Positions 1-64,000 of a stretch of 64,000 bases of DNA are shown here, one piece after another. Origin of the DNA: Thermostichus vulcanus str. 'Rupite' (GTDB lineage Bacteria; Cyanobacteriota; Cyanobacteriia; Thermostichales; Thermostichaceae); NCBI RefSeq assembly GCF_022848905.1, contig NZ_JAFIRA010000002.1, forward strand, positions 62,001-126,000, read 5' to 3'. The notes beneath the pieces were generated by a model. That model was not told where the DNA came from. It did no database searches and was given only the letters and a program-made list of their open reading frames with translations. The position numbers and the translations under genes were made by a program. How positions within the stretch are numbered: the first letter of the stretch is position 1; each line of letters opens with the position of its first letter.

Positions 1-2
1 TG

Positions 3-581
3 GGGGCCGCCGCCGTCTTTGGGCCCCAGAAAGGGGCAACCCCCCTGCAGGTGCAACAGTTGGATCAAGCCCTGGGGCACTGGGCCACTCGGGTGGAACG
101 GGATCTGGGCCGAACCGTGGATCGGATCCCTGGCGCCGGAGCGGCGGGGGGAGTGGGGGCGGGGCTGGTTGCCTTTCTCGGAGCCACCCTAGAATCTGGG
201 ATCCACCTGCTGTGGCAGCAAGCCTCCCTACAGGAGCGTATTCAGCACTGCGACCTGATCGTGACCGGAGAAGGCCGCCTGGACGAACAAAGCTCCATGG
301 GGAAAGTGGTTGGGGGCGTGCTGGCACAGGCAATTTTGGCCCAAAAACCTCTCTTGATTCTCTGTGGACAGGCAACCTCAGCCGCACGAGCCGAGTTGGC
401 AACTTATCCCATCCCCATTCACATTGGCGTCATCTGTGGGGACCCTCTGAACCTGGCGGAGCAGGAGCGGATCCCGGATGAGGCAGAAGCACAGCGGCAG
501 GCCAGCCTATATCTAGAGCAGTTGACAGCCCAGAAGTTCCAGGAACTTCTACAACCGGGACTGGAGAGCACCAAAGTATAA
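3..581 (+). CDS. Glycerate kinase, C-terminal part (start lies before the window)
   Basis: The reading frame is open from base 3 and begins GAAAVFGPQKGAT, a stretch conserved inside glycerate kinases of the GarK/GlxK family, so the first GTG at 51 is internal and the true start is upstream. The visible 192 codons also show the family's glycine-rich IPGAGAAGG segment and LIVTGEGRLDEQS near mid-fragment, followed by GKVVGGV. These enzymes phosphorylate D-glycerate with ATP, which in cyanobacteria closes the photorespiratory glycerate branch. The gene ends 30 bp before psb28 on the same strand. No gene symbol is given because GarK and GlxK types cannot be told apart from this fragment. Confidence 0.88.
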   Translation, partial: GAAAVFGPQKGATPLQVQQLDQALGHWATRVERDLGRTVDRIPGAGAAGGVGAGLVAFLGATLESGIHLLWQQASLQERIQHCDLIVTGEGRLDEQSSMGKVVGGVLAQAILAQKPLLILCGQATSAARAELATYPIPIHIGVICGDPLNLAEQERIPDEAEAQRQASLYLEQLTAQKFQELLQPGLESTKV

Positions 582-611
582 TGGTTTGAATAACCCGTTT
601 TTTAGGACATC

Positions 612-926
612 ATGGCCAGTATCGAGTTCTCCCCCGGAATCCAAGAGGTACCCACCAATGTGCGGGTGCTAAAGTCCAAAACAAGTAGCCGGGGATCTGC
701 TATTTTTCGCTTTGAGGATGTGAACTCTGATACTCAAAATATCCTCGGCATGAGGATGATCGATGAGGAAGGGGAATTGACTACCCGCGACATCAAGGCC
801 AAGTTCTTGAACGGAGAATTTAAGGCCCTAGAAGTGACCTACGACATGGAGAACGAAGCGGAGTGGGAGCGCTTCCTGCGCTTTATGGAGCGCTTTTCTG
901 CAAGCAACCAAATGGGCATGGCCTAG
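612..926 (+). CDS. psb28: Photosystem II assembly protein Psb28
   Basis: The 104-residue product matches Psb28 (Psb28-1/PsbW type): it starts MASIEFSPGI, has the central MRMIDEEGELTTR strand pair and FLNGEF, and ends with EAEWERFLRFMERFS. Psb28 binds assembling photosystem II on the cytoplasmic side, near CP47 and the QB region, and is absent from the mature dimer. Length is normal for the family. The stop codon is TAG within CTAG, and the convergent gene at 923-3649 uses the same CTAG on the other strand as its stop, so the two genes overlap at their stop codons with no spacer. Confidence 0.93.
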   Translation: MASIEFSPGIQEVPTNVRVLKSKTSSRGSAIFRFEDVNSDTQNILGMRMIDEEGELTTRDIKAKFLNGEFKALEVTYDMENEAEWERFLRFMERFSASNQMGMA

Positions 927-3649
927 TCCTGGGAGCGGGTAACAGCCCTTTCACTCGACAGTTCAAAGGGAGGTAGCTTACCCACCGCTTCCCGGATCCT
1001 GGCCGGGATCCGCTCATGGGCCAGGGGATAGTGATGGGTGAGCCGAGCAAGGAGCCGTTCCCATTGGGGGGCATTCAGGGTTCGAATCAAGGAGATGTGG
1101 GGTTCAGCCCCCAGTTCATGCCCCTGCTCCATCAGCTTCAGAGCAACATTGGCTGCTGCCATTTCCAGAACCGATTCGGCCAGTCCATAATCCAGCTCGG
1201 CTGAGACAATCAGGGCATAGTCTTGAGGGTTGGGGCTGAGCAGAATGTACTCCAGCAACGGCTCCAGTTCAGAAACTATTACTTCCGAATCCGGATCCCA
1301 GTCCGGGAAAAGAGCGAGGTTCATCTGCCGCAGATGGATCCCTGGGGTAGAGGGTTCTGAGTGTTCTGGAGAGAGTATCGGCAGATTTTCTTCCAGTGCT
1401 AGCCAAGTTCCTGTGTAATCGATGGTGTGAAGCCGAAAGAAAGCCCCTATCTCCTGTTCAAAGTCGTGAATGGCCTTCTTGCAGCCCTCCCAATGGCCAT
1501 AGTCGTCCACTTGAATGAACCCCTTCGGATTCACTTGCCCATAGAGATTCCGGAAAATATCCATTGTGGAGCTATACCAATCTCCATCCGCATGGAGAAG
1601 AGCAATCTCGCCCATTTCCTCCCGGTAAGCGGGTAAGGTATTCTCAAACAACCCTGCCACAGGAATAACCCATTCCCAAACCCCCAAAGCCTCACACACT
1701 TGTTCTAGGTTTTCAGCAATGGGAGCGGGCAAAGTTCCCACCCCAAAGCCCGTATCATTTGCCGGGATCCCTTGGTGGCGATCCACTTCTGTTGGATCGG
1801 GCATGCCGGAAAACGTATCAAAAGAATAGACCTTGCGAGGACGGCGACTGAAGTTCTGGATCACCCAGGCCAATAGGGCAGAACTGCCGCCCTTATACAC
1901 TCCACACTCAACAAAGTTACCTGGAATATCTGCTTGGCAAATCTTTTTGGCCAGTGAGTAAAGGGTTGATAGTCGCTCCAGGCTCAGCAAGGTATAAGGG
2001 CGGATCACGGGCAACAGAGATTGAAACTGCAGCCCACAGACTCGATAACCTCTAAGATGCTCAGGCAAAGTCCATTGCACAGCAGGATCCGGAATGTGTT
2101 CAACCGGCTGAACCTGACCTCGCCAAGCCACCCCCATGATTTGCATGGTTTGGTAGATCATCGTATTCCAGCCGCGATCCCTGAAGTAATGTAAGCCTTC
2201 AGCCACATCAGGAGAGGTGAGATCATGAAAGAGAATCAGCGCATCTTCGGCGGCATATTTCTCAGCGATCTGGGCATCTCGTAATGGGCCAGGATGATCA
2301 TGATCCCCATCAATAAAGATCAGAGACCAACGGCGATTCTGCGTTTGGGCAATTTCCTCCACCTTTTCTGGGCTAGTGCCAGGGTAAAGGGTAACGTTGG
2401 AGCGGATCCCGGCCAGGGTAAGGGATTGATCCACACTTTCATACGCTTGGGGCTGATTTAGAATCGGATCCACAACATCCAGAATTACCCCTGCCGAGGC
2501 CAGATGAGCTGCAGACCACCCCATCCAGCAGCCAATTTCCAGGGCGGGCTGGCCTTTGAATTGCAGGGCGGTATTGTAGAGAATGTGGGCCTCATCCCGA
2601 CTGACAAAGCCAACCGTCGGGTTACATTGATCCACATACCAAAGATGGGGAATTTCTCTGCGTAGGTAGGGCCAAGGGCATTGATCTACATTCCCTACCC
2701 GCATATTGGGGAAGCTGTGATCAAGGGAAATCTTATAGAATCCAGGAGACACATAATCATATTTTGATTGGATCCTATTAGATTTAGTTTGAGGAAATCG
2801 CAAGCTCAGCTCGATTTCTTCATCCTCTATAGTTCTCAAGACATGTTTTCCTTCCTTTTTGCTGCTGCTGGTTAAATGGAGAATAGAGATCGGAGTATGA
2901 GGCAAGTAAGGCTCAACCAATAAATTGCGCTTTGGATCCCATTTTGGTAGGCCATAGTGACAAGTCCAGTTGCAATAGGCCGGGAGAAGTTCTGTTTGCT
3001 CGAACAGTCCGTCTAAGTAAATCGCTACATTCAGAGCAAGTTGATCTGTGAGAATAGAAGGTCTTTTTCTCAGTGCTTGAGTGAGGCGTAAATCCCATGA
3101 CTGCCAATGTTTAGTATCACGATGCAATGCAAATACACCTGCATTAAGAAGTGGATACGTGTATAAATTGTCAATATTCAATTCTGGAAAGTAGTATTTA
3201 TAGGCTTGATCAAGATCAGCTAAGTAATCCTTTGGGCCATATAGCAACCTGTTTCCTCGATCCACTTCTGGAACAATGGCTAATCCTCGTTTTCTGCTAC
3301 CCTGAATAAGTAGATCAATCGCAAACCAATCTTGCACCCAGGCATCGGCATCAATCCAGATATAGATCTCATAGCCCGGAAAATATTTGGGCAAAGAAGG
3401 CCGCGCCAGTAAGCCTCGCAAGTAGGAAGGTGCAGACTCAATTCCGGGAAAGTCATAATCCCAACCAGGCTCAAAGATATGATTCACTTGGCCGGATATC
3501 CACTCCAATTGCTCGGGGGTGCAGCCCAGATCGAAGAAGCCAAGATCAACCGATCTGCCTTGGGGTTTATCTCGAATGGAAAGGATTGTGCCTTGAAATA
3601 GGTCAAAAAACTTAGAGTCGGCGGCGGTGATAATAATCGCTGAGTTCAT
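923..3649 (-). CDS. Multidomain glycosyltransferase / double methyltransferase
   Basis: This 908-residue protein looks like at least three catalytic modules. Residues 1-260 resemble a nucleotide-sugar glycosyltransferase with a DAD metal-binding motif at 100-102 (IWIDADAW). Residues about 350-520 are a class I SAM methyltransferase with ALEIGCWMG at 369 and FIDGDHDHPGP at 445. Residues about 555-755 look like a TylF/MycF-type O-methyltransferase with FVECGVYKGGSS at 579, LLHADGDWYSS and IQVDDYGHW. The final 110 residues (NLALFPDW onward) resemble an accessory domain I recall from cyanobacterial multidomain glycosyltransferases. A role in building a methylated surface sugar or modifying a cell-surface protein is inference. 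It converges on psb28, and codons 220-330 are more AT-rich than the rest. Confidence 0.75.
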   Translation of the reverse strand: MNSAIIITAADSKFFDLFQGTILSIRDKPQGRSVDLGFFDLGCTPEQLEWISGQVNHIFEPGWDYDFPGIESAPSYLRGLLARPSLPKYFPGYEIYIWIDADAWVQDWFAIDLLIQGSRKRGLAIVPEVDRGNRLLYGPKDYLADLDQAYKYYFPELNIDNLYTYPLLNAGVFALHRDTKHWQSWDLRLTQALRKRPSILTDQLALNVAIYLDGLFEQTELLPAYCNWTCHYGLPKWDPKRNLLVEPYLPHTPISILHLTSSSKKEGKHVLRTIEDEEIELSLRFPQTKSNRIQSKYDYVSPGFYKISLDHSFPNMRVGNVDQCPWPYLRREIPHLWYVDQCNPTVGFVSRDEAHILYNTALQFKGQPALEIGCWMGWSAAHLASAGVILDVVDPILNQPQAYESVDQSLTLAGIRSNVTLYPGTSPEKVEEIAQTQNRRWSLIFIDGDHDHPGPLRDAQIAEKYAAEDALILFHDLTSPDVAEGLHYFRDRGWNTMIYQTMQIMGVAWRGQVQPVEHIPDPAVQWTLPEHLRGYRVCGLQFQSLLPVIRPYTLLSLERLSTLYSLAKKICQADIPGNFVECGVYKGGSSALLAWVIQNFSRRPRKVYSFDTFSGMPDPTEVDRHQGIPANDTGFGVGTLPAPIAENLEQVCEALGVWEWVIPVAGLFENTLPAYREEMGEIALLHADGDWYSSTMDIFRNLYGQVNPKGFIQVDDYGHWEGCKKAIHDFEQEIGAFFRLHTIDYTGTWLALEENLPILSPEHSEPSTPGIHLRQMNLALFPDWDPDSEVIVSELEPLLEYILLSPNPQDYALIVSAELDYGLAESVLEMAAANVALKLMEQGHELGAEPHISLIRTLNAPQWERLLARLTHHYPLAHERIPARIREAVGKLPPFELSSERAVTRSQD

Positions 3650-3761
3650 GAATGTTAGACCTCAAGGCTACTCATACCCATTCGAGCAGAGAGAAGCAGA
3701 ATCGAACCAGTGTTTTTTCCATTTTGGATATCTCGATACACTTTAGAACTTATTGATTTCT

Positions 3762-4154
3762 TTAGGGCTCCTCCTCAGGGGGAAGTTGACGACGAATCAA
3801 GAAGCGAATTTCATCTAGCAGCACATTAAAGCGAGCATCTGTCTCAGCCTGTCTCTGGTGAAGGTCGGTAATTTCACTGGCTCTTTGCTCCTGTTGAATC
3901 TGAATTTGTGCATGATTGGCTTTTAGCTGGGCAACCTCAGCCCGGATCTCCAGGGCAACTTCTGAGAGCTGGCCACACAACTGCTGCAGAGCCAACTGGC
4001 CGGTGAGCAACCTATCCATTCCCCGCATACTTGCCGTGTTGATGGCTTCTATTCTTTCTGAGAGGCGTTCTATGCCTTGGGTGCTGGCTTCGGCAACTCG
4101 GGTTACAGCTTCTGCAAGCTGGGCAAAGCGCTGGTTCAATTCTTCATCTGTCAT
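3762..4154 (-). CDS. Small coiled-coil protein, function unknown
   Basis: A 130-residue acidic/polar protein, MTDEELNQRFAQLAEAV onward, with almost continuous heptad-like spacing of hydrophobic residues and no cysteines beyond one. It has no signal peptide or membrane segment and ends in a proline/glutamate tail (RRQLPPEEEP). I do not recognise a family. A similar coiled-coil protein lies at 51445-51768. It sits between the two large transferase genes on the same strand, with about 110 bp to the gene downstream and 210 bp to the one upstream, so it may be co-transcribed with them. Confidence 0.6.
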   Translation of the reverse strand: MTDEELNQRFAQLAEAVTRVAEASTQGIERLSERIEAINTASMRGMDRLLTGQLALQQLCGQLSEVALEIRAEVAQLKANHAQIQIQQEQRASEITDLHQRQAETDARFNVLLDEIRFLIRRQLPPEEEP

Positions 4155-4364
4155 CGGGTGGCTTTCCTAAAGAGCTATTCATAGCTTTCAACTACGAGAT
4201 CAAGGTTCGGCTTAAAGGCATCTCTTTGTTCCACCCCCTCAGGGTAGCAGATCTCTAACTTGTATAACCCCATCTGGGAGATAGATCCGCTAGAGATGTT
4301 GTTCGAGAACTGGGTTCGGCGGCAATACCTCTAGGATCCGCAAGTTGAGTCAAGATGCTAATCA

Positions 4365-7364
4365 TTACTTGGTTGCAATCACGTTGAGGCTAATCAGTTC
4401 ATTAAAAACAACCATCTCACTACAATCATTAAATAAGTTAAATCGATCCACTTTGCGGATGATTCTAAACCCTGCTTGACTCAGCAACATGAATAGGTGC
4501 TCCCAGGACAGCCCAACTTTGTGGTAGTCATACTCATCCACTTGTCCGCCAAACATCATGCGCATAATGGCAAAGCGCTGGGCAGGAGTCGCCTCTTCTT
4601 TCAAGTAGAGGCGGCAGAGGGTCGGCAAATCTGGAACGCTAATCATCAATTGTCCCCCGAAGCGTAAGGCTCGATACCACTCTTTGAGAACAACGGGTAG
4701 CTCTTGTGTATAGTTGAAGTGTTCGAGGGTATGGGAGGTATAGATGGCCTCCAGACTGTTATCGGGAAATTGGCTGAGATCAACTGCATTACCAACATAA
4801 TCTACATTTGGCCCGGGCTGGATGTTGAAGATCTTCCAGTTAGGATGAGGCTCCTTACCGCCAATATGGAGTCGGATGCGTTCGGTGGGCTTAGGTTCAG
4901 GTTCGTAGTTTGGTAAATCAGGAATTTGATCAATAAGTTGGTGCCTGTAGGCAAGATCAAAATACGTTTTCTCCATCGCTCTGGCTAGCCGCTTCGGATC
5001 CCAGATCACCGACTTGTCATAGGAATCTCGAATGGTCTGCTTGGCTTTTGCCAATCGCTCCGGATCATTAGCCAGTTGGATCCCGCGTTGGATAAATTCT
5101 TCAATAGACCACGTGATGCAATCGTCAAGGCCAATATTTTTAAGTAAGCTATAACTCATACGACCAAAATAATGTTTACCGACCAAGGTTAACACAGGTA
5201 AACCCATATATAAAGATTCCATTGTGTGAGTAGCACCTGTGTAAGGAAATGTATCTAGCATTAAGTCAAACAATCCTAGTTGGCCACGATGTGAACTTAC
5301 ATAGTCTGTTCTTGCAAGAAAACGGATTCGATCCTCTATTCCTAAACTCTTGGCCTTACTCCGATACATTTCAACCAGTGATGGGGCTTCTCCTTTACCC
5401 TTTACAACCAATATAGAATTAGGAGCATTGAGTAGTATTTGGAGATGAGCCTCTACACATTGATCATTGCGTTTGTAAGCATGTGCAGCTGTGAATAGGA
5501 TAACTTGCTGAGGCTTGGCATTCAGCTTTTTCAGAAAAACTTGATGATCTTGAGGCTCGACAGAAAGGTGACGGATGGCAGCATATGTGGGTAATTGAAT
5601 CAACTCTTCACGATAGTCTTCCTTGGCTGAGTCGGGAAGGAGATATGGATCAACTAGAAAGTAGTCTAGAGTTGGCAAGCCAGAGGAGTCTCCGCCCAAC
5701 CAACTACATTGAATAGGTGCACAGCGATACGCAATCACATAGTTGCTCATTCGATCTGTCAATGAATCCAGATGAATGAGAATATCAAGATTGTCATGTC
5801 TAATTATCTCTATAATTTCCTTTAAATGAGAATTCTTAGGAATGTGACGAAAATGAGCCTTATGGGAAAGAAAATCTTGATAGATTGGATCTGAAACAAG
5901 AAGCTCCTCAGTAGAGAGGCCCATAAGATAGTAGTAGTAGACTTCTACATTATTTTCAACATCATGAGAGGCAAGTGTCTGGTGAGACATGATGCCTACC
6001 GAGTGGCTCATGAAGCATATGCCTAGGTAGCCCACTCGAAGTTTTCGACGGTTCAGGCTCCGACGCTCAGCAGGTGCCTTTTCAGAACCATCTTCTGGAT
6101 CTAAATTTTTTCTGTGTAAGTCGAGGATGTGATATAGTATATCTGCGGAAAGATTGGTTAGCTTGCGTATGATTTTCCTGTCATCACTAACATAATTGAT
6201 AAAGAAGCTGACAGAAAACAAAAAAGCCATTGCAAGAGATTGAATGTTATTTCCTGGCAATTCTTTATTTGCTAGCTTATCCCTTAATTTTTCTAGTTCT
6301 TCTATCGGCCACAAGTTGAGAAACTCTTTGATTAGTTGCTCTACCTTATCCGTGAGTGATGCTTTAGCAAAAAAGGTCATCGCATTTTCTAATAAGTAGA
6401 TATGGTGGGAAGATTTTCTCTCTTCCTTTTCTGCGATATAAAGTAGTTTTTTTGCAACTGCTGAATAGCCCAAGCTTGTTGATTCTTCTAGCAGTTTCGA
6501 AACCAGCTGTATGCCAAAACCACTCGTCCAGTCTTCTGAGGAGTATAAGCCTTTGTATGACTCGAACCTTTCTGGCAGATAAATCTCAGAGAGTAAGGAC
6601 AGTGCAGCAATGATTGATCGATACTGGGGCTGCGGAGTTTTTTGAGCAAAAGTCTCTAAGAGATCAAAGAAAATGTCGAAATATCCTTGATCCAGCAGAT
6701 TACGTGCAACCTCAAAGAAGGCGATATCTCCAGATGGATCCGTAATCTCTGATCCAGAACTTATACTCTCAGACAGTGCTGATGAATAGAACGAGACTGC
6801 TAGCTCATCTTCTCTCTTGATTGCGTTGAAGAGTAGGATTAAGGTGTTGTATTTTTCTAAGGGATCTAACTCAAAGATTAGCTCTCTTACTTTTAATGAT
6901 TGCTCATATGTATTCCTTGACTCGCTATCAGGTTGTTTGCTAGCCGTTAGTGCTAGTTCTCGGGCTGTGTTTTTCATCATTAAGATGAGTCTCTCTTTAT
7001 CAATGAGGGCGGACTCTTCATCATGATCTTTATGTGGGGTCAACAGAGCAGTGTAAAGAGAATAAGCCCTTCTAGGCTCCAGATAAAGGAGTTGGTAGAG
7101 TGCTGCTTCTGTGGCTTCTTGGTATGTTTTGGGAATATCCTTCCAAAGGGTAGTCTTTTCTGGATAAATTATTTTGGTCAATACTTGTCCCCACTCTAAA
7201 GGAGAAAGGACATTTGTACAGCCTTTGGCCCAGTTTCGGAATTCAACTTCAGAGCTGGCAAATATTGTTCGTCCTTGCGCAGCAATTTCTTCTAGGTTGT
7301 GAGGTTCAGAGGGCAACATTGGCTTTTGAGAGTAGGAAGGTTGTTGGGGTCTATCATGCCACAC
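4365..7364 (-). CDS. O-GlcNAc-transferase-like (GT41) protein fused to a C-terminal methyltransferase
   Basis: This is a 999-residue protein. Residues 1-430 are helical with no sharp TPR consensus but probably form a TPR-like solenoid. Residues 441-805 match the SPINDLY/OGT (GT41) catalytic region: RKLRVGYLGICFMSHSVG, the CSWLGG segment at 553, and DTFPYTGATHTMESLYMGLPV around 704-724, which lines the nucleotide-sugar site. Residues 829-975 are a type-11 SAM methyltransferase (IYTSHTLEHF, then GGQLMISVPDLPTL). The start used is GTG at 7364; the ATG at 7319 (MLPSEPHN) is an equally possible start. GT41 enzymes glycosylate Ser/Thr of proteins. The gene is AT-rich with few GGATCC sites, suggesting acquisition. 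The divergent pilin gene is a conceivable substrate (inference). Confidence 0.78.
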   Translation of the reverse strand: MWHDRPQQPSYSQKPMLPSEPHNLEEIAAQGRTIFASSEVEFRNWAKGCTNVLSPLEWGQVLTKIIYPEKTTLWKDIPKTYQEATEAALYQLLYLEPRRAYSLYTALLTPHKDHDEESALIDKERLILMMKNTARELALTASKQPDSESRNTYEQSLKVRELIFELDPLEKYNTLILLFNAIKREDELAVSFYSSALSESISSGSEITDPSGDIAFFEVARNLLDQGYFDIFFDLLETFAQKTPQPQYRSIIAALSLLSEIYLPERFESYKGLYSSEDWTSGFGIQLVSKLLEESTSLGYSAVAKKLLYIAEKEERKSSHHIYLLENAMTFFAKASLTDKVEQLIKEFLNLWPIEELEKLRDKLANKELPGNNIQSLAMAFLFSVSFFINYVSDDRKIIRKLTNLSADILYHILDLHRKNLDPEDGSEKAPAERRSLNRRKLRVGYLGICFMSHSVGIMSHQTLASHDVENNVEVYYYYLMGLSTEELLVSDPIYQDFLSHKAHFRHIPKNSHLKEIIEIIRHDNLDILIHLDSLTDRMSNYVIAYRCAPIQCSWLGGDSSGLPTLDYFLVDPYLLPDSAKEDYREELIQLPTYAAIRHLSVEPQDHQVFLKKLNAKPQQVILFTAAHAYKRNDQCVEAHLQILLNAPNSILVVKGKGEAPSLVEMYRSKAKSLGIEDRIRFLARTDYVSSHRGQLGLFDLMLDTFPYTGATHTMESLYMGLPVLTLVGKHYFGRMSYSLLKNIGLDDCITWSIEEFIQRGIQLANDPERLAKAKQTIRDSYDKSVIWDPKRLARAMEKTYFDLAYRHQLIDQIPDLPNYEPEPKPTERIRLHIGGKEPHPNWKIFNIQPGPNVDYVGNAVDLSQFPDNSLEAIYTSHTLEHFNYTQELPVVLKEWYRALRFGGQLMISVPDLPTLCRLYLKEEATPAQRFAIMRMMFGGQVDEYDYHKVGLSWEHLFMLLSQAGFRIIRKVDRFNLFNDCSEMVVFNELISLNVIATK

Positions 7365-7817
7365 TCACAAAGGTGGACATTGGGATCAAGCCAATGTATA
7401 AGTCAGTTAACTCAGCAGCCCTTTGCACCCATGGTAGGCTAGTGCTTGCGACAGACTTTCCTTGCTCTAAGGGGCCGCTATGCCTACAGCACCCTGTTGC
7501 TCCACAACGCTGCTGGAGTCGATAGGGAGGCAGGGCATTCAGGTAGGGCGGTACTAGGGGCTGTGGCTCTACCCTTTTTGCTTTTGCATCTTGGTTCAGG
7601 AGGGGGGTATGGGTACTTGGACTGGGAAGTTGCCGCTACGCTGACAACCCTAAGGCTATGGAGGTAGCCCACAGAGGATGTCCTTGGAATCCTTGTCTGG
7701 AAGGGCTTTTAGGGATCTGCTCGTAGGATGTTATGAATCTGACTTGGAGTGGGTAGGTTAGTACAGGCAAGTTAAGGCCAGCTCAAATACTTCTTCTTTA
7801 CAAAGAGGCGTTGGATC
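7365..7817. other. 453-bp spacer with an interspersed-repeat fragment
   Basis: No convincing gene is present. Bases about 7404-7480 contain AGCCCTTTGCACCCA followed by GGCTAGTGC and GACAGACTTTCC, closely resembling in inverted orientation the sequence around 58490-58570 upstream of yggT. Just after it, GGGGCCGCTATG is shared with the spacer at 27354. The rest should hold the promoters of the divergent GT41-like gene and the pilin gene, but I see no clear -35/-10 pair. An AAAGAGG ribosome-binding site precedes the pilin ATG. Confidence 0.5.
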
Positions 7818-8465
7818 ATGAGTGCAAAACTCCGTCATTCTCTATTTCGTGCGAAAGTCTCTCAATCGCTGCTTTCTCAGGCTAAGGGTTTTACCTTGAT
7901 TGAGCTGCTGGTGGTGATTGTGATTGTGGGCGTGCTATCTGCAGTGGCGATTCCTCAGTTTCTCAACCAAATTCGTCGTTCTCGCGTGGCTGAGGCCCAA
8001 GCCGCTCTGACTGATGTCTCCCGAGGCTCTGAAGCTTATCGGTTGGATTGGACCAACTATCCCTCTGAGTACGCAGCAATTGGTCGGGGCTGTAGCTCTG
8101 ATTGGTGTGGCCCTGCCAAAGACAAGTACCAGAATGATCCCTGGTCTGCGCCTAACTATGGTGCTCCTGCACTGCTTACAGATACCCCTGCTCAGCGGGG
8201 TTTGATCATTGCGGTTCTGGGCAATACGGACGTGAATCCGGCCTATGTGAACGTGGGTGGTTTCCCCCTTCTCTGTGAACTGGGCCTTGGGAAAGGGGAA
8301 AAAGCCGTATCCACGGGAGATTACTTTGTTGGAAAGTCTTGTAACGTGTTCGATGATCAGGATTCAGGGGTAACGATAACCTCAGGTGGTTTAACCCTGG
8401 ATCCCTATGGTACAGGTGATGTAAATTACGACTTGACTGATGCAACCGGTACAACTGCATTCTAG
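7818..8465 (+). CDS. Type IV pilin-like protein (prepilin)
   Basis: The 215-residue product has a classic class III prepilin leader: a positively charged stretch ending QAKG, cleavage expected between Gly24 and Phe25, then FTLIELLVVIVIVGVLSAVAIPQF with the conserved Glu at +5. The C-terminal part has four cysteines (two near CSSDWCG, two later) that could form disulfides as in major pilins. PilA-type subunits assemble into thylakoid-independent surface pili for phototactic twitching and DNA uptake. The gene is single, followed by a good terminator, and preceded by a divergent GT41-like transferase. The phototaxis genes at 59-64 kb could control pili of this kind. PilA versus minor pilin cannot be decided from sequence alone. 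Confidence 0.88.
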   Translation: MSAKLRHSLFRAKVSQSLLSQAKGFTLIELLVVIVIVGVLSAVAIPQFLNQIRRSRVAEAQAALTDVSRGSEAYRLDWTNYPSEYAAIGRGCSSDWCGPAKDKYQNDPWSAPNYGAPALLTDTPAQRGLIIAVLGNTDVNPAYVNVGGFPLLCELGLGKGEKAVSTGDYFVGKSCNVFDDQDSGVTITSGGLTLDPYGTGDVNYDLTDATGTTAF

Positions 8466-8502
8466 TTTTGTCTGATTCATTTGTTAGAGTTTGATTGTCT
8501 CT

Positions 8503-8530
8503 AGGCCTCCTTCTGTTGGGGCCTTTTTTG
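8503..8530 (+). terminator. Rho-independent terminator after the pilin gene
   Basis: An AGGCC...GGCCT stem, extendable by CC/GG, is followed at once by TTTTTT, 38 bp after the pilin stop codon. Confidence 0.8.
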
Positions 8531-8568
8531 TGTCTTTCAAATCACTCAGGGGATTACAGCGTGTTTGA

Positions 8569-9318
8569 TCAAGATTTCTCCAAGGTACCCGGATCCACGC
8601 CCAGTTCCCGCAGCTTTTGGGCCAGCCGTTCCGCTCGTTGCTCGGCGCTTTCAGCCCGTTGCCGCTCCTGCTCGGCCCGTTGCCGCTCGATTTTTTCTGC
8701 TTCTTCCGGCAGAGGTACCAACTCCCCATTCGGGAAAAAATATCGCAGCTGACGGTTGTGAATGCCCAGGTACAACCCCAGCACCTTGCTCCACCGCCAC
8801 CCTTGCTCTCTCGGCACAATCTCCTCGTATCGCTCTCCCCCTTCCCCCAGCCGCAAACCCATAAACTCCAGCGTCTCTGGCGAAAAATAAAAATACTCCG
8901 GGGTTCTAAAAATCGTCTGATACAGTTCTCGCTTCTCGGTGCGATCCACCTCAGCGGTGGACTCCGAGAGCAGCTCGATGATCAAATCGGGGTATTTGCC
9001 CCCTTCTTCCCAAACCACCCAGGAGCCGCGCGGGTGATTGGACACCCCCTTGACCAAAAACAGGTCCGGCCCACGAAAGTCTTTGGTCTTCAGTTGCTCG
9101 CGGCTGTAGTAGACAGTGAGGTTCCAGGCCAGGAAATAGTCGCTGCGGTCTTGCCAGAGGCGGTGGAGGCAGGTAACCAAGATGAGCAGCTGCAGGGCAT
9201 GGAGGGAGTGTTCCATTTCCGGTTCATCGCTGAGGAGCCCCTGGGCGGAGGGCATGAGCTCTGCTAATTGCTGGCGGGTGAGGGAGTTGGGGTGGGTGGA
9301 TTTGTCTTGAACCAGCAT
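8569..9318 (-). CDS. Uma2-family (DUF820) protein, tandem copy 1
   Basis: A 249-residue Uma2/DUF820 protein with a restriction-endonuclease-like fold: GPDLFLV, then PDLIIELLSEST and TEKRELY supply the expected D...ExK-type residues, followed by the family's EYFYFSPETLEF. The last 40 residues are a charged coiled coil with QERQRAE-like units ending QKLRELGVDPGTLEKS. Uma2 genes are expanded in cyanobacteria; their biological role is not established. Copies 2 and 4 are nearly identical to it over the catalytic domain, and all copies share the ELGVDP tail. The stop lies about 40 bp beyond the pilin terminator, in convergent orientation. Confidence 0.85.
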   Translation of the reverse strand: MLVQDKSTHPNSLTRQQLAELMPSAQGLLSDEPEMEHSLHALQLLILVTCLHRLWQDRSDYFLAWNLTVYYSREQLKTKDFRGPDLFLVKGVSNHPRGSWVVWEEGGKYPDLIIELLSESTAEVDRTEKRELYQTIFRTPEYFYFSPETLEFMGLRLGEGGERYEEIVPREQGWRWSKVLGLYLGIHNRQLRYFFPNGELVPLPEEAEKIERQRAEQERQRAESAEQRAERLAQKLRELGVDPGTLEKS

Positions 9319-9453
9319 GGCTATACCAAGTCCGGTGCCTCCAGCCTAGCCCAAAGCACAGTCGAGTAGCGCCGCAAGGCTTTGGGGTTGGGCCTGGGTG
9401 AGATCCTGGATAAACGCTTTGTCGTGCACAGGAAGGGATCCGTGGCCTTTTCT
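9319..9453. repeat. Repeated spacer of the Uma2 array, copy 1 (135 bp)
   Basis: This spacer, beginning next to the copy 1 start codon with GGCTATACCAAGTCCGGTGC, recurs almost base for base at 10243-10377 and, slightly longer, at 12039-12185. It presumably carries the promoter of each downstream copy and shows that duplication units included spacer plus gene. Confidence 0.9.
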
Positions 9454-10242
9454 CTAACTTAGAGTACCCGGATCCACCCCCAGTTCCCGCAGCTTTTGGG
9501 CCAGCCGTTCCGCCCGTTGCTCGGCGCTTTCAGCCCGTTGCCGCTCCTGCTCAGCTCGTTGCCGCTCTTGTTCCATCCGTTGCCGCTCGATTTTTTCTGC
9601 TTCTTCCGGCAGAGGTACCAACTCCCCATTCGGGAAAAAATACCGCAGCTGACGGTTGTGAATGCCCAGGTACAACCCCAGCACCTTGCTCCACCGCAAC
9701 CCTTGCAAGGACTCCGTCCCGCTGACGCGATCTGTCGGCGCAATCTCCTCGTATCGCTCTCCCCCTTCCCCCAGCCGCAAACCCATAAACTCCAGCGTCT
9801 CTGGCGAAAAATAAAAATACTCTGGGGTTCTAAAAATGCTCTGATACAGTTCTCGTTTTTCGGTGCGATCCACATTAGCGGTGGACTCCGAGAGCAGCTC
9901 GATGATCAAATCCGGGTATTTCCCCCCTTCCTCCCAAACCACCCAGGAGCCGCGCGGGTGATTGGACACCCCCTTGACCAAAAACAGGTCTGGCCCACGA
10001 AAGTCTTTGGTCTTCAGTTGCTCGCGGCTGTAGTAGACAGTGAGGTTCCAGGCCAGGAAATAGTCGCTGCGGTCTTGCCAGAGGCGGTGGAGGCAGGTAA
10101 CCAAGATGAGCAGCTGCAGGGCATGGAGGGAGTGTTCCATTTCCGGTTCATCGCTGAGGAGCCCCTGGGCGGAGGGTATGAGCTCTGCTAATTGCTGGCG
10201 GGTGAGGGAGTTGGGGTGGGTGGATTTGTCTTGAACCAGCAT
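9454..10242 (-). CDS. Uma2-family (DUF820) protein, tandem copy 2
   Basis: A 262-residue near-duplicate of copy 1. The first 150 residues differ at only a few positions (for example LAELIPSAQ versus LAELMPSAQ, TANVDRT versus TAEVDRT). It has a nine-residue-scale insertion around TDRVSGTESLQG before the RWSKVLGLYLGIHN motif, and one more QERQRAE-type repeat in the C-terminal coiled coil. The putative nuclease residues (GPDLFLV, PDLIIELLSES, TEKRELYQ) are intact, so the copy appears functional. It is preceded by the 135-bp repeated spacer. Confidence 0.85.
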   Translation of the reverse strand: MLVQDKSTHPNSLTRQQLAELIPSAQGLLSDEPEMEHSLHALQLLILVTCLHRLWQDRSDYFLAWNLTVYYSREQLKTKDFRGPDLFLVKGVSNHPRGSWVVWEEGGKYPDLIIELLSESTANVDRTEKRELYQSIFRTPEYFYFSPETLEFMGLRLGEGGERYEEIAPTDRVSGTESLQGLRWSKVLGLYLGIHNRQLRYFFPNGELVPLPEEAEKIERQRMEQERQRAEQERQRAESAEQRAERLAQKLRELGVDPGTLS

Positions 10243-10377
10243 GGCTATACCAAGTCCGGTGCCTCCAGCCTAGCCCAAAGTACGGTCGAGTAGCTCCGCA
10301 AGGCTTTGGGGTTGGGCCTGGGTGGGATCCTGGATAAACGCTTTGTCGTGCACAGGAAGGGATCCGTGGCCTTTTCT
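10243..10377. repeat. Repeated spacer of the Uma2 array, copy 2 (135 bp)
   Basis: Near-identical to 9319-9453 and to 12039-12185; it separates the stop of Uma2 copy 3 from the start of copy 2 on the minus strand. Confidence 0.9.
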
Positions 10378-11214
10378 CTAACTTAGAGTACCCGGATCCA
10401 CGCCCAGTTCCCGCAGCTTTTGGGCCAGCCGTTCCGCTCGTTGCTCGGCGCTTTCAGCCCGTTGCTCGGCGCTTTCAGCTCGTTGCCGCTCCTGCTCAGC
10501 CCGTTGCCGCTCCTGCTCAGCCAATAGCCGTTCTTGTTCTGCTTCGGTGGGCAGCAATTCCCCCACTTCGGTGGCCCAGCGGATCCAGGTGGTATCAATC
10601 CCTCGGAAGGAGCCTGTCCACTTCACTAGGTACAGCCCCAGCGCCTCACTCTTCAGTCTTCCCTGAGCATCCGGCTCAATCGGCACATACTGACTACCCA
10701 GCAAGCGAAACCCGGCCCAGTCCTCCGGCGCAAACGGATCAAACCAAAAGTATTCCGGTACCCGAATGATTTGTTCGTAAAGCTGCTTTTTGTGGGTCTT
10801 ATCCGCTTGAGCAGTGCTCTGAGAAAGCAGCTCAATCACCACATCCGGTCCTTTGCCTTGCTCCCAAATCACCCAGCTTTTCCGTTCCCCCTTGGGTACC
10901 CCCAGAACAACAAAATAATCGGGGCCTTTGAAATCGCGGCTGCGAGACTGTTCCAGGCTGTAGTAGAGGAACATATTGCCGCTGACAAAGCCATCCGGTC
11001 GTTTTTGCAGCCAGGTTTCCGTGATGCTGATCAGCAGATCCATTTGGCATTTGTGCCGCCAGGTTTCCATGGGAATGCCATCATCGTAAGGGAGTTCATC
11101 TTGGCCAGGGGGCCATTCAGGAAGGTAGGCCGCATCGGGTTCTTGTAGCAAGGGATCCGCTGACTCCACAACGGGGTTGGTCATGGTAGGGTCTCCGAAA
11201 TCGTTTGAATTCAC
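10378..11214 (-). CDS. Uma2-family (DUF820) protein, divergent tandem copy 3
   Basis: A 278-residue Uma2 protein whose catalytic domain is clearly diverged from its neighbours (GPDYFVVLGVPKG, PDVVIELLSQSTAQ, THKKQLYEQ, EYFWFDP) while its last 25 residues, RAERLAQKLRELGVDPGTLS, match copies 1, 2 and 4 almost exactly. That mosaic suggests gene conversion or exchange at the 3' end. The coiled coil holds both QERQRAE and SAEQRAE units. The GTG at 11214 overlaps the TGA of copy 4 (GTGA), suggesting translational coupling; the ATG at 11184 (MTNPVVESAD) is the alternative start. Confidence 0.82.
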   Translation of the reverse strand: MNSNDFGDPTMTNPVVESADPLLQEPDAAYLPEWPPGQDELPYDDGIPMETWRHKCQMDLLISITETWLQKRPDGFVSGNMFLYYSLEQSRSRDFKGPDYFVVLGVPKGERKSWVIWEQGKGPDVVIELLSQSTAQADKTHKKQLYEQIIRVPEYFWFDPFAPEDWAGFRLLGSQYVPIEPDAQGRLKSEALGLYLVKWTGSFRGIDTTWIRWATEVGELLPTEAEQERLLAEQERQRAEQERQRAESAEQRAESAEQRAERLAQKLRELGVDPGTLS

Positions 11215-12038
11215 TTTTCTAGGCTGGCAGGATCCACCCCCAGTTCCCGCAATTTTTGCGCCAGGCGCTCTGCCCGTTGGCGTTCCTGTTCTGTACGCTG
11301 CCGCTCTTGTTCTGCCCGTTGGCGTTCCTGTTCTGCCCGCTGCCGCTCTTGTTCTGCCCGTTGGCGTTCCTGTTCTGCCCGCTGCCGCTCTTGTTCTGCC
11401 CGTTGGCGTTCGAGGCGCTCGGCTTCTTCCGGCAAGAGCGCCAATTCCCCTGTCGGCAAAAAGTATCTCAGTTGACGGTTGTGAATGCCTAGGTACAACC
11501 CCAGCACCTCACTCCAGCGCCACCCTTGCTCTGTGGCAGGGATCTCTTCGTAACGCAATCCCTCCTGTAACCGCAAACCCATAAACTCCAGCGTCTCTGG
11601 CGAAAAATAAAAATACTCCGGGGTTCTAAAAATCGTCTGATACAGTTCTCGTTTTTCGGTGCGATCCACCTCAGCGGTGGACTCCGAGAGCAGCTCGATG
11701 ATCAAATCCGGGTATTTGCCCCCTTCTTCCCAAACCACCCAGGATCCCCGTGGGTGATTGGACACCCCCTTGACCAAAAATAGGTCCGGCCCACGAAAGT
11801 CTTTGGTCTTCAGTTGCTCGCGGCTGTAGTAGACAGTGAGGTTCCAGGCCAGGAAGTAGTCGCTGCGGTCTTGCCAGAGGCGGTGGAGGCAGGTAACCAA
11901 GATGAGCAGCTGCAGGGCATGGAGGGAGTGTTCCATTTCCGGTTCATCGCTGAGAAGCCCCTGGGCGGAGGGCATGAGCTCTGCTAATTGCTGGCGGGTG
12001 AGGGAGTTGGGGTGGGTGGATTTGTCTTGAACCAGCAT
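11211..12038 (-). CDS. Uma2-family (DUF820) protein, tandem copy 4
   Basis: A 275-residue paralogue whose first 150 residues are almost identical to copies 1 and 2 but whose middle (LRLQEGLRYEEIPATEQG) differs. Its coiled coil is the longest of the array: six to seven consecutive seven-residue units of the QERQRAE type, encoded by alternating 21-bp DNA units. It ends QKLRELGVDPASLEK. It is the first gene of the minus-strand array after the 5' fragment and overlaps copy 3 by four bases, so copies 4 and 3 are probably translated from one mRNA. Confidence 0.85.
   Translation of the reverse strand: MLVQDKSTHPNSLTRQQLAELMPSAQGLLSDEPEMEHSLHALQLLILVTCLHRLWQDRSDYFLAWNLTVYYSREQLKTKDFRGPDLFLVKGVSNHPRGSWVVWEEGGKYPDLIIELLSESTAEVDRTEKRELYQTIFRTPEYFYFSPETLEFMGLRLQEGLRYEEIPATEQGWRWSEVLGLYLGIHNRQLRYFLPTGELALLPEEAERLERQRAEQERQRAEQERQRAEQERQRAEQERQRAEQERQRTEQERQRAERLAQKLRELGVDPASLEK
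11276..11412 (-). repeat. 21-bp coding minisatellite in Uma2 copy 4
   Basis: On the plus strand two 21-bp units, one containing GTTGGCGTTCCTGTTCTG and one containing CTGCCGCTCTTGTTCTG, alternate about three times. Each encodes one QERQRAE heptad on the minus strand. Copies 1-3 of the array have fewer units, so unit number is variable, as expected from slippage or unequal recombination. Confidence 0.9.
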
Positions 12039-12185
12039 GGCTATACCAAGTCCGGTGCCTCCAGGCTAGCCCAAAGGGTGGACCAAAGCACGGTCGAGTA
12101 GCGCCGCAAGGCTTTGGGGTTGGGCCTGGGTGAGATCCTGGATAAACGCTTTATCGTGCACAGGAAGGGATCCCTGGCCTTTTCT
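12039..12185. repeat. Repeated spacer of the Uma2 array, copy 3 (147 bp)
   Basis: The same spacer as 9319-9453 and 10243-10377, with about 12 extra bases near GCCCAAAGGGTGGACC. Confidence 0.88.
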
Positions 12186-12249
12186 CTAGCTTAGGGTACC
12201 TGGATCCACCCCCAGTTCCCGCAGCTTTTGGGCCAGGCGTTCTGCTCTT
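12186..12249 (-). pseudogene. 3' remnant of a fifth Uma2 copy
   Basis: These 64 bp match the last 21 codons of the Uma2 genes (RAERLAQKLRELGVDPGTLS and stop) and are joined to the standard repeated spacer. Similarity stops abruptly at about 12249, where unrelated sequence leads into the next gene. It marks the edge of the array, probably where a fifth copy was deleted. Confidence 0.85.
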
Positions 12250-12280
12250 TTAGCGTAGCTACAGAAGATTGACAGGAGAT

Positions 12281-13198
12281 TTACGGGATCAGAATTTGCC
12301 GTAGGGCCTCTTTTAATTGTGGGTATTGAAACGTAAAGCCTGCCTGTAAAGCGGCCTGAGGGATCACCTTTTGCCCCGTGAGCACCACCTGAGCTGCTTC
12401 CCCTAACAGCAGTTCTAGGGCCAGTTCCGGTACGGGTAGCCAAGAGGGGCGGGCTAAAATCTGGCCTAAAGTGCGGCAGAACTCTTCCATTTGTACCGGG
12501 TTGGGAGCGGTGGCATTAAAGATGCCGGATCCCTGTTTGAGCAGGAAGCAAACCAAACTAACCCAATCCTCACGGTGGATCCAGGAGAGCCATTGTTTGC
12601 CGGAGCCAATCGTTCCGCCGATAAAAAACTGAAAAGGGGCTAACATCTGCCCCAGTGCTCCCCCATCCGGCCCCAAGACAATCCCCGTGCGCACAATGGC
12701 CAGACGGATCCCAAGATCTTGCACAGGCCGGGCGGCGGCCTCCCAGGCTTGGCAAACTTCCCCCAGAAAATCCTGGGCAGGGGGGGCGGTTTCCGGCAAG
12801 GGATCCCCTTCGGGATGGGATCCGTAATAGCCCACAGCTGAGCCGCTGATCATCACCTGCGGTTTCTGGCTCAGGGTACTGATCGCTTGTACCAGGGCTT
12901 GGGTGGTTTCCACACGGCTGCGGCGGATTTCTTTTTTCTTGGTTTTTGTCCAGCGGGAGGAGGCTAAGGGTTCGCCCGCTAAGTTGATCAGGCCTTCGTA
13001 CCCTTCTAGAGCAGTGGCCCAGGTTTGCGGTTGGTAGGGATCGTACTGCAGGAGCTTAAGGTTGGCGGGATCCCCTAATACCTTGCGGGTTTGCTCAAGG
13101 TTGCGGGTTAAGACCAAGACGTGATCCCCTTGCTCCAGGAGACGAGCGACCAAGCGACGCCCGATAAAACCACTCCCGCCCGTAATGGCAATGCGCAT
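12281..13198 (-). CDS. TIGR01777-family NAD(P)-dependent epimerase-like protein
   Basis: The product (305 residues from the ATG at 13198) has an N-terminal Rossmann motif, ITGGSGFIGRRLVARLL, followed by LINLAGEPLASSRWT, ISGSAVGYYG and the conserved IVRTGIVLGPDGGALGQML and WIHREDWV segments that define the TIGR01777/YfcH family of extended short-chain dehydrogenases. The C-terminal domain (FNATAPNPV, LLGEAAQVVLTGQKVIP) is complete. Substrate is unknown. The frame is open seven codons further upstream, but the ATG directly before RIAITGGSG is the family start. Its stop lies 30 bp from the Uma2 remnant. Confidence 0.88.
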   Translation of the reverse strand: MRIAITGGSGFIGRRLVARLLEQGDHVLVLTRNLEQTRKVLGDPANLKLLQYDPYQPQTWATALEGYEGLINLAGEPLASSRWTKTKKKEIRRSRVETTQALVQAISTLSQKPQVMISGSAVGYYGSHPEGDPLPETAPPAQDFLGEVCQAWEAAARPVQDLGIRLAIVRTGIVLGPDGGALGQMLAPFQFFIGGTIGSGKQWLSWIHREDWVSLVCFLLKQGSGIFNATAPNPVQMEEFCRTLGQILARPSWLPVPELALELLLGEAAQVVLTGQKVIPQAALQAGFTFQYPQLKEALRQILIP

Positions 13199-13743
13199 GA
13201 TGTGGATCCCTTTTCGCAACCAATGTGTACCCAGTCTGAGTGGGCCAGAGTTCTAGCCTAACTTGTTTCCGTATCTTGTATCGATCTTGTGTCTGTATGC
13301 CTTTGCAGGCGTCCTTTATTTAGACCATTATTTAGATCGTCAAATGAATAAGATTATGAGTGTTGGTGAAACTCAATAGAAAGATTGAGACTAAGAACTT
13401 TATTAAGCCTTCAAAACCTCATTCTGATCTTTATTTATGTATTTCTTTATGTATTATGTGTGTATGTTATGGTGTATATTATGAAAATCTCCTGGAAAGA
13501 TTGCAGACATTCTACATCAAAATATCTCTAATTCTGATGGCTTACATGGTTTTGCATGATGGGTCACATGTCCTGCTCTTTGCCACTGTAAAACATTCAC
13601 CAGAAGTAGAGATGCTACATTTCAGATGATGCAAATAAATCTTTTGTCCCGATTGGGTAGGGCTTGACTCGGTACAGAGCTTCTCTCTCAGGATTAAGAT
13701 TGATCATAACCGACATTGCAGATTATCCTTCCAGCTCAGTGTT
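13199..13743. other. AT-rich spacer upstream of recG, no convincing gene
   Basis: Bases about 13320-13720 are conspicuously AT-rich, with TATGTATT-like repeats near 13435-13485, and lack GGATCC. An 89-codon GTG-started frame (13360-13629) lies here, but it has no ribosome-binding site, biased composition and no recognisable family, so I treat it as chance. The segment may be the scar of a lost insertion. The recG promoter should lie near its right end. Confidence 0.5.
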
Positions 13744-16296
13744 GTGACCGAAGTTGCCGCATCTGCCCCTACGGATCAGTATCCCTCTTCTGAGAGGGGT
13801 GGCTTAGAGACCCTCAGGGGAACCTCAAGGCAGGCGGAACCGGTGGATCTAAAACGGCTGAATCGGGCCCTATCGGTGGAGGCGGAGTCTGGCTTTGGGG
13901 ATTTGCAAGGACGAGAACAAACCTTCTCCCAATTTTTTTGCGGGGTCTTCGGGCAGGATCCCCCCGCCGATTGGCTGCTGGATGGGGATGACCGGCGGAA
14001 ATGGCAAGAACTGGGATCCCGTTATACCCTTTACCCGGAGCTAGATCTGCCGGAACGACAGCATCTGGTGGCGGAAACCCGCCGCTGGCTGGATCAAATC
14101 CGTCGTCAGCAAGAACCGCCCCCGCCCGCCCGCCCTGCCCCTCTGCCCAAGCCCAATGGCCTCAGCCTGGAGCAACCGCTGCAATTTCTAAAAGGAATAG
14201 GCCCGAAATCGGCAGAAAAACTGGCGCAACTGGGTTTACTCACGGTGCGGGATGCCCTCTACTACTTCCCCCGCGACCATGTGAACTACTCGGAGCAGGT
14301 GCTGATCCGGCAGGCGAAAGTGGGGGAAACCGTTACCTTGGTGGGCACGATCAAAAGCTGTACCTGCTTCACCAGTCCCAAGAACAAAGCCCTGACCATT
14401 TTCAACCTGAAGATGGCCGATAGCAGCGGCACAATGACCTTGAGTCGCTTTTACAACGGGCGGCAATTCACCCAGCGGGGTTGGCAGGAATCCATACAGC
14501 GGCAATATCCAAAGGGGGCGAGGGTGGCCGCCAGTGGCCTGGTGAAAAGGAGCAAGTTTGGCCTAACGCTGGACAACCCGCAAATTGAGGTTTTATCGCC
14601 AGATTTACCTGAGGAGAGTCCGGTTCATGGCCGTGGGGGGGATCCCGTGCTTCGCTCCCTCAAGATTGGCAAAATTTTACCCATTTACCCCCTCACCGAA
14701 GGGATTACCGCCGACCTGGTGCGTAAAGCTGTGCAACTGGCGCTGCCGGCAGTGGCGTTGATAGGGGATCCCTTGCCCCAAGACATAAAACGCACCTTGC
14801 AACTGTTGGATTTGCCTGTGGCTCTCCAGCAAATTCATTTTCCAGACACAGCAGAACACCTGGCCCAAGCCCGACGACGGCTGGTGTTTGATGAGTTTTT
14901 TTATCTGCAACTGGGCCTTTTGCAACGGCGGCAACGGTATCGGGAGCAAGCCCAAGCGGTACCCCGGTACCAACCAATCCAGGGTGAACTGGTGGATCGC
15001 TTCTACCAACTCCTGCCTTTTCAACTCACCGCCGCGCAACAACGGGTGATTAGCGAAATTCTGGCGGATCTACGGGATCCCTTGCCGATGAACCGCCTGG
15101 TTCAAGGGGATGTCGGCTCCGGGAAAACCGTTGTCGCTGTGGTGGCCCTTCTGGCGGCTATCCAATCCGGTTGGCAAACGGCTCTGATGGCCCCGACCGA
15201 GGTTTTGGCGGAGCAACACTACCGCAAATTGGTGGATTGGTTTAGCCAACTGCACTTGCCTGTAGAACTCCTAACTGGTTCCACTCCAGCCGCCAAACGC
15301 CGACAGATCCTACGGCAACTGCAAACAGGGGAACTGCCCCTAGTGGTGGGTACCCACGCCCTGATCCAGCCGGCGGTACAGTTTCGCAACCTCGGCCTGG
15401 TGATCATCGATGAGCAACACCGCTTTGGGGTAGAACAACGGGCCGCTCTGCAACAGAAAGGGGATCATCCCGATGTCCTGACCATGACCGCCACCCCGAT
15501 CCCGCGCACTCTAACTCTGGCCCTTCACGGTGACCTGGATGTCAGCCAAATTGATGAGCTGCCGCCTGGGCGTAAGCCGGTTCATACCGTTGTTGTCCGG
15601 CCTGGGGATCGTTTGCAGGTGGTGCGGTTGATGGAGCGGGAGATTGCCCAAGGGCGACAGGTGTACGTGGTGTTGCCGCTGATTGAAGAGTCAGAAAAGC
15701 TGGATCTGAAATCGGCCATTGAGGAGCACCAGCGCCTGCAGGAAAAGGTTTTTCCCCAGTTCAAGGTGGGCTTATTACACGGGCGCATGAGTAGCAACGA
15801 CAAGGATGCCGTTATCCAAGCTTTTCGCCAGCGGGAACTGGATATTCTTGTGTCCACCACGGTGGTGGAGGTGGGGGTGGATGTACCCAATGCTTCGGTG
15901 ATGGTGATCGAGCACGCGGAACGGTTTGGATTGTCTCAACTGCACCAGCTGCGGGGACGGGTGGGGCGGGGATCCGAGCAATCCTACTGTTTGTTGATGA
16001 CAGGATCCAAGGGGGAGGATGCGCTGCGGCGGCTGAAGGTGCTGGAGCAGTCCCACGATGGATTTTTTATTGCGGAAATGGATCTGCGCTTCCGTGGCCC
16101 AGGGGAGGTGATGGGCACGCGCCAGTCGGGGTTGCCGGATTTTGCCCTGGCCAGCCTGATGGACGATCAAGAGGTGCTGGAATTGGCTCGCCAAGCGGCA
16201 GAACAGCTCATCGCAGCGGATCCCCATCTCACACAGTATCCTGAACTACAAGCTGTTTTGAAGACGAAAGTCAGTTACACCAATCGATTACACTAA
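13744..16296 (+). CDS. recG: ATP-dependent DNA helicase RecG
   Basis: The 850-residue product has RecG architecture: a cyanobacterial N-terminal extension of about 150 residues, a wedge/OB domain (LQFLKGIGPKSAEKL, then TLVGTIKSC), and a superfamily 2 helicase core with Walker A GDVGSGKTVVA, the DEQH box VIIDEQHRFGVEQ, TATPIPRTL, STTVVEVGVDVPNA and the arginine-rich QLRGRVGRG. It ends with the TRQSGLPDF...LA motif of RecG. RecG regresses stalled replication forks and processes recombination intermediates. Start is GTG at 13744; the extension makes it longer than the 690-residue E. coli protein but normal for cyanobacteria. Confidence 0.95.
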   Translation: MTEVAASAPTDQYPSSERGGLETLRGTSRQAEPVDLKRLNRALSVEAESGFGDLQGREQTFSQFFCGVFGQDPPADWLLDGDDRRKWQELGSRYTLYPELDLPERQHLVAETRRWLDQIRRQQEPPPPARPAPLPKPNGLSLEQPLQFLKGIGPKSAEKLAQLGLLTVRDALYYFPRDHVNYSEQVLIRQAKVGETVTLVGTIKSCTCFTSPKNKALTIFNLKMADSSGTMTLSRFYNGRQFTQRGWQESIQRQYPKGARVAASGLVKRSKFGLTLDNPQIEVLSPDLPEESPVHGRGGDPVLRSLKIGKILPIYPLTEGITADLVRKAVQLALPAVALIGDPLPQDIKRTLQLLDLPVALQQIHFPDTAEHLAQARRRLVFDEFFYLQLGLLQRRQRYREQAQAVPRYQPIQGELVDRFYQLLPFQLTAAQQRVISEILADLRDPLPMNRLVQGDVGSGKTVVAVVALLAAIQSGWQTALMAPTEVLAEQHYRKLVDWFSQLHLPVELLTGSTPAAKRRQILRQLQTGELPLVVGTHALIQPAVQFRNLGLVIIDEQHRFGVEQRAALQQKGDHPDVLTMTATPIPRTLTLALHGDLDVSQIDELPPGRKPVHTVVVRPGDRLQVVRLMEREIAQGRQVYVVLPLIEESEKLDLKSAIEEHQRLQEKVFPQFKVGLLHGRMSSNDKDAVIQAFRQRELDILVSTTVVEVGVDVPNASVMVIEHAERFGLSQLHQLRGRVGRGSEQSYCLLMTGSKGEDALRRLKVLEQSHDGFFIAEMDLRFRGPGEVMGTRQSGLPDFALASLMDDQEVLELARQAAEQLIAADPHLTQYPELQAVLKTKVSYTNRLH

Positions 16297-16416
16297 GAAA
16301 TCGCTAGCGGTTGAGTGGTCAAGTGAATCTGCAACGAAAATGGGCGGGTAAGTTGCAGCTTCAACTTCACTGGGATTAGAGTGGCTGTCTGAATACTTAT
16401 AGCTGAGATAATTGCG

Positions 16417-18498
16417 ATGGAAAAACCTCAACTTCGTTACCACCCCAGGGTTCTCTTAAGCTGGGAGGTGGATCCAGGTCATGTACCACCTATAATTTTC
16501 TCGAATAACCAGTTAACTCTATGCACAGCTTACCAAAAAAGGTATGACTTTAACTATTTTACTGAACCGCATCTTCTTACTCCTGTGGGATCCTATGATA
16601 TTTACGAGTTTGTAAATCAGAATGAAGAAATTGAAGACAAAAGCTTTGACTTGGTAGTAGTCTGGAGTTCAGCCGTAACAGAAGCGAATATGCCCTACAA
16701 CACGAAGAAGTTTGGCTGCCCTACAGTTTTGTTGGTGGGAGATACCCATCACTTAAGTTATCCGATTAGCAATTTGTTAACCTATGCTCTTCTTGAAGGT
16801 TTTGACTACATTGTTAGCTCATATAACCGTCAGCATCTACATTGGTTTTTGTCAGCTGGGCTTCGCAATATAGCTTGGCTGCCTCTCATTTCCATGTACA
16901 CTGTTACTCACGAGTGGGTAGAAGATAGAGCTGAAGCAGTTGCATTTGTGGGTCAATTACGGGGGTTTCACCCAAGGCGTAGTAGGCTAATTAAGTCAAT
17001 GAGGGAGCATCATGTTCCTCTTATCGCCAAAACAGCAGATCGTTTTGAATCAGCCAAGCTGTATGCAGAGTCACTGGTATCCTTTAATTGTAGTCTAAAT
17101 GGAGATTTTAATTTAAGGAATCTTGAGATCATCTCTGCAGGAGGCTTTTTATTAACAGATCGCCTGTCTCCTTTTTCTGGACTTGACGAGTACTTATCTC
17201 CGGGTTTTTATTGCGATACTTACACATCAGAATCGGAGCTTCTCGAGAAGATATCTTACTATCTTAGCAACCCAAGATCAGCGATAGACATCGCAAAGAA
17301 GGCGTATGAAAAGTTTCACAAAGACTGGCACCCAGTACATCGAATAAATGATTTATTGAATTGGATATACAATGGATTTTTACCTGATGTTTACTCTCTC
17401 AACTCTGATGCAAGAACCTCTCTTAGCTTATCTCAGTCTGGCTTGGCAGAAACTCGACTTGCAATCTATGAGCCTATCCAGGAAATTCATCGGGTTGAGG
17501 AAAGGGTTAAAGTTTTTATCTCTGGCGACTGTCCAGAAGTAATTTTGGCTGATCTACTTGATTTACCGAGACTTGATCTATATCTCCCAAAGGATTTTAC
17601 CTTCTTGAAGGACGTAAATCTACCATCTTTTAACTTTAATTTAGCGAATAATGAAACAGACGACAGCTGGGATGTATTGATAACTGACTCTAATTTTTTA
17701 GAACAAAACAAACATTTAGCTTTAAAGTTTAAGTTTTTATTTGTTCTAGGAGATGAAGGTCAACTTCTCTACTCTAATGCAGAAAGGTTGATGAAAGTTA
17801 GATTGTTAAGACTGAGCGACAAGCCAGGGCTCTTATTGAGAATCTATGATGAAGATTCCATGAACTATGTTGTCGAAGAGATATTTAATAGGAAGTGCTA
17901 TCCAATTCTAGATTTTGTCCCAGATGTACAAGTGATCGTTGATATAGGTGCAAACATCGGACTTGCCAGTGCTTACTTTCGAATGTATTACCCAGATGCC
18001 TCAATTCACTGCTTTGAGTGTGACCCTTCGGCAATACACTTGCTAAAACAAAATGCCCTTGAAATAGGGAATTGCCAGGTACATCCCGTTGGATTGTATA
18101 GTGATGATGTCGATAAGGTCTTCTACACTGGTTTACAAACAACTACTCATGGCTCAATTCACAAAAGCTTGTATAGTGGTTTTCCTCGACTTATTGAGCT
18201 TAAGAAGGCAAGTTCTTATTTGGATGGCTTAGATCTCAATCGAATTGACATCCTGAAGATAGATACCGAAGGCTGTGAACTTCAAATATTGAAAACTTTG
18301 TTTGATCGATTAAACAGAATAAAACTGATCTATCTAGAATTTCACTCAGAGGAAGATAGGAGACTAATTGATCAACTTCTTGGTTCAACCCACATTCTGT
18401 GGAGAGGAAACATTCTTGATGGACATCGTGGTGAGGTTTGTTATTTGAATAGAAACTACGTGCCTTGCAATTCGCCAATCCAGCCGCTTGGTCGATAA
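16417..18498 (+). CDS. CgeB-like glycosyltransferase fused to an FkbM-family methyltransferase
   Basis: A 693-residue fusion. Residues 1-325 resemble the CgeB/glycos_transf_1_2 group, including VVVWSSAVTEAN, a long Rossmann-like stretch and NLRNLEIISAGGFLLTDRLSPF near 232-253. Residues 350-500 are unassigned. Residues about 505-660 are an FkbM-type SAM methyltransferase with VDIGANIGLASAYF at 508 and the family motif ILKIDTEGCELQIL at 612-625. The gene is clearly more AT-rich than recG and purL on either side, with only two GGATCC sites, both near the 5' end, pointing to transfer. Sugar transfer plus methylation of a surface glycan is inference; the exact substrate is unknown. Confidence 0.78.
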   Translation: MEKPQLRYHPRVLLSWEVDPGHVPPIIFSNNQLTLCTAYQKRYDFNYFTEPHLLTPVGSYDIYEFVNQNEEIEDKSFDLVVVWSSAVTEANMPYNTKKFGCPTVLLVGDTHHLSYPISNLLTYALLEGFDYIVSSYNRQHLHWFLSAGLRNIAWLPLISMYTVTHEWVEDRAEAVAFVGQLRGFHPRRSRLIKSMREHHVPLIAKTADRFESAKLYAESLVSFNCSLNGDFNLRNLEIISAGGFLLTDRLSPFSGLDEYLSPGFYCDTYTSESELLEKISYYLSNPRSAIDIAKKAYEKFHKDWHPVHRINDLLNWIYNGFLPDVYSLNSDARTSLSLSQSGLAETRLAIYEPIQEIHRVEERVKVFISGDCPEVILADLLDLPRLDLYLPKDFTFLKDVNLPSFNFNLANNETDDSWDVLITDSNFLEQNKHLALKFKFLFVLGDEGQLLYSNAERLMKVRLLRLSDKPGLLLRIYDEDSMNYVVEEIFNRKCYPILDFVPDVQVIVDIGANIGLASAYFRMYYPDASIHCFECDPSAIHLLKQNALEIGNCQVHPVGLYSDDVDKVFYTGLQTTTHGSIHKSLYSGFPRLIELKKASSYLDGLDLNRIDILKIDTEGCELQILKTLFDRLNRIKLIYLEFHSEEDRRLIDQLLGSTHILWRGNILDGHRGEVCYLNRNYVPCNSPIQPLGR

Positions 18499-18547
18499 AA
18501 TAAGCTCTTCTAAGTAAAGTTCATGGCCGATTTGTTTATAAACCCTT

Positions 18548-20869
18548 ATGCCTTACACCTCTACCGAGCTGAAAACCCATGGCCTCTCCCCCGATGAGTA
18601 TCAGATGATTCTGGAGCAGTTGGGACGGGATCCCAACCCCAATGAACTGGCCATGTTCGGGGTGATGTGGTCGGAGCACTGTTGCTACAAGAACTCCCGC
18701 CCGCTGCTCAAAGGCTTTCCCACCACAGGGGAGCGGATCCTGGTGGGGCCGGGAGAAAACGCCGGGGTGGTGGATCTGGGGGATGGGGATCGGCTGGCCT
18801 TCAAAATTGAATCCCACAACCATCCTTCTGCAGTTGAGCCGTTTCAGGGGGCAGCCACCGGGGTAGGGGGTATTCTACGGGATATTTTCACCATGGGGGC
18901 CCGCCCGATTGCTCTGCTGAATTCGCTGCGCTTTGGGCCACTTTCGGATCCCCACAATCGGCGACTGTTGGCAGGGGTAGTGGAGGGGATTGCCCATTAT
19001 GGCAACTGCTCCGGGGTACCGACGGTAGGGGGAGAGCTGGCGGTGGATCTCTGTTATGCCGGCAATCCGCTGGTGAATGTGATGGCCTTGGGGTTGATGG
19101 AAACGGCTACTGTGGTCAAGTCGGGCGCTCAGGGGGTGGGCAACCCGGTGTTGTACGTTGGTTCTACCACAGGGCGGGACGGGATCCGCGGCGCCAGCTT
19201 TGCCAGTGCTGAACTCAGCGAACACTCGCAACAGGACCGACCGGCAGTGCAAGTGGGGGATCCCTTTTTGGGCAAATGCTTGATCGAAGCCTGTTTGGAA
19301 GCCTTTCAAACAGGAGCGGTGGTGGCAGCCCAGGATATGGGAGCAGCGGGCATCACCTGTTCCACCTCAGAAATGGCGGCCAAGGGGGGTGTGGGCATCC
19401 GCTTCCACTTGGATCAGGTGCCGGTGCGGGAGAGCGGGATGCAGGCTTGGGAGTATTTGCTTTCCGAGTCACAGGAGCGCATGTTGTTTGTGGCACAACA
19501 AGGCCGCGAACAGGAGCTAATCGAGATTTTTCACCGTTGGGGCCTGCAGGCCAGCGTGGCTGGGGAAGTTTTGGCGGAACCCGTCGTCGAGATTTGGCAT
19601 CAGGGATCCCAGGTGGTGAACCTGCCCGCTCGCTCTTTGGCGGAAGATACCCCCCTTTACCCACGCCCAATTCTGTCTGAACCCCCAGACTATGCCCAGG
19701 TAGCTTGGCAATGGGATCCCAACACCTTGCCCAGCTGTGATCATCGGGGGATCCGGCTGGGGAGCAAACAGATGGACTGGGGGCAGGTGCTCCTGAAGCT
19801 TTTGGCCAGCCCCAACATCGCCAGCAAAGCCTGGGTCTACCGCCAATATGATCACCAAGTGCAGAACAATACCCGGCTCTGGCCCGGCCAGGGGGATGCA
19901 GCTGTCATTCGCATCCGTCCACAAGCGTTTGGCCCAGGAGAAGTCCCCCCCCTGCCCAGTTCCCGCAAAGGGGTGGCTGCCACCGTCGATGGCAATGGTC
20001 GCTGGGTGTATCTGGATCCCTATGAGGGTGCCAAAGCTGCCGTAGCGGAAGCGGCTCGCAATCTCTCCTGTGTTGGGGCAGAGCCCTTGGCCGTTACTGA
20101 CAACCTCAACTTTGGTAACCCGGAAAACCCGGTCGTGTACTGGCAACTGGCGCTCGCTTGTCGGGGCATTGCTGAGGCCTGTCGAGCCTTGGGTACACCC
20201 GTTACGGGGGGCAATGTTTCTCTCTACAACGAGACCCGGACTGCAGCAGGTTCCCAGGCCATTTACCCCACCCCGGTGATTGGCATGGTGGGCTTGGTTG
20301 CGGATCTCAGGTACATCTGTGGACAGGGCTGGCAACAGGCAGGGGATCCGATTTATCTGCTGGGATCCACTGCCCAAACCACGTTGGGGGGGAGCGAATA
20401 TCTAGCAGTTCTGTACGAGAAGGTAACGGGTCGCCCTGCTGCTGTGGATCTGGAGCTGGAGAAACAGGTGCAGGCTAGCTGTCGATTTGGGATTCGGCAA
20501 GGCTGGGTGCGCTCGGCTCACGATTGCAGTGATGGCGGACTGGCGGTGGCCCTGGCGGAGGCTTGCATCAGTGGGGGGCGAGGAGCCACGATCCAGATGC
20601 CGAACATCCCCTGCCAGCGCTGGGATCACCTTCTCTTCGGGGAGGGATCCAGTCGCATCCTTGTGGCCATAGATCCTCTCTTTCAAGAGGCTTGGGAAAC
20701 TTACCTGGACTCTTCACTTCCCGGCGGTTGGCTTCGGCTGGGACAGGTGGGTACTGAAACGGATCCCCTCTCGCTCCACTGGAATGGCGGGGATCCCCTA
20801 TTCAGCCTGTCTTTGCAGGAGATGCATTCCGCGTTTCAAGGGCTATTCCTCACTCCCGTAGGCCCTTGA
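18548..20869 (+). CDS. purL: Phosphoribosylformylglycinamidine synthase subunit PurL
   Basis: The 773-residue product is the stand-alone small-type PurL, which with PurQ and PurS converts FGAR to FGAM using ATP and glutamine-derived ammonia (fourth step of purine synthesis). Recognisable motifs include [19 protein letters not shown] near the N-terminus, [45 protein letters not shown], and the second half's repeated PurM-like fold ([40 protein letters not shown]). Length is typical. Unlike its AT-rich left neighbour it is dense in GGATCC. It is followed by the tRNA pair on the opposite strand; purN lies elsewhere in the window. Confidence 0.97.
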
Positions 20870-20898
20870 ATCAAAAGATAAACCGAGACACAAACAAA

Positions 20899-20922
20899 CC
20901 CCCCAGTCCAGTTGCAGGGGGG
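20899..20922 (-). terminator. Terminator of the tRNA unit (possibly bidirectional)
   Basis: CCCCCC and GGGGGG flank a 12-base loop. Read on the minus strand the stem is followed by TTTGTTTG, as expected for termination after tRNA-Gly; on the plus strand it lies 30 bp after purL without a T-run. Confidence 0.65.
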
Positions 20923-20963
20923 ATCCCAGTTCAAAAATCTGAGGGCTGCGAGGGAATCCAGAA

Positions 20964-21034
20964 GCGGATGACGCGATTCGAACGCGCGACCGTCTCGTTG
21001 GCAACGAGAAGCTCTACCACTGAGCTACATCCGC
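20964..21034 (-). tRNA. tRNA-Gly (anticodon GCC)
   Basis: A full 71-nt cloverleaf reads on the minus strand: acceptor GCGGATG/CATCCGC, D arm GCTC...GAGC, anticodon stem TCTCG/CGAGA around loop TTGCCAA, variable loop CGGTC and T arm GCGCG-TTCGAAT-CGCGT. No CCA is encoded. It lies downstream of tRNA-Val on the same strand. Confidence 0.97.
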
Positions 21035-21145
21035 ATTAGGTAGTTAAGGCTAGCAATTTCTCAAGAGGCTTGTCAAGAGTGGGTCAAAGGGGAGCAAGAC
21101 ACCGGAACCCATACATACGCAATGCTTACGCGACTGAGAAAGGAT

Positions 21146-21216
<71 letters not shown>

Positions 21217-21260
21217 GTGCTAGGGATCCCAGCCCATTGAGTTTAGCATCCGTCGTGAGG

Positions 21261-22424
21261 TTATTTACCCATACCCAGGCTTTGGGCTTTCTGATAAACC
21301 TTGCCCTCCGTGAGCAGGGAGGGGGCAATGCAGATATCCACCTGCTGCATTTCCCTGAGATTGGCTGCACCCAGGGTTGCCATGCTGGTGCGTAGTGCGC
21401 CCAGGAGGTTATGGGTGCCATCATCCAGACGGGCGGGGCCACGCAGGATCTCTTCTAGAGTGCCGGTGCATCCCACCTGAATGCGGGTACCACGGGGCAA
21501 GACGGGGCTGGGAGTGGCCATTCCCCAGTGAAAACCGCGACCGGGTGCTTCTCTAGCACGGGCCAAGGGGGATCCAATCATCACTGCATCGGCACCACAG
21601 GCAATCGCTTTGCAAATATCCCCACCGGTCACCAATCCGCCATCGGCAATCACGGGAACATAGGTACCCGTCTGGGCCAAGAACTGCTCCCGCGCCGCCG
21701 CACAATCGGCTACAGCAGTGGCTTGAGGCACCCCTACCCCCAAAACGCCACGGGAAGTACAGGCAGCACCAGGGCCAATCCCTACCAATACCCCTGCTGC
21801 TCCCGCTTGCATCAGCTCTAGGGTGACATCGTAGGTCACGCAATTGCCCACCACTACCGGAATGGGCATCGAGTGACAAAACTGGGCCAGATCCAGCAGC
21901 TCCATCCCCTCGGGGGCCTTGTGGTGGGTGGATACCACGGTGGCTTGCACAAAAAACAGATCTCCGCCGGCCTCAGCAACCAAGGGGCCATATTGAGCCG
22001 CATTGGCGGGCACACTGCTGGCAGCCGCAATTCCGCCACCGGCTTTGATCTGCTGGATGCGCTCTTGAATCAGGTCTGGTTTGACCGGTTCACTGTAGAG
22101 GCGCTGCATCAGGGGCACAAATTCGTCTTTGCCCACAGCGGCAATCTTGTCCAACACCTCGTCGGGATCCCTGTAGCGGGTTTGGATCCCGTCTAGGTTC
22201 AAGACCCCAAACGCGCCCAGTTCCGAGAGCAGGATGGCCATTTTGACATCCACCACTCCATCCATGGCGCTGGCGATAATCGGGATTTGTCGCTGGATCC
22301 CTCCGAGAGTGAAGTGAGTATCCACCAAACTGGGATCCAACGTGCGTCTGCCCGGAGCTAGGGCAATCTCATCCAGCCCATAAGCCCGCCTGACCTGCCG
22401 ATTACGGCCCAGTTGAATGTCCAT
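21261..22424 (-). CDS. guaB3: GuaB3-family IMP dehydrogenase-like protein
   Basis: The 387-residue product belongs to the IMPDH/GMPR TIM-barrel family, GuaB3 branch: it begins MDIQLGRNRQVRRAYGLDEI, lacks the CBS (Bateman) domains of classical GuaB, and keeps the catalytic-loop sequence GIGPGAACTSRGVLGVG with the expected nucleophilic cysteine, VIADGGLVTGGDICKA and a C-terminal GALRTSMATLGA segment. GuaB3 proteins occur in actinobacteria and cyanobacteria; their reaction (IMP oxidation or GMP reduction) has to be determined case by case. The 150-bp region upstream of its start now carries the left end of the first TnpB element. Confidence 0.9.
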   Translation of the reverse strand: MDIQLGRNRQVRRAYGLDEIALAPGRRTLDPSLVDTHFTLGGIQRQIPIIASAMDGVVDVKMAILLSELGAFGVLNLDGIQTRYRDPDEVLDKIAAVGKDEFVPLMQRLYSEPVKPDLIQERIQQIKAGGGIAAASSVPANAAQYGPLVAEAGGDLFFVQATVVSTHHKAPEGMELLDLAQFCHSMPIPVVVGNCVTYDVTLELMQAGAAGVLVGIGPGAACTSRGVLGVGVPQATAVADCAAAREQFLAQTGTYVPVIADGGLVTGGDICKAIACGADAVMIGSPLARAREAPGRGFHWGMATPSPVLPRGTRIQVGCTGTLEEILRGPARLDDGTHNLLGALRTSMATLGAANLREMQQVDICIAPSLLTEGKVYQKAQSLGMGK

Positions 22425-22575
22425 TCTTGCCCTGTTCTGTGGATCCCTTATGTTTATGATGCCGCGAAGGGGTGATCCAACGCCAGTAGCAAGCCTGATT
22501 CAGTTACAAACAACACAGTCTGAAACCTACCGCTGATTCCGCACTGGTTTGGCTGCCAGAAGAACCGCCTTTTAC

Positions 22576-23882
22576 GAAAAGCAGCGTAAAGCCCCCGGTT
22601 TCTAACCGGGGGATATAAGCGCACAGGCTGAATTTATTCAGCAACAGAAATAGTACATACAATAGTCCCCATGAAACGGGTCACCACCACACTCAAGCTC
22701 AAGTTTCTTGACCTCAATGCGGTCAAAGCAGAGATGTTCGACCAGACGGTTTGTGCGACAACCGAACTGGCAAACGAACTGCTCCGCATCAGTCCGAAGG
22801 AACGAAAAGCATTGACAACCGCCAAAGTGGTGACACCACTCAAGTCGGCCCTCTCCAACCAGGTGATTCGTGTCCTGAAGGGGAAAGCCGGCCAGCGGGT
22901 CAAACACTTCAAAGTGTTCTGGCCAGAGGTCAACAACCAAAACTGGAAGCTGCACAAAGTAGGTAGCACCTACTCGGTGAGTTTTCCCACGATTCAGGGT
23001 GACAAGCGGGTTCCCCTTGAGGTTAGCAGTTCCTACTATGCCGAGCGTCTTGAGCGCATCCTGGCCGAACAGGATTGTGAACGGGGAACCTTGAAACTCA
23101 TGAAGCTACGGGGCTGTTGGTACGCGGTTGTATCTATCACTTGGGAAGTTCCCGAAGTGAAGAGTACGGAGCGACTGGGTGTTGACCGTGGGCAGAACCG
23201 TTTGGCAGTGGCGGCCACCCGTTGGGGTCGGGCGGTGTTTTTTGGGGGTGGAGAGGTAGCCTATCGTCGTCGTCGTTTCCAGAAGCGTCGTGCCCAGTTG
23301 CAACAGGCGGGTAAATACCGAGCACTCAAGCGACTGGAGCGCAAAGAAGCCCGTTGGATGAGGGCGGTCAACCACACCGTGAGCCGCCGCATTGTACGGT
23401 TTGCCAAGGCGGTGAATGCAGATGTGTGGATGGAAGACCTCTCGGGTATCCGCCAATCCAGACAGAGCCAGAAGGCGCGTTCGGATGCCGGGAAATCGCG
23501 CCATACCTGGTCGTACTACGACCTGGAGTGGAAGGTTGCCTACAAGCTGGAAATGGCGGGCAGGACGCTGCATAAACGTCCTGCTGCCTACACATCCAAA
23601 ACCGACCACAGGACAGGATTGATTGGGAAAAGGAGTGGGCATTTGTTCACCGGGCAGGACGGGTATTGCTGTGATGCCGACTGGAATGCCGCAATGAACC
23701 TAGCCCAGTGGGACGGGTTTTCGTGTCCTTTGAGTCTAAAAGAAGCCCTGCCCGTAATAGGTAGGGTCGGCTCAGGGGATGGGGTAGTTGGCAATCCCCT
23801 GAACTCCATGAATCCCTCACAGCTTCAAGCTGTGGGGAGCTAGAAGGGAGAATCCCCCGGTTAGAAACCGGGGGAGTGTCAA
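22576..23882 (+). mobile_element. TnpB-only IS200/IS605-family element, copy 1 (1307 bp)
   Basis: Left and right borders were set by comparing the two copies. Both are preceded by TTAC and end in TCAA, the left target and right cleavage tetranucleotides known from IS608. Each terminus carries a strong hairpin with CCCCCGGTT/AACCGGGGG stem; a second left hairpin is GCTGAA-TTTA-TTCAGC. The element holds only tnpB, so it needs a TnpA transposase in trans. It contains no GGATCC, unlike the host DNA. No target duplication is expected for this family. The right end supplies the stop codon of the convergent DUF429 gene. Confidence 0.9.
22671..23843 (+). CDS. tnpB: RNA-guided nuclease TnpB homologue, zinc finger degenerate
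   Basis: A 390-residue TnpB/OrfB protein. RuvC motifs are present: LGVDRGQNRLAV with Asp172, VWMEDLSGI with Glu255, and CCDADWNAAMN with Asp335/Asp337. The Zn-ribbon normally found just before the last motif (paired CxxC, as in TSQTCSxCG...) is replaced by YTSKTDHRTGLIGKRSG and GQDGYCC, leaving no CxxC pair. Known TnpBs use an RNA made from the element's right end to cut DNA beside a TTAC-like motif; the catalytic acids suggest this could still work. There is no Shine-Dalgarno sequence; TACAAT ends 7 bp before the ATG, hinting at a leaderless or poorly translated mRNA. Confidence 0.9.
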   Translation: MKRVTTTLKLKFLDLNAVKAEMFDQTVCATTELANELLRISPKERKALTTAKVVTPLKSALSNQVIRVLKGKAGQRVKHFKVFWPEVNNQNWKLHKVGSTYSVSFPTIQGDKRVPLEVSSSYYAERLERILAEQDCERGTLKLMKLRGCWYAVVSITWEVPEVKSTERLGVDRGQNRLAVAATRWGRAVFFGGGEVAYRRRRFQKRRAQLQQAGKYRALKRLERKEARWMRAVNHTVSRRIVRFAKAVNADVWMEDLSGIRQSRQSQKARSDAGKSRHTWSYYDLEWKVAYKLEMAGRTLHKRPAAYTSKTDHRTGLIGKRSGHLFTGQDGYCCDADWNAAMNLAQWDGFSCPLSLKEALPVIGRVGSGDGVVGNPLNSMNPSQLQAVGS

Positions 23883-23898
23883 CCTAGATTCTTTCTGG
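23740..23898 (+). ncRNA. Candidate omega (reRNA) guide RNA, copy 1
   Basis: In TnpB elements the guide RNA comprises the end of tnpB, the right-end hairpins and about 16 nt of flanking DNA. Here that region contains a perfect CACAGCTT/AAGCTGTG hairpin at 23818-23834 and the CCCCCGGTT/AACCGGGGG hairpin near 23854-23874, then TCAA and the flank CCTAGATTCTTTCTGG as the putative guide. The guide would match the inferred empty site next to TTAC and is antisense to the last codons of the DUF429 gene. The 5' boundary is approximate and the RNA is inferred by analogy. Confidence 0.45.
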
Positions 23899-24688
23899 AA
23901 GTGGTGTTCATCTGCTCCCGTAATCCTATAGGTAGGGGAGTGAAAATGTGCCCTTCTTGCAGACTGCCAAAACTGTGGCAGCGTTCGGATCCCCAGCGGA
24001 AGCCGTAGAGAGCAATATAGGCACACATGAGGGCATCCACTTGATCTTCGTAGTTTTTCAGGGAGCGACCTTTGAGGGATCCCACCTCCACTTGTAATAA
24101 CCCCTCATGGCCTGATAGCGCTGGATCCGCCGTGGTCAGGGACTGCAAATGTTGCCGGTAGAGCTGCCACGCTTGCTGTCGTTCCTGCCAGGTGCGCTTG
24201 GGGCGAGCTTTGTACTTGAGGGTGCAGTGGAGGCCAAACAGGCTGACCATGGCACTGTGGGGAAAGACTTCGGTAATTTGTCGGGCAAAGCTCCCCTGCT
24301 GGATCTCCGCTTGTTCTTGAAAGCCACAGCTGGATAAGGCTTGAACCAACTCTTCTCCCCGTACCTGACCGTTTTTTTCCAATAACTGTCGATTGGCAGG
24401 GTGGGCTCCTGCTTCGTAAGCCCGAAATACCCGGTTCAGCTCGGCTTCGGCTCGCCGTTGTCCGGTTCTATTGGGAACCCGCAAGGGGGCATCCACGGCA
24501 AGCAAACAGGGATCCCTTCCCGCCTGGGTTTGAATGTAGTCGAGAATCTCAGTGTTGGTTTGCAGAATACGACAGTCGATGAGGATCCCTGTCAATCGCG
24601 CCAGATCAGGATCCCCAATGACTTGTAACGTCGCAATACCGGAGGGGTTGCGGGGTGACCAGGCCAGATCTAAACCAATGCAAATCAA
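23879..24688 (-). CDS. DUF429 (RNase H-like) protein whose stop codon is provided by the IS end
   Basis: A 269-residue DUF429 protein starting MICIGLDLAWSPRNPSGIA, with an acidic RNase H-like first strand (GLDLAW), LLAVDAPLRVPN, ITEVFPHSAMVSLFG and a late DQVDALMCAYIAL segment carrying another conserved acidic pair. The fold is predicted nuclease-like; function is unknown. The last codons read AAT CTA GGT TGA: the final T of GGT and the TGA come from the TCAA end of the adjacent TnpB element. Joining the flanks without the element gives AAT CTA GGG TAA, the same protein. The gene is therefore intact despite the insertion. Confidence 0.85.
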   Translation of the reverse strand: MICIGLDLAWSPRNPSGIATLQVIGDPDLARLTGILIDCRILQTNTEILDYIQTQAGRDPCLLAVDAPLRVPNRTGQRRAEAELNRVFRAYEAGAHPANRQLLEKNGQVRGEELVQALSSCGFQEQAEIQQGSFARQITEVFPHSAMVSLFGLHCTLKYKARPKRTWQERQQAWQLYRQHLQSLTTADPALSGHEGLLQVEVGSLKGRSLKNYEDQVDALMCAYIALYGFRWGSERCHSFGSLQEGHIFTPLPIGLREQMNTTSRKNLG

Positions 24689-24873
24689 GGGATTTTCCCT
24701 TTCATCTATCTTTCATCTATATGTAAAACGGGGACGAATGTTGTCATTTGACTCCCAAAACACAGGATCCCCACAAAGCTTTTGCAGGGATCCCATCAGG
24801 CTCATTCAGGATGACATTCAGGATGAACTGGCTACAGACTAGACCACTAGCAGATGGCCAACCCGCTTAGCCA

Positions 24874-26535
<1,662 letters not shown>

Positions 26536-26605
26536 TCAGTGATGAAAAGTAACGAATAAGTCAGGAAACAAGGACTGAGATCCGGAGATCCACCCGAGAT
26601 CCGAA

Positions 26606-26917
26606 TTACTGAACAATGGCGAGAATGTCACGCTCCGCCAGCAGCACGTACTCATCGCTGCCCAGCTTGACTTCGGTTCCGGCGTACTTGGAGTAGAGCA
26701 CTTTGTCGCCCGCTTTCACTTCCATCGCCACCAGCTTGCCGTCATCGTTGCGCTTGCCGGGGCCAACAGCGGCCACTTCTCCCACTTGGGGCTTTTCTTT
26801 GGCAGTGTCGGGCAAGAAGATCCCACCCGCGGTTTTTTCGTCCTGCTGAGCGATTTTGACCAACACACGGTCGCCCAGAGGCTTCAGTGTAGAAACATTA
26901 AGAGCTACTGCAGCCAT
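26606..26917 (-). CDS. groES: 10-kDa co-chaperonin GroES
   Basis: The 103-residue product matches Gro[46 protein letters not shown], the mobile loop at about residues 25-40 that contacts GroEL, and the C-terminal [14 protein letters not shown]. It forms the heptameric lid of the chaperonin. It is the first gene of the groES-groEL operon, with a GGAGG-like site (GATCCTCC on the plus strand) ahead of the ATG and a CIRCE operator about 80-105 bp upstream. Confidence 0.97.
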
Positions 26918-26995
26918 GACAAAGATCCTCCGTGATGCCTAAAGCACGAAGCTGAAGGTTTTGAGTTGTAAATCAAACTTGCGCAAATCGGAGCT

Positions 26996-27022
26996 TTAGC
27001 ACTCTCGACTTACGAGTGCTAG
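26996..27022 (-). promoter_or_regulatory. CIRCE operator of groESL
   Basis: TTAGCACTC-N9-GAGTGCTAG differs from the CIRCE consensus only at the last base. HrcA repressor binds this element, so the chaperonin operon should be derepressed by heat. Confidence 0.93.
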
Positions 27023-27050
27023 TTTACCAGTCTGGTTTTCTCGCTGACAA
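27021..27050 (-). promoter_or_regulatory. Probable sigma-70-type promoter of groESL
   Basis: Read on the minus strand, TTGTCA is followed after 18 bp by TAAACT, which abuts CIRCE. HrcA bound there would cover the transcription start. Confidence 0.6.
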
Positions 27051-27401
27051 TAGTCCCTCCCCAGCGGTAGCCCCCTTTTGTCAGTACGGTTAGGTACGGA
27101 TCCCCCTACATCACGGGTTCATTAGGTTGGTTCATTGGGTTACAGCCCTTCAATGCCCCGCAGTCGTGTGTCGCGTAGCATTAGCGTTGCGTAGCAACAA
27201 TGCCTACGGCAGGCTGCGCCACCCCTAAAATGAATGCGGGTTTGCGACAACAACAAACAGCAGTTGTGTCCCTAACCGATTTCAAAAGGACTAGAGTACT
27301 CTGCACCGCTGTCGGAAAGGGGATTGACCCCGGTGCTAAGTGACTGGTGTTGGGGCCGCTATGACCCTCCGGGTCGTCCGTAGGACGAGAGGCTAAAGAC
27401 C
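27051..27401. other. Spacer with palindromic interspersed repeat (27354-27393)
   Basis: No gene is visible. Around 27170-27215 lie GCGTAGC/GCTACGC-type short repeats (GCATTAGCGTTGCGTAGCAA). At 27354-27393 is a unit reading GGCCGCTATGACCCTCC, then GGGTCGTCCGTAGGACGAGAGG, with a CGTCC-GTA-GGACG hairpin; a partly duplicated version occurs at 58453-58512. The upstream 100 bp of the two sites also look distantly alike (GTTGTGTCCCT / CTTGTGTCCCT). The last unit ends within 10 bp of the next gene's stop codon, so it could double as a transcript end. Confidence 0.6.
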
Positions 27402-28499
27402 TTACTGAATATCTTCATTCTCCTCTTCGGGGGGTTCGAGGTTGGGATCCCGTTGGCGGATGGATTTGGCTTTGCGCTGTAAGTTCTTAAAGAAATCACT
27501 TTCCACAATTTCCGACACTTCTTTGGCCTTGCGGCTTTGATCAATCTCAATTGTGAGCTGACGAATTTGCTGCCGTAATTTTTGTTCTCGCTCGATAATC
27601 TTGTTAATCATAGTTTGGAAAATGCGACTGAGCTGACCCAGTTCATCCTCCTGTTTCATCACATTGGATAATCTGCGGAACTCCATATTATCCACATCTT
27701 CTTCGGTCTTGATTTTGCCAGCCCCCATCAATTGAGAAGCTTGAGCTAAGATTTGAATAGGCTTGATCACTGTAGAATTAAGAACTCGGTTCAAGGCGAT
27801 CAAGGCGATGGCAAACATCACCAAGAAAATAGCCATAATCACCAAGAAAGATTGCCGTGCTTGTGAGAAGATTTGTTGGGCAGGGATATACACCATCTGT
27901 GCGCCAATGGTGGATCCCAGTTGCCAGTTAAACCCATTGTTCGGCCCGTATACTTCTACCATTCCGCGCGGGGCAACATCTGGGGTGCTATGACAAATTA
28001 GGCAGCTTTCTCTGCGGATACGAATGGGATACGCGATGTAGAAAATGGAACCAATATTGCGCACTTGCCGAAAGCCTGAGATTTCCTCTAAAGATTCATC
28101 AGCAGCAAACCGGGCTGTCAGTTCTGTTTCAAATTCATCCGCTCTATCGTCTGGATTGGTGGGATCCAGTACAGCCTCTTTGTAGATCTTCTGCTTAAAT
28201 TCGAAGCCCAATCTCTGTAAATTCTCAAAGACCCGGCGGGCACCATAAGAAGGAACCGTTTCTGCGATGAACTGATCCGTACCAAAAGCATTTTCCAAAA
28301 GGGGACGTACCTGCTGATCCGTATAGAGTCTTTGGGCATTGATCGTGTTGATCATCACCAAGGCTTCCGATACTACTTTGGCTTCCGATTTCTCTTGAAG
28401 AACCTGGGAGAGGACGAAGCCCCCCGTCAAGCTGCCCAGCAGATAGACACTCACGAGGAGCAGATTAAATTTCGCGCCCAGTTTGAGTTGATTCAGCAT
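27402..28499 (-). CDS. Membrane c-type haem sensor protein (DUF3365/Tll0287-like + HAMP)
   Basis: A 365-residue protein with an N-terminal membrane segment (about 11-32), a periplasmic DUF3365 domain (about 45-205) containing a covalent-haem motif CLICH at 166-170, a second membrane segment (about 215-238) and a HAMP domain (about 240-300, beginning NSTVIKPIQILAQAS), then a charged coiled-coil tail. The Tll0287 family binds c-haem in a PAS-like fold and is proposed to sense redox or ligands. There is no kinase, cyclase or chemoreceptor output domain, so signalling would need a partner. It reads toward groES but is separated from it by the spacer and groESL promoter. Confidence 0.82.
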   Translation of the reverse strand: MLNQLKLGAKFNLLLVSVYLLGSLTGGFVLSQVLQEKSEAKVVSEALVMINTINAQRLYTDQQVRPLLENAFGTDQFIAETVPSYGARRVFENLQRLGFEFKQKIYKEAVLDPTNPDDRADEFETELTARFAADESLEEISGFRQVRNIGSIFYIAYPIRIRRESCLICHSTPDVAPRGMVEVYGPNNGFNWQLGSTIGAQMVYIPAQQIFSQARQSFLVIMAIFLVMFAIALIALNRVLNSTVIKPIQILAQASQLMGAGKIKTEEDVDNMEFRRLSNVMKQEDELGQLSRIFQTMINKIIEREQKLRQQIRQLTIEIDQSRKAKEVSEIVESDFFKNLQRKAKSIRQRDPNLEPPEEENEDIQ

Positions 28500-28680
28500 C
28501 GGATCCTTCTTTGATTAAGAGCTGAGGCAGCGGGAAAAACGACTTTAATCCTAAACCGATTCTTTTGCCCCCTATCGGATATACGGAGGAGTCTTAACAA
28601 TTGGATCGGTTCGGGTGTCTTCTCAGCTTGAGGTTACCTGTCTTTACTGAGAAAACTCTTAAAGGAAGCTTGTCCTAAAA

Positions 28681-30036
28681 TCAGTTGCTCAAGCGAGTCT
28701 GAAAGGCTTGGTAGGCTTCTGCGTAGGGATCCACCCATGCCGCCTGCGGTTGGATGTAGCGTTTGACTTGCACCAATCGTTCTGCAGCTTGCTGTACGGA
28801 ACAACACCAATGGGCGGAGGCAGCCAAAATGGCAGCACCCACAGCCGGTTCTGGGTGCTTGACCAAAGCAAGGGGGCGATTGAGCATACTGGCGCGAATG
28901 CTAAGCCAAAGCGGGCTTTTACTGCCTCCCCCTGTCGTCCAAATCGGCTCTTGGACAGGGATCCCTTGTGCCGACAATGTTTCTAGGCCCAGCCGTTCCA
29001 CCATTGCCACCCCTTCTAGCAAGGCAGCGTAAAACCGGGGGGATCCCTGCTCAGCTGCGGGCAAGAACCCAGCAAAGCTCGGATCCACGATGGGAAAACG
29101 CTCCCCCGGTTGCACAAGCGGGTAGCTGATTAGCCCGGTGGGGATATAGGCTTGGGCCTGTTGATCCAGCGTTTGAAAGTGGCCACCTGGGAAGTAGCGG
29201 GGCAAGATTCCGCCCCCACAAAAAGAGGCTGCCCCTGGCCACCAGCAGGTTTTATCGGGGTGCAAATGGGAGTAGAGGCTTTGGGTTTGGATGATCTCGG
29301 TGCTATTGGCTTTGAAAATGAGGGTTGTCCCCAAACTGGTGGAGACCTGACCGATTTGACTGGCCCCTGCTGCCAATTGTCCAGCGCACCCGTCTGTCAT
29401 CCCGGCGGTGATCAGCACCTCTTGTCCCAAGCCCCACTCGGATCCCACCGTTCCCAAAACGGTTCCCGGTGCAACTACCTCTGGAAAACGTTTCGGATTT
29501 AAGCCCTGCTGAGATAGCCATTCTTTGGGCCAACTATAAGATTCCAAGTCAAAGCCACTTTTCAAAGCATGGGTGTGATCCGTAACCTGCTTACGCCCCC
29601 CCAACTGACTCAGCAAAAAATCGGCTGGATGGGCTAAATAACTCTCTTGATACCGCTCAGGATAGGATTCGGCCCACCACAACCAGCGACTGAGCCCCCA
29701 ACTGCTCGGGATCCCCAATTGCTGAGCCTGGGCTTGTCCCCGCTTATCCGAATAGAGCCACGCCGATTCCATCGGGATCCCACGCCCATCCACAGCCAGC
29801 ACAGTTCCCGAAGTACTGCAGGCACTCAGGGCTACTATCCCATAGGCTTGGCCCAGTTCTGTTTTCAGTTGCCCCAATAGAGCCTTCAAGGTGCGTAACC
29901 AGCGACCGGGGTTGGTCTCAGGGGGATCCCATGAGCGTTCGGCTTTGCCTACGACCTCCCCCTGTTCTGAGAGGGCCACCACCCGCATCCCGGAAGTGCC
30001 CAGATCAATGCCCAAAAAAACCGCCTGCATCCGCAT
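28681..30036 (-). CDS. FGGY-family sugar kinase, probably D-ribulose kinase type
   Basis: The 451-residue product has the FGGY kinase fold: FLGIDLGTSGMRVVAL at the N-terminus (phosphate-1 motif), CSTSGTVLAVD, GMTDGCAGQLAAGA with the catalytic Asp region, STSLGTTLIFK (phosphate-2), and WTTGGGSKSPLWLSIRASML with the adenosine motif near the C-terminus. Its closest-looking relatives are the cyanobacterial/plant kinases described as D-ribulose kinases (Synechococcus SePSK, Arabidopsis XK-1); xylulokinase is the alternative. The start is ATG at 30036 or two codons later. It is divergent from asd with a 144-bp spacer. Confidence 0.83.
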   Translation of the reverse strand: MRMQAVFLGIDLGTSGMRVVALSEQGEVVGKAERSWDPPETNPGRWLRTLKALLGQLKTELGQAYGIVALSACSTSGTVLAVDGRGIPMESAWLYSDKRGQAQAQQLGIPSSWGLSRWLWWAESYPERYQESYLAHPADFLLSQLGGRKQVTDHTHALKSGFDLESYSWPKEWLSQQGLNPKRFPEVVAPGTVLGTVGSEWGLGQEVLITAGMTDGCAGQLAAGASQIGQVSTSLGTTLIFKANSTEIIQTQSLYSHLHPDKTCWWPGAASFCGGGILPRYFPGGHFQTLDQQAQAYIPTGLISYPLVQPGERFPIVDPSFAGFLPAAEQGSPRFYAALLEGVAMVERLGLETLSAQGIPVQEPIWTTGGGSKSPLWLSIRASMLNRPLALVKHPEPAVGAAILAASAHWCCSVQQAAERLVQVKRYIQPQAAWVDPYAEAYQAFQTRLSN

Positions 30037-30180
30037 CCCGTCTGTGCTCCTTCGGTTTATCCTAATTGGGGCAAAAGCAGAGGCACGCTCTCTTCAATTA
30101 AAATAGGAAATTTGCAGGCCATGGCGGGGGCGATTTAACCCACCAGGCGCCGTTCAGGAAAGGACATCTGGGGAGCAAAC

Positions 30181-31203
30181 ATGGGACGGGAACAGCGGGT
30201 CGCTATTTTGGGGGCCACAGGGGCAGTAGGAGCAGAATTGCTCACTTTGCTAGAAGAGCGTAGCTTTCCCTTGGCCAGTCTCAAGCTGTTGGCTTCCCCA
30301 CGCTCCGCAGGCACTTACTTAACTTTCAAGGGGGAACGGATCCCAGTGGAACCGGTCTCGGAAACGGCTTTTCGGGGAGTGGATTGGGTCCTGGCCTCAG
30401 CAGGTGCCACGGTCTCCAAAACCTGGGCCAAGGCAGTGGTTGAGGCTGGAGCGGTGATGGTGGATAACTCCAGCGCCTTTCGGATGGATCCGGAAGTCCC
30501 CTTGGTGGTGCCGGAAGTGAACCCACAGGATGCCCTTCGCCATCAGGGCATTATTGCCAACCCCAACTGCACCACGATTTTGATGTGTGTGGTCATCTAT
30601 CCTCTGCACAAGCGGATCCCGATTCGTCGAGTGGTGGCTGCCACCTATCAATCTGCCAGTGGAGCGGGTGCCCGTGCCATGCAGGAGCTACGGGATCAAT
30701 CCCGTGCCTATCTGGAGGGTAAGCCTTTAGAACCGCGGGTCTTCCCCTATCCGATTGCGTTTAACCTTTTCCCCCACAACAGCCCCCTGCAGGAGAACGG
30801 CTATTGCCAAGAAGAAATGAAGATGGTGAATGAATCCCGCAAAATTATGGGATCCCCAAATCTACGCCTGACCGCCACCTGTGTGCGGGTACCGCTGATG
30901 CGTGCCCATGCTGAAGCCCTGAACTTGGAGTTTGAGCAGCCCTTCCCGGTGGAACAAGCCCGTCAAATTTTGGCCGAGGCACCGGGGGTGGTTCTCCTGG
31001 AAGACTGGCAGCAGAACCGCTTTCCGATGCCGATTGATGTCAGTGGCAAAGACGATGTGGCGGTAGGTCGCATCCGGCAGGATATTTCAGAGCCCAAGGC
31101 CCTTGAGCTATGGCTTTGTGGGGATCAGATCCGCAAAGGGGCAGCCTTGAATGCCATTCAAATTGTGGAGCTATTGTCAGTGCCTCAACCGGTCACTGCC
31201 TAG
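30181..31203 (+). CDS. asd: Aspartate-semialdehyde dehydrogenase
   Basis: The 340-residue product is Asd, which reduces aspartyl phosphate with NADPH on the way to lysine, threonine and methionine. It shows the NADP-binding VAILGATGAVGAELLTLL, the DNSSAFRMDPEVPLVVPEVN segment, the catalytic cysteine in IIANPNCTTILM, YQSASGAGARAM and the ATCVRVPLMRAHAEA substrate motif. Length is typical. Start is ATG at 30181. It is followed 62 bp later by an amidohydrolase on the same strand, possibly co-transcribed. Confidence 0.96.
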   Translation: MGREQRVAILGATGAVGAELLTLLEERSFPLASLKLLASPRSAGTYLTFKGERIPVEPVSETAFRGVDWVLASAGATVSKTWAKAVVEAGAVMVDNSSAFRMDPEVPLVVPEVNPQDALRHQGIIANPNCTTILMCVVIYPLHKRIPIRRVVAATYQSASGAGARAMQELRDQSRAYLEGKPLEPRVFPYPIAFNLFPHNSPLQENGYCQEEMKMVNESRKIMGSPNLRLTATCVRVPLMRAHAEALNLEFEQPFPVEQARQILAEAPGVVLLEDWQQNRFPMPIDVSGKDDVAVGRIRQDISEPKALELWLCGDQIRKGAALNAIQIVELLSVPQPVTA

Positions 31204-31265
31204 ACCATCTCAACCCGTCCTGTTGGGGTTAGGATCCCTTGAGAATCCCGGGAGAGGGCAAAACC

Positions 31266-32636
31266 ATGAGCTGCATCGTGATCCGGAATGTGGTGCTCTT
31301 CACCATTGATGGGCAGGATCGGGTTTATCGGGACGGTACAGTGGTGGTGCGAGGGGATCGCATTGCCGTCGTTGGCCCTTCTGACCAGGTGGGGATCCCT
31401 GCCGATGCCGGTCGGGTGATCGAGGGTGGACACAAAATGGCCTTGATCCCTGGCTTGATCGATACCCACAGCCACTCCAGCCTGCTGCGAGGGGTCACCG
31501 AAAATTATCAGCTCCTGGATTGGTTGCCCCGTTACCAACTGGAACATCGTGCTCTCACGGAAGCGGATGCCTATTATGCTGCTCTCCTCAGCTACTTGGA
31601 AGCTTTGAAAGGGGGTACCACCTGTGTCATGGATATGTACCGCTTTATGCACCGTTGTGCGGAGGCGGCGGGAGATTTGGGCCTACGAGTCAATTTGGTG
31701 CCCTACACTGCCGATGCTCCTGGTAAGGACTTTTTTGAAACGATGGAGAGTACGCGTCAGCTGATCGAAAGTCAGCATGGAACTCAAGGGGGACGGGTAC
31801 GGGTTTGGGTAGGACTAGAGCATTTATTTTATTGCTCGCCTCAGGCCTATCAAACGGCGATCGAGTATTCGCGTCACTACGGAGTTGGCATTCACACCCA
31901 CAGCAGCGAACAAAAAGAAGAGGTGGAAGCTGTGGAGCAGCACTTTGGCCACAAACCGATCCACTTGTTCCAGCAGTACGGCATCTTGGGGCCACAAACT
32001 GCCATTGCCCACTGTGTTTGGTTGGATGAATCGGAAATTCAACTGCTCAGAGATACGGGGACTGCGGTTTGTCACTGCCCGATCAGCAACGCCAAACTGG
32101 CTGGGGGGATCGCTCCCATTCCAGAGCTGCTGCAGGCCGGGATCCGCATTGGCCTGGGCACCGATGGCAATATCTCCAACAACAACTTGGATATGTTTGA
32201 GGAGATGAAGTTTGCCTCTCTGCTGCAGAAAGTCAAACACTACGATGCTGCTGCTCTGCCCGCCTCCACCATGCTGCGGATGGCGACGATAGAAGGGGCC
32301 AAGGTATTGGGATTGGAGCAGGAGATTGGTTCCATCGAAACCGGGAAAAAAGCCGATTTGGTACTGGTGGATCTGTCGGGGCCGAACTTGATGCCCCTTG
32401 TGTGGGAGCGTAACCCCAATGGCATTGAAGAAACCAATATTCTGTGGAATCTGGTCTATGCAGCACGGGCCAGTAATGTTCACTCTGTATGGGTAGACGG
32501 GATCCCGGTTATTGAAGCTGGACAAAGCACCCAACTTTCAGAAGCCAAAGCCCTGGCAGAAATTCAGGCCCAAACCGAGGATCTGCTGCGCCGCCGGGAT
32601 CCCTTCAAAGCCACCCTAACTCCAGTCGTCGGTTAA
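31266..32636 (+). CDS. Metal-dependent amidohydrolase/deaminase (TrzA/MtaD/SsnA type)
   Basis: The 456-residue product is an amidohydrolase-superfamily TIM barrel: LIPGLIDTHSHSSLLRG supplies the first metal-binding His pair, followed by GIHTHSSEQKEEV, IAHCVWLD and LGTDGNISNNNLDMFEEM with the catalytic Asp. The C-terminal GSIETGKKADLVLVDL is the family's beta-sandwich closure. Such enzymes deaminate or dechlorinate N-heterocycles; methylthioadenosine/S-adenosylhomocysteine deaminase is one likely activity, but the substrate cannot be read from sequence. ATG at 31266 is chosen because GGGAGAGG sits just upstream; the frame is open to a TTG nine codons earlier. Confidence 0.85.
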   Translation: MSCIVIRNVVLFTIDGQDRVYRDGTVVVRGDRIAVVGPSDQVGIPADAGRVIEGGHKMALIPGLIDTHSHSSLLRGVTENYQLLDWLPRYQLEHRALTEADAYYAALLSYLEALKGGTTCVMDMYRFMHRCAEAAGDLGLRVNLVPYTADAPGKDFFETMESTRQLIESQHGTQGGRVRVWVGLEHLFYCSPQAYQTAIEYSRHYGVGIHTHSSEQKEEVEAVEQHFGHKPIHLFQQYGILGPQTAIAHCVWLDESEIQLLRDTGTAVCHCPISNAKLAGGIAPIPELLQAGIRIGLGTDGNISNNNLDMFEEMKFASLLQKVKHYDAAALPASTMLRMATIEGAKVLGLEQEIGSIETGKKADLVLVDLSGPNLMPLVWERNPNGIEETNILWNLVYAARASNVHSVWVDGIPVIEAGQSTQLSEAKALAEIQAQTEDLLRRRDPFKATLTPVVG

Positions 32637-32648
32637 AGAGCGCTCTTG

Positions 32649-33368
32649 TTAGGTCGATTTCTCGATCACCAGCACCCCCATCATGCCCGCCATCAAGGGG
32701 AAGAAAGTAACCTGCTCAAAACCTGCTGCCAAGGCCAGTTGCTTTTGTTCTTCTCCGCTCGGAAATCGTTCCAGGCTGGGATCAATGTAGGCGTAGTCCT
32801 CTCCTAAGCCCAAAGCCTTGGCCTGAGCAACCACCTGGGTATTCAAGTACCAGCGTTGGAACTGTTCCAGCAAAGGGATCCCGGTAGGCCGATGAAAGTC
32901 CAAAATCGCCGCCCGACCACCTGGCTTAAGAACCCGCTTGATCTCCTGGAGTGCCCGTGGGATATCCGTAACATTGCGCAAACCATAGCCCATGGTGATC
33001 CCATCAAAGCAGTGATCGGCAAAAGGCAGGGCCAAGGCATCCCCCAAGACCCACTCTAGAGAATACCCCGGCAGCACCCGCCGAGAACGCGATCCGGCAA
33101 TCGACAACATTGCGGGAGAAAAATCCAGGCCAACGACATGCCCCCGCCGACCCACTCGACGCGCCAAAAGTAAAGCCAAATCTCCACTCCCACAGCAGAG
33201 ATCCAGTGCTTGCCCCCCCAGTGGCACATTGGCCCAGCGCACCGTCATTTGCTTCCAAACCCGATGCAGCCCGAGGCTGAGTTTTTGATTGAGGTCGTCA
33301 TAATGGGGAGCAATTCGGTTAAACAGTTCCCGGATTTGCTCCGGCTGTTCAGCAGTTGGACTGGGCAC
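32649..33368 (-). CDS. menG: Demethylphylloquinone/demethylmenaquinone methyltransferase (UbiE/MenG family)
   Basis: The 239-residue protein carries the UbiE/MenG signatures: IRELFNRIAPHYDDLNQKLSLGLHRVWKQ near the N-terminus, the SAM-binding LDLCCGSGDLALLLA, LPFADHCFDGITMGYGLRNV and EIKRVLKPGGRAAILDF. In cyanobacteria this enzyme methylates 2-phytyl-1,4-naphthoquinone to give phylloquinone, the A1 electron acceptor of photosystem I. Start is GTG at 33368. It is convergent with the amidohydrolase, only 12 bp away, with no obvious terminator between them. Confidence 0.92.
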   Translation of the reverse strand: MPSPTAEQPEQIRELFNRIAPHYDDLNQKLSLGLHRVWKQMTVRWANVPLGGQALDLCCGSGDLALLLARRVGRRGHVVGLDFSPAMLSIAGSRSRRVLPGYSLEWVLGDALALPFADHCFDGITMGYGLRNVTDIPRALQEIKRVLKPGGRAAILDFHRPTGIPLLEQFQRWYLNTQVVAQAKALGLGEDYAYIDPSLERFPSGEEQKQLALAAGFEQVTFFPLMAGMMGVLVIEKST

Positions 33369-33592
33369 AGGCTATTCAGCTCCCTGAAGATTTTGCGCTA
33401 TGTACCGCTCTTTTGCTAGTCACCCTGTATAGGATAAGTCACCAGAGTCCTCTTGCAAACTTATAGACCCCCGACAGACCGACTTAGCAGGCAGTTGGAG
33501 CATCGGCAACCGACAGACTATCGCTACGCGACGCTGACGCGAACGATTCAAAACGATTCAATCGTGACAACGACCTAGCATCTATCTAGCAT
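33369..33592. other. Spacer between menG and the tnpB relic
   Basis: It contains the short repeat CGCTACGCGACGCTGACGCG, and ATCTATCTAGCATCTAT, but no gene that I can recognise. The left part must hold the menG promoter. Confidence 0.4.
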
Positions 33593-33782
33593 CTATTGTG
33601 TACCCTGTACCTTGGGCAGCACCCGCACCTGCTTCATTCCCCTTGAAGCACGGGAATCCATGTCCCTGTTTTGAAGTGCGTCCCAGGTATCGTGTAGCTT
33701 GCGAATCGTAATCTGCAACACCTGAGAATGCACCTTGCCCAAATGCGGGAACTGCTTCTTGGCGTTGGGCAGGTTGTTTTAC
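33593..33782 (-). pseudogene. Frameshifted N-terminal fragment of an unrelated tnpB
   Basis: Read on the minus strand, this encodes NNLPNAKKQFPHLGKVHSQV, then LQITIRKLHDTWDALQNR, which is characteristic of the N-terminal domain of IS200/IS605 TnpB proteins. After QNR the expected GHGFPCFK continues in a second frame, and GMKQVRVLPKV returns to the first, so there are two frameshifts. The fragment has no start, no RuvC region and an early stop. It belongs to a different TnpB type from the two intact copies in this window. It lies just downstream of the SDR gene's stop codon. Confidence 0.8.
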
Positions 33783-33803
33783 TGAGGGAGGAGAATGCCG
33801 CCT

Positions 33804-34568
33804 TCACCGTCGATGTACCAACGTAGTACTGGCCTGATCGGTGGGGAGGAGCAAGACCTCGCTGATATTCACATGAGGAGGGCGGCTTGTTGCAAACAAT
33901 ACCACTTCTGCCACATCCATCGCCGTCAGGGGAGTCAGACCTTGGTATACAGCAGCAGCTCGGGATGAGTCGCCATGAAACCGCACTTCGCTAAACTCGG
34001 TTTCTACCATGCCCGGCTGGATCTCGGTGACACGAATCGGAGTGCCCAACAAGTCCAGTTTTAATCCTTCCGAAATGGCCCGTACCGCCGCTTTGGAGGC
34101 ACAGTAGACATTGCCCCCAGGATAGGGTTGCCGACCGGCAATGGAGCCAATGTTCACCACATGACCCCGGCCCCGTTCTACCATGCCCGGCAACACAGCG
34201 CGGGTCACGTAGAGCAGTCCCTTCAGGTTGGTGTCAATCATCTCTTCCCAATCTTGCACCACCCCTGTGTGCAACTTATCCAGTCCACGACTCAAGCCGG
34301 CATTGTTGATCAGAATGTCGATGGCAGCCCATTCCGGTGGCAACGCTTGTAAAACCCGACTCACCTCAGCTCTATCCCGCACATCCAACGCCAATAGGTA
34401 GGGTTGGATCCCGAAGGCTTGCTCCAAATCCAAAGCCAGCTCCTTCAGCCGATCTTGACGACGAGCGGCCAGGATGAGTTTGGCTCCAGAACGGGCAAAA
34501 AGGGTGGCACAGGCAGCCCCGATACCACTGCTGGCCCCAGTAATCAGGACGATAGGGGTTGAACTCAT
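33804..34568 (-). CDS. Short-chain dehydrogenase/reductase
   Basis: From the ATG at 34568 this 254-residue classical SDR shows PIVLITGASSGIGAACATLFA (cofactor TGxxxGxG), the NNAG motif, NIGSIAGRQPYPGGNVYCASKAA with catalytic Ser, Tyr and Lys, and the TEIQPGMVETEFSEVRF loop seen in YdfG-like serine/3-hydroxy acid dehydrogenases. NADP-linked oxidation of a small hydroxy acid is likely, but the substrate is not known. A seven-codon upstream extension is open but less likely. It follows panE by 31 bp on the same strand. Confidence 0.88.
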   Translation of the reverse strand: MSSTPIVLITGASSGIGAACATLFARSGAKLILAARRQDRLKELALDLEQAFGIQPYLLALDVRDRAEVSRVLQALPPEWAAIDILINNAGLSRGLDKLHTGVVQDWEEMIDTNLKGLLYVTRAVLPGMVERGRGHVVNIGSIAGRQPYPGGNVYCASKAAVRAISEGLKLDLLGTPIRVTEIQPGMVETEFSEVRFHGDSSRAAAVYQGLTPLTAMDVAEVVLFATSRPPHVNISEVLLLPTDQASTTLVHRR

Positions 34569-34599
34569 GAGTCCTCGCAAAGCACACACATCGCCAATC

Positions 34600-35631
34600 T
34601 TACGAGACAGGATCCGATTGCCGCCGAGAACAACGTTCCAGCAGTTTCACACAGGCATACAACGTATCCAAATGGGGGGTGGGCACCGCCACCAAACGGC
34701 CCAACTCCGTGATCGCCCCCACAATCGTCTCGATCTCCGTGGGTCGCCCCAGCTCGATATCCTGCAGCATAGAGGTGCGATGGGATCCCACTCGGGTGGC
34801 GTTCTCCAAGCGTTCATCCAAAGACATGGGCAAGTGGATCCCGAGGGCATGGGCGACAGCCTCCGTCTCCTGCATCACGGCTCGGATCAGGTTGCGGGTG
34901 GGGGGGTAGTGGGCCATCTCATCCTGGGCAGCCCGGGTGAGGGCGCTGATCGGGTTGAAGGCGGAGTTTCCCCACAGTTTCTGCCAGATCTCGGTGCGAA
35001 TCTGCGAAGTCAAGGTGGTGTGCAGCTGCGCTTGTTCAAAGATTTGGCCTAGGGCCTTCAGGCGCCCCGACAGGGATCCATCTGGTTCTCCGAGAATGTA
35101 GCGTCCACCACCCGTGTGCAAAAGCACGCCCGGCTCTACCAACTGCACAGCAATGTAAACCACACAACCAATGATCCGTTCGATCGGCAGATGGGCAGCA
35201 ATCACCCCCCCCGGATCCACAGCTTCCAGCGAATGCCCTTCGAACTCGCCCCCATGTCGGCGGAAATACCACCAGGGAATGCCATTCTGGGCGATCACAA
35301 TTGGGGTATCCGGGCCACACAGGGATCCCAACTGAGGAGCAAGCTGCGGCAAACTATGAGCCTTAACAGTGACAAACACCCAATCTTGCGGGCCGAGGCT
35401 TGTCAGATCGTCTGTGGCTGTAAGACCTACGGCCCGCTGACGCGACAGGTGTTCAACCCTAGTTTGTGGGGATCCCTCTTGGCTAGGGCTGCTCATCAAT
35501 TTCAATCCTTGGGTGCAGATTGCCTGGAGATGGGATCCCCGTGCCACCACACTGACGTCCAACCCTGCTTGAGCCAAACGAATGGCCAGGTAGCCACCCA
35601 CTGCTCCAGCACCCACAATGCAAATCTTCAT
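34600..35631 (-). CDS. panE: 2-dehydropantoate 2-reductase (ketopantoate reductase family)
   Basis: The 343-residue product matches the PanE/ApbA family: MKICIVGAGAVGGYLAIRLAQAG (NADPH-binding), VFVTVKAHSLPQ, IVIAQNGIPWWYF, and the C-terminal catalytic region with EIWQKLWGNSAFNPISALT, followed by RTSMLQDIELGRPTEIETI. The enzyme reduces ketopantoate to pantoate for coenzyme A synthesis, though cyanobacterial members are often paralogues with unproven substrates. It forms a two-gene unit with the SDR downstream. PetM lies 75 bp upstream on the same strand. Confidence 0.88.
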   Translation of the reverse strand: MKICIVGAGAVGGYLAIRLAQAGLDVSVVARGSHLQAICTQGLKLMSSPSQEGSPQTRVEHLSRQRAVGLTATDDLTSLGPQDWVFVTVKAHSLPQLAPQLGSLCGPDTPIVIAQNGIPWWYFRRHGGEFEGHSLEAVDPGGVIAAHLPIERIIGCVVYIAVQLVEPGVLLHTGGGRYILGEPDGSLSGRLKALGQIFEQAQLHTTLTSQIRTEIWQKLWGNSAFNPISALTRAAQDEMAHYPPTRNLIRAVMQETEAVAHALGIHLPMSLDERLENATRVGSHRTSMLQDIELGRPTEIETIVGAITELGRLVAVPTPHLDTLYACVKLLERCSRRQSDPVS

Positions 35632-35706
35632 GGAGTCATTATCTCCTCAGGGGAGACATGGGGCTAACAGGAAAACGACGGATTCCATCCACCCTGTTGA
35701 TTCCTC

Positions 35707-35817
35707 TTATTCCTCGGCCCCGCCTTGGGTCACCCGCAGGATCCCATATCCCAGCGCCAATCCAACCAGGGTGAGCACGATGCAAAGTCCGGCAATGGTG
35801 AAGATCTCGCTGGCCAT
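35707..35817 (-). CDS. petM: Cytochrome b6f complex subunit PetM (36 residues)
   Basis: This tiny gene encodes [12 protein letters not shown] followed by a single hydrophobic helix ([15 protein letters not shown]) and a short polar tail RVTQGGAEE. That pattern (one helix, LVGLALG, tail ending in EE) fits PetM, the 4-kDa subunit VII of the cytochrome b6f complex, which packs at the edge of the dimer in the thylakoid membrane. Another small photosynthetic subunit is possible but fits less well. A purine-rich AAGGAAG precedes the ATG. It lies alone between panE and the divergent psbD. Confidence 0.75.
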
Positions 35818-35970
35818 AGCTTCCTTAGACTTCCTTAAATGCACTGAGCAATCATACGATGTCTTCTCAGGATATCGGATCTTGAGACTGGCGTATGCGG
35901 GCCCTCTGCAATAGCCGCCAACTCAGTTCGCCAGAAGATCTCCAGAAGAAACGCTCCTCTGATCCCAGAG

Positions 35971-36001
35971 TTGCTGGAATCCGGCAGATGCCCCCTATAA
36001 T
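35971..36001 (+). promoter_or_regulatory. Possible promoter far upstream of psbD
   Basis: TTGCTG and TATAAT are separated by 19 bp, about 315 bp before the psbD start. A closer -10-like TATACT lies at 36227-36232 without a matching -35. The 36002-36226 stretch otherwise holds a TGGCCG-ATT-CGGCCA hairpin at 36082-36096 and two GGATCC sites. Low certainty. Confidence 0.35.
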
Positions 36002-36251
36002 GAAAGCAATTTACAAGACTTTACTGGTGCAGGCTAAATTGTAATGCCCAAACCTGTAGAGCCCGCCTAGTAACTTCAAGGTGGCCGATTCGGCCATTGC
36101 GAGTTCTGGATCCTTAGTTGGGTAGGAGCTGCACAAATCGGGATCCTTATCCAAGGCCCTCCTGCACAGTCCTTTCCCAAACTGGAGTTCAGAGCACTAA
36201 GGCAAAAGACCTTTGAACTGAGTCTTTATACTTAGCTCGGGTCTTGCTTTG

Positions 36252-36275
36252 ATGAAACAAACTTTGTAGTTTCAT
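36252..36275 (+). promoter_or_regulatory. Stem-loop in the psbD leader
   Basis: ATGAAAC and GTTTCAT form a perfect 7-bp stem with a 10-nt loop, 40 bp before the psbD start codon. It may influence mRNA stability or translation, as 5' leaders of photosystem II genes often do; this role is inferred. Confidence 0.45.
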
Positions 36276-36315
36276 TAACGTCCTCATCATTTAGATGTCT
36301 TTAGGAGTAGTCCAG

Positions 36316-37374
36316 ATGACCATAGCGGTAGGACGCGTGCGTCAGGAGCGAGGATGGTTCGACATCGTCGACGACTGGCTCAAGCGCGACAGATTTGTGT
36401 TTATCGGCTGGTCCGGGCTGTTGCTGTTTCCCTGTGCCTACTTGGCCTTGGGGGGCTGGCTGACCGGCACCACCTTTGTGACCTCCTGGTACACCCACGG
36501 GTTGGCCAGTTCCTACTTGGAGGGGGCCAACTTTCTGACGGTGGCAGTTTCCACGCCTGCCGACAGCATGGGCCACAGCCTGTTGCTGTTGTGGGGCCCG
36601 GAAGCGCAAGGGGACTTCACCCGTTGGTGCCAAATCGGGGGTCTGTGGACCTTTGTGGCTTTGCACGGAGCCTTTGGCCTGATTGGCTTCATGCTGCGGC
36701 AATTTGAGATTGCCCGCTTGGTGGGGGTACGGCCCTACAACGCCATCGCCTTCAGCGCGCCGATTGCGGTGTTTGTGAGCGTGTTTTTGATTTATCCCTT
36801 GGGGCAGAGCAGCTGGTTTTTTGCCCCCAGCTTTGGGGTTGCGGGGATTTTCCGGTTTCTGCTGTTTTTCCAAGGGTTCCACAACTGGACCTTGAACCCG
36901 TTCCACATGATGGGAGTAGCGGGTGTGCTGGGAGGAGCGCTGCTGTGTGCCATTCATGGGGCGACGGTGGAGAACACGTTGTTCCGGGATGGGGAAGGGG
37001 CGAGCACCTTCCGGGCGTTTGAACCGACGCAAGCGGAAGAGACCTATTCGATGGTGACGGCGAACCGGTTTTGGAGCCAGATATTTGGGATTGCGTTTTC
37101 CAACAAGCGGTGGCTGCACTTTTTCATGTTGTTTGTGCCGGTGACGGGTCTGTGGATGGCCAGCATTGGGGTTGTGGGGTTGGCGTTGAACCTGCGGGCG
37201 TATGACTTTATCAGTCAGGAGACGCGGGCGGCGGAGGACCCTGAGTTTGAGACGTTCTACACGAAGAACATCTTGTTGAACGAGGGGATCCGGGCCTGGA
37301 TGGCGCCGCAGGACCAGCCGCATGAGCGCTTTGAGTTCCCTGAAGAGGTGCTCCCCCGCGGCAATGCTCTGTAA
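36316..37374 (+). CDS. psbD: Photosystem II reaction centre protein D2
   Basis: The 352-residue product is D2 throughout: [52 protein letters not shown], five membrane helices, [27 protein letters not shown] with the chlorophyll PD2 histidine, [11 protein letters not shown] and the C-terminus [11 protein letters not shown]2 binds QA and half of P680. The ATG at 36316 is preceded by AGGAG eight bases upstream and gives exactly the usual 352 residues; the frame is open seven codons further. In most cyanobacteria psbC starts inside the 3' end of psbD at a GTG in CGTGGT; here the same codons read CGCGGC, so that start is gone. It has a single GGATCC site. Confidence 0.98.
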
Positions 37375-37527
37375 GTGGAGTGTGCTTCTTGTGTAAACGC
37401 TTGGGTTTTTCTGGATCCCTTGCATGAGTGTTGAAGATCGGGCGCTTGCCTGTTTTGGGTGGGCGCTCGACGATAAACAAAACCCTTTTTTCTATCAACT
37501 GTTGCAGTTTTTGGGAGGCTGGCCTCA

Positions 37528-38907
37528 GTGACCTCAACGACGTTTAGTTCTGCAGCGATGCAAGACCGCACCCAGGGTGGATTTGCCTGGTGGGCGGGTA
37601 ATGCACGCTTGATCAACCTTTCTGGTCGGCTTTTGGGTGCCCATGTAGCCCATGCTGGCTTGATCGTCTTCTGGGCGGGGGCGATGCTGCTTTTCGAAGT
37701 GGCTCACTTCACCCCGGATCGGCCCATGTATGAGCAGGGTCTGATCCTGATGCCCCACGTGGCAACCTTGGGTTGGGGCGTTGGCCCTGGCGGCGAAGTT
37801 GTCGATACGTTTCCTTACTTTGTGATCGGTGTGCTGCACCTGATTTCCAGCGCAGTGCTGGGTCTGGGTGGCATTTACCACGCAGTGCGTGGCCCGGAAA
37901 CCTTGGAGCAATCCTATCCGTTTTTTGGCTACGACTGGAAAGATAAAAACAAGATGACCACCATCATCGGCATTCACCTGATCCTGCTGGGCTTGGGTGC
38001 TTTCCTGTTGGTGGCGAAGGCCGTTTGGTTCGGTGGTGTCTACGATACCTGGGCTCCTGGTGGTGGCGATGTGCGGGTGATCACCAACCCGACCTTGAAC
38101 CCCGCAGTGATTTTCGGCTATTTGGTGAAGTCTCCCTTTGGTGGTGAAGGCTGGATTGTCAGCGTTGACAACATGGAAGACGTGATCGGTGGCCACATTT
38201 ACATCGGCATCATCTGCATTGCCGGTGGAATTTGGCACATTCTCACAAAGCCCTTTGGCTGGGCTCGCCGCGCCTTCATCTGGTCCGGGGAGGCCTACCT
38301 CTCCTACAGCCTGGCGGCGGTTTCCTTGATGAGCTTCATCGCCACCTGCTTCATCTGGTTCAACAACACCGTTTACCCAAGCGAGTTCTACGGCCCAACT
38401 GGCCCGGAAGCCTCTCAAGCACAGGCCCTTACTTTCATTGTTCGTGACCAACGCTTAGGGGCCAACATCAGCCAGGCCCAAGGTCCCACCGGTTTGGGTA
38501 AATACCTGATGCGCTCGCCCACGGGTGAGATCATCTTCGGGGGTGAAACCATGCGCTTCTGGGATGTACGTGCACCTTGGAAAGAGCCCCTCTTAGGCCC
38601 GAATGGCTTGGACTTGGATAAGCTCAAGAACGACATTCAACCCTGGCAAGCTCGCCGTGCTGTGGAATACATGACCCATGCGCCGCTGGGATCCCTGAAC
38701 TCCGTGGGCGGTGTGGCTACCGAGATCAACACGGTGAACTTCACCAGTCCCCGCACTTGGTTGGCGGCTCACAACTTCATTCTGGGCTTCTTGTTCTTTG
38801 TCGGGCACCTCTGGCATGCCGGTCGGGCTCGGGCGGCGGCGGCTGGTTTTGAGAAAGGCTTGGATCGCGAAAGCGAACCGGTCTACAAGATGAAGCCGTT
38901 GCGTTAA
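37528..38907 (+). CDS. psbC: Photosystem II CP43 chlorophyll protein
   Basis: The 459-residue product is CP43: [28 protein letters not shown], six membrane helices with paired histidines, the large lumenal loop with [16 protein letters not shown] and [14 protein letters not shown], which holds the Glu and Arg that contact the Mn4Ca cluster, and the C-terminal [20 protein letters not shown]. It is the inner antenna of photosystem II. The GTG at 37528 has its own GGAGG site nine bases upstream, and the gene lies 153 bp after the psbD stop, so it is translated independently. A later ATG at 37558 lacks such a site. Confidence 0.98.
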
Positions 38908-38972
38908 TTGGCCTCACGGCTTTGAATTTGAAGAGTATCTGAGTCTCTTCGATCTTTGAAAAAGATCCTTCT

Positions 38973-38994
38973 GGCCCCTACGGGGGCTTTTTTT
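38973..38994 (+). terminator. Rho-independent terminator after psbC
   Basis: A GCCCC-TAC-GGGGC-type stem is followed by TTTTTTTT, about 65 bp after the psbC stop. Confidence 0.9.
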
Positions 38995-39089
38995 TATGGG
39001 CTGCTGCCGACAAGAGGATCCCTGGCTGGGGCATTTCGGAGGGGAAGGGGGTGCAGTAGACTGAGGAGCGCTACATTCTGCAATGGCTC

Positions 39090-40139
39090 ATGCACAAGAT
39101 CCCCGTGACTGTGATCACCGGATTTTTGGGATCCGGCAAAACCACCCTGATCCGTCACCTCTTACAAAACCCGGAAGGCCGTCGCATCGCTGTGATTGTC
39201 AATGAGTTTGGCGAGATCGGGATTGATGGTGAGCTGCTCCAGGATTGCCAAATCTGCGAAGAAGCGGGATCCCCAACTGCTCCTGCCCCAATTTTGGAAT
39301 TGGCCAATGGCTGTCTCTGCTGCACGGTGCAAGAAGAGTTTTTGCCTACCATGGAAACCCTGCTGCAACGACGGGAAGACTTGGACTGTATCGTGATCGA
39401 AACCTCTGGATTGGCACTGCCCAAACCCTTGGTGCAAGCCTTCCGCTGGCCTACGCTTCGCACCGGAGCAACTGTAGATGGAGTCATTACGGTGGTGGAT
39501 TGCCAAGGCCTGGCCTCTGGACACTGGGTGGGGGATCTGGCGGCGTTGGAAGCCCAACGGCAAGCGGATGAAAGTTTGGATCATGACACCCCGATTGAGG
39601 AACTCTTTGAGGATCAGCTGGCTTGTGCGGATTTGGTGTTGTTGACCAAGGTGGATCAGGTGAGTGACTCAGAACGCGCCCAAGTGGAACGGTGGCTGCG
39701 CCAAGAGCTGCCCGCCGGGATCCAGGTGATTCCCTGCCAACAGGGCCAGATCGCGGCGGAGGTGCTGCTGGGCTTTGGTGCAGGTGTAGAAGACCAGATA
39801 GACCAACGCCCCAGCCATCACGACCACGAAGCCGATCACGACCACGAAGCCTTCGACTCCCTGCATCTCACCCTGCCGCCCGTCTCGGAGCCAGACGCTT
39901 TAATCGCCCAATTGCGGCAACTGACCAAAACAGAATGTCTGTACCGCGTCAAGGGCTTTGTGGCAGTGACTGCTAAACCCATGCGGATGGTACTCCAGGG
40001 GGTGGGATCCCGATTGGAAACCTACTACGATCGCCCCTGGCGCACAGACGAGCTGCGGCAAACTCGCTTGGTATTGATCGGACAACATCTTGACCGGGAG
40101 CGGATTCAAGCTCAGCTTCAGCCCCTACCCATGGGTTGA
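39090..40139 (+). CDS. CobW/COG0523 family metallochaperone GTPase
   Basis: The 349-residue product is a COG0523 G3E GTPase: Walker A GFLGSGKTTL at 11-20, the metal-binding CLCC motif at 75-78 in ELANGCLCCTV, IETSGLALP, TKVDQV, and a histidine/aspartate-rich segment HHDHEADHDHE ahead of the C-terminal CobW domain (LYRVKGFV, RPWRTDELRQTRLVLIG). Such proteins deliver Co or Zn to target enzymes. The sequence reads most like the CobW linked to cobaltochelatase in B12 synthesis, fitting cobU elsewhere in this window. A zinc chaperone role is the alternative. Start ATG at 39090. Confidence 0.87.
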   Translation: MHKIPVTVITGFLGSGKTTLIRHLLQNPEGRRIAVIVNEFGEIGIDGELLQDCQICEEAGSPTAPAPILELANGCLCCTVQEEFLPTMETLLQRREDLDCIVIETSGLALPKPLVQAFRWPTLRTGATVDGVITVVDCQGLASGHWVGDLAALEAQRQADESLDHDTPIEELFEDQLACADLVLLTKVDQVSDSERAQVERWLRQELPAGIQVIPCQQGQIAAEVLLGFGAGVEDQIDQRPSHHDHEADHDHEAFDSLHLTLPPVSEPDALIAQLRQLTKTECLYRVKGFVAVTAKPMRMVLQGVGSRLETYYDRPWRTDELRQTRLVLIGQHLDRERIQAQLQPLPMG

Positions 40140-40175
40140 AAGATTCAGCATCCCCCCCTCCAACCGATATCGCTC

Positions 40176-41132
40176 CTAGAGGTACGCCTCCAGTAACGTA
40201 GCCACCGTCGGAAACTGGGAAACCATGCCCAAACTTTCCGGAGAAACTGCCGGATAGACAAAATGTCGATGCTGCAAGCAATACTCATCCCATTCCGAAA
40301 GCTGTACCCGAAACAAAAAGGCCAACGACCGAAACAACCGCACCGGCAGAGGCAGGCGAAAATAGATGGGTTTTTTGTAGTAGGCACACACCTGCTCTAC
40401 ACACTGGTTAAGGGACAAAGGGGGATTACCGAGCACCCAATCGCCACCCCCAGGCGGATGAGCGACCCAATGGGCCACCATCTGGGCAATATCGGCAGCA
40501 TGGATAAAGTGAAAGCTGGCATCGACCCTCAAAAAGCGGATGAGATCCAACCAGCGGAACACATCCTTGAGGCCGCCAGTGATATGAGAGTAGGGATGAT
40601 AGGGGCTACCGCCAAACAACAGGGTGGGATAAAGGGTGAGCATGCGTTCCGGCCAAAAGCAGCTTTCCTGCCGGCGCATTAACATGTCGTACTTGCTGCG
40701 GATGTAGTCGGTGCCTGCCCGTCCCGCTACGGCCAACGGTTCGAGGGCATGGTTCAGGAGGCTGGCGGTGGAAAAGTAGATCACCTGCTGACAGCGATCC
40801 GGATCCAGTAAACTCAGCAACTCCAACGTATGGGTGACGTTGACCCCCCAAGCCGCCGTGGGATCCCCCCAAGCCGCAGCCATGTGAATCAACCCATCCA
40901 TCTGCCGAAGTAAGGCCGCCTGTTCCCTGATGCGCATTAAATCTCCAGGCACCAGGGTGATCGGGGCAGGAAAACGGTCTAGGGGCAGCCGTAGACGGTT
41001 GGGTTCACGGATCAGAGCATACAAATGATAGGCCGGTCGGTCGGGATGGGCGGGATCCATCTCCTGGGCCAAGCGTTCCAAAACGTAGTGCCCCAAGCAA
41101 CCGCTAGCGCCAGTAAGAAACAGGTTCCGCAA
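40176..41132 (-). CDS. NAD-dependent epimerase/dehydratase family protein
   Basis: A 318-residue extended SDR: FLTGASGCLGHYVLERL at the N-terminus (GxxGxxG), LIHMAAAWGDP, IYFSTASLLN, and a YIRSKYDMLMRRQE segment that supplies the catalytic YxxxK. The C-terminal third is a variable substrate domain ending VATLLEAYL. It resembles uncharacterised cyanobacterial NAD-dependent epimerases; no substrate can be proposed. The start is a TTG at 41132, chosen because it directly precedes the cofactor motif. It converges on cobW with a 36-bp gap. Confidence 0.82.
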   Translation of the reverse strand: MRNLFLTGASGCLGHYVLERLAQEMDPAHPDRPAYHLYALIREPNRLRLPLDRFPAPITLVPGDLMRIREQAALLRQMDGLIHMAAAWGDPTAAWGVNVTHTLELLSLLDPDRCQQVIYFSTASLLNHALEPLAVAGRAGTDYIRSKYDMLMRRQESCFWPERMLTLYPTLLFGGSPYHPYSHITGGLKDVFRWLDLIRFLRVDASFHFIHAADIAQMVAHWVAHPPGGGDWVLGNPPLSLNQCVEQVCAYYKKPIYFRLPLPVRLFRSLAFLFRVQLSEWDEYCLQHRHFVYPAVSPESLGMVSQFPTVATLLEAYL

Positions 41133-41343
41133 AAGGTCTCCGGCCCGCCATCACCAACGGGAACTTGATCCAAAAAAGCTTCTGACTAGTGTATCGCTTT
41201 GGCTCCCGTTTGCTGGGCTTGAGCAGACAGGGATCCCTAAGGGAATGCGGGAAGGCCCGTTCAGGCGATGCACAGACAAGGCTGGCAATGAATGAGCCAG
41301 GATGTAAGCATGGGTGTAACCTTGATTCTCTACACAGTCTATT

Positions 41344-42363
41344 GTGACGATCACCTCCTCCCGCCCCCGCACTCTGAACCTCTGGCCACCCCTGGCCTTG
41401 GTTGTCGAACGGCTGACCCAAGCCTTGCCGGTGCTGCTGTTGATTACGGTGCTCAGCTTTTTGTTGTTGCAGTTGGCCCCAGGAGACTTTCTGGATCAGC
41501 TACGGGCGGATCCCAGTGTTAGCCAAGAGTTTATTGCCCAAGAGGAGGCTCGCCTGGGGTTGGATCAGCCTTTGGTCTGGCAATACCTGATCTGGTTGGG
41601 GAACCTGCTCCGGGGAGATTTTGGCATCAGTTATACCTATCGGATCCCGGTTTTGGGGTTGATTGCCTCGCGGGCTGGGGCCACCTTGCTGTTGGCGGCT
41701 GCCTCGATTGTGCTGACCTGGATGATCGCTGTTCCGCTGGGGATCCTGGGGGCGCTGCAACAAAATACCGCCCTGGATCGAGCCTTACAGTTGCTGAGCT
41801 ACCTGGGACAGGCCATGCCCAGTTTTGTCTTGGCGATTTTGCTGCTGATTTTGGCCCAAAATGTCGGTTGGCTACCGGTGGGGGGAATGACCAGTGTGTA
41901 CTTCGCTGAGCTGAACCCAGGGGAAAAATTGCTGGATTTGGGCCGCCACCTCCTGTTGCCAACTTTGGTGCTCAGCATCACCAGCTTTGCCGGACTGCAA
42001 CGGATCACACGCGGTAACTTCTTGGATGTGCTGCGACAGGAATACATTCAGGCGGCACGGGCACGGGGCATTCCCGAATGGCGGGTCATTGGTTTACACG
42101 CTCTGCGCAATGCCATTAACCCTTTGGTGACGATTTTGGGCTTTGAGTTTGCCAATCTGCTCAGTGGTTCCTTTATTGCCGAGTTTTTCTTTAATTGGCC
42201 AGGGTTGGGCAAGCTGCTCTTGGAAGCGGTGCAGAGCTTCGATATCAATGTGGTGATGGCGGGGTTATTGCTGGGGGCAGTGATGCTGATTCTGGGCAAT
42301 TTGTTGGCGGATCTGTTGCTGCAATGGGTGGATCCCCGGATTCGGCGGGATTCTCTGTTCTAA
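41344..42363 (+). CDS. ABC transporter permease of the DppB/OppB type
   Basis: A 339-residue inner-membrane permease with six predicted helices. The N-terminal LPVLLLITVLSFLLLQLAPGDF and the EEARLGLDQPLVWQYLIWLGNLLRGDFGISYTYRIPV region are typical of DppB/OppB proteins. The EAA loop that contacts the ATPase reads YIQAARARGIPEWRVIGLHALRNAINPLVT. Peptides, nickel or another oligo-substrate could be moved. No ATPase, binding protein or partner permease lies nearby, so it is an orphan gene in this window. Start is GTG at 41344, without a clear ribosome-binding site. Confidence 0.88.
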   Translation: MTITSSRPRTLNLWPPLALVVERLTQALPVLLLITVLSFLLLQLAPGDFLDQLRADPSVSQEFIAQEEARLGLDQPLVWQYLIWLGNLLRGDFGISYTYRIPVLGLIASRAGATLLLAAASIVLTWMIAVPLGILGALQQNTALDRALQLLSYLGQAMPSFVLAILLLILAQNVGWLPVGGMTSVYFAELNPGEKLLDLGRHLLLPTLVLSITSFAGLQRITRGNFLDVLRQEYIQAARARGIPEWRVIGLHALRNAINPLVTILGFEFANLLSGSFIAEFFFNWPGLGKLLLEAVQSFDINVVMAGLLLGAVMLILGNLLADLLLQWVDPRIRRDSLF

Positions 42364-42483
42364 TTCTTCTCCAATTCCGGTTCCATATAGCAGTCGGGCG
42401 AGGCTTGTTTCCCCATTCCAGAAGTGCTCATCAAGCTCAGCCCTGGAAAGGCTTTCAAAGCCAAGGGATCCCTACCCTAAGCC

Positions 42484-42855
42484 CTAGGCGGCTGGAAACG
42501 CAGCGAGCGCATCCGCCACTGAGAGATAAGATTCAAAAATCGAATCCAGACGGGTAACGGCAAAAATCAGCTTGGCTTGTTCCTGTAGGCCGGCCAGTTT
42601 CAGTTGGTAGCCTGCCGAGCGACAGTTCCGTTGGGCTGAGACCAAGACCGATAGCCCCATGCTGTCGATGAGGGTGACCTCACTCAGGTCTAGCAGCAGG
42701 TGACTGGGTTGCTCCGTTAAAATGCGGCTCAGTTCTCCCCGTATGGCAGGCGCATTGACAGCGCTGAGGCTGCCTTTGGGGAAACGGACGATGGTGACTG
42801 GGGATCCCTTGGGGCTGATCTGGGTGGAAACATCTATAGATTGAGATTGATTCAT
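42484..42855 (-). CDS. STAS-domain protein (anti-sigma factor antagonist-like)
   Basis: From the ATG at 42855 the product is 123 residues and consists of a single STAS domain. The core LLLDLSEVTLIDSMGLSVLVSAQRNCRSAGYQLKLAGL contains the DSMG motif whose serine is phosphorylated in SpoIIAA-type antagonists. The C-terminal half (IFAVTRLDSIFESYLSVADALAAF) is also typical. Such proteins work by partner switching with a kinase and phosphatase; neither lies next to it. The frame is open 10 codons upstream to a GTG but the ATG fits the family better. Confidence 0.87.
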   Translation of the reverse strand: MNQSQSIDVSTQISPKGSPVTIVRFPKGSLSAVNAPAIRGELSRILTEQPSHLLLDLSEVTLIDSMGLSVLVSAQRNCRSAGYQLKLAGLQEQAKLIFAVTRLDSIFESYLSVADALAAFPAA

Positions 42856-43061
42856 TTCGCTACAGGCAAAGGTACGGTGAACCACATTGATTTTGAATCA
42901 ATCTGGGTTCGTTGGGTTACCCACTGTGAGCACTTTTCGCTCGCCGATCGGGTGTTACCTTGAGGAGTCCTGGGTGCTGGAGGGTATGAGTCGGTCGGGA
43001 AAAACCCTGGTAGAAAGCCCAGGGCAGAAAACCTGTGTAAGGGCTGTAGGACGGAATCGAG

Positions 43062-44243
43062 ATGAACGGGATCCCTGGTTGGACAATCGATGCGCTGGCC
43101 CTGAGTGTGTTGGCGTTGCAGGTGCCGATGGCGTTGATTTTGCTGGCTCGCTTGTTACCCTCCTTGCGTCGGCCTGCCCCTTTGCCACCCGGTATACCCG
43201 ATTCTCCCCCTCTGCCCGGCTCGGTCAGCGTGATCGTGCCTACCTTGAATGAAGCGGAGCGGATCGATCCCTGTTTACAGGGTCTGCATGCTCAGGGATC
43301 CGCCCTACGGGAAGTATTGGTGGTGGATAGCCGCTCTCAAGATGGCACCCCGGAAAAGGTTTGGGCGATGGCCACACGGGATCCCCGCTTTCGGCTGGTT
43401 ACGGATGATCCTTTGCCTGCGGGATGGGTGGGTCGCCCCTGGGCCTTGCACTACGGATTTCTCAAATCGGATCCTGCTTCTGAGTGGATCTTGGGCATCG
43501 ATGCCGATACACGCCCGCAGCCAGGGTTGGTGGAGCGCTTGCTGGAAACTGCCCAGAATCAGGGGTTTGATCTGATCACCTTGGCACCGCAGTTTATCTT
43601 GCAGCACTGGGGAGAAGGCTGGCTGCAACCGGCTCTTTTGGTCACCTTAATTTATCGCTATGGGGCGGCAGGGGATCCCGCGGCTTTTCCGGAACGGACG
43701 ATGGCCAATGGGCAATGTATGCTGGTGCGGCGGTCAGTGCTGGAATGCATGGACGGCTACACAGTGGCACGGGCCTCGTTTTGTGATGATGTGACTTTGG
43801 TCCGACAGATTGCGGCAGCAGGCTTCAAAGTGGGCTTTTGGGATGGTCGGCATCTGCTCAAGGTGCGCATGTATACTTCTTTCGGGGAGACCTGGCGGGA
43901 ATGGGGTCGTTCGCTGGATTTGAAAGATGCCACCCCAACGCCGCAGTTGTGGGGGGATGTGGCCCTGTTGGTGCTTACCCAAGGGATCCCTTGGATAACA
44001 GTTGTCGGGTTATTCGCCAGCGCCGGGATGGGGGTTGCCTTCTCCCTAACAGAGCAGTTGTTGTTGGGGTTGAACCTGGGGCTGATTGCCTTCCGGTTTG
44101 GTTTGCTCGCCGGCATTCGGGGCTCTTACCAGGATCCCCCTTGGACGTTCTGGCTTTCCCCTTTGGCGGATCCCTTGGCCGTTTTAAGGATTGTTCTGTC
44201 TGCGCTCAGTCGGCCCCGCGCTTGGCGAGGACGCACCTATTAG
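43062..44243 (+). CDS. Membrane glycosyltransferase family 2, CruG-like carotenoid glycosyltransferase
   Basis: A 393-residue protein with one N-terminal membrane helix, a GT2 domain (VSVIVPTLNEAERI, EVLVVDSRSQDGT, ILGIDADTRPQPG with the DxD motif, CDDVTLVRQIAAAGFKVGFWDG) and three or so C-terminal helices. This arrangement matches CruG, which attaches the sugar to 2-hydroxymyxol in myxoxanthophyll synthesis. It is also close to hopanoid- and 4,4'-diapophytoene-type GT2 enzymes, so the substrate remains inferred. The start is the ATG at 43062. The 206-bp upstream region separates it from the divergent STAS gene. Confidence 0.8.
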   Translation: MNGIPGWTIDALALSVLALQVPMALILLARLLPSLRRPAPLPPGIPDSPPLPGSVSVIVPTLNEAERIDPCLQGLHAQGSALREVLVVDSRSQDGTPEKVWAMATRDPRFRLVTDDPLPAGWVGRPWALHYGFLKSDPASEWILGIDADTRPQPGLVERLLETAQNQGFDLITLAPQFILQHWGEGWLQPALLVTLIYRYGAAGDPAAFPERTMANGQCMLVRRSVLECMDGYTVARASFCDDVTLVRQIAAAGFKVGFWDGRHLLKVRMYTSFGETWREWGRSLDLKDATPTPQLWGDVALLVLTQGIPWITVVGLFASAGMGVAFSLTEQLLLGLNLGLIAFRFGLLAGIRGSYQDPPWTFWLSPLADPLAVLRIVLSALSRPRAWRGRTY

Positions 44244-44281
44244 TTAAGCGATCCAGATAGGAATTATTAAGATTGTAAGAA

Positions 44282-44959
44282 TTACCATTGAATAATTTTT
44301 TTCTGGACAGCCGTCATACACATGGCAACGCGGGCATTGATCTCATCCTCCGACTCAAAGATATCCAGCTTCTCTTTCAACCTTTGAATACAGTTTTGTA
44401 CGGTCTTTTTGCTGGTGTGAATGCGGTCAGCAATGGCCTGATCCGTGAGGGCTTCTTTACAGAGTAAGTTCAAGACTTCGATTTCCCGTTCTGTCAACTT
44501 GGTCAGACCCCGCAACTCACGCGGCATCCGCAACTCCCCATTGAGGGCACTTTTGGCCCCCTCTAGGAACACGGTGCGCCGTTCCATCTTGTTGACAGCC
44601 GCAAATCCACCCTGGTGCTTACTGATCAGGCCCACCAAGGGGGTTAGGAGCAACGGCTCACTGGAATAGGCCATCACATTCAAAGTGGGATAGGTCTCGA
44701 AAATATGGCGCAAAAACTCTAGCCCCGGTTCGGCAGACTGTTCCCCGCTGGTTTGGCCATAGAGCAAGTCACACACCACCAAATCCGGTTGTTCCCGTTG
44801 CAAGCGCAGGATCCCGTCCATCGGATTGGTTACCGTAATGCACTGGGCATCCGCCGCAATCCGTTGTAGCCACTCGCAATTGTTTTGGGCTACTTCTGGG
44901 TGATCTTCAACGATCAAAAACTTGAGCGGGGCAGTTGGGCTTTCAACCTCAGACATCAA
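44282..44959 (-). CDS. Response regulator, NarL/LuxR family
   Basis: A 225-residue two-domain regulator. Residues 12-135 are a receiver domain with FLIVEDHPEVAQNN and the phospho-acceptor Asp64 in PDLVVCDLLYG. Residues about 155-215 are a LuxR-type helix-turn-helix, LTEREIEVLNLLCKEALTDQAIADRIHTSKKTVQNCIQRLKEKL. The receiver has an extended loop after the Asp (GQTSGEQSAEPG). No histidine kinase lies next to it. It faces the cruG-like gene convergently, 38 bp away. Targets are unknown. Confidence 0.88.
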   Translation of the reverse strand: MMSEVESPTAPLKFLIVEDHPEVAQNNCEWLQRIAADAQCITVTNPMDGILRLQREQPDLVVCDLLYGQTSGEQSAEPGLEFLRHIFETYPTLNVMAYSSEPLLLTPLVGLISKHQGGFAAVNKMERRTVFLEGAKSALNGELRMPRELRGLTKLTEREIEVLNLLCKEALTDQAIADRIHTSKKTVQNCIQRLKEKLDIFESEDEINARVAMCMTAVQKKIIQW

Positions 44960-45138
44960 TCCACTCCTCGATGGGTTGTGCTGGCATGGACAAGACTCTT
45001 CACCGACAAGGGATCCAGCCCCTTATCAGTGACCCAGCAGGCTATCCCAGTGTAACCCCTGACCGGGATCCTGAGTTGTGCAAAGCGAGACCCAAAAGAA
45101 CGGGTTAGGCTAGAGGGGATGTCAAGGGGATCCCATCT

Positions 45139-45885
45139 GTGGTACCACTGCGAGACCGTAACCCAACCACCCGCACGGCCTATGTTACCTATGCAATCTT
45201 GATTCTCAACATCGTGGTGTTTATCTATGAGTTAACCCTTTCACCACAGGAGTTGGCAGCCTTTTTCCGCGAGTGGGCGGTAGTACCTGCCGAGCTAACG
45301 GCCAGTTTTCAAGGGGAAGTCACGTCTTCCGTGCGTCCGGAATGGGTGACCCTGTTCACCTCACAGTTTTTGCATGGCGGTTTTTTACACATTGCCGGAA
45401 ACATGCTCTTTTTGTGGGTATTTGGCAACAATGTCGAAGATCGCTTGGGCCATGTACGCTACCTGATTTTTTATCTCACCTGTGGGGCCTTAGCAGCCCT
45501 AACCCAATGGTTTTTTGACATGGGATCCACTATCCCTTCACTGGGGGCAAGTGGTGCAATTGCTGGGGTGCTGGGAGCTTACATTTTGCGTTTTCCACGG
45601 GCTGAGGTGTTGACTCTGGTGCCTCTGGGTATTTTTATTACGACCATTTATGTCCCGGCCTGGGTATTTTTGGGTTTTTGGTTTGTGCAGCAGGCCTTTT
45701 ATGGCATTGCCAGCCTACAGATGACCACCAATATTGGGATGCAAGGGGGAGGAATTGCCTACTGGGCCCATGCGGGTGGATTTGTGTTTGGGGCGATTTT
45801 GGGGCCGTTGATGGGATTGTTTTCGGGCAAAAGTCCCTACGATCGCCAAGCGGCTTTGCGACAACGGGAGGAGGAACTATTTTGA
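45139..45885 (+). CDS. Rhomboid-family intramembrane serine protease
   Basis: The 248-residue protein has about six to seven membrane helices and the rhomboid catalytic dyad: Ser138 in SLGASGAIAGVLGAY and His211 in YWAHAGGFVFG. The helix 2 motif FLHGGFLHIAGNMLFLWVFGNNVED is also typical. Rhomboids cut substrate transmembrane helices within the lipid bilayer. The start is GTG at 45139, giving the usual MVPLRDRNPT beginning. The substrate is unknown; the C-terminal cytoplasmic tail is short and charged (DRQAALRQREEELF). Confidence 0.93.
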   Translation: MVPLRDRNPTTRTAYVTYAILILNIVVFIYELTLSPQELAAFFREWAVVPAELTASFQGEVTSSVRPEWVTLFTSQFLHGGFLHIAGNMLFLWVFGNNVEDRLGHVRYLIFYLTCGALAALTQWFFDMGSTIPSLGASGAIAGVLGAYILRFPRAEVLTLVPLGIFITTIYVPAWVFLGFWFVQQAFYGIASLQMTTNIGMQGGGIAYWAHAGGFVFGAILGPLMGLFSGKSPYDRQAALRQREEELF

Positions 45886-46019
45886 GACTTCTTCTCTTCT
45901 CAATTGCTCTTCCATCAGTCTTTGCTAGATGAGAATCTGTACATTAATCCCTACATCTTGTGGATACCTTAAACTGACTTAAACTTTTAAACGAATCCTA
46001 CCTTGATAAGGAGCAAGTG

Positions 46020-46589
46020 ATGGTTAGCCTATCTACCAAGCCCTTGACCTTAGAAGAGTTTCTGCAACAGCCAGAAACCCAACCCGCCAGCGAATTTATT
46101 GAGGGAGAGATTATTCAAAAGCCCATGCCACAAGGGAAACATAGCCGTATCCAGCTCAAACTAGGCAGCTTTATTAATGAGGCTTTGGAGCCTCCGCGGG
46201 TGGCAATGGCCCTCCCAGAGTTGTGTTGCACCTTTGCTGGGCGAGCTATTGTACCGGATATTTCTGTGATCACTTGGGATCGGATCCCTGTGGATGAAGA
46301 TGGGACAATTCAAAATCTAATCCCCTTTTGCCCTGATTGGGTGATTGAGGTTTTATCTCCTGATCAAAACCAAACGAAACTCATTAAAAAAGTCTTGAGT
46401 TGCTTAGCTCACGGATGTCAGATGGGGTGGATCGTAGATCCTGAAGAAAAAATGGTTTTGACCTATCCTGCTCAGCAGCAACCAACTTTGCATGAGGATC
46501 CCCAAGACATGATTCAAACACCTGCATTTGCTCAAGGGATCCAACTCACGGTTGAGACTTTGTTTGGATGGATGCAAGTGAACCAGTAA
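46020..46589 (+). CDS. Uma2-family (DUF820) protein, standalone
   Basis: A 189-residue DUF820 protein: LTLEEFLQQPETQPASEFIEGEIIQKP, the PDISVITWDRIP strand and DWVIEVLSPDQNQTKLIKKVL, giving the predicted PD-(D/E)XK-like residues. It is shorter than, and distant from, the tandem Uma2 array at 8.6-12 kb and has no coiled-coil tail, so it belongs to a different subgroup. The ATG at 46020 follows GGAGCAAGTG; a GTG lies one codon earlier. Confidence 0.85.
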   Translation: MVSLSTKPLTLEEFLQQPETQPASEFIEGEIIQKPMPQGKHSRIQLKLGSFINEALEPPRVAMALPELCCTFAGRAIVPDISVITWDRIPVDEDGTIQNLIPFCPDWVIEVLSPDQNQTKLIKKVLSCLAHGCQMGWIVDPEEKMVLTYPAQQQPTLHEDPQDMIQTPAFAQGIQLTVETLFGWMQVNQ

Positions 46590-46632
46590 AGAGCATCAAA
46601 ATAGGGCACAGAGAAGCCCTCGACTATCTCCA

Positions 46633-47400
46633 CTATCGGCAGTCCTCTACCCAAGCCGGGATCCGATTCAGCAGGGTTTTGAGTTGAGATTTGAGCTGGC
46701 GATAGTGAGGTTCATGGCGCTCCACCAGTTGCCAAAAAGCGGCGGAGTGATTGAGATGAACGGTGTGGCACAACTCATGAATTAGCACATAGCGCACCAC
46801 CGCTGTGGGTAGAAACAAAAGCTTGTCATTCAGGCTGATATGCCCTTGTCGGGAACAACTGCCCCAGCGGGTTCGTTGGCTACGCAGGGTGAGACGAGCA
46901 AAGGGCAAACTCAAGTCCCGACTGAGCTGATGGATCCAGGGATCCAAACAGGCTTTGGCCTGACTGCGTAACCACCTCCGCAAAAGGGCACAACATAGAT
47001 CGGGGCTATCCTGTCCACGGTTTAGCCGTAGGATCCCATCCCGCTCCTGCCAGGTAGGTGGGCCGCCGCTGGGTTGGTAGAGGACAGACCATTCGGTACG
47101 GGTGTTTGGGGTGGGGTGGGCGGGCAGGCAAATGCGCTCCGGCAAAAGTGGAGTGGGTTGAACGGGCCTTTGTAGCTGGTGTTGGACCCAGGCGGTAGAG
47201 TTGCGCAGGATATCCGGGATCCGCCTGCGGTCAAACCCGGTTGGGATCACCAGTTCCAAACCTCGGCGGGGGGAATACTTTAGGATCACCCGGCGGGCCC
47301 GTGCACTTTCTCGGATGCAGGGATTCGGCCAAGGCTCCTCCCAATTCGCCTCCGCCCGCTCTGGGAATAAGTCAAATAAGTTCAGTTGTTCAGCGCTCAT
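46633..47400 (-). CDS. YgjP-like (DUF45/M48-type) zinc metallopeptidase
   Basis: A 255-residue protein with the zinc-binding HELCHTVH followed 22-24 residues later by the RHEPHYRQLKSQL segment, as in the YgjP-like metallopeptidase domain (DUF45). The preceding SQRTRWGSCSRQGHISLNDKLLFLP is the strongly conserved WGSC region of this family. The N-terminal half is variable. The physiological substrate is unknown. The ATG at 47400 lies only 6 bp after the trpD stop codon on the same strand, so the two are likely co-transcribed. Confidence 0.88.
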   Translation of the reverse strand: MSAEQLNLFDLFPERAEANWEEPWPNPCIRESARARRVILKYSPRRGLELVIPTGFDRRRIPDILRNSTAWVQHQLQRPVQPTPLLPERICLPAHPTPNTRTEWSVLYQPSGGPPTWQERDGILRLNRGQDSPDLCCALLRRWLRSQAKACLDPWIHQLSRDLSLPFARLTLRSQRTRWGSCSRQGHISLNDKLLFLPTAVVRYVLIHELCHTVHLNHSAAFWQLVERHEPHYRQLKSQLKTLLNRIPAWVEDCR

Positions 47401-47406
47401 GCCCGA

Positions 47407-48438
47407 TCAAGATTTGAGAAAATCCACCAACTGCTGCAACCGCGCCCAGGCGGCTCCACTGGCCAGAATGTCTTGGGCCTGAGCAATACCGGCTCCCCAA
47501 TCTGGGGCGGCTCCTGCCACCTGCAACGCCAAAGCAGCATTCAGGGCCACCACATCCCGCTGGGCCGGTTCCCCGGATCCCTGCAGGACTTGGGTGAGGA
47601 TAGCGGTGTTTTCGGCCAATTCCCCACCTTTCAGAGCTTGGGTGGGAGCTGAGGTCAGCCCATAGTCTCGCGGATCGAGAACTTCTGCCTGTACCGTTCC
47701 CCCCGCCAATACCCCCAAATCGGTCGGTTGATCCAGTCCTGCCTCATCCAGTCCCTCCCGGCTGTGCAACACAATCGCCCCTTCGCGTCCCAACAGCTGT
47801 AAGGCTTCCGCCAGAATCGGCACCAAGTCTTGAGCGTAAACGCCGATCACCTGCCGATTGGGATAAAAAGGGTTCACCAACGGGCCTAGCAAATTGAAAA
47901 TGGTGCGTATCTTCAAGGCCCGCCGATAGGGTACCACCGCTCGCATGGCCGGATGCCAGTTGGGGGCAAACAAAAACGTAATCCCCACTTCGCTAGCAGC
48001 AGCCCGAACCCGCTCCGGCTCAGCTGCCAAATTTACCCCCAGCGCCTCCAGCACATCCGCCGATCCCACTTTGCTTGAAGCCGAACGATTGCCATGCTTC
48101 ACCACTGGGATCCCTGCCGCGCTGACCACAAAGGCCACCGCAGTGGAGATATTAAAGGTGCCTGCCCCATCGCCACCCGTGCCACAGGTATCCACCAGTA
48201 GGGGTAAATCCAGAGGGGATCCGATCGAAGCCCGCTGCAGCACCCGTGCCATTCCGGCCAATTCGCTGGCACTGACTCCCTTCGCCTGGAGAGCAGCCAG
48301 GATCGCCCCCGACACCACATCCGGCACCTGATGATCCAGCCAGCCATTCATAAGTTGCTCGGCTTGAGCTTCGCTCAGGGACTGTCGATCCAGCAGTTGC
48401 GCCAAAAGCTGGGGCCAGAGGTCGGCAGCGTCCGTCAT
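47407..48438 (-). CDS. trpD: Anthranilate phosphoribosyltransferase
   Basis: The 343-residue product is TrpD, which joins anthranilate to PRPP in tryptophan synthesis. Signatures include [29 protein letters not shown] (PRPP site), [55 protein letters not shown], and [11 protein letters not shown]. Length is typical. The start is ATG at 48438. The left end of the second TnpB element lies 61 bp upstream of the start and probably sits in or near the trpD promoter region. Confidence 0.96.
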
Positions 48439-48499
48439 ACGGGAGGTTCCTAGGGGGAGCGTAAAGGGTTTATAGGTACTGTACCAGCCCTCCCCTTAC

Positions 48500-49806
48500 G
48501 AAAAGTAGCGTAAAGCCCCCGGTTTCTAACCGGGGGATATAAGCGCACAGGCTGAATTTATTCAGCAACAGAAATAGTACATACAATAGTCCCCATGAAA
48601 CGGGTCACCACCACACTCAAGCTCAAGTTTCTTGACCTCAATGCGGTCAAAGCAGAGATGTTTGCCCAGACGGTTTGTGCGACAACCGCACTGGCAAACG
48701 AACTGCTCCGCATCAGTCCAAAGGAACGAAAAGCATTAACAACCGCCAAAGTGGTGACACCACTCAAGTCGGCCCTCTCCAACCAAGTGATTCGTGTCCT
48801 GAAGGGGAAAGCCGGCCAGCGGGTCAAGCACTTCAAAGTGTTCTGGCCAGAGGTCAACAACCAAAACTGGAAGCTGCACAAAGTAGGTAGCACCTACTCG
48901 GTGAGTTTTCCCACAATTCAGGGTGACAAGCGGGTTCCCCTTGAGGTTGGCAGTTCCTACTATGCCGAGCGTCTTGAGCGCATCCTGGCTGAGCAGGATT
49001 GTGAACGGGGAACCTTGAAACTCATGAAGCTACGGGGCTGTTGGTACGCGGTTGTATCTATCACTTGGGAAGTTCCCGAGGTGAAGAGTACGGAACGGTT
49101 AGGTGTTGACCGGGGGCAGAACCGTTTGGCAGTGGCGGCCACCCGTTGGGGTCGGGCGGTGTTTTTTGGGGGTGGAGAGGTAGCCTATCGTCGTCGTCGT
49201 TTCCAGAAGCGTCGTGCCCAGTTGCAACAGGCGGGTAAATACCGAGCACTCAAGCGACTGGAGCGCAAAGAAGCCCGTTGGATGAGGGCAGTCAACCACA
49301 CCGTTAGCCGTCGCATTGTGCGGTTTGCCAAGGCGGTGAATGCGGATGTGTGGATGGAAGACCTCTCAGGTATCCGCCAATCCAGACAGAGCCAGAAGGC
49401 GCGTTCGGATGCCGGGAAATCGCGCCATACCTGGTCGTACTACGACTTGGAGTGGAAGGTTGCCTACAAACTGGAAATGGCAGGTAGAACTCTACACAAG
49501 CGCCCTGCTGCCTACACATCCAAAACCGACCACAGGACAGGATTGATTGGGAAAAGGAGTGGGCATTTGTTCACCGGGCAGGACGGGTATTGCTGTGATG
49601 CCGACTGGAATGCCGCAATGAACCTAGCCCAGTGGGACGGGTTTTCGTGTCCTTTGAGTCTAAAAGAAGCCGTATCTGTAATGGGTACGGTCGGCTCAGG
49701 GGATGGGGTATTTGGCAATCCCCTGAACTCCATGAATCCCTCACAGCTTCAAGCTGTGGGGAGCTAGAAGGGAGAATCCCCCGGTTTCTAACCGGGGGAG
49801 TGTCAA
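48500..49806 (+). mobile_element. TnpB-only IS200/IS605-family element, copy 2 (1307 bp)
   Basis: Same length and ends as copy 1 (preceded by TTAC, ending TCAA), with only scattered substitutions. Left hairpin identical to copy 1. The right hairpin has the loop TCT where copy 1 has AGA, so the copy 1 right hairpin is the exact reverse complement. No tnpA is present. The element again abuts, and supplies the stop codon of, a convergent minus-strand gene. It contains no GGATCC. Confidence 0.9.
48595..49767 (+). CDS. tnpB: RNA-guided nuclease TnpB homologue, zinc finger degenerate (copy 2)
   Basis: A 390-residue protein differing from copy 1 at about a dozen positions (for example MFAQ versus MFDQ, TTALAN versus TTELAN, EVGSS versus EVSSS, and a few residues near EAVSVMGTVGSGDGVFG). 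RuvC residues Asp172, Glu255 and Asp335/337 are conserved and the Zn-ribbon cysteines are again missing, so the loss predates the two insertions and was kept while the reading frame stayed open. Many of the nucleotide differences are silent, which suggests selection for the protein or recent spread. The same TACAAT box precedes the ATG. Confidence 0.9.
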   Translation: MKRVTTTLKLKFLDLNAVKAEMFAQTVCATTALANELLRISPKERKALTTAKVVTPLKSALSNQVIRVLKGKAGQRVKHFKVFWPEVNNQNWKLHKVGSTYSVSFPTIQGDKRVPLEVGSSYYAERLERILAEQDCERGTLKLMKLRGCWYAVVSITWEVPEVKSTERLGVDRGQNRLAVAATRWGRAVFFGGGEVAYRRRRFQKRRAQLQQAGKYRALKRLERKEARWMRAVNHTVSRRIVRFAKAVNADVWMEDLSGIRQSRQSQKARSDAGKSRHTWSYYDLEWKVAYKLEMAGRTLHKRPAAYTSKTDHRTGLIGKRSGHLFTGQDGYCCDADWNAAMNLAQWDGFSCPLSLKEAVSVMGTVGSGDGVFGNPLNSMNPSQLQAVGS

Positions 49807-49822
49807 AAATCTCGAATCCAAG
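49664..49822 (+). ncRNA. Candidate omega (reRNA) guide RNA, copy 2
   Basis: As for copy 1, this covers the end of tnpB, the CACAGCTT/AAGCTGTG hairpin, the CCCCCGGTT/AACCGGGGG hairpin, TCAA and the flank AAATCTCGAATCCAAG as putative guide. The guide differs from copy 1 and is antisense to the last codons of the PIN-like gene. Boundary approximate; inferred by analogy. Confidence 0.45.
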
Positions 49823-50636
49823 GGATCCGCGAAAGGGGCAAACGTCTCCAGATTCCTTCGCTCCCTTCTGGATCCGCCAAACGCCAAGCCAGTAACCCTG
49901 CCGCCGAGAGGAGTATCAATGCCAGAAGCAGGGTGATGCCGTTTTGTAGGGTTTTCAAAATCTGCCAGAGCTGCGCCCCCGTTGAGTTTTCTTGAGCAGG
50001 AGCCGATTTCGCCTGCCGCGGTTGAGATGGCGGCTTTGAAGCCTCAGGAGAGGGTGTCAAGGGGCGGGCCGGGGCGGAGTTCGCGGGCCCCTGAGCAGGG
50101 GCAGAGGCAGAACCCAGGGTGGAGGCGGGAATGGCGGGCCCTGGCAACCGATTCAGAGCCGTTACCACTGCTTGCGGGCGCTGAGAGGCGCGCATCCATT
50201 GGTTCAGCTCCGCGAGGGAGATGGCGCAGAGATTGGCATGGCCCAGCGCTTGAATTCGCCCCACCAGAGGCCGATCGTTGCTCACCAACACCACCAAGGT
50301 TCCCGGTTGTTGCTGGGCCAAGGCATAGGCACACTCGGCAACTGCCTCTTCCAAACGGGCCCGCTGGCTCATGGACTGTCCGGCAGGGTTGATCCCGCCC
50401 ACCAGCGCACTGGCTTCGGAGACTTGAAACCCCAAGCTGGGCCACTGGCGCAAAAACTCGCGGGCGACGGCTTCTTCTTGAGGCTCAATCGCCTGTCGGG
50501 TGAGGCGCTCCAGCTCCGTCATCACGGCACGGGGCAGCACGCAAACCCCAAAACGTCCCCATTCTTGCCACAGGGCTAGGCGACCGGCCAAAATCACCGG
50601 GCTATCGAAAATCAGGAGGGGTGGGATCTCGGCCAT
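49803..50636 (-). CDS. Membrane-anchored PIN-like protein; stop codon provided by the IS end
   Basis: From the ATG at 50636 the product is 277 residues. The first 150 look like a PIN domain: LLIFDSPVILAGRLALWQEW with an early Asp, RAVMTELERLT, RLEEAVAECAYALAQQ and VVLVSNDRPLVGRIQAL with a late Asp. A proline/alanine-rich linker (about 160-215) leads to one membrane helix (TLLLALILLSAAGLLAW) and a short tail. PIN domains are usually ribonucleases; this one would be tethered to a membrane. A TTG at 50660 overlaps the purN stop (TTGA) and could be the start instead. The final codons are GAT TTT TGA, with TGA and the third T of TTT from the IS; without it they read GAT TTG TAA. Confidence 0.72.
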   Translation of the reverse strand: MAEIPPLLIFDSPVILAGRLALWQEWGRFGVCVLPRAVMTELERLTRQAIEPQEEAVAREFLRQWPSLGFQVSEASALVGGINPAGQSMSQRARLEEAVAECAYALAQQQPGTLVVLVSNDRPLVGRIQALGHANLCAISLAELNQWMRASQRPQAVVTALNRLPGPAIPASTLGSASAPAQGPANSAPARPLTPSPEASKPPSQPRQAKSAPAQENSTGAQLWQILKTLQNGITLLLALILLSAAGLLAWRLADPEGSEGIWRRLPLSRIPWIRDF

Positions 50637-50656
50637 AAGGTGTGCTAAGGGTTTCC

Positions 50657-51325
50657 TCAATTGTGCGGGTTTCCCGTCAGCTTGGGTAGCTGGGATCCCT
50701 CGGCGGGCGCAATGCAGAGGCGAATCGCTTGCGGGTACAGCCGGTGTTCTTGGACTTGAATGCGTTGGTAAAGGGACGCCACGGTGTCGTCTGGCAAAAC
50801 CGGCACGGCTGCCTGGGCGACAATCGGGCCGCTATCCATCTCCAAGGTGACCAGATGCACAGTGCAACCGGTAATTTTTACCCCGTACTCTAGGGCTTGC
50901 TCAACGGCGTGTAACCCCTTAAAGCTGGGCAACAGACTGGGATGCAGGTTCAAAATCCGCCCCGGATAAGCTGCAATCAGCACTTCGGTCACCAAACGCA
51001 TCCACCCGGCCATGATCACCCATTCCACCCGATACTGCTTGAGCACCTCAATCATGGCCGCATCCAAGGCTTCCCGTTGCGGATATTCACGGTGGTTGAG
51101 GAGAACGCACGGGATCCCCCATTGTTCTGCCCGCTGGCGCACATAGGCAGTGGGGTTATTGGTGATGACAACGGCAATTTGGGCTTTCAAGTCTCCCGAC
51201 TGGATGGCTTGGGCAATCGCGGCAAAGTTGCTGCCGTTGCCGGAAGCCAAAATCCCCAAACGGACGGGATCCGATGGGGCTGGGATCTCAACAGGATCTG
51301 GCCAGAGCAGACTGGGTTGGCCCAT
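50657..51325 (-). CDS. purN: Phosphoribosylglycinamide formyltransferase
   Basis: The 222-residue product is PurN, which transfers a formyl group from 10-formyl-THF to GAR in purine synthesis. It shows LGILASGNGSNFAAIAQAI, ITNNPTAYVRQRAEQWGIP, VIMAGWMRLVTEVLIAAYPGRILNLHPSLLPSFKG with the catalytic Asn/His, and VHLVTLEMDSGPIVAQAAVPVLPDD with the catalytic Asp. A 20-residue N-terminal extension precedes the core. It lies upstream of, and overlaps by four bases, the possible TTG start of the PIN-like gene. PurL is encoded elsewhere in the window. Confidence 0.95.
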   Translation of the reverse strand: MGQPSLLWPDPVEIPAPSDPVRLGILASGNGSNFAAIAQAIQSGDLKAQIAVVITNNPTAYVRQRAEQWGIPCVLLNHREYPQREALDAAMIEVLKQYRVEWVIMAGWMRLVTEVLIAAYPGRILNLHPSLLPSFKGLHAVEQALEYGVKITGCTVHLVTLEMDSGPIVAQAAVPVLPDDTVASLYQRIQVQEHRLYPQAIRLCIAPAEGSQLPKLTGNPHN

Positions 51326-51444
51326 AGGGGTTGCTATTGCAGAATCGGAAGTCTCGCTATTTTAGATCCCTGAGGGGTCTAGGCGGATTGGATCCCTGCG
51401 GGTACTGTGAAAGGACAAAATGGGTAAAGTACGCTGGTGAAGTC

Positions 51445-51768
51445 ATGACACCTGAGCAAGAAACCCTATTGGTTAATGCTGTAGGCAGCCTAACGAGTAC
51501 TACGGAAACCCTAAGTCAAACTGTTGCAACCCTGAGTCGTACTGTCCAGAATCATGAGGTGTTGATCGCTGAAATCCGAGAGGGGCAAGCGATGCTAGCT
51601 CAGTATTTCCGAGAGGCGCTTGACCGGTTTGATGAACGAACCCGTGCCATTGAGCGCCGTACCGACGAGATGAGTGCAGAGATGCAAGAGATGAGATCAG
51701 AAATGCGGGAGATGCAGCAGGAAATTCGGGACTTACGTCGAGATTTCCTGGAGTTTTTGCAAAAATAA
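51445..51768 (+). CDS. Small coiled-coil protein, function unknown
   Basis: A 107-residue protein, MTPEQETLLVNAVGSLTSTTETLSQ onward, predicted almost entirely helical with heptad spacing and a repeated EMQEMRSEMREMQQEIRDL segment. No membrane segment or cysteines. It resembles in character the protein at 3762-4154, which also has the pattern of many E, Q and R residues, but they are not obvious duplicates. The ATG at 51445 is used; the frame is open 38 codons upstream with a TTG but that part overlaps the purN promoter side and looks non-coding. Confidence 0.55.
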   Translation: MTPEQETLLVNAVGSLTSTTETLSQTVATLSRTVQNHEVLIAEIREGQAMLAQYFREALDRFDERTRAIERRTDEMSAEMQEMRSEMREMQQEIRDLRRDFLEFLQK

Positions 51769-51786
51769 ACCCCAGGGGTCGGGGTT
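51768..51786 (+). terminator. Possible terminator hairpin after the coiled-coil gene
   Basis: AACCCC and GGGGTT form a 6-bp stem with a 7-nt loop at the stop codon; only a weak T-run follows. Confidence 0.4.
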
Positions 51787-51853
51787 GTATCTTTCAGCAT
51801 CTGGTTTAGATTGGGGAAACATTGTCACAAGTCTTGCCACTAGGTGTGAGAAA

Positions 51854-52351
51854 ATGCCTCACTTCCGGGGACAACGCAGACGGGTTTGGATCTGGGGGAT
51901 GATCGCGGTTCTGGCCGGGTTGACGGGATCCCTGCTGACGGGAGTGGGGCAGAACCCGGTAGCACAAGCACAGCAGGGCTTGAGTCAAACCCAACTGGAG
52001 CAGGCTCAGTATGTCCGCAGTTGCGGCAGTTGCCATGTGGCCCTGCCCGCCCAAGTGTTGCCCACCGAAACCTGGCGACGGTTACTCCAGGATCCCAACC
52101 ACTACGGCCAGCAGATTCAACCCTTGACGGGTGTGCCCCTACAGTTGGCCTGGGGGTATCTACGGTCCAATTCCCGCCCCTTGAGGCAACGGGAACCGGT
52201 GCCCTATCGCTTGGCGGATTCTCGCTATTTCCGGGCTTTGCATTTACAAGTTGAGTTTCCCAGTCCGGTGCGGGTGAGCAGCTGTGTGGATTGTCACCCC
52301 CGGGTGGATTTCGGGGACTTTGCCAGCCTCTCGCCAGATTGGCAGTCTTAA
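51854..52351 (+). CDS. Secreted or membrane-anchored dihaem cytochrome c
   Basis: From the ATG at 51854 the product is 165 residues: a basic N-terminus, a hydrophobic signal/anchor segment (VWIWGMIAVLAGLTGSLLTGV), then two c-type haem motifs, CGSCH at 57-61 and CVDCH at 144-148, with histidines between them that could act as axial ligands. It resembles the small dihaem cytochrome c family common in cyanobacteria. The protein should be exported to the lumen or periplasm; its redox partner is unknown. It is followed 10 bp later by aat on the same strand. Confidence 0.82.
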   Translation: MPHFRGQRRRVWIWGMIAVLAGLTGSLLTGVGQNPVAQAQQGLSQTQLEQAQYVRSCGSCHVALPAQVLPTETWRRLLQDPNHYGQQIQPLTGVPLQLAWGYLRSNSRPLRQREPVPYRLADSRYFRALHLQVEFPSPVRVSSCVDCHPRVDFGDFASLSPDWQS

Positions 52352-52361
52352 GTAGGGCGCG

Positions 52362-52955
52362 ATGGGGAAGGTGAGTCACTCCATTGATATTGCAGCCATT
52401 TTAGAAGGCTATGCGCAGGGCTACTTCCTGATGGCGGATGAAGAGACGGGATCCCTGGATTGGTATGGCACGGAGCGGCATACGGTGATCCCCCTGGATG
52501 AGCGATTTCATTGTCCCCGTTCTTTGCGACCGCTGGTACGCAGTGAGCGCTTTCAGGTGCAGATCAATGCTGCGTTTGACCAAGTAGTGGAAGGATGCGC
52601 GGCCCGTCCCCAAACCTGGATTAGCCCGCAGCTCAAGCAGATCTATAGGGCTTTGCATCGGGCGGGGTTTGCCCACAGCTTTGAAACTTGGCAGGGAGAC
52701 ACACTGGCGGGCGGGATCCTGGGCATCACGATTGGGGCGGCGTTTATCGGTGAGTCAATGTTCTACCGCATTCCCAATGGTTCCAAGGTGGCGATGGTGA
52801 AGCTGGTGCAACACTTGCGGGCGCGGGGGTTTCGTCTGTTCGATGCTCAGTTGATGAACCCCCACTTGGCCCGTTTTGGTGCCTTTGAAATGGATGGCCC
52901 AGCTTACTGGCAGCTGTTGCAACAGTGTATTGGGATCCCCTGTACCTTTGCCTAA
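52362..52955 (+). CDS. aat: Leucyl/phenylalanyl-tRNA-protein transferase
   Basis: The 197-residue product matches Aat: [47 protein letters not shown], a middle [43 protein letters not shown], and [20 protein letters not shown] near the end. The enzyme adds Leu or Phe to proteins with N-terminal Lys or Arg, marking them for ClpS/ClpAP degradation. It probably shares a transcript with the dihaem cytochrome gene just upstream. Confidence 0.93.
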
Positions 52956-53061
52956 ACCTGTTATTCAGCCTGTTGCGAGGGAACCGCAAAATCCTCTTTA
53001 TCTAGCGGGCGGATTGAGCTAATCTAAAGCTATTGTTAATTTCTCGCCTTCAAGCATCTTG

Positions 53062-53244
53062 ATGTCGCAGCCTGTTTCTCCTGACACAGAGCCCAAGGCT
53101 TCCCCCACAGCTCCACAAATGAGCTATACCCGCTTGGCCATGCGCAATATGGTGCGGAAAGGCAAAACCTCTCTGCTGCACTTCGCCCTCACCTCGCTGG
53201 GTTTGATCGGCGTTTTGGTGGGGCTAGCCTTTGCCTTTCATTAG
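53062..53244 (+). CDS. Small cyanobacterial membrane protein of the DUF3285 type
   Basis: From the ATG at 53062 the product is 60 residues: a polar N-terminus (SQPVSPDTEPKASPTAPQ), the conserved MSYTRLAMRNMVRKGKTSLLHFALTS, and one membrane helix LGLIGVLVGLAFAF. The pattern of a basic RKGKTSL run before a single helix fits DUF3285, found only in cyanobacteria and of unknown function. It lies between aat and sasA, with about 100 bp on its left and 177 bp on its right. Confidence 0.78.
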   Translation: MSQPVSPDTEPKASPTAPQMSYTRLAMRNMVRKGKTSLLHFALTSLGLIGVLVGLAFAFH

Positions 53245-53421
53245 CTGCCCCAGCCAACAGGGAAAGGTGTTACTCGTTACACTTAATGACGCTCCTTAAG
53301 CTTTTCGTAAGGTTAGGTGTTAGCAAGGATAAAGAGGACGGATGAGGATGGGTTCTAATCCCAAGGGCACTACAATCCCTGTTGCTCAAACGCCAACCTC
53401 TAGCCCTTACGGATTTGGCCT

Positions 53422-54549
53422 ATGCAAACTTCTTCGCTAGATCGAACCTCCACTCGCTCTGGCCTTCGCCTGTTGTTGTTCGCTAAGAGTCGAGCCAGTA
53501 TCGCTGAACTTGCCGAGCAGTTGCGTCAACATATTCAAGGGTTAGCAGGTCAATACCCTGCCAAGTTGGAAGTGGTGTTGTTGGAGGATCACCCCTATCT
53601 GGCGGAGCATTACAAGCTGGTGGTTACCCCAGCCTTGGTGAAGGCTGAGCCCTTGCCTGCTCAGGTGCTGGCGGGAGAAGATTTGTCCACACAACTGGAG
53701 GTGTGGTGGCCCCGTTGGCAAGGACAAGCGGCTTTGGCTTCCAATCAGGAGGATGCCGGGCAGGATCCTACCCCTCCGCCCACGACAGAGGCCCTGTTGC
53801 AAATGTCAGAAGAGGTGTTTTTGCTGCGCCAGGAACGGGCACAGTTGCGGGAACAGCTTCATTTCAAAGACCGCATTTTGGCGATGTTGGTTCACGATTT
53901 GCGCAGCCCCCTCACCGCCACAGCCCTAGCGGTAGAAACCCTACAGCAGGGGCGCGAGGGATCCCTGGACAAAGAACTGGAGCAACAACTGTTCGACCAT
54001 GCCCGCCAGCAACTGCGCAAAATGGATGGCATGATCACCGACATCTTGGAGTCCGCCCGGGGCACGACATCGGAGCTGACCATTCGGGCTGTGGAAACCC
54101 AGTTGCCTAGCCTTTGCCAATCGGTGATCGAGGAGCTGTGGCCCCGCATCCGCGGCAAACAGTTGCAGTTTCAATCGGATATTCCGACGGATTTGCCTTC
54201 CGTGCAGGTGGATGGCGACAAGATTCGCCAAGTTTTATTCAATTTGCTGGACAATGCCATCAAATATACCCCTGCCGGGGGATCCATCCGCCTCAATGTT
54301 TTACACCGCACCAGCCAAAAGGTTCAGGTCACCGTCAGCGATACGGGGCCAGGGATCCCGGCAGCCGACCAAGAGAACATCTTCTTCGACTTGGTACGCC
54401 TGTCGCGGGATCAACAGCAGGAAGGCTATGGCATTGGCCTATCCCTGTGTCGGCGGATTGTGCGGGCCCATTACGGGCAAATTTGGGTAGAGTCTACCCC
54501 CGGTAAGGGCAGTAGCTTCCATTTCACCCTGCCGGTGTATCGAGTTTAA
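53422..54549 (+). CDS. sasA: Circadian output histidine kinase SasA
   Basis: The 375-residue product has the SasA layout. Residues 14-105 are a KaiB-like thioredoxin-fold sensor (LRLLLFAKSRASIAELAEQLRQHI, VVLLEDHPYLAEHYKLVVTPALVK), followed by a variable linker and a histidine kinase with His158 in MLVHDLRSPLTATALAVETL, then N, G1, F and G2 boxes (NLLDNAIKYTP, DTGPGIP, GYGIGLSLCRRIV, GKGSSFHFTL). In cyanobacteria SasA docks on KaiC and phosphorylates RpaA to drive circadian gene expression. The kai genes are not in the window. Length is close to that of known SasA (about 385). Confidence 0.94.
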   Translation: MQTSSLDRTSTRSGLRLLLFAKSRASIAELAEQLRQHIQGLAGQYPAKLEVVLLEDHPYLAEHYKLVVTPALVKAEPLPAQVLAGEDLSTQLEVWWPRWQGQAALASNQEDAGQDPTPPPTTEALLQMSEEVFLLRQERAQLREQLHFKDRILAMLVHDLRSPLTATALAVETLQQGREGSLDKELEQQLFDHARQQLRKMDGMITDILESARGTTSELTIRAVETQLPSLCQSVIEELWPRIRGKQLQFQSDIPTDLPSVQVDGDKIRQVLFNLLDNAIKYTPAGGSIRLNVLHRTSQKVQVTVSDTGPGIPAADQENIFFDLVRLSRDQQQEGYGIGLSLCRRIVRAHYGQIWVESTPGKGSSFHFTLPVYRV

Positions 54550-54602
54550 GTCAGTTGGGCGGGATCCAACCCCATTGTTGGGTGGAGGCGAACCAATCCA
54601 GC

Positions 54603-55382
54603 TCATTCCCGGTAAGAGGGATCCTCTCGATCCAACTTGCGGATAAGGGCTTGCCATTCCCGTTGCCCAATCGGGCCACCCCCCCGCTCAAACTGCCTGG
54701 CGGTATGCTCACAAACAGAGGCGGGCGGAATGACTAGGTTAGCGCTGGCGGACTGGGCTGCGATCTGGATGCGGCAGGATTGCTCCAGGTAGTACATGCG
54801 CACAAACGCTTCCGGGATGGTGCGACCCACCGTCAGCAGGCCATGATTGCGCAGGATCAGACTGTGATGGGAGCCCAGATCGGCAATCAACCGTTCCCGC
54901 TCGGCCAAATCGAGGGCAATACCTTCATAGTCGTGGTAGGCGAGATGACCATAAAACTGCATCGCAAATTGGCTGATCGGCAACAAACCCTCTGGCAAAG
55001 CGGCGACCGCCATCCCGGCGGGGGTGTGGGTGTGCAGCACGCAGCAGATATCAGGACGGGCACTGTGGATGGCACTGTGAATCACAAAGCCGGCGGGGTT
55101 AATCGGCCAGTTACTGGGTTCCACAAGGGTTCCATTTATGTCGATCTTGACCAGATTGGAGGCAGTCACCTCCTCGAACAGCAAGCCAAAGGGGTTGATC
55201 AAAAAATGGTCTTCTGGCCCCGGCAGGCGCACCGAAATGTGGGTGTAAACCAGATCATCCATGCCAAAACGGGCGATTAACCGATAGCAGGCCGCCAACT
55301 GACAGCGCAGTTCCGCTTCCGTCAGACCTTGGGCCGTGGGAGATGAAGAAGTGGGGGATGAAGAAAGGACAGAGGAGGTCAT
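54603..55382 (-). CDS. Class II aldolase/adducin-family protein
   Basis: The 259-residue product matches the class II aldolase/adducin fold: LAACYRLIARFGMDDLVYTHISVRLPGPEDHFLINPFGLLFEEVTASNLVKI, HSAIHSARPDICCVLHTHTPAGMAVAALPEGL with the zinc-binding His pair, and LILRNHGLLTVGRTIPEAFVRMYYLE with the third His. Enzymes of this group cleave sugar phosphates such as fuculose or ribulose phosphate; many uncharacterised members exist. It is the last gene of a four-gene minus-strand set (cobU, crr6, bioD-like, this) with a 31-bp gap to the gene before it. Confidence 0.88.
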   Translation of the reverse strand: MTSSVLSSSPTSSSPTAQGLTEAELRCQLAACYRLIARFGMDDLVYTHISVRLPGPEDHFLINPFGLLFEEVTASNLVKIDINGTLVEPSNWPINPAGFVIHSAIHSARPDICCVLHTHTPAGMAVAALPEGLLPISQFAMQFYGHLAYHDYEGIALDLAERERLIADLGSHHSLILRNHGLLTVGRTIPEAFVRMYYLEQSCRIQIAAQSASANLVIPPASVCEHTARQFERGGGPIGQREWQALIRKLDREDPSYRE

Positions 55383-55413
55383 GGCAGCACCCCAACAAAG
55401 ACAGTAAAGCCCC

Positions 55414-56028
55414 CTAGATATAGCCCATTGCCGCTAGAGAATCCGTATCCCAGGTGATCTGTCCTCGCCGATCCCTACGTCCCAACACCGGGATCCCCAA
55501 CTGAGTTTCCAGGTGTGTGGCCAGGGCCGAATCCCGTTCCTCCCAATCTTCTAGATCCGAAGACACGGGAAAGTCTGGCTGGGATCCCAGCCTTTCACCC
55601 GTAGCCGTTGCACGGTCAAATCCTGGCTCACCGAGCAAAACCCAGCCCAAACAGCGGGCCCGCGCCTGGTGCACCAACGCCGCAAAGGCAGCCGCTTGGC
55701 TGATTGCTCCCCTCCTTGGCAGCGTCAGCAGAACCGGTAAGTTCCAAGCTCGGGCCAGATCCGCCCAGGTTTGCCCCGCCCCAATCGGATCTGCAAGGCT
55801 ACCCCTCAAGACCAATAGAGGTTCTGCCCTCCCTTCGTGATTTAAGGTCGAGATCTGCTGCCAAAGATCCCGCAGATGTGCTTCCGTTTGCGCAAGTGGG
55901 GCGTAGCCCATGGGATCCCCATTCAGCCAGTGGTAGGAATGCCGAGAGCAAGCGACCCAAGCCTGAGCCACCTCCGCAACACTGGGGATCCCTGGCCCTG
56001 CCCAAGTGGCTGCCACCATCACACTCAT
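55414..56028 (-). CDS. BioD-like protein lacking the P-loop
   Basis: From the ATG at 56028 the product is 204 residues. The middle, ADPIGAGQTWADLARAWNLPVLLTLPRRGAISQAAAFAALVHQARARCLGWVLLG, and the late ETQLGIPVLG align with dethiobiotin synthetases, which activate the biotin precursor with ATP. Where BioD has its Walker A (GTDTGVGKT) this protein has MSVMVAATWAGPGIPSVAEV, without GKT, so canonical ATP hydrolysis is doubtful. It may be a decayed or repurposed BioD. The ATG overlaps the TGA of the CRR6 gene (ATGA), indicating coupled translation. The frame is open ten codons upstream but inside crr6. Confidence 0.68.
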   Translation of the reverse strand: MSVMVAATWAGPGIPSVAEVAQAWVACSRHSYHWLNGDPMGYAPLAQTEAHLRDLWQQISTLNHEGRAEPLLVLRGSLADPIGAGQTWADLARAWNLPVLLTLPRRGAISQAAAFAALVHQARARCLGWVLLGEPGFDRATATGERLGSQPDFPVSSDLEDWEERDSALATHLETQLGIPVLGRRDRRGQITWDTDSLAAMGYI

Positions 56029-56543
56029 GCGTCTCCACCTAAAGTCTCTGCCTCCCACAGGGTCAAAAACTGCGGCTGGATCTCGAAACCAAACACCAAA
56101 GCCATATCCCGCAGCATGGAAACCGTTCGCGTCAGCGGAACCGAGTCCTTGTCCAACGGCTGCTGTTTCAGCCAGCGCATCAGCACGAATAGTTTTTGGT
56201 AAACAAAGATTTCCAGAGCCTCTGGGTTATAGATGATCCCTTCGCGGGGGTTAAAGTGATGGGGCACCAACATCGCCGCATAGCGGGCTAGCTCCCCCCG
56301 TCGCCAATCGAGAAAGTAGGGGAACCAGGGGTAAACCGTATCCCAGCGAATGAACCAGAGGCGTACCTCCGGGATTTCCGACAACTCCCGTGGATCGTCA
56401 GGGCTACGCGGGTAGTCAATCACGCATTGCACCTGTTGGGCAGCCCGAGCGGGATCCGCCATCACGGTTTGCATCAACTCATGTCCCGGAGTCAAATCCA
56501 GGGTTTGGATGGCTTTGGCAGATAGGTAAAGGGTGATCGGCAC
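56025..56543 (-). CDS. CRR6-family NDH-1 assembly protein (DUF1817)
   Basis: The 172-residue product begins MPITLYLSAKAIQTLDLTPG at the GTG at 56543 and contains VIDYPRSPDDPRELSEIPEVRLWFIRWDTVYPWFPYFLDWRRGELARYAAMLVPHHF and NPEALEIFVYQKLFVL, the core of the CRR6 family. In plants and cyanobacteria CRR6 helps assemble the photosynthetic NDH-1 complex (NdhI maturation). The frame is open about 165 codons further upstream, but that part is antisense-like, glycine-rich and overlaps cobU, so it is not coding. It sits between cobU and the BioD-like gene. Confidence 0.88.
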   Translation of the reverse strand: MPITLYLSAKAIQTLDLTPGHELMQTVMADPARAAQQVQCVIDYPRSPDDPRELSEIPEVRLWFIRWDTVYPWFPYFLDWRRGELARYAAMLVPHHFNPREGIIYNPEALEIFVYQKLFVLMRWLKQQPLDKDSVPLTRTVSMLRDMALVFGFEIQPQFLTLWEAETLGGDA

Positions 56544-56611
56544 AATTTCACAGCTAGGCGAGCACACTTGAAACAAAGCCGGGGATGTTTCACCACGTGG
56601 CCTTCTGCAGC

Positions 56612-57178
56612 TTATCGCAGCTCTGGAGCACCGGGATCCCCCACCTGCTCCACCGGGATCCCTAGGCGGCTGATCTCCAGGGCAAAACCCGCCGTTACCA
56701 AAAAGACCTGATCCGCCACACCTGCGACTTTCTGGGTTAACTCCCCCAACCGATCCCGAAACAACCGACCCATCGGGTAGGCTGGCACAACCCCCCACCC
56801 CACCTCCTCCGCCACCACAATCACCCACCCCGTAAAGTTCTCCAGGCTGGCCAGAAAAGACTGCACCCAGGGATCCCATTCTGAGGGGAAATAGTCTAAT
56901 CCCTGCGCCACCCAACCCCCCAAGGAATCTACCAGCACACAGCAAGGTTGAGGGAGATCCCGTAGGCTGAAATCCAGTCCTGTTTCCCGAGTTTGCCAAC
57001 TGGAGGGGCGCCGCTGCTGATGCTGTTGAACCCGTTCTGCCCATTCCGAATCGCTTGCTGGATCAGGTTTAGGCCCAGTCGCCAGATACAGCACCGATAA
57101 ACCCGAAACCGTCGCCAGCTTTTCGGCCAGACGACTTTTGCCAGAGCGAACCGGGCCACAAATCAGGACAATCGGCAT
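56612..57178 (-). CDS. cobU: Adenosylcobinamide kinase / guanylyltransferase
   Basis: From the ATG at 57178 the product is 188 residues and matches CobU/CobP: IVLICGPVRSGKSRLAEKLA with the P-loop (GxxxxGKS), LYLATGPKPDPASDSEWAERVQQHQQRRPSSWQTRE with the guanylylated-His region, CVLVDSLGGWVAQGL and VIVVAEEVGWGVVPAYPMGRLFRDRLGELTQKVAGVADQVFLVTAGFALEI. It phosphorylates and then guanylylates adenosylcobinamide late in B12 synthesis. The frame extends 60 codons further but that part overlaps a divergent small gene and lacks family residues. First gene of the minus-strand set running to 54603. Confidence 0.93.
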   Translation of the reverse strand: MPIVLICGPVRSGKSRLAEKLATVSGLSVLYLATGPKPDPASDSEWAERVQQHQQRRPSSWQTRETGLDFSLRDLPQPCCVLVDSLGGWVAQGLDYFPSEWDPWVQSFLASLENFTGWVIVVAEEVGWGVVPAYPMGRLFRDRLGELTQKVAGVADQVFLVTAGFALEISRLGIPVEQVGDPGAPELR

Positions 57179-57226
57179 GGGGGTTAGGATGGGAACACAT
57201 TCACCTAGGGTAACGAGAGCCTTGCC

Positions 57227-57502
57227 ATGCAAGACAGACAGGATATCCAAAAAGATTCGAAAAAAGCAGCCTCTCAGTTCCCTTCGGCTCTGGGGATTGA
57301 TCTTGCCCTCAGCTTGATCACTGTCCCGATTTTGCTGGGTTTGGTTGTAGCGGATCAAGCCAGAAAATGGCTGGGATCCCTCACCTGGGAGGATCCCGGT
57401 TGGTGGTTGGGGGAGCGGCTTCCCAACTTAGACAACACCACCCTCCAGGCCCGTCAGCAACAGAGGCAAAACCCTGCTCCCCTTGACCTTCAGGATCCTT
57501 GA
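57227..57502 (+). CDS. Small predicted membrane protein, function unknown
   Basis: A 91-residue product with a basic N-terminus (MQDRQDIQKDSKKAASQF), one hydrophobic helix (LALSLITVPILLGLVVA) and a hydrophilic tail rich in W, Q and P (ARKWLGSLTWEDPGWWLG, QARQQQRQNPAP). I do not recognise a family. It starts 49 bp from the divergent cobU start and ends 48 bp before the next gene on the same strand. The plausible helix and the neighbouring genes make it more likely real than chance. Confidence 0.55.
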   Translation: MQDRQDIQKDSKKAASQFPSALGIDLALSLITVPILLGLVVADQARKWLGSLTWEDPGWWLGERLPNLDNTTLQARQQQRQNPAPLDLQDP

Positions 57503-57550
57503 CCTTTCGTATCATGGATAAAGCAGTCTGAGTAGCAGGAGCCCCGTCCG

Positions 57551-58336
57551 TTGAGGAGCCGAGCCACACCATCACGAGATCTCACCTCCACACTCTCTGG
57601 GGTGTTGCTCTGGTTGAGTGCGTTTCTCTTCACAGCTGTGTTGAGTGCTTGTCTAGGTTATCTGTTTGGCCAACGAGCCCTCTCAGGGGTTTCTTCACCC
57701 GTTACTGACTCTGGCAATGCTGCGACTTCTGGCGAAGTCCGGGATCCTCGCACAGTGCCCTTGGTTAACGAAGCGCAAGTGATTACTGAAGCTGAGGCCA
57801 AACTCAAACCTCCTCCCACCCCAACGCCTCTGGTCGCCGCTACCCCCCCTCCGACCCCAACGCCAACCCCGACCCCCACCCCCAGCCTTTCCCCGGAGCT
57901 GGCGGAGGCCCCCACGCCTCCACCGACGCCGGTTGCTGCTACTCCAACTCCACCCCCAACTCCAACACCCTCTCCAGTCATTCGCACCCCTCCGCCTCAG
58001 CAAATTGCTGCTAGCGGGCAGGTTTCTATGCAGGTACTCTCAGCTCGTCGAGAGGGAGGTCAGGTGGTTCTCAATGTGGCCATGCAAAACAACTCAGCGG
58101 AAACGGTGCGCTTCCTCTACAGCTTCATGAACATCACCGATGACAATGGACGGGCGATCAATGCCCTTACCCAGGGTCTGCCCGGGGAACTGCCCCCCAA
58201 TAGTCAGGTGTTTCAGGGAACCATCCGTATCCCCGCTTCTAGCCTGGCCGGATCCCGGGCACTGTCGGTGAGCTTAGCGGATTACCCTAGCCGACGCCAC
58301 CAGTTGAGAGTGAGTGGGATCCCTGTGCCGCAGTAG
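57551..58336 (+). CDS. Membrane-anchored Pro/Thr-rich protein with a C-terminal beta domain
   Basis: A 261-residue protein: a membrane helix near the N-terminus (LLWLSAFLFTAVLSACLGYLFG), a linker at about 85-155 dominated by PPPTPTP repeats, and a C-terminal 100-residue domain (MQVLSARREGGQVVLNVAMQNNSAETVRFLYSFMNITDDNGRAINAL, then FQGTIRIPA) that reads like a small immunoglobulin-like beta fold of the DUF4352/FxLYD kind. It probably projects from the membrane on the Pro/Thr stalk. Function is unknown. The start is a TTG at 57551 and is the least certain part. Confidence 0.65.
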   Translation: MRSRATPSRDLTSTLSGVLLWLSAFLFTAVLSACLGYLFGQRALSGVSSPVTDSGNAATSGEVRDPRTVPLVNEAQVITEAEAKLKPPPTPTPLVAATPPPTPTPTPTPTPSLSPELAEAPTPPPTPVAATPTPPPTPTPSPVIRTPPPQQIAASGQVSMQVLSARREGGQVVLNVAMQNNSAETVRFLYSFMNITDDNGRAINALTQGLPGELPPNSQVFQGTIRIPASSLAGSRALSVSLADYPSRRHQLRVSGIPVPQ

Positions 58337-58452
58337 GCTTACAGCCCTTTTGCGAGTTTTCTACAACAATGCTTGTGTCCCTGACAGCTTTTGGAATGAG
58401 GGACTGGGTTACATATGTACCCTGTGCAGGGTGACTAGCATTGCCCCATGGG

Positions 58453-58515
58453 CCGCCATGACCCTCCGGGTCGTCCGTAGGACAATGACCCTCCCGTCCG
58501 TAGGACGAGAGGCGT
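58453..58515. repeat. Palindromic interspersed repeat, partly duplicated
   Basis: ATGACCCTCC followed by a CGTCCGTAGGAC hairpin occurs twice in a row here (second copy lacks GGGT) and once at 27361-27392, each after GGGCCGCYATG. Downstream, 58515-58570 resembles, in inverted orientation, 7404-7480. No gene is visible in 58337-58566. Confidence 0.7.
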
Positions 58516-58566
58516 TGGCAAAGCAGACAGACGCGCTAGCGTGCCCTGGGTGCAAAGGGCTATAAC

Positions 58567-58851
58567 TCAGTGCAAAGCCATCGTCAGCAATCCCTGCTGT
58601 CCCAGCAAGATCTCCCGCAATAAAGTAACCAAGCCTACCCAAACGACCGGGGCCATATCTACTCCTCCCAAAGGGGGGATCAGCTTGCGAGTTGGCCGCA
58701 GCAGAAATTCCGTTGCCCCGATCACCCAGGAGTAGGGCAGACGGGAAGTATCCAGTTGTGGGTACCAAGAAAGAAAGATCCGCAGTACGAACAGCAGGGT
58801 GTAAATTGCCAGCAATGGGCTAAGCACCCAAGAGGTAATAATCGGCAGCAT
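58567..58851 (-). CDS. YggT-family membrane protein
   Basis: From the ATG at 58851 the product is 94 residues: two hydrophobic stretches (SWVLSPLLAIYTLLFVLRIFLSWYP and APVVWVGLVTLLREILLG) around the conserved LRPTRKLIPPLGGVD. This matches YggT/Ycf19, a small membrane family present in all cyanobacteria and plastids, linked to plasma-membrane or thylakoid organisation and osmotic tolerance in different species. The frame is open 42 codons upstream, but the family begins at the methionine before LPIITSW. Confidence 0.88.
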   Translation of the reverse strand: MLPIITSWVLSPLLAIYTLLFVLRIFLSWYPQLDTSRLPYSWVIGATEFLLRPTRKLIPPLGGVDMAPVVWVGLVTLLREILLGQQGLLTMALH

Positions 58852-59165
58852 AGATTGCCCAGGCAACAGGTTTGCAGGTTGAGGTTCCTTCCATTGTGAC
58901 AGCCTGCCGGGATCCCGCGATAGCCCTATACTCAGCAGGCAGGGCTCGGTCAGCACTCCAGAGGGGATCCCTGTCAAAACTGTTTTGGATTTTTCTTTAG
59001 GATCTCAACCCGACGGTTACCCTTAGACCGCTATGCCGAAGGGAAAATCCTCCGAAACCCTCAACTCTTTTGCCGGAAATGGCCCCAACTGCCCGAGTTT
59101 GGGATAGCACTGGGAAGACTAACGGCATAATGGTCGTATCTCGCTGGACTTTAGGCAGGGATCCC

Positions 59166-60308
59166 ATGCAAGGGAAACTACAAGAGATCGATATCCGCAG
59201 TATCCTCCAGCTGATCGAGTTGGGCCAGCGCACCGGGGAGCTTTTCGTAGAGGCCAGCCCCTCCGCCTACTGGTTTGTGTTTTTCCTCAACGGGCGGATC
59301 ATCTATGCTTCCGACACCGAAGGTAACATCACCCGCCTGCGAGACTACCTGCACCGGTTCAAGGTGGAAGCCGCCCTCGACCAAATCCAAATCCCCCACA
59401 AGGCCGCCGTCAACGCTCCCGAGTACAACCGCCTCTGGGCTTTGCTGGAAAACCACAAACTCAACCCCAACCAAGGCAAACAGATCCTCCTGAGCATGGT
59501 ACGGGAAGTGCTCTTCGATCTGCTCAGCCTCCACCACGGTTCCTTTATTTTCGAGGCCGGATCCCCGTTAGCCCCCCAGCTCACCACCTTCCCCGTTACC
59601 CCGCTTCTGACGGAGATCGTGACGCAAGTGCAGGAATGGAAAAAGTTATACCCTTACATCCAAACCCCCAACCAAGCCCCCACCATCCTCAACCCCACCC
59701 CTTTGCAGCAAAACCTGCCTGCTCCTGTTTTCAAGGCCTTAAGCGAGTGGTCAAATGGGAAAACCAGTATCCGCCAAATGGGGCGTTACCTCGGTCGAGA
59801 TACCCTGACTGTAGCCAAAGCCATCTACCCCTATGTTCGCCAAGGGGCCATTCAACTGTCGGAGCCTATCCTGATCGCAGAGCCTAAACCCAGTCGTCCT
59901 CTTAGCCTGAGCGGCAAACCCAGCCACATCCTCTGCATCGACGACTCTATGGCCATCCAAAAAAACGTGGAGTTTATCTTGCAAAACGAAGGTTATCAGG
60001 TGACCACCATTGGCAACCCCCTCAAGGCGCTCGGGCAGGTGTTTCTCCTCAATCCCGACATGATCCTCTGTGATGTGGCCATGCCCAAACTGGATGGCTA
60101 CGAGCTGTGTGCCATGTTGCGCAAGTCCAGCCAATTTCGTCAAACCCCCATGATCATGCTGACTGGCAAAGATGGCTTCACCGACCGCATCAAAGCCCGC
60201 ATGGCCGGAGCCAATGAATTCCTCAGCAAGCCTTTCTCGGAGAAGGAATTGTTGACCATTGTCGAATCTTATGTTGGCCCTCCTCCGAAACGGGGCCCCA
60301 GTGAGTAA
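59166..60308 (+). CDS. PatA/PixG-type response regulator
   Basis: From the ATG at 59166 the product is 380 residues. Residues 1-230 are the PATAN (DUF4388) region, MQGKLQEIDIRSILQLIELGQRTGELFVEA, YWFVFFLNGRIIYASD and LREVLFDLL-like helices; residues about 255-370 are a receiver domain (HILCIDDSMAIQKNVEFIL, phospho-acceptor in DMILCDVAMPKLDGYELC, MLTGKDG, FLSKPF). It corresponds to PixG/PilG at the head of cyanobacterial phototaxis clusters. Upstream methionines at 59130 and 59070 are in frame, but the family start and an AGGGA site favour 59166. A CheY pair, CheW and receptor follow. Confidence 0.88.
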   Translation: MQGKLQEIDIRSILQLIELGQRTGELFVEASPSAYWFVFFLNGRIIYASDTEGNITRLRDYLHRFKVEAALDQIQIPHKAAVNAPEYNRLWALLENHKLNPNQGKQILLSMVREVLFDLLSLHHGSFIFEAGSPLAPQLTTFPVTPLLTEIVTQVQEWKKLYPYIQTPNQAPTILNPTPLQQNLPAPVFKALSEWSNGKTSIRQMGRYLGRDTLTVAKAIYPYVRQGAIQLSEPILIAEPKPSRPLSLSGKPSHILCIDDSMAIQKNVEFILQNEGYQVTTIGNPLKALGQVFLLNPDMILCDVAMPKLDGYELCAMLRKSSQFRQTPMIMLTGKDGFTDRIKARMAGANEFLSKPFSEKELLTIVESYVGPPPKRGPSE

Positions 60309-60516
60309 GTGCCCGTCAGTAAGCGGCAGTGAGGCAAAGGGGTGGCAGCCAAACCCTCACAAAGGGGAAATACTGGACAGAGGGATAAACCCATCGAAAC
60401 AATAGGGGTAGCACAGCCAACCTAAAATCAGGGAGCTGGGGTGAGGTTAGAGACCCATCTCAGTAGCTGCGGCGGTTGCTTGGGGGTACAACAAAAACAA
60501 CAGGAGCAAGACAACG

Positions 60517-60891
60517 ATGAAAGTGCTGGTGGTGGATGACAACCGTACCTACCTGGAGACCATTTCCAGTCTGCTTTCCGACAGTGGTTTGGAAGTCTCA
60601 ACAGCTATGGATGGTGTAGAAGCCATGGATGCCATCCGTGAGCAAAAACCAGACTTAGTAGTGCTGGATGTGGTGATGCCGCGCATGAATGGCTACGAGG
60701 TGTGTCGAGAAGTGAAGGGGGATGAAAGTACCAAGCACATTCGCATCGTCATGTGCTCCACCAAAGATCAAGCCTTTGACATTGAGTGGGCGAAGCGCAA
60801 CCAGGCGGATGCCTATGTCACCAAGCCCTTCAAACCTCAGGAATTGTTAGCGACTATCAAAAATCAGTTGCGGGAGATCAACCGGAAATGA
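60517..60891 (+). CDS. CheY-like response regulator (PixH/PilH type)
   Basis: A 124-residue single receiver domain: MKVLVVDDNRTYLETISSLL, phospho-acceptor Asp in DLVVLDVVMPRMNGYEVC, CSTKDQ and VTKPFKPQELLATI. It corresponds to PixH/PilH of the phototaxis cluster, a cytoplasmic partner of the CheA-type kinase (which is not yet in view). It is preceded by a 208-bp gap after the PatA-type gene and overlaps the next receiver gene by ATGA. Confidence 0.92.
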   Translation: MKVLVVDDNRTYLETISSLLSDSGLEVSTAMDGVEAMDAIREQKPDLVVLDVVMPRMNGYEVCREVKGDESTKHIRIVMCSTKDQAFDIEWAKRNQADAYVTKPFKPQELLATIKNQLREINRK

Positions 60892-61253
60892 GTCGTGTTT
60901 TGGTTGTAGAAGACAGCCAATCTCAGCGGGAGATGATCAGTAACTTGCTGAAGCAGAGCGGTCTAGAGGTGACCGTTGTTGCGGATGGATTGGAAGCTCT
61001 GGAAGCGGTGCAGGGCGAAAGGCCGGATTTAATCGTGTTGGATATTGTCATGCCACGCATGAATGGCTACGAAGTGTGCCGCCGCCTAAAAGCGGATCCC
61101 CTCACCCAAAAAACACCGATTGTGATGTGTTCATCCAAGGGGGAAGAATTTGATCGGTATTGGGGGATCCGGCAGGGGGCTGATGCCTATATTGCCAAAC
61201 CCTTTCAGCCCCAAGAATTAGTGGGTACGATTAAACAATTGTTGAGAGGTTAA
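60888..61253 (+). CDS. Second CheY-like response regulator
   Basis: The ATG at 60888 overlaps the TGA of the preceding gene, so translation is coupled. The 121-residue product is a receiver domain clearly paralogous to its neighbour (MSRVLVVEDSQSQREMISNLLKQSGLEVT, DLIVLDIVMPRMNGYEVCRRL, CSSKGEEFD, IAKPFQPQELVGTI). Many pix/pil clusters have one PixH; a tandem pair suggests duplication with division of labour. The frame is open 34 codons upstream within the previous gene, which is not coding in that frame. Confidence 0.92.
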   Translation: MSRVLVVEDSQSQREMISNLLKQSGLEVTVVADGLEALEAVQGERPDLIVLDIVMPRMNGYEVCRRLKADPLTQKTPIVMCSSKGEEFDRYWGIRQGADAYIAKPFQPQELVGTIKQLLRG

Positions 61254-61341
61254 GAACTGCCCGTGACCCATCCCTTCCGGTGATGCCCGAAAGGTGTGCT
61301 GTATTCGAGCACTCTTGGAGAAGGGCAGGCTGACCACTCAT

Positions 61342-61890
61342 ATGCATCAAACCATCACGCGGGGGAGCGTCATGCTGGGGGATCTGGATTTATTAATGGG
61401 GGATGAGACCCAAGAATTGCAGGAGATAGAGGCCCCAGAAGGGGAGCTATTCCTGAAGTTCAAGGTGTCGACTGGAGAGCAATTTGCCCTGCCAGCAGTT
61501 TCGGTGGTGGAGGTGATGAGCATCGGGCCTGAGAAAATTACTCCCATGCCCAATGTGGCACCTGTTTTGCTCGGCACCCTCAATCTGCGGGGTGAAATTA
61601 TTTGGGTTGCTGATCTCGGGCAGTTTTTGGGAATTAGCCCCCCCCTGAATGTGGATCGCACTGAGCTGCCAGTGGTGGCGATCATGGAGCAACAAGATTT
61701 GCTCATGGGCCTGGCTGTGGATTTAATTGTGGGCATGGAGTGGCTGAAAACCGAATCGGTACGGCCTGCTCTCACGGCCCCCGAAGCCATGGCTCCCTTT
61801 CTGCGGGGGGAATGGATGGTGGCCGAGACAGGGTTAACCTTGCCATTGCTGGATCAGTCAGCCATCCTGAGATCTAATCGTTGGGGTTGA
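61342..61890 (+). CDS. CheW-like scaffold protein (PixI/PilI type)
   Basis: From the ATG at 61342 the product is 182 residues; the ATG at 61372 (MLGDLDLLMG) would give 172. The CheW domain runs from about residue 35: LFLKFKVSTGEQFALPAVSVVEVMSI, TPMPNVAPVLLGTLNLRGEIIWVADLGQFLG with the LRG motif, and VDLIVGMEWLKTESVRPA. CheW links receptors to the CheA kinase. It sits between the receiver pair and the receptor gene, the usual pixGHIJ order. Confidence 0.9.
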   Translation: MHQTITRGSVMLGDLDLLMGDETQELQEIEAPEGELFLKFKVSTGEQFALPAVSVVEVMSIGPEKITPMPNVAPVLLGTLNLRGEIIWVADLGQFLGISPPLNVDRTELPVVAIMEQQDLLMGLAVDLIVGMEWLKTESVRPALTAPEAMAPFLRGEWMVAETGLTLPLLDQSAILRSNRWG

Positions 61891-62193
61891 TGAAGCGTCG
61901 GCGGGGAGAGGGTGTATAGTTCGTATCAAACGATCCGATCGAACCCATTTTGGATGGGGAAAGCTGAGATACCCTTAACCCTTGACGGACAGTCACCCGG
62001 TTCTCTAGGGTGCCTCTTCCCGTAGCTTCCCCAAAGCAGAGGCTAGAGATTTGAAAGGCAGAGGCCGCAGACCCCACTGGGGAGATGACTCATATATACC
62101 ACGAGGGGTTCTGAGGTATGGGTGTTGAGGAGAGTTCCGTTAAATCCGTGTTAGTGCGCGAACAGAGGTAACGAAGCAGTGAAGGGAGGATCC
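61891..62193. other. 303-bp spacer before the receptor gene
   Basis: No gene is recognised. It contains an AGGG...CCCT imperfect stem around 61975-62020 and ACTCATATATACC near 62090, either of which could be part of a promoter or attenuator, but no clear -35/-10 pair is seen. GGGAGGA precedes the receptor ATG. Confidence 0.4.
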
Positions 62194-64000
62194 ATGGTTT
62201 CGAGCGCGAACAATCAAAGAGACTACACCGATGCGGTGGCCGCATTTTGGCAAGGAGACTACGTCCAGGCGGTGCGGTTGTTCAACCAGGTGGTCGCTGC
62301 TCAGCCGCAAGATACTGCTGTCAAGCTGTTGCTGGCTTCTGCGCAAAGACAAGCGGGCCAGTTGCGAGAAGCCCGTCACACCTACGACACCATCCTGCAA
62401 ACCTCCAGCAGCCCGGATGAGTTGCAGTCGGCCCAAAAAGGCTTGGAGGAGCTGTTGCAAATGGCACCGGAATTGGCGGATATGCCCTACCCAGGGGAAG
62501 AAGTGGAGGGCTTTCAGGAGGAGAATTTCCCCACGTCCGATCCCTTTTCCGATCCAGAGGGCTTTGACCTTGATCCGAATGGGTTTCCAGAAGCGGATCC
62601 CTTTCCGCAGTTTGAGACGATGGAAGCGGAATCGGAGGACTTTTCTGTGCCAGATCCCTTTGCCGACCCCTTTGCAGCGGATCCCTTCCCAATGGAGAGC
62701 GATGAGTTCGCTGGTGGGCAGGGGGGAAGCTTTGAGGATCCCTTCGAGACTGGGCTACAGATGCCGGATCCCTTCAGCGAAGCTTCTGAGCCAAAGCCCC
62801 TATTGACACCGCCGATTGTGGTGAGTCCAGAAGACCAGATTGTTGATGACGATTTTGCCTTCCTGAACGACTTTGATCAAGAACCCCTGGAAGCGATGGA
62901 GAGTGACTCCATCACTCAGGTGGCCGGCAGCGAAGATTTTCCAGATGAGATGGGTTTCTCGCTACCTGCTTTTGCAGATGAGGGATCCCCAGAAGAAAGC
63001 CTACCCACCGAATTGGCCGCCCCGATGAGCGAGCCGATCCCGGCCCCCGAGGAAGACACCGCCAGCCCTGGCCCCACCTTATTTGACATCGACGAGCTCG
63101 ACAGCCTGGATCGAGAGATTGCCGATATGGACGGCGGTGAGCAGATGGATGCCTTCTACAGGGATGAAGGCGAAGCCAGCGGTATGACCTCGATGGCGGG
63201 GGTGAGTGTGGGGATGGCCTCCGGTTCGCAACCCCGGACACCCACTTCCTCCATGCCAGTTCCGACGGCCAAGGCAGGCGGGGTATTCTCTGGCCTCTCC
63301 AATCGACCGATTGCCGATCAACAGTTGGCCATGGCCCTGATTCAAGGGGCTGTCAGCTTGGCCGCTGGGTTGGTCATCGGCCTCGGGATCCCGGCCAATG
63401 GGGGTGCTCGCCTGATTGGAGGCGTGATTGGGGGTGGAGTGATCGGTACAGGGGCAGGGGTACTGCTCGGCGCTAACAATGCCAAGCAAATTCGCTCCAG
63501 CACCAATGAATTGGCCAGCCACTTTGCCGCTTTGGCCCAGGGGAATTATTCGGTACGAGCCACTGCCGGTGCCAACGATGAGTTGGGTCGCCTAGCCAAC
63601 AGCTTCAACCAAATGGTGAGTGCTATTGAAGCCAACTTCACGGAGTTGAACCAACGGGCTACCGAGCAGGGACAAGCCAAAGAAGATCTCCAACGTCAGG
63701 TGATTCGTCTGTTGGACGATGTGGAAGGGGCAGCTCGAGGTGACCTCACGGTGCGAGCGGAAGTGACTGCTGATGTGCTTGGAGCCGTAGCGGACTCCTT
63801 TAACTTGACCATCCGTAGCCTGCGAGACATTGTTAGCCAGGTAAAACGCGCTGCCATCGCCGTGAATGATGCTGCTCTTCAAAATGAGGACTTTGCTCGC
63901 AGTCTTTCTGCGGATGCTTTGCGCCAGGCGGAGGATATTTCCACCTCCCTTAACTCCATTCAAGTGATGACGGATTCTATTCAAGAGGTGGCTAGCAATG
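62194..64000 (+). CDS. Methyl-accepting chemotaxis receptor, PixJ/PilJ type (5' part)
   Basis: The frame runs off the right edge after 602 codons. Residues 1-95 look like a TPR-type helical pair (YTDAVAAFWQGDYVQAVRLFNQVVAAQP). About 100-360 is an acidic, low-complexity region with at least six DPF motifs. Residues about 368-435 contain two membrane segments (MALIQGAVSLAAGLVIGLGIP and a glycine-rich ARLIGGVIGGGVIGTGAGVLLG). HAMP domains follow, around ASHFAALAQGNYSVRATAGANDELGRLANSFNQMV and a second near 505-560 (RGDLTVRAE), then the start of the signalling helices. Such receptors control pilus-based phototaxis. A missing C-terminal MCP domain cannot be judged. Confidence 0.9.
   Translation, partial: MVSSANNQRDYTDAVAAFWQGDYVQAVRLFNQVVAAQPQDTAVKLLLASAQRQAGQLREARHTYDTILQTSSSPDELQSAQKGLEELLQMAPELADMPYPGEEVEGFQEENFPTSDPFSDPEGFDLDPNGFPEADPFPQFETMEAESEDFSVPDPFADPFAADPFPMESDEFAGGQGGSFEDPFETGLQMPDPFSEASEPKPLLTPPIVVSPEDQIVDDDFAFLNDFDQEPLEAMESDSITQVAGSEDFPDEMGFSLPAFADEGSPEESLPTELAAPMSEPIPAPEEDTASPGPTLFDIDELDSLDREIADMDGGEQMDAFYRDEGEASGMTSMAGVSVGMASGSQPRTPTSSMPVPTAKAGGVFSGLSNRPIADQQLAMALIQGAVSLAAGLVIGLGIPANGGARLIGGVIGGGVIGTGAGVLLGANNAKQIRSSTNELASHFAALAQGNYSVRATAGANDELGRLANSFNQMVSAIEANFTELNQRATEQGQAKEDLQRQVIRLLDDVEGAARGDLTVRAEVTADVLGAVADSFNLTIRSLRDIVSQVKRAAIAVNDAALQNEDFARSLSADALRQAEDISTSLNSIQVMTDSIQEVASN

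Follow-up and report, generated by a model that had tools for sequence, protein, structure and literature searches.

The array of Uma2 genes described here very probably arose by a tandem amplification, specific to its lineage, that took in an ancestral pair of genes, A and B, and the 5' end of a neighboring gene, P; it was later eroded and recombined. How the array formed is well supported, while any role in the cell is tentative. The array lies in the window, the whole 64,000-nucleotide stretch of DNA that we analyzed, and is one cluster within an expanded Uma2 family of the host genome, a 3.7-Mb draft of 120 contigs with 46 Uma2 matches (5, 18, 18, 20, and 24 in five congeners).

Layout of the Uma2 array

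A preliminary description had reported four tandem Uma2 genes and the 3' tail of a fifth. Both are real, as all four open reading frames (PF05685/COG4636) score far above the Pfam cut-off of 27 bits (62.5–75.5 bits) and the remnant closely matches the other tails (Table 1). The statement that the joining spacers (135, 135, and 147 bp) repeat one another, and that whole units were duplicated, stood as well; spacer and tail repeats of such length and identity are far beyond chance. Annotated neighbors of the array are a glycosyltransferase, a pilin, a 2OG-oxygenase remnant, and an NAD-dependent epimerase. The start of copy B needed revision: the ATG at 11184 is preceded by GGAG and coincides with the start of the orthologue in congener G001, which makes it the most likely translation start, so that the apparent 4-nt overlap of A and B would be an effect of ORF calling. 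With B starting there, we dropped the overlap as an operon signal.

Table 1. Features of the array and its edges (P', copied 5' end of P).
Feature	Position	Strand	Remarks
Copy A, Uma2, 275 aa, mosaic	11211..12038	(-)	PF05685 75.5 bits; dS step near codon ~156
Copy B, ancestral positional Uma2 gene, 268 aa	10378..11184	(-)	ORF listed from 11214
Copy C, Uma2, 262 aa: body of A type; tail, stop and 3' flank of B type	9454..10242	(-)
Copy D, Uma2, 249 aa: body of A type, tail of B type running into unique flank	8569..9318	(-)	PF05685 74.6 bits
B gene tail remnant (last ~20 codons and stop), 64 bp	12186..12249	(-)	~90% identity to other tails
147-bp spacer P': B 3' flank and ~31 first codons of the apparently lost P, then A leader	12039..12185	(-)
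135-bp spacer P' 3' of B	10243..10377	(-)	97% identity to spacer 3' of C
135-bp spacer P' 3' of C	9319..9453	(-)
24-bp in-frame insertion in C, dispersed repeat family	9707..9730	(.)	D is the empty site
Spacer and 5' two-thirds of D, apparently homogenized with A	8850..9453	(-)	A equivalent ~11570-12185
NAD-dependent epimerase gene, ancestral locus edge	12281..13219	(-)	PF01370/PF08338
Pilin-like gene, opposite locus edge	7818..8465	(+)	PF07963; adjoins P in G004

Several features were recorded elsewhere in the window. Two near-identical 390-residue proteins, named TnpB/OrfB-like by eye, are encoded at 22671-23843 and 48595-49767. A full-length Rfam match to IsrR (antisense to isiA) lies at 37936-38122, antisense to a psbC-like gene (37528-38907), and is perhaps due only to the relatedness of isiA and psbC. 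Finally, GGGATCCC occurs 68 times and GCGATCGC not once in the window; a signature of abundant GGGATCCC and absent GCGATCGC is described in PMC4390886 for Synechococcus OS types A and B from hot springs.

Ancestral gene order and formation of the array

Six genomes were compared, the host (G000) and the five congeners, and among them tandem amplification at this locus was seen in the host only. In G004, the gene order is epimerase, B, P, pilin, and B (87% amino acid identity to copy B) is the sole Uma2 gene between P and the epimerase. In G005, the order is epimerase, B (75% identity), P, with the pilin gene on a separate contig, and within the 425 bp that separate the epimerase from B lies a decayed gene of A type, recognizable at residues 1–31, from 84 onward, at 183–208, and in its tail. 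An A-like gene is also found directly upstream of B in G001 and, as extracted, carries one internal stop and is without its first ~30 residues. These traces of A beside B, together with the synteny of G004 and G005, make epimerase-A-B-P the most economical ancestral order. The preliminary description had named a uniform single-copy state in relatives as an observation against its reading, and half of such a picture was found: B is intact in four congeners; of A, a pseudogene or fragment is left in G001 and G005, and none was found beside B in the other B-bearing relatives. It had also called one copy divergent. Copy B does differ from the others, but congener synteny identifies it as the resident ancestral gene of this position; a late divergent copy was excluded, B being the positional orthologue in the congeners. 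As a separate observation, P of G002 is interrupted by an insert of ~1.3 kb, with B-type remnants upstream (L087:4117-6715).

The product of gene P has 436 residues and carries a 2OG-Fe(II) oxygenase domain. Each spacer begins right after the stop of a B-type tail with the 3' flank of B, followed by a frame, VHDKAFIQDLTQAQPQSLAALLD..., that matches the first ~27–31 codons of P; in the 147-bp spacer this frame reads VHDKAFIQDLTQAQPQSLAALLDRALVHPLG up to a stop and gave a tblastn match to the intact P of G004. The three spacers are copies of the B 3' flank and the P 5' end, and not neutral linkers, their reading frame of 27–31 codons being a gene relic. No other match to P was found in the host genome above the reporting threshold, and the rest of P appears to be lost from it. 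Promoters and terminators in the spacers showed no excess over shuffled sequence. The 135-bp spacers after B and after C are without 12 bp that the 147-bp spacer retains, and the remnant tail, which carries a few private changes of its own, has the outgroup bases at several sites that are changed alike in B and C. These outgroup bases and the 12 extra bp of P indicate that the remnant-bearing unit is the older one. The bases from the epimerase to the remnant resemble, as judged by eye, the leader of the decayed A of G005.

Copies C and D have bodies of A type, with 95–99% DNA identity to A by segment, and 3' ends close to that of B: C differs from B at 2 sites in the last 75 nt, and D shares with B an unbroken run of 78 nt at the tail, while copy A has a tail of its own (DPASLEK). 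We read C and D as A-body/B-tail chimeras, apparently joined within the common coiled-coil-encoding 3' tail. The last residues of D, LEKS, are similar to A's own end, suggesting that the junction in D may be older.

Copy A is itself a mosaic. In the comparison with D, the first 603 aligned sites hold 13 differences and the following 276 hold 67. None of 2000 permutations reached this break, and dS rises from 0.11 in codons 1–157 to 0.85 beyond. This step goes beyond simple duplication and can be explained by conversion or crossing-over; a sharp shift of synonymous divergence along paralogues, the pattern expected of concerted evolution, is thus present in this pair. The units are partly homogenized, as previously proposed, and the near identity claimed over the catalytic domain is true of the spacer and codons 1–157, but past codon ~156 A diverges sharply. 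A paralogue on contig C32 was considered as DNA donor for the 3' third of A: it stands at 78% to A in protein (others 63–68%) and DNA values are 64–65% for all three, and with no nearness at the DNA level no donor is claimed. In codons 1–157, all 11 changes that separate A from D are synonymous (107.5 synonymous and 363.5 non-synonymous sites), an outcome whose chance without constraint is ~0.228^11, or ~1e-7, with sites taken as independent and conversion ignored; C and D differ by ~4.5 non-synonymous and ~7.5 synonymous changes. Selection on the bodies is purifying and not diversifying, and the earlier proposal of diversification under selection finds no support in the A/D comparison.

The comparison shows a unit A-B-P' that was repeated and later eroded. 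Deletion left only the tail of B from the first A and B, and in later units recombination between an A tail and a B tail removed B, so that C and D became chimeras. Homogenization with C and D persisted in the leader and the 5' part of A, not in its 3' third. Near-identical coiled-coil-encoding 3' tails probably served as the seams, through ordinary homologous recombination or unequal crossing-over. This order of events is not unique. Mis-joining during assembly could also produce an array, and the draft state of the genome (120 contigs), the near-identical 5' parts, and the runs of up to 185 bp common to C and D are in its favor; we consider it highly improbable, given that the copies differ at 31–92 sites and by indels, that the array is interior to a 184-kb contig with 185 bp as the longest common run, and that the polarity of remnant and spacers agrees with the outgroups.

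Predicted nuclease and possible cellular roles

The nuclease-like motifs ascribed to Uma2 proteins are kept in the copies (H40, P84-D85, E115, and K129). D85, E115, and K129, with P84, are invariant in 36 aligned relatives, H40 is found in 35 of the 36 rows, the remaining row being gapped, and all four copies retain this H/PD-EXX-K active site. A PD-EXX-K site with a histidine was predicted for COG4636 at the corresponding residues (PMC551604). The structural model of copy D (pLDDT 88) comprises a nuclease-like domain (33–190) followed by a helix (204–238), and it matched solved Uma2/DUF820 structures (6okh, Z 13.6; 9y1l, 12.9; 1wdj, 11.2; 3ot2, 10.4; and also 3ijm), indicating that D would adopt the restriction-endonuclease-like fold of the solved members. 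The helical tail is made of 7-residue repeats, whose number varies among copies and orthologues, and bears a conserved cap, LRELGVDP. Each copy may make a working PD-(D/E)XK-type DNA nuclease, which a coiled-coil tail of variable length could allow to oligomerize; the literature searched held no biochemical nuclease activity data for Uma2. In the least certain part of this main reading, the copies may persist as a nuclease family that is selfish or guards the genome, and not as a specialized multi-subunit machine.

What the copies do for the cell, or for themselves, was considered under three readings of roughly similar odds: selfish persistence, neutral turnover, and defense. Following the hypothesis of Feder and Bujnicki (2005), the nuclease could be a selfish element whose cuts in DNA provoke the recombination by which its own gene is copied. 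This reading, tentative as it is, is consistent with the intact active site, with 46 copies here against 5–24 in relatives, with the destruction of P at the array, and with candidate scars in four congeners, in the form of bodiless or degraded tails, in addition to the host remnant. The chimeras, however, are explicable by homology of the copies alone, nuclease activity being unneeded, and that A has decayed in both G001 and G005 argues against a strong drive. Copies without advantage, made by neutral tandem duplication and gene conversion and transient by nature, are a possibility that we also hold doubtful: A is decayed or absent in relatives, coding minisatellite tails tend generally to unequal crossing-over, and a repeat is inserted in frame in C, but none of the 11 A–D changes is non-synonymous and four reading frames are intact in the host genome.

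Amplification of a defense gene, with anti-phage nucleases whose array raises dosage or widens specificity, seems unlikely, and a dosage advantage from the array as such is possible. The PADLOC candidate family PDC-S03, whose profile is without a curated cut-off and whose name was not found in the literature searched, matches A, B, and D at 19–32 bits (E 3e-4 to 2e-8); the copies are intact and under purifying selection, and Uma2 has been listed among putative restriction enzymes and Tn7 defense cargo (PMC9716671, PMC8649781). Against this, the adjacent genes include no defense genes, A and D show no amino acid diversification, no relative from viral collections was confirmed (IMG/VR pattern matches only), and Feder and Bujnicki (2005) observed no methyltransferase association (PMC551604). 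A cognate DNA methyltransferase, as in restriction-modification, was likewise absent among the immediate neighbors, the wider neighborhood having been read as ORFs only, and no small conserved ORF was recognized between the copies as an antitoxin gene. The analogy with defense clusters drawn in the preliminary description thus keeps only the modest PDC-S03 matches as its support, and the neighbors do not form a defense island.

A broader and rather unlikely proposal is that in Uma2 genes at large the coiled-coil-encoding 3' tails work as recombination seams, at which bodies of paralogues are swapped and neighboring cargo is moved in and out. Tails with no body or almost none are present in G001, G002, G004, and the host genome, with a degraded fragment in G005, and two direct tail copies in G001 flank a block of FkbM and glycosyltransferase genes (L085:9338-14600); these tails and this block suggest that tails may act as seams. 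If the proposal is true, Uma2 families drive local gene shuffling in cyanobacteria, as was guessed in 2005. A second kind of repeat, the 24-bp AAGGACTCCGTCCCGCTGACGCGA, is present in frame in C (9707-9730) and not in A or D, forming an empty/filled pair. Exact matches to its core number 12 in the host and 22, 78, 60, 22, and 0 in the five congeners, in places in tandem with a period of 24. It is similar to the very small mobile repeats reportedly described by Elhai et al. in 2008, a work cited in PMC4390886.

Comparison with known Uma2 systems

Uma2 is a strongly expanded cyanobacterial family of unproven role, and relatives of the array genes are widely placed: 21 of the 79 relative loci fetched have another Uma2 gene within 1.5 kb, and relatives occur on 13 cyanobacterial plasmids. 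No A–B pair was seen outside the genus by motif classification, the motif being crude. Tandem Uma2 clusters are already known, and what is new here is an unusually readable, well-resolved example: with outgroup polarity, one can follow separately how units were duplicated and converted, how chimeras formed, and how a neighboring gene was destroyed. Such a readable array makes the 20-year-old claim of Uma2-provoked rearrangement testable. That claim stems from Feder and Bujnicki (2005), who described tandem COG4636 genes, proposed them to be selfish and recombinogenic, and suggested that dispersed copies may recombine (PMC551604).

The array resembles COG4636/Uma2/DUF820 in general (1wdj, 3ot2, 6okh, 9y1l) in fold, PD-EXX-K site with histidine, high copy number, tandem duplications, and mainly cyanobacterial distribution. 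It differs in its visible stepwise history and in the apparent use of the tail as a recombination seam, and its subfamily differs in the long coiled-coil tail with the conserved LRELGVDP cap. Makarova et al. (2009) reported that Uma2 paralogues form cassettes, which they proposed to be solo toxins (PMC2701414). Like those cassettes, the array has Uma2 paralogues in a row without a recognized antitoxin, whereas here two subtypes are mixed and chimeras occur; a toxin role is putative. In Arthrospira sp. PCC 9108, nine Uma2 genes of 88–100% identity stand in a row (L151:6631-13867) and, as in the host, they are tandem and tailed, with conserved bodies and variable numbers of coil repeats. The Arthrospira array differs in its short intergenic gaps, single subtype, and higher copy number, and a captured neighbor gene was not seen in it. 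Thermosynechococcus TA-1, also a hot-spring cyanobacterium, shares with the host a lineage-specific expansion of nuclease genes (Uma2, RPN); it belongs to a different genus, and the tandem arrays described there are of RPN and not of Uma2 (PMC9403480).

Follow-up and report, generated by a model that had tools for sequence, protein, structure and literature searches.

In the 64-kb stretch of Thermostichus vulcanus str. 'Rupite' DNA that was analyzed (hereafter, the window), psbD and psbC, encoding D2 and CP43, respectively, do not overlap; psbD ends at position 37374 and psbC begins at 37528. The window probably shows the outcome of a natural separation ("un-overlapping") of the two genes that has recurred in several lineages, with duplication of the psbD tail as its proposed mechanism. 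The overlap itself is described, in the portion of PMC9325196 available, as present in most cyanobacteria and all plastids, and as lost in far-red paralogs.

Because a split keeps the functions of the D2 end and the psbC start apart, the formerly common stretch must have been either duplicated or made anew. As proposed here, the last 30 bp or so of psbD would ancestrally have served double duty, coding for the C-terminus of D2 and, in another frame, providing the start signals of psbC: a Shine-Dalgarno (SD) site, GAGG, within the Glu-Val codons and a GTG within CGTGG. In several lineages, this stretch would have been duplicated, the two copies being set apart by a spacer that carries a hairpin. 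Of these, the upstream one would thereafter encode D2 only, its psbC signals being lost by synonymous changes; the downstream copy would serve only the start of psbC, retaining the SD site, 9 nt and GTG as its remainder decayed. In the window's order, such decay would be complete.

The psbD-psbC Junction in the Window

The features of the junction are as follows.
36303-36307, + strand: AGGAG, likely SD site of psbD, read from the sequence, with the ATG 8 nt further on
36316-37374, + strand: psbD (D2, 352 aa), ATG to TAA, by similarity to other D2 proteins
37345-37362, + strand: psbD tail GAG GTG CTC CCC CGC GGC, with the SD-like GAGG retained and the former psbC GTG lost
37375-37527, + strand: intergenic spacer between psbD and psbC, 153 bp, from the sequence
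37439-37469, + strand: G+C-rich spacer hairpin, conserved across six genomes of the genus (the window's among them)
37514-37518, + strand: GGAGG, SD site of psbC, with the GTG 9 nt further on, a spacing as in overlapping genomes
37528-38907, + strand: psbC (CP43, 459 aa), GTG to TAA
38973-38988, + strand: terminator-like hairpin and T-run 3' of psbC, from a consensus scan only

The D2 encoded by the window shares 95-98% identity with full-length D2 from four genomes of the family, and its final codons read GAA GAG GTG CTC CCC CGC GGC AAT GCT CTG TAA. An earlier reading of this DNA from the sequence alone (the sequence-only reading) had claimed that the two genes are separate, that the GTG of the usual CGTGGT was destroyed with D2 unchanged, and that psbC starts from a ribosome-binding site (RBS) of its own 153 bp past psbD; the gene ends, the CGC and GGC codons and the GGAGG at 37514-37518 bear out all three. 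The window thus agrees with the canonical overlapping pair of cyanobacteria and plastids in its genes, their adjacency, order (psbC downstream) and strand, the GTG start and the 9 nt between GAGG and GTG, although its SD site lies outside psbD. It differs in that the genes have no DNA in common, the last psbD codons (CCC CGC GGC) hold no GTG, and a 153-bp spacer with a hairpin stands between them.

Upstream of 37528, the psbC reading frame runs through 17 open codons, which include no ATG, GTG or TTG, back to an in-frame TAA at 37474. Barring a frameshift, this stop excludes a CP43 start within psbD, which the sequence-only reading had named as a finding that would overturn it. The same layout is found in nine of nine genomes of the order, three of them assembled as single contigs, and hence the gap is neither a matter of chance nor of faulty assembly. 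A true CP43 start within psbD, or a gap created by assembly error, is therefore exceedingly improbable.

Distribution of Split and Overlapping Junctions

The gaps in the nine genomes of the order, window included, measure 153, 156, 137, 183, 187, 184, 181, 151, and 95 bp (range, 95-187 bp); among the congeners are two genomes assembled as one contig each, at 2,932,766 and 3,046,682 bp. A class-wide sample comprised 388 genomes at least 90% complete, eight of which belong to the window's order. Overlap was recognized by a pattern consisting of the D2 codons CCN-GAR-GAR-GTN, CGTGG, and a motif of the psbC start region 30-60 nt further on. This pattern was matched in 308 of the 388, confirming overlap as the usual state, although a few of these could be false since, among the matches listed, four genomes (G272, G288, G291, and G294) gave an extra match at a stand-alone psbD beside the real junction. 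Two further genomes, G319 and G355, overlap by layout and were missed by the pattern. The junction of G319 (contig C741, L294) has the overlap layout in a fragmented genome with CGC in place of CGT, such that the usual GTG is absent; this is perhaps an error or an alternative start.

Twenty-six of the 388 junctions were read as split, namely the eight of the window's order, 13 others for which D2 coding was checked, and those of G115, G255, G351, G302, and G347. Another 28 were inferred to be split, two in f22-g24 and 26 in f23, as the pattern matched no member of these groups and all members read (two and six, respectively) were split. In the last 24, the junction lay at contig ends or was unread, or psbC was not found; sub-counts by family were taken from a printed table. 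Split junctions occurred in 10 of 44 families (f1, f2, f20, f22, f23, f28, f33, f37, f43, and f44), two of which are mixed, with overlap in G285 of f22 and in G329, G375, and G377 of f33. The arrangement is consequently not peculiar to this genome, as had been implied by the first description, but is found throughout the order and in members of eight other families.

A second set, comprising the best 80 named loci of a longer scan and perhaps including some species of the 388-genome sample, gave 72 overlapping junctions (69 assigned by script; L136, L191, and L198 from reading the printed tails), six split and two unassigned (L148 and L187). The named splits are those of Microcoleus FACHB-DQ6 and FACHB-61, Microcoleus vaginatus WJT46-NPBG5, Symplocastrum torsivum CPER-KK1, a Coleofasciculus MAG, and an Oscillatoriaceae MAG.

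Loss of psbC Signals From the psbD Tail

A psbD tail released from its psbC duty is expected to drift at synonymous sites, and such drift was seen when 98 distinct overlapping junction sequences, with CGT as a set condition, were compared with 33 split genomes. The Glu codon contributing to the SD site was GAG in 98/98 of the overlaps vs. 6/33 of the splits (Fisher p 1.5e-22, for observations that are phylogenetically non-independent). The adjoining Glu codon, outside the GAGG core, was distributed between GAG and GAA at 50:48 in overlaps and 10:23 in splits. The Arg codon was CGC in 24 of the 33 splits; the remaining nine retained CGT and had lost the SD site instead, and thus CGCGGC is not required for a split. 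GAG and CGT, hence SD and GTG, occurred together in all 98 overlapping sequences and in none of the 33 splits. The psbD tail of the window likewise does not have both, its GAGG being kept and its GTG lost.

Relics of the psbD Tail in psbC Leaders

The leaders of psbC in other lineages retain copies of the psbD end. With Symplocastrum torsivum, psbD ends in CCTCGTGGTAACGCTCTGTAA, a hairpin spacer follows, and then AAAGAGGTACTACCCCGTGGTAACGCTCTCTAATAG, a second psbD end that serves as the leader and first codons of psbC. Against a consensus of 80 distinct overlapping leaders from verified overlaps, the relic matched at 15/15 positions after the GTG in this locus (L195), in Microcoleus FACHB-DQ6 and FACHB-61 (L135 and L144), and in G115, G255, G351, and G302; in the same seven, the spacer between SD and GTG matched at 5-8 of 9 positions, and an intact psbD ended 87-157 bp upstream. 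With M. vaginatus and G347, the leaders agree instead with GAAACGCCCTTTAAT, the other common variant. In Microcoleus, Symplocastrum, and their kin, the relic amounts to approximately 30 bp of the psbD 3' end and retains the SD, the GTG and even the TAA of psbD, which is out of frame for psbC and gives the direction of change as overlap to split.

For 15 of the 33 split leaders, resemblance to the psbD tail gave p < 0.05 in the SD-GTG spacer as well as after the GTG, where p values were obtained by letter shuffles and corrected neither for kinship nor for the number of tests. The resemblance is graded: near-perfect in f33, f43, and Symplocastrum, half-decayed in f37, f44, and f28, and faint in f22, f23, and f20. 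For f20 and f23, the leaders provide partial evidence of a duplication.

In the window's order, none of the nine leaders is more similar to the psbD tail than expected by chance (p 0.22-0.83 for the spacer and 0.36-0.89 for the coding region), including that of the window itself (p 0.82 for both spacer and coding regions). The window has the layout of the split class, with a complete psbD upstream and a psbC with its own SD and GTG downstream, and given its relic-free leader it is filed under that layout and not as a proven case of tail duplication. The duplication route in this order is accordingly suggested by analogy with the other lineages. Without a relic, an insertion or rearrangement might instead have displaced psbC in this order, with a new SD and GTG arising in place and the likeness to other lineages confined to the outcome; the distance of 9 nt, an ordinary one between SD and start, would fit this. 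Nevertheless, the psbC start of the window occupies the homologous position, with the conserved AWW motif 19 codons further on, within the 18-26 of the overlapping genomes listed, and the clearest relics, those of other lineages, display the duplicated tail. The leader of a sister family (G001), TGGAGGTTCTCTCCT-GTG, agrees with the overlaps at five of nine spacer positions (p 0.22, not significant). On balance, displacement by insertion or rearrangement appears rather unlikely, and tail duplication remains the preferred reading for the window's order.

Ancestral State and Number of Origins

The Gloeobacterales are the first-branching cyanobacteria. Comparison of the early-branching junctions, as had been suggested in the sequence-only reading, revealed overlap in seven of eight genomes from f14 and f32, which we take to be Gloeobacterales-type families; the eighth, G106, ends at a contig edge. 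As psbC starts in f14 and f32 at the identical codon used in other overlaps, the overlap is most simply regarded as ancestral, and it probably is, given the position of the Gloeobacterales at the root. The sequence-only reading had named a common ancestral split as a second finding that would overturn it; with overlap probably ancestral, this objection does not apply.

The number of origins was examined on an rpoB tree of 58 genomes; this single-gene tree is unrooted and was obtained by a quick search, many of its branches are weak, and G335 was left unlabelled. Five changes between split and overlap were needed on this tree, and a single clade of split genomes was rejected (AU p 0.021). The split arose more than once; this is the safe statement, and four or five origins are likely if overlap was never regained. 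The deep split lineages (f1, f2, f23, and f20) may represent one event, as their placement in one clade was not rejected (p 0.75).

It can also be envisaged that the split was ancestral for all cyanobacteria outside the Gloeobacterales, and that overlap re-formed later by deletion between repeats. A direct repeat would permit such re-fusion; on the rpoB tree, the window's order, f23 and f20 group close to the Gloeobacterales-type genomes, with the members read of these three being split, and their grouping as a clade was not rejected. This history is nonetheless improbable, as the overlap of f14 and f32 sits at the identical codon, and the relics with an out-of-frame psbD stop place overlap before split in the other families.

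The Spacer Hairpin and Associated Repeats

In the helix at 37439-37469, 92.9% of cells were paired across the six genomes of the genus, rising to 94.4% when a small RBS helix was added, compared with 38-44% for versions slid along the alignment. No two-sided changes were found in the spacer helix of these six genomes, and covariation did not pass the shuffle control. For the window, the evidence of a hairpin is weak: folding of its whole spacer gave a z of -1.22 (p 0.149, not significant by itself), and that of the first 75 nt past the psbD stop a z of -0.07. Nearly all splits nonetheless have a stem-loop between the psbD stop and the RBS of psbC, 31 of 33 spacers having a folding z below -1 (22 of 24, then 9 of 9 further). 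At 13 split loci, the 75 nt after the psbD stop folded better than the 75 nt before psbD (medians -2.0 vs. -0.1; Wilcoxon p 0.017).

The spacer hairpin may act as a 3'-end stabilizer or a processing hairpin. Within it, a consensus scan placed a weak terminator-like site at 37439-37452 (seven such sites in the region, 4.3 expected); directly 3' of the full hairpin, a U-run is absent. The gap contained no sigma-70-like promoter on the + strand and one match on the - strand, and an Rfam scan at E <= 1 returned no match within it. Across the window's order, folding at the psbC start (z -0.6 to -1.65) did not point significantly to a mini-hairpin sequestering the SD.

With G255, G351, and G115, a dispersed intergenic repeat of the CCAAAATCCAAAATCTAAAATCG type makes up the last 28 nt of the spacer, directly before the relic. 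Their spacers gave 43-45 matches per genome, nearly all at the relic end (40 of 231-319 candidates scored), and that of G302 gave six; in the family of the former three, repeat DNA has entered or grown at the junction. The 64 kb of the window hold 198 copies of GGATCC, where base composition predicts 18, and 68 copies of GGGATCCC (about 52-fold); GCGATCGC, presumably HIP1, does not occur in the 64 kb. Several relatives also carry GGATCC between psbD and psbC.

The Second psbD Copy

The genome assembly (3.72 Mb, 120 contigs) holds a second psbD on contig 32 that is 99% identical to that of the window, differing at 18 of 1059 nt. The identity extends from the ATG to one base past the stop, with unrelated flanks. 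Copies in six other split genomes (G007, G005, G004, G001, G176, and G028) differ at 1-24 positions and those of the overlapping G142 at 26, in each case with the same limits of identity and unrelated flanks. The copies evolve in concert, for which reason both copies in the window's genome end in CGCGGC. Gene conversion from the second psbD was considered as the agent of splitting and rejected; the copies are homogenized, yet their 3' flanks are unrelated, and so no transferred 3' flank is visible. Gene conversion accounts for the common CGCGGC but not for the split. In f23, a single psbD was found in each of six genomes searched (E <= 1e-60).

In the drafts of G003, G006, and G008 (L059, L060, L066, L067, and L069), the only traces of psbD were pairs of end fragments at the edges of contigs, the pattern expected if two near-identical copies had collapsed. 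Such collapse easily blinds surveys of this junction on draft genomes.

Functional Implications and Related Systems

In the split arrangement, CP43 would be initiated at its own RBS, independently of ribosomes that finish psbD at an overlapping stop and start. The message is probably still common to both genes in the window, and coupling of D2 and CP43 synthesis would be reduced. The consequence may be modest, as in tobacco the coupling of psbD and psbC is only partial and no prerequisite for CP43 synthesis, according to the part of PMC8133689 available. The repeated loss indicates that the overlap is dispensable: approximately one in seven sampled genomes is split (26 read and 28 inferred of 388, with 24 unassigned), and PSII assembly is thus possible without it. 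Lineages that have no overlap constitute a natural experiment on D2/CP43 coupling. More tentatively, selection could have produced the split several times as a regulatory module, in which a hairpin between psbD and the freed psbC start would allow each half of the message to be stabilized, processed or attenuated on its own, CP43 thereby being set independently of D2. Hairpin plus relic, which dispersed intergenic repeats help to form in the Microcoleus-like family, would in that case be the recurrent route for dismantling an ancient overlapping pair. We consider this a possible but doubtful extension.

In the engineered "decompression" of overlapping genes, the common DNA is copied and each gene is given its own. 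The split resembles this in that each gene has its own copy of formerly common DNA; unlike it, the split is natural and repeated, and its intermediates are preserved. These intermediates reveal how an overlapping gene pair may separate. The overlap is likewise not conserved in the psbD and psbC paralogs of FaRLiP, as stated in the available portion of PMC9325196. In contrast to those paralogs, the psbC and psbD of the window resemble by sequence the ordinary genes of relatives, and a 99% identical second psbD lies elsewhere. With Chlamydomonas, where psbD is described as monocistronic in the part of PMC8133689 available, D2 is made apart from a psbD-psbC operon, whereas the genes of the window are still adjacent and collinear. 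The titles and opening abstract lines returned by literature searches contained no description of a split ordinary psbD-psbC pair or of a tail relic.

Other Features of the Window and Genome

The Rfam model of IsrR, the antisense RNA of isiA, matched window positions 37936-38122 on the - strand, antisense to psbC, at 164.5 bits. It also matched four isiA-like genes tested and the psbC of two other genomes, and so the model cannot separate isiA from psbC. Besides psbC, the genome (G000) encodes four more CP43/IsiA-like antenna genes on contigs C75, C22, and C47 (L013, L014, and L015); the best match of the antenna-gene search is one that we take to be CP47-like. The order on contig C75 is an IsiA-like gene, a flavodoxin-like gene, and a longer IsiA-like gene with a C-terminal extension. 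Elsewhere in the window, two nearly identical ORFs of 390 aa lie on the + strand at 22671-23843 and 48595-49767, presumably encoding TnpB-type transposon proteins. On the - strand at 8569-12038, three near-identical ORFs and one related ORF, which we assume to be Uma2-like, stand in tandem with RAEQERQ-type repeats near their C-termini.
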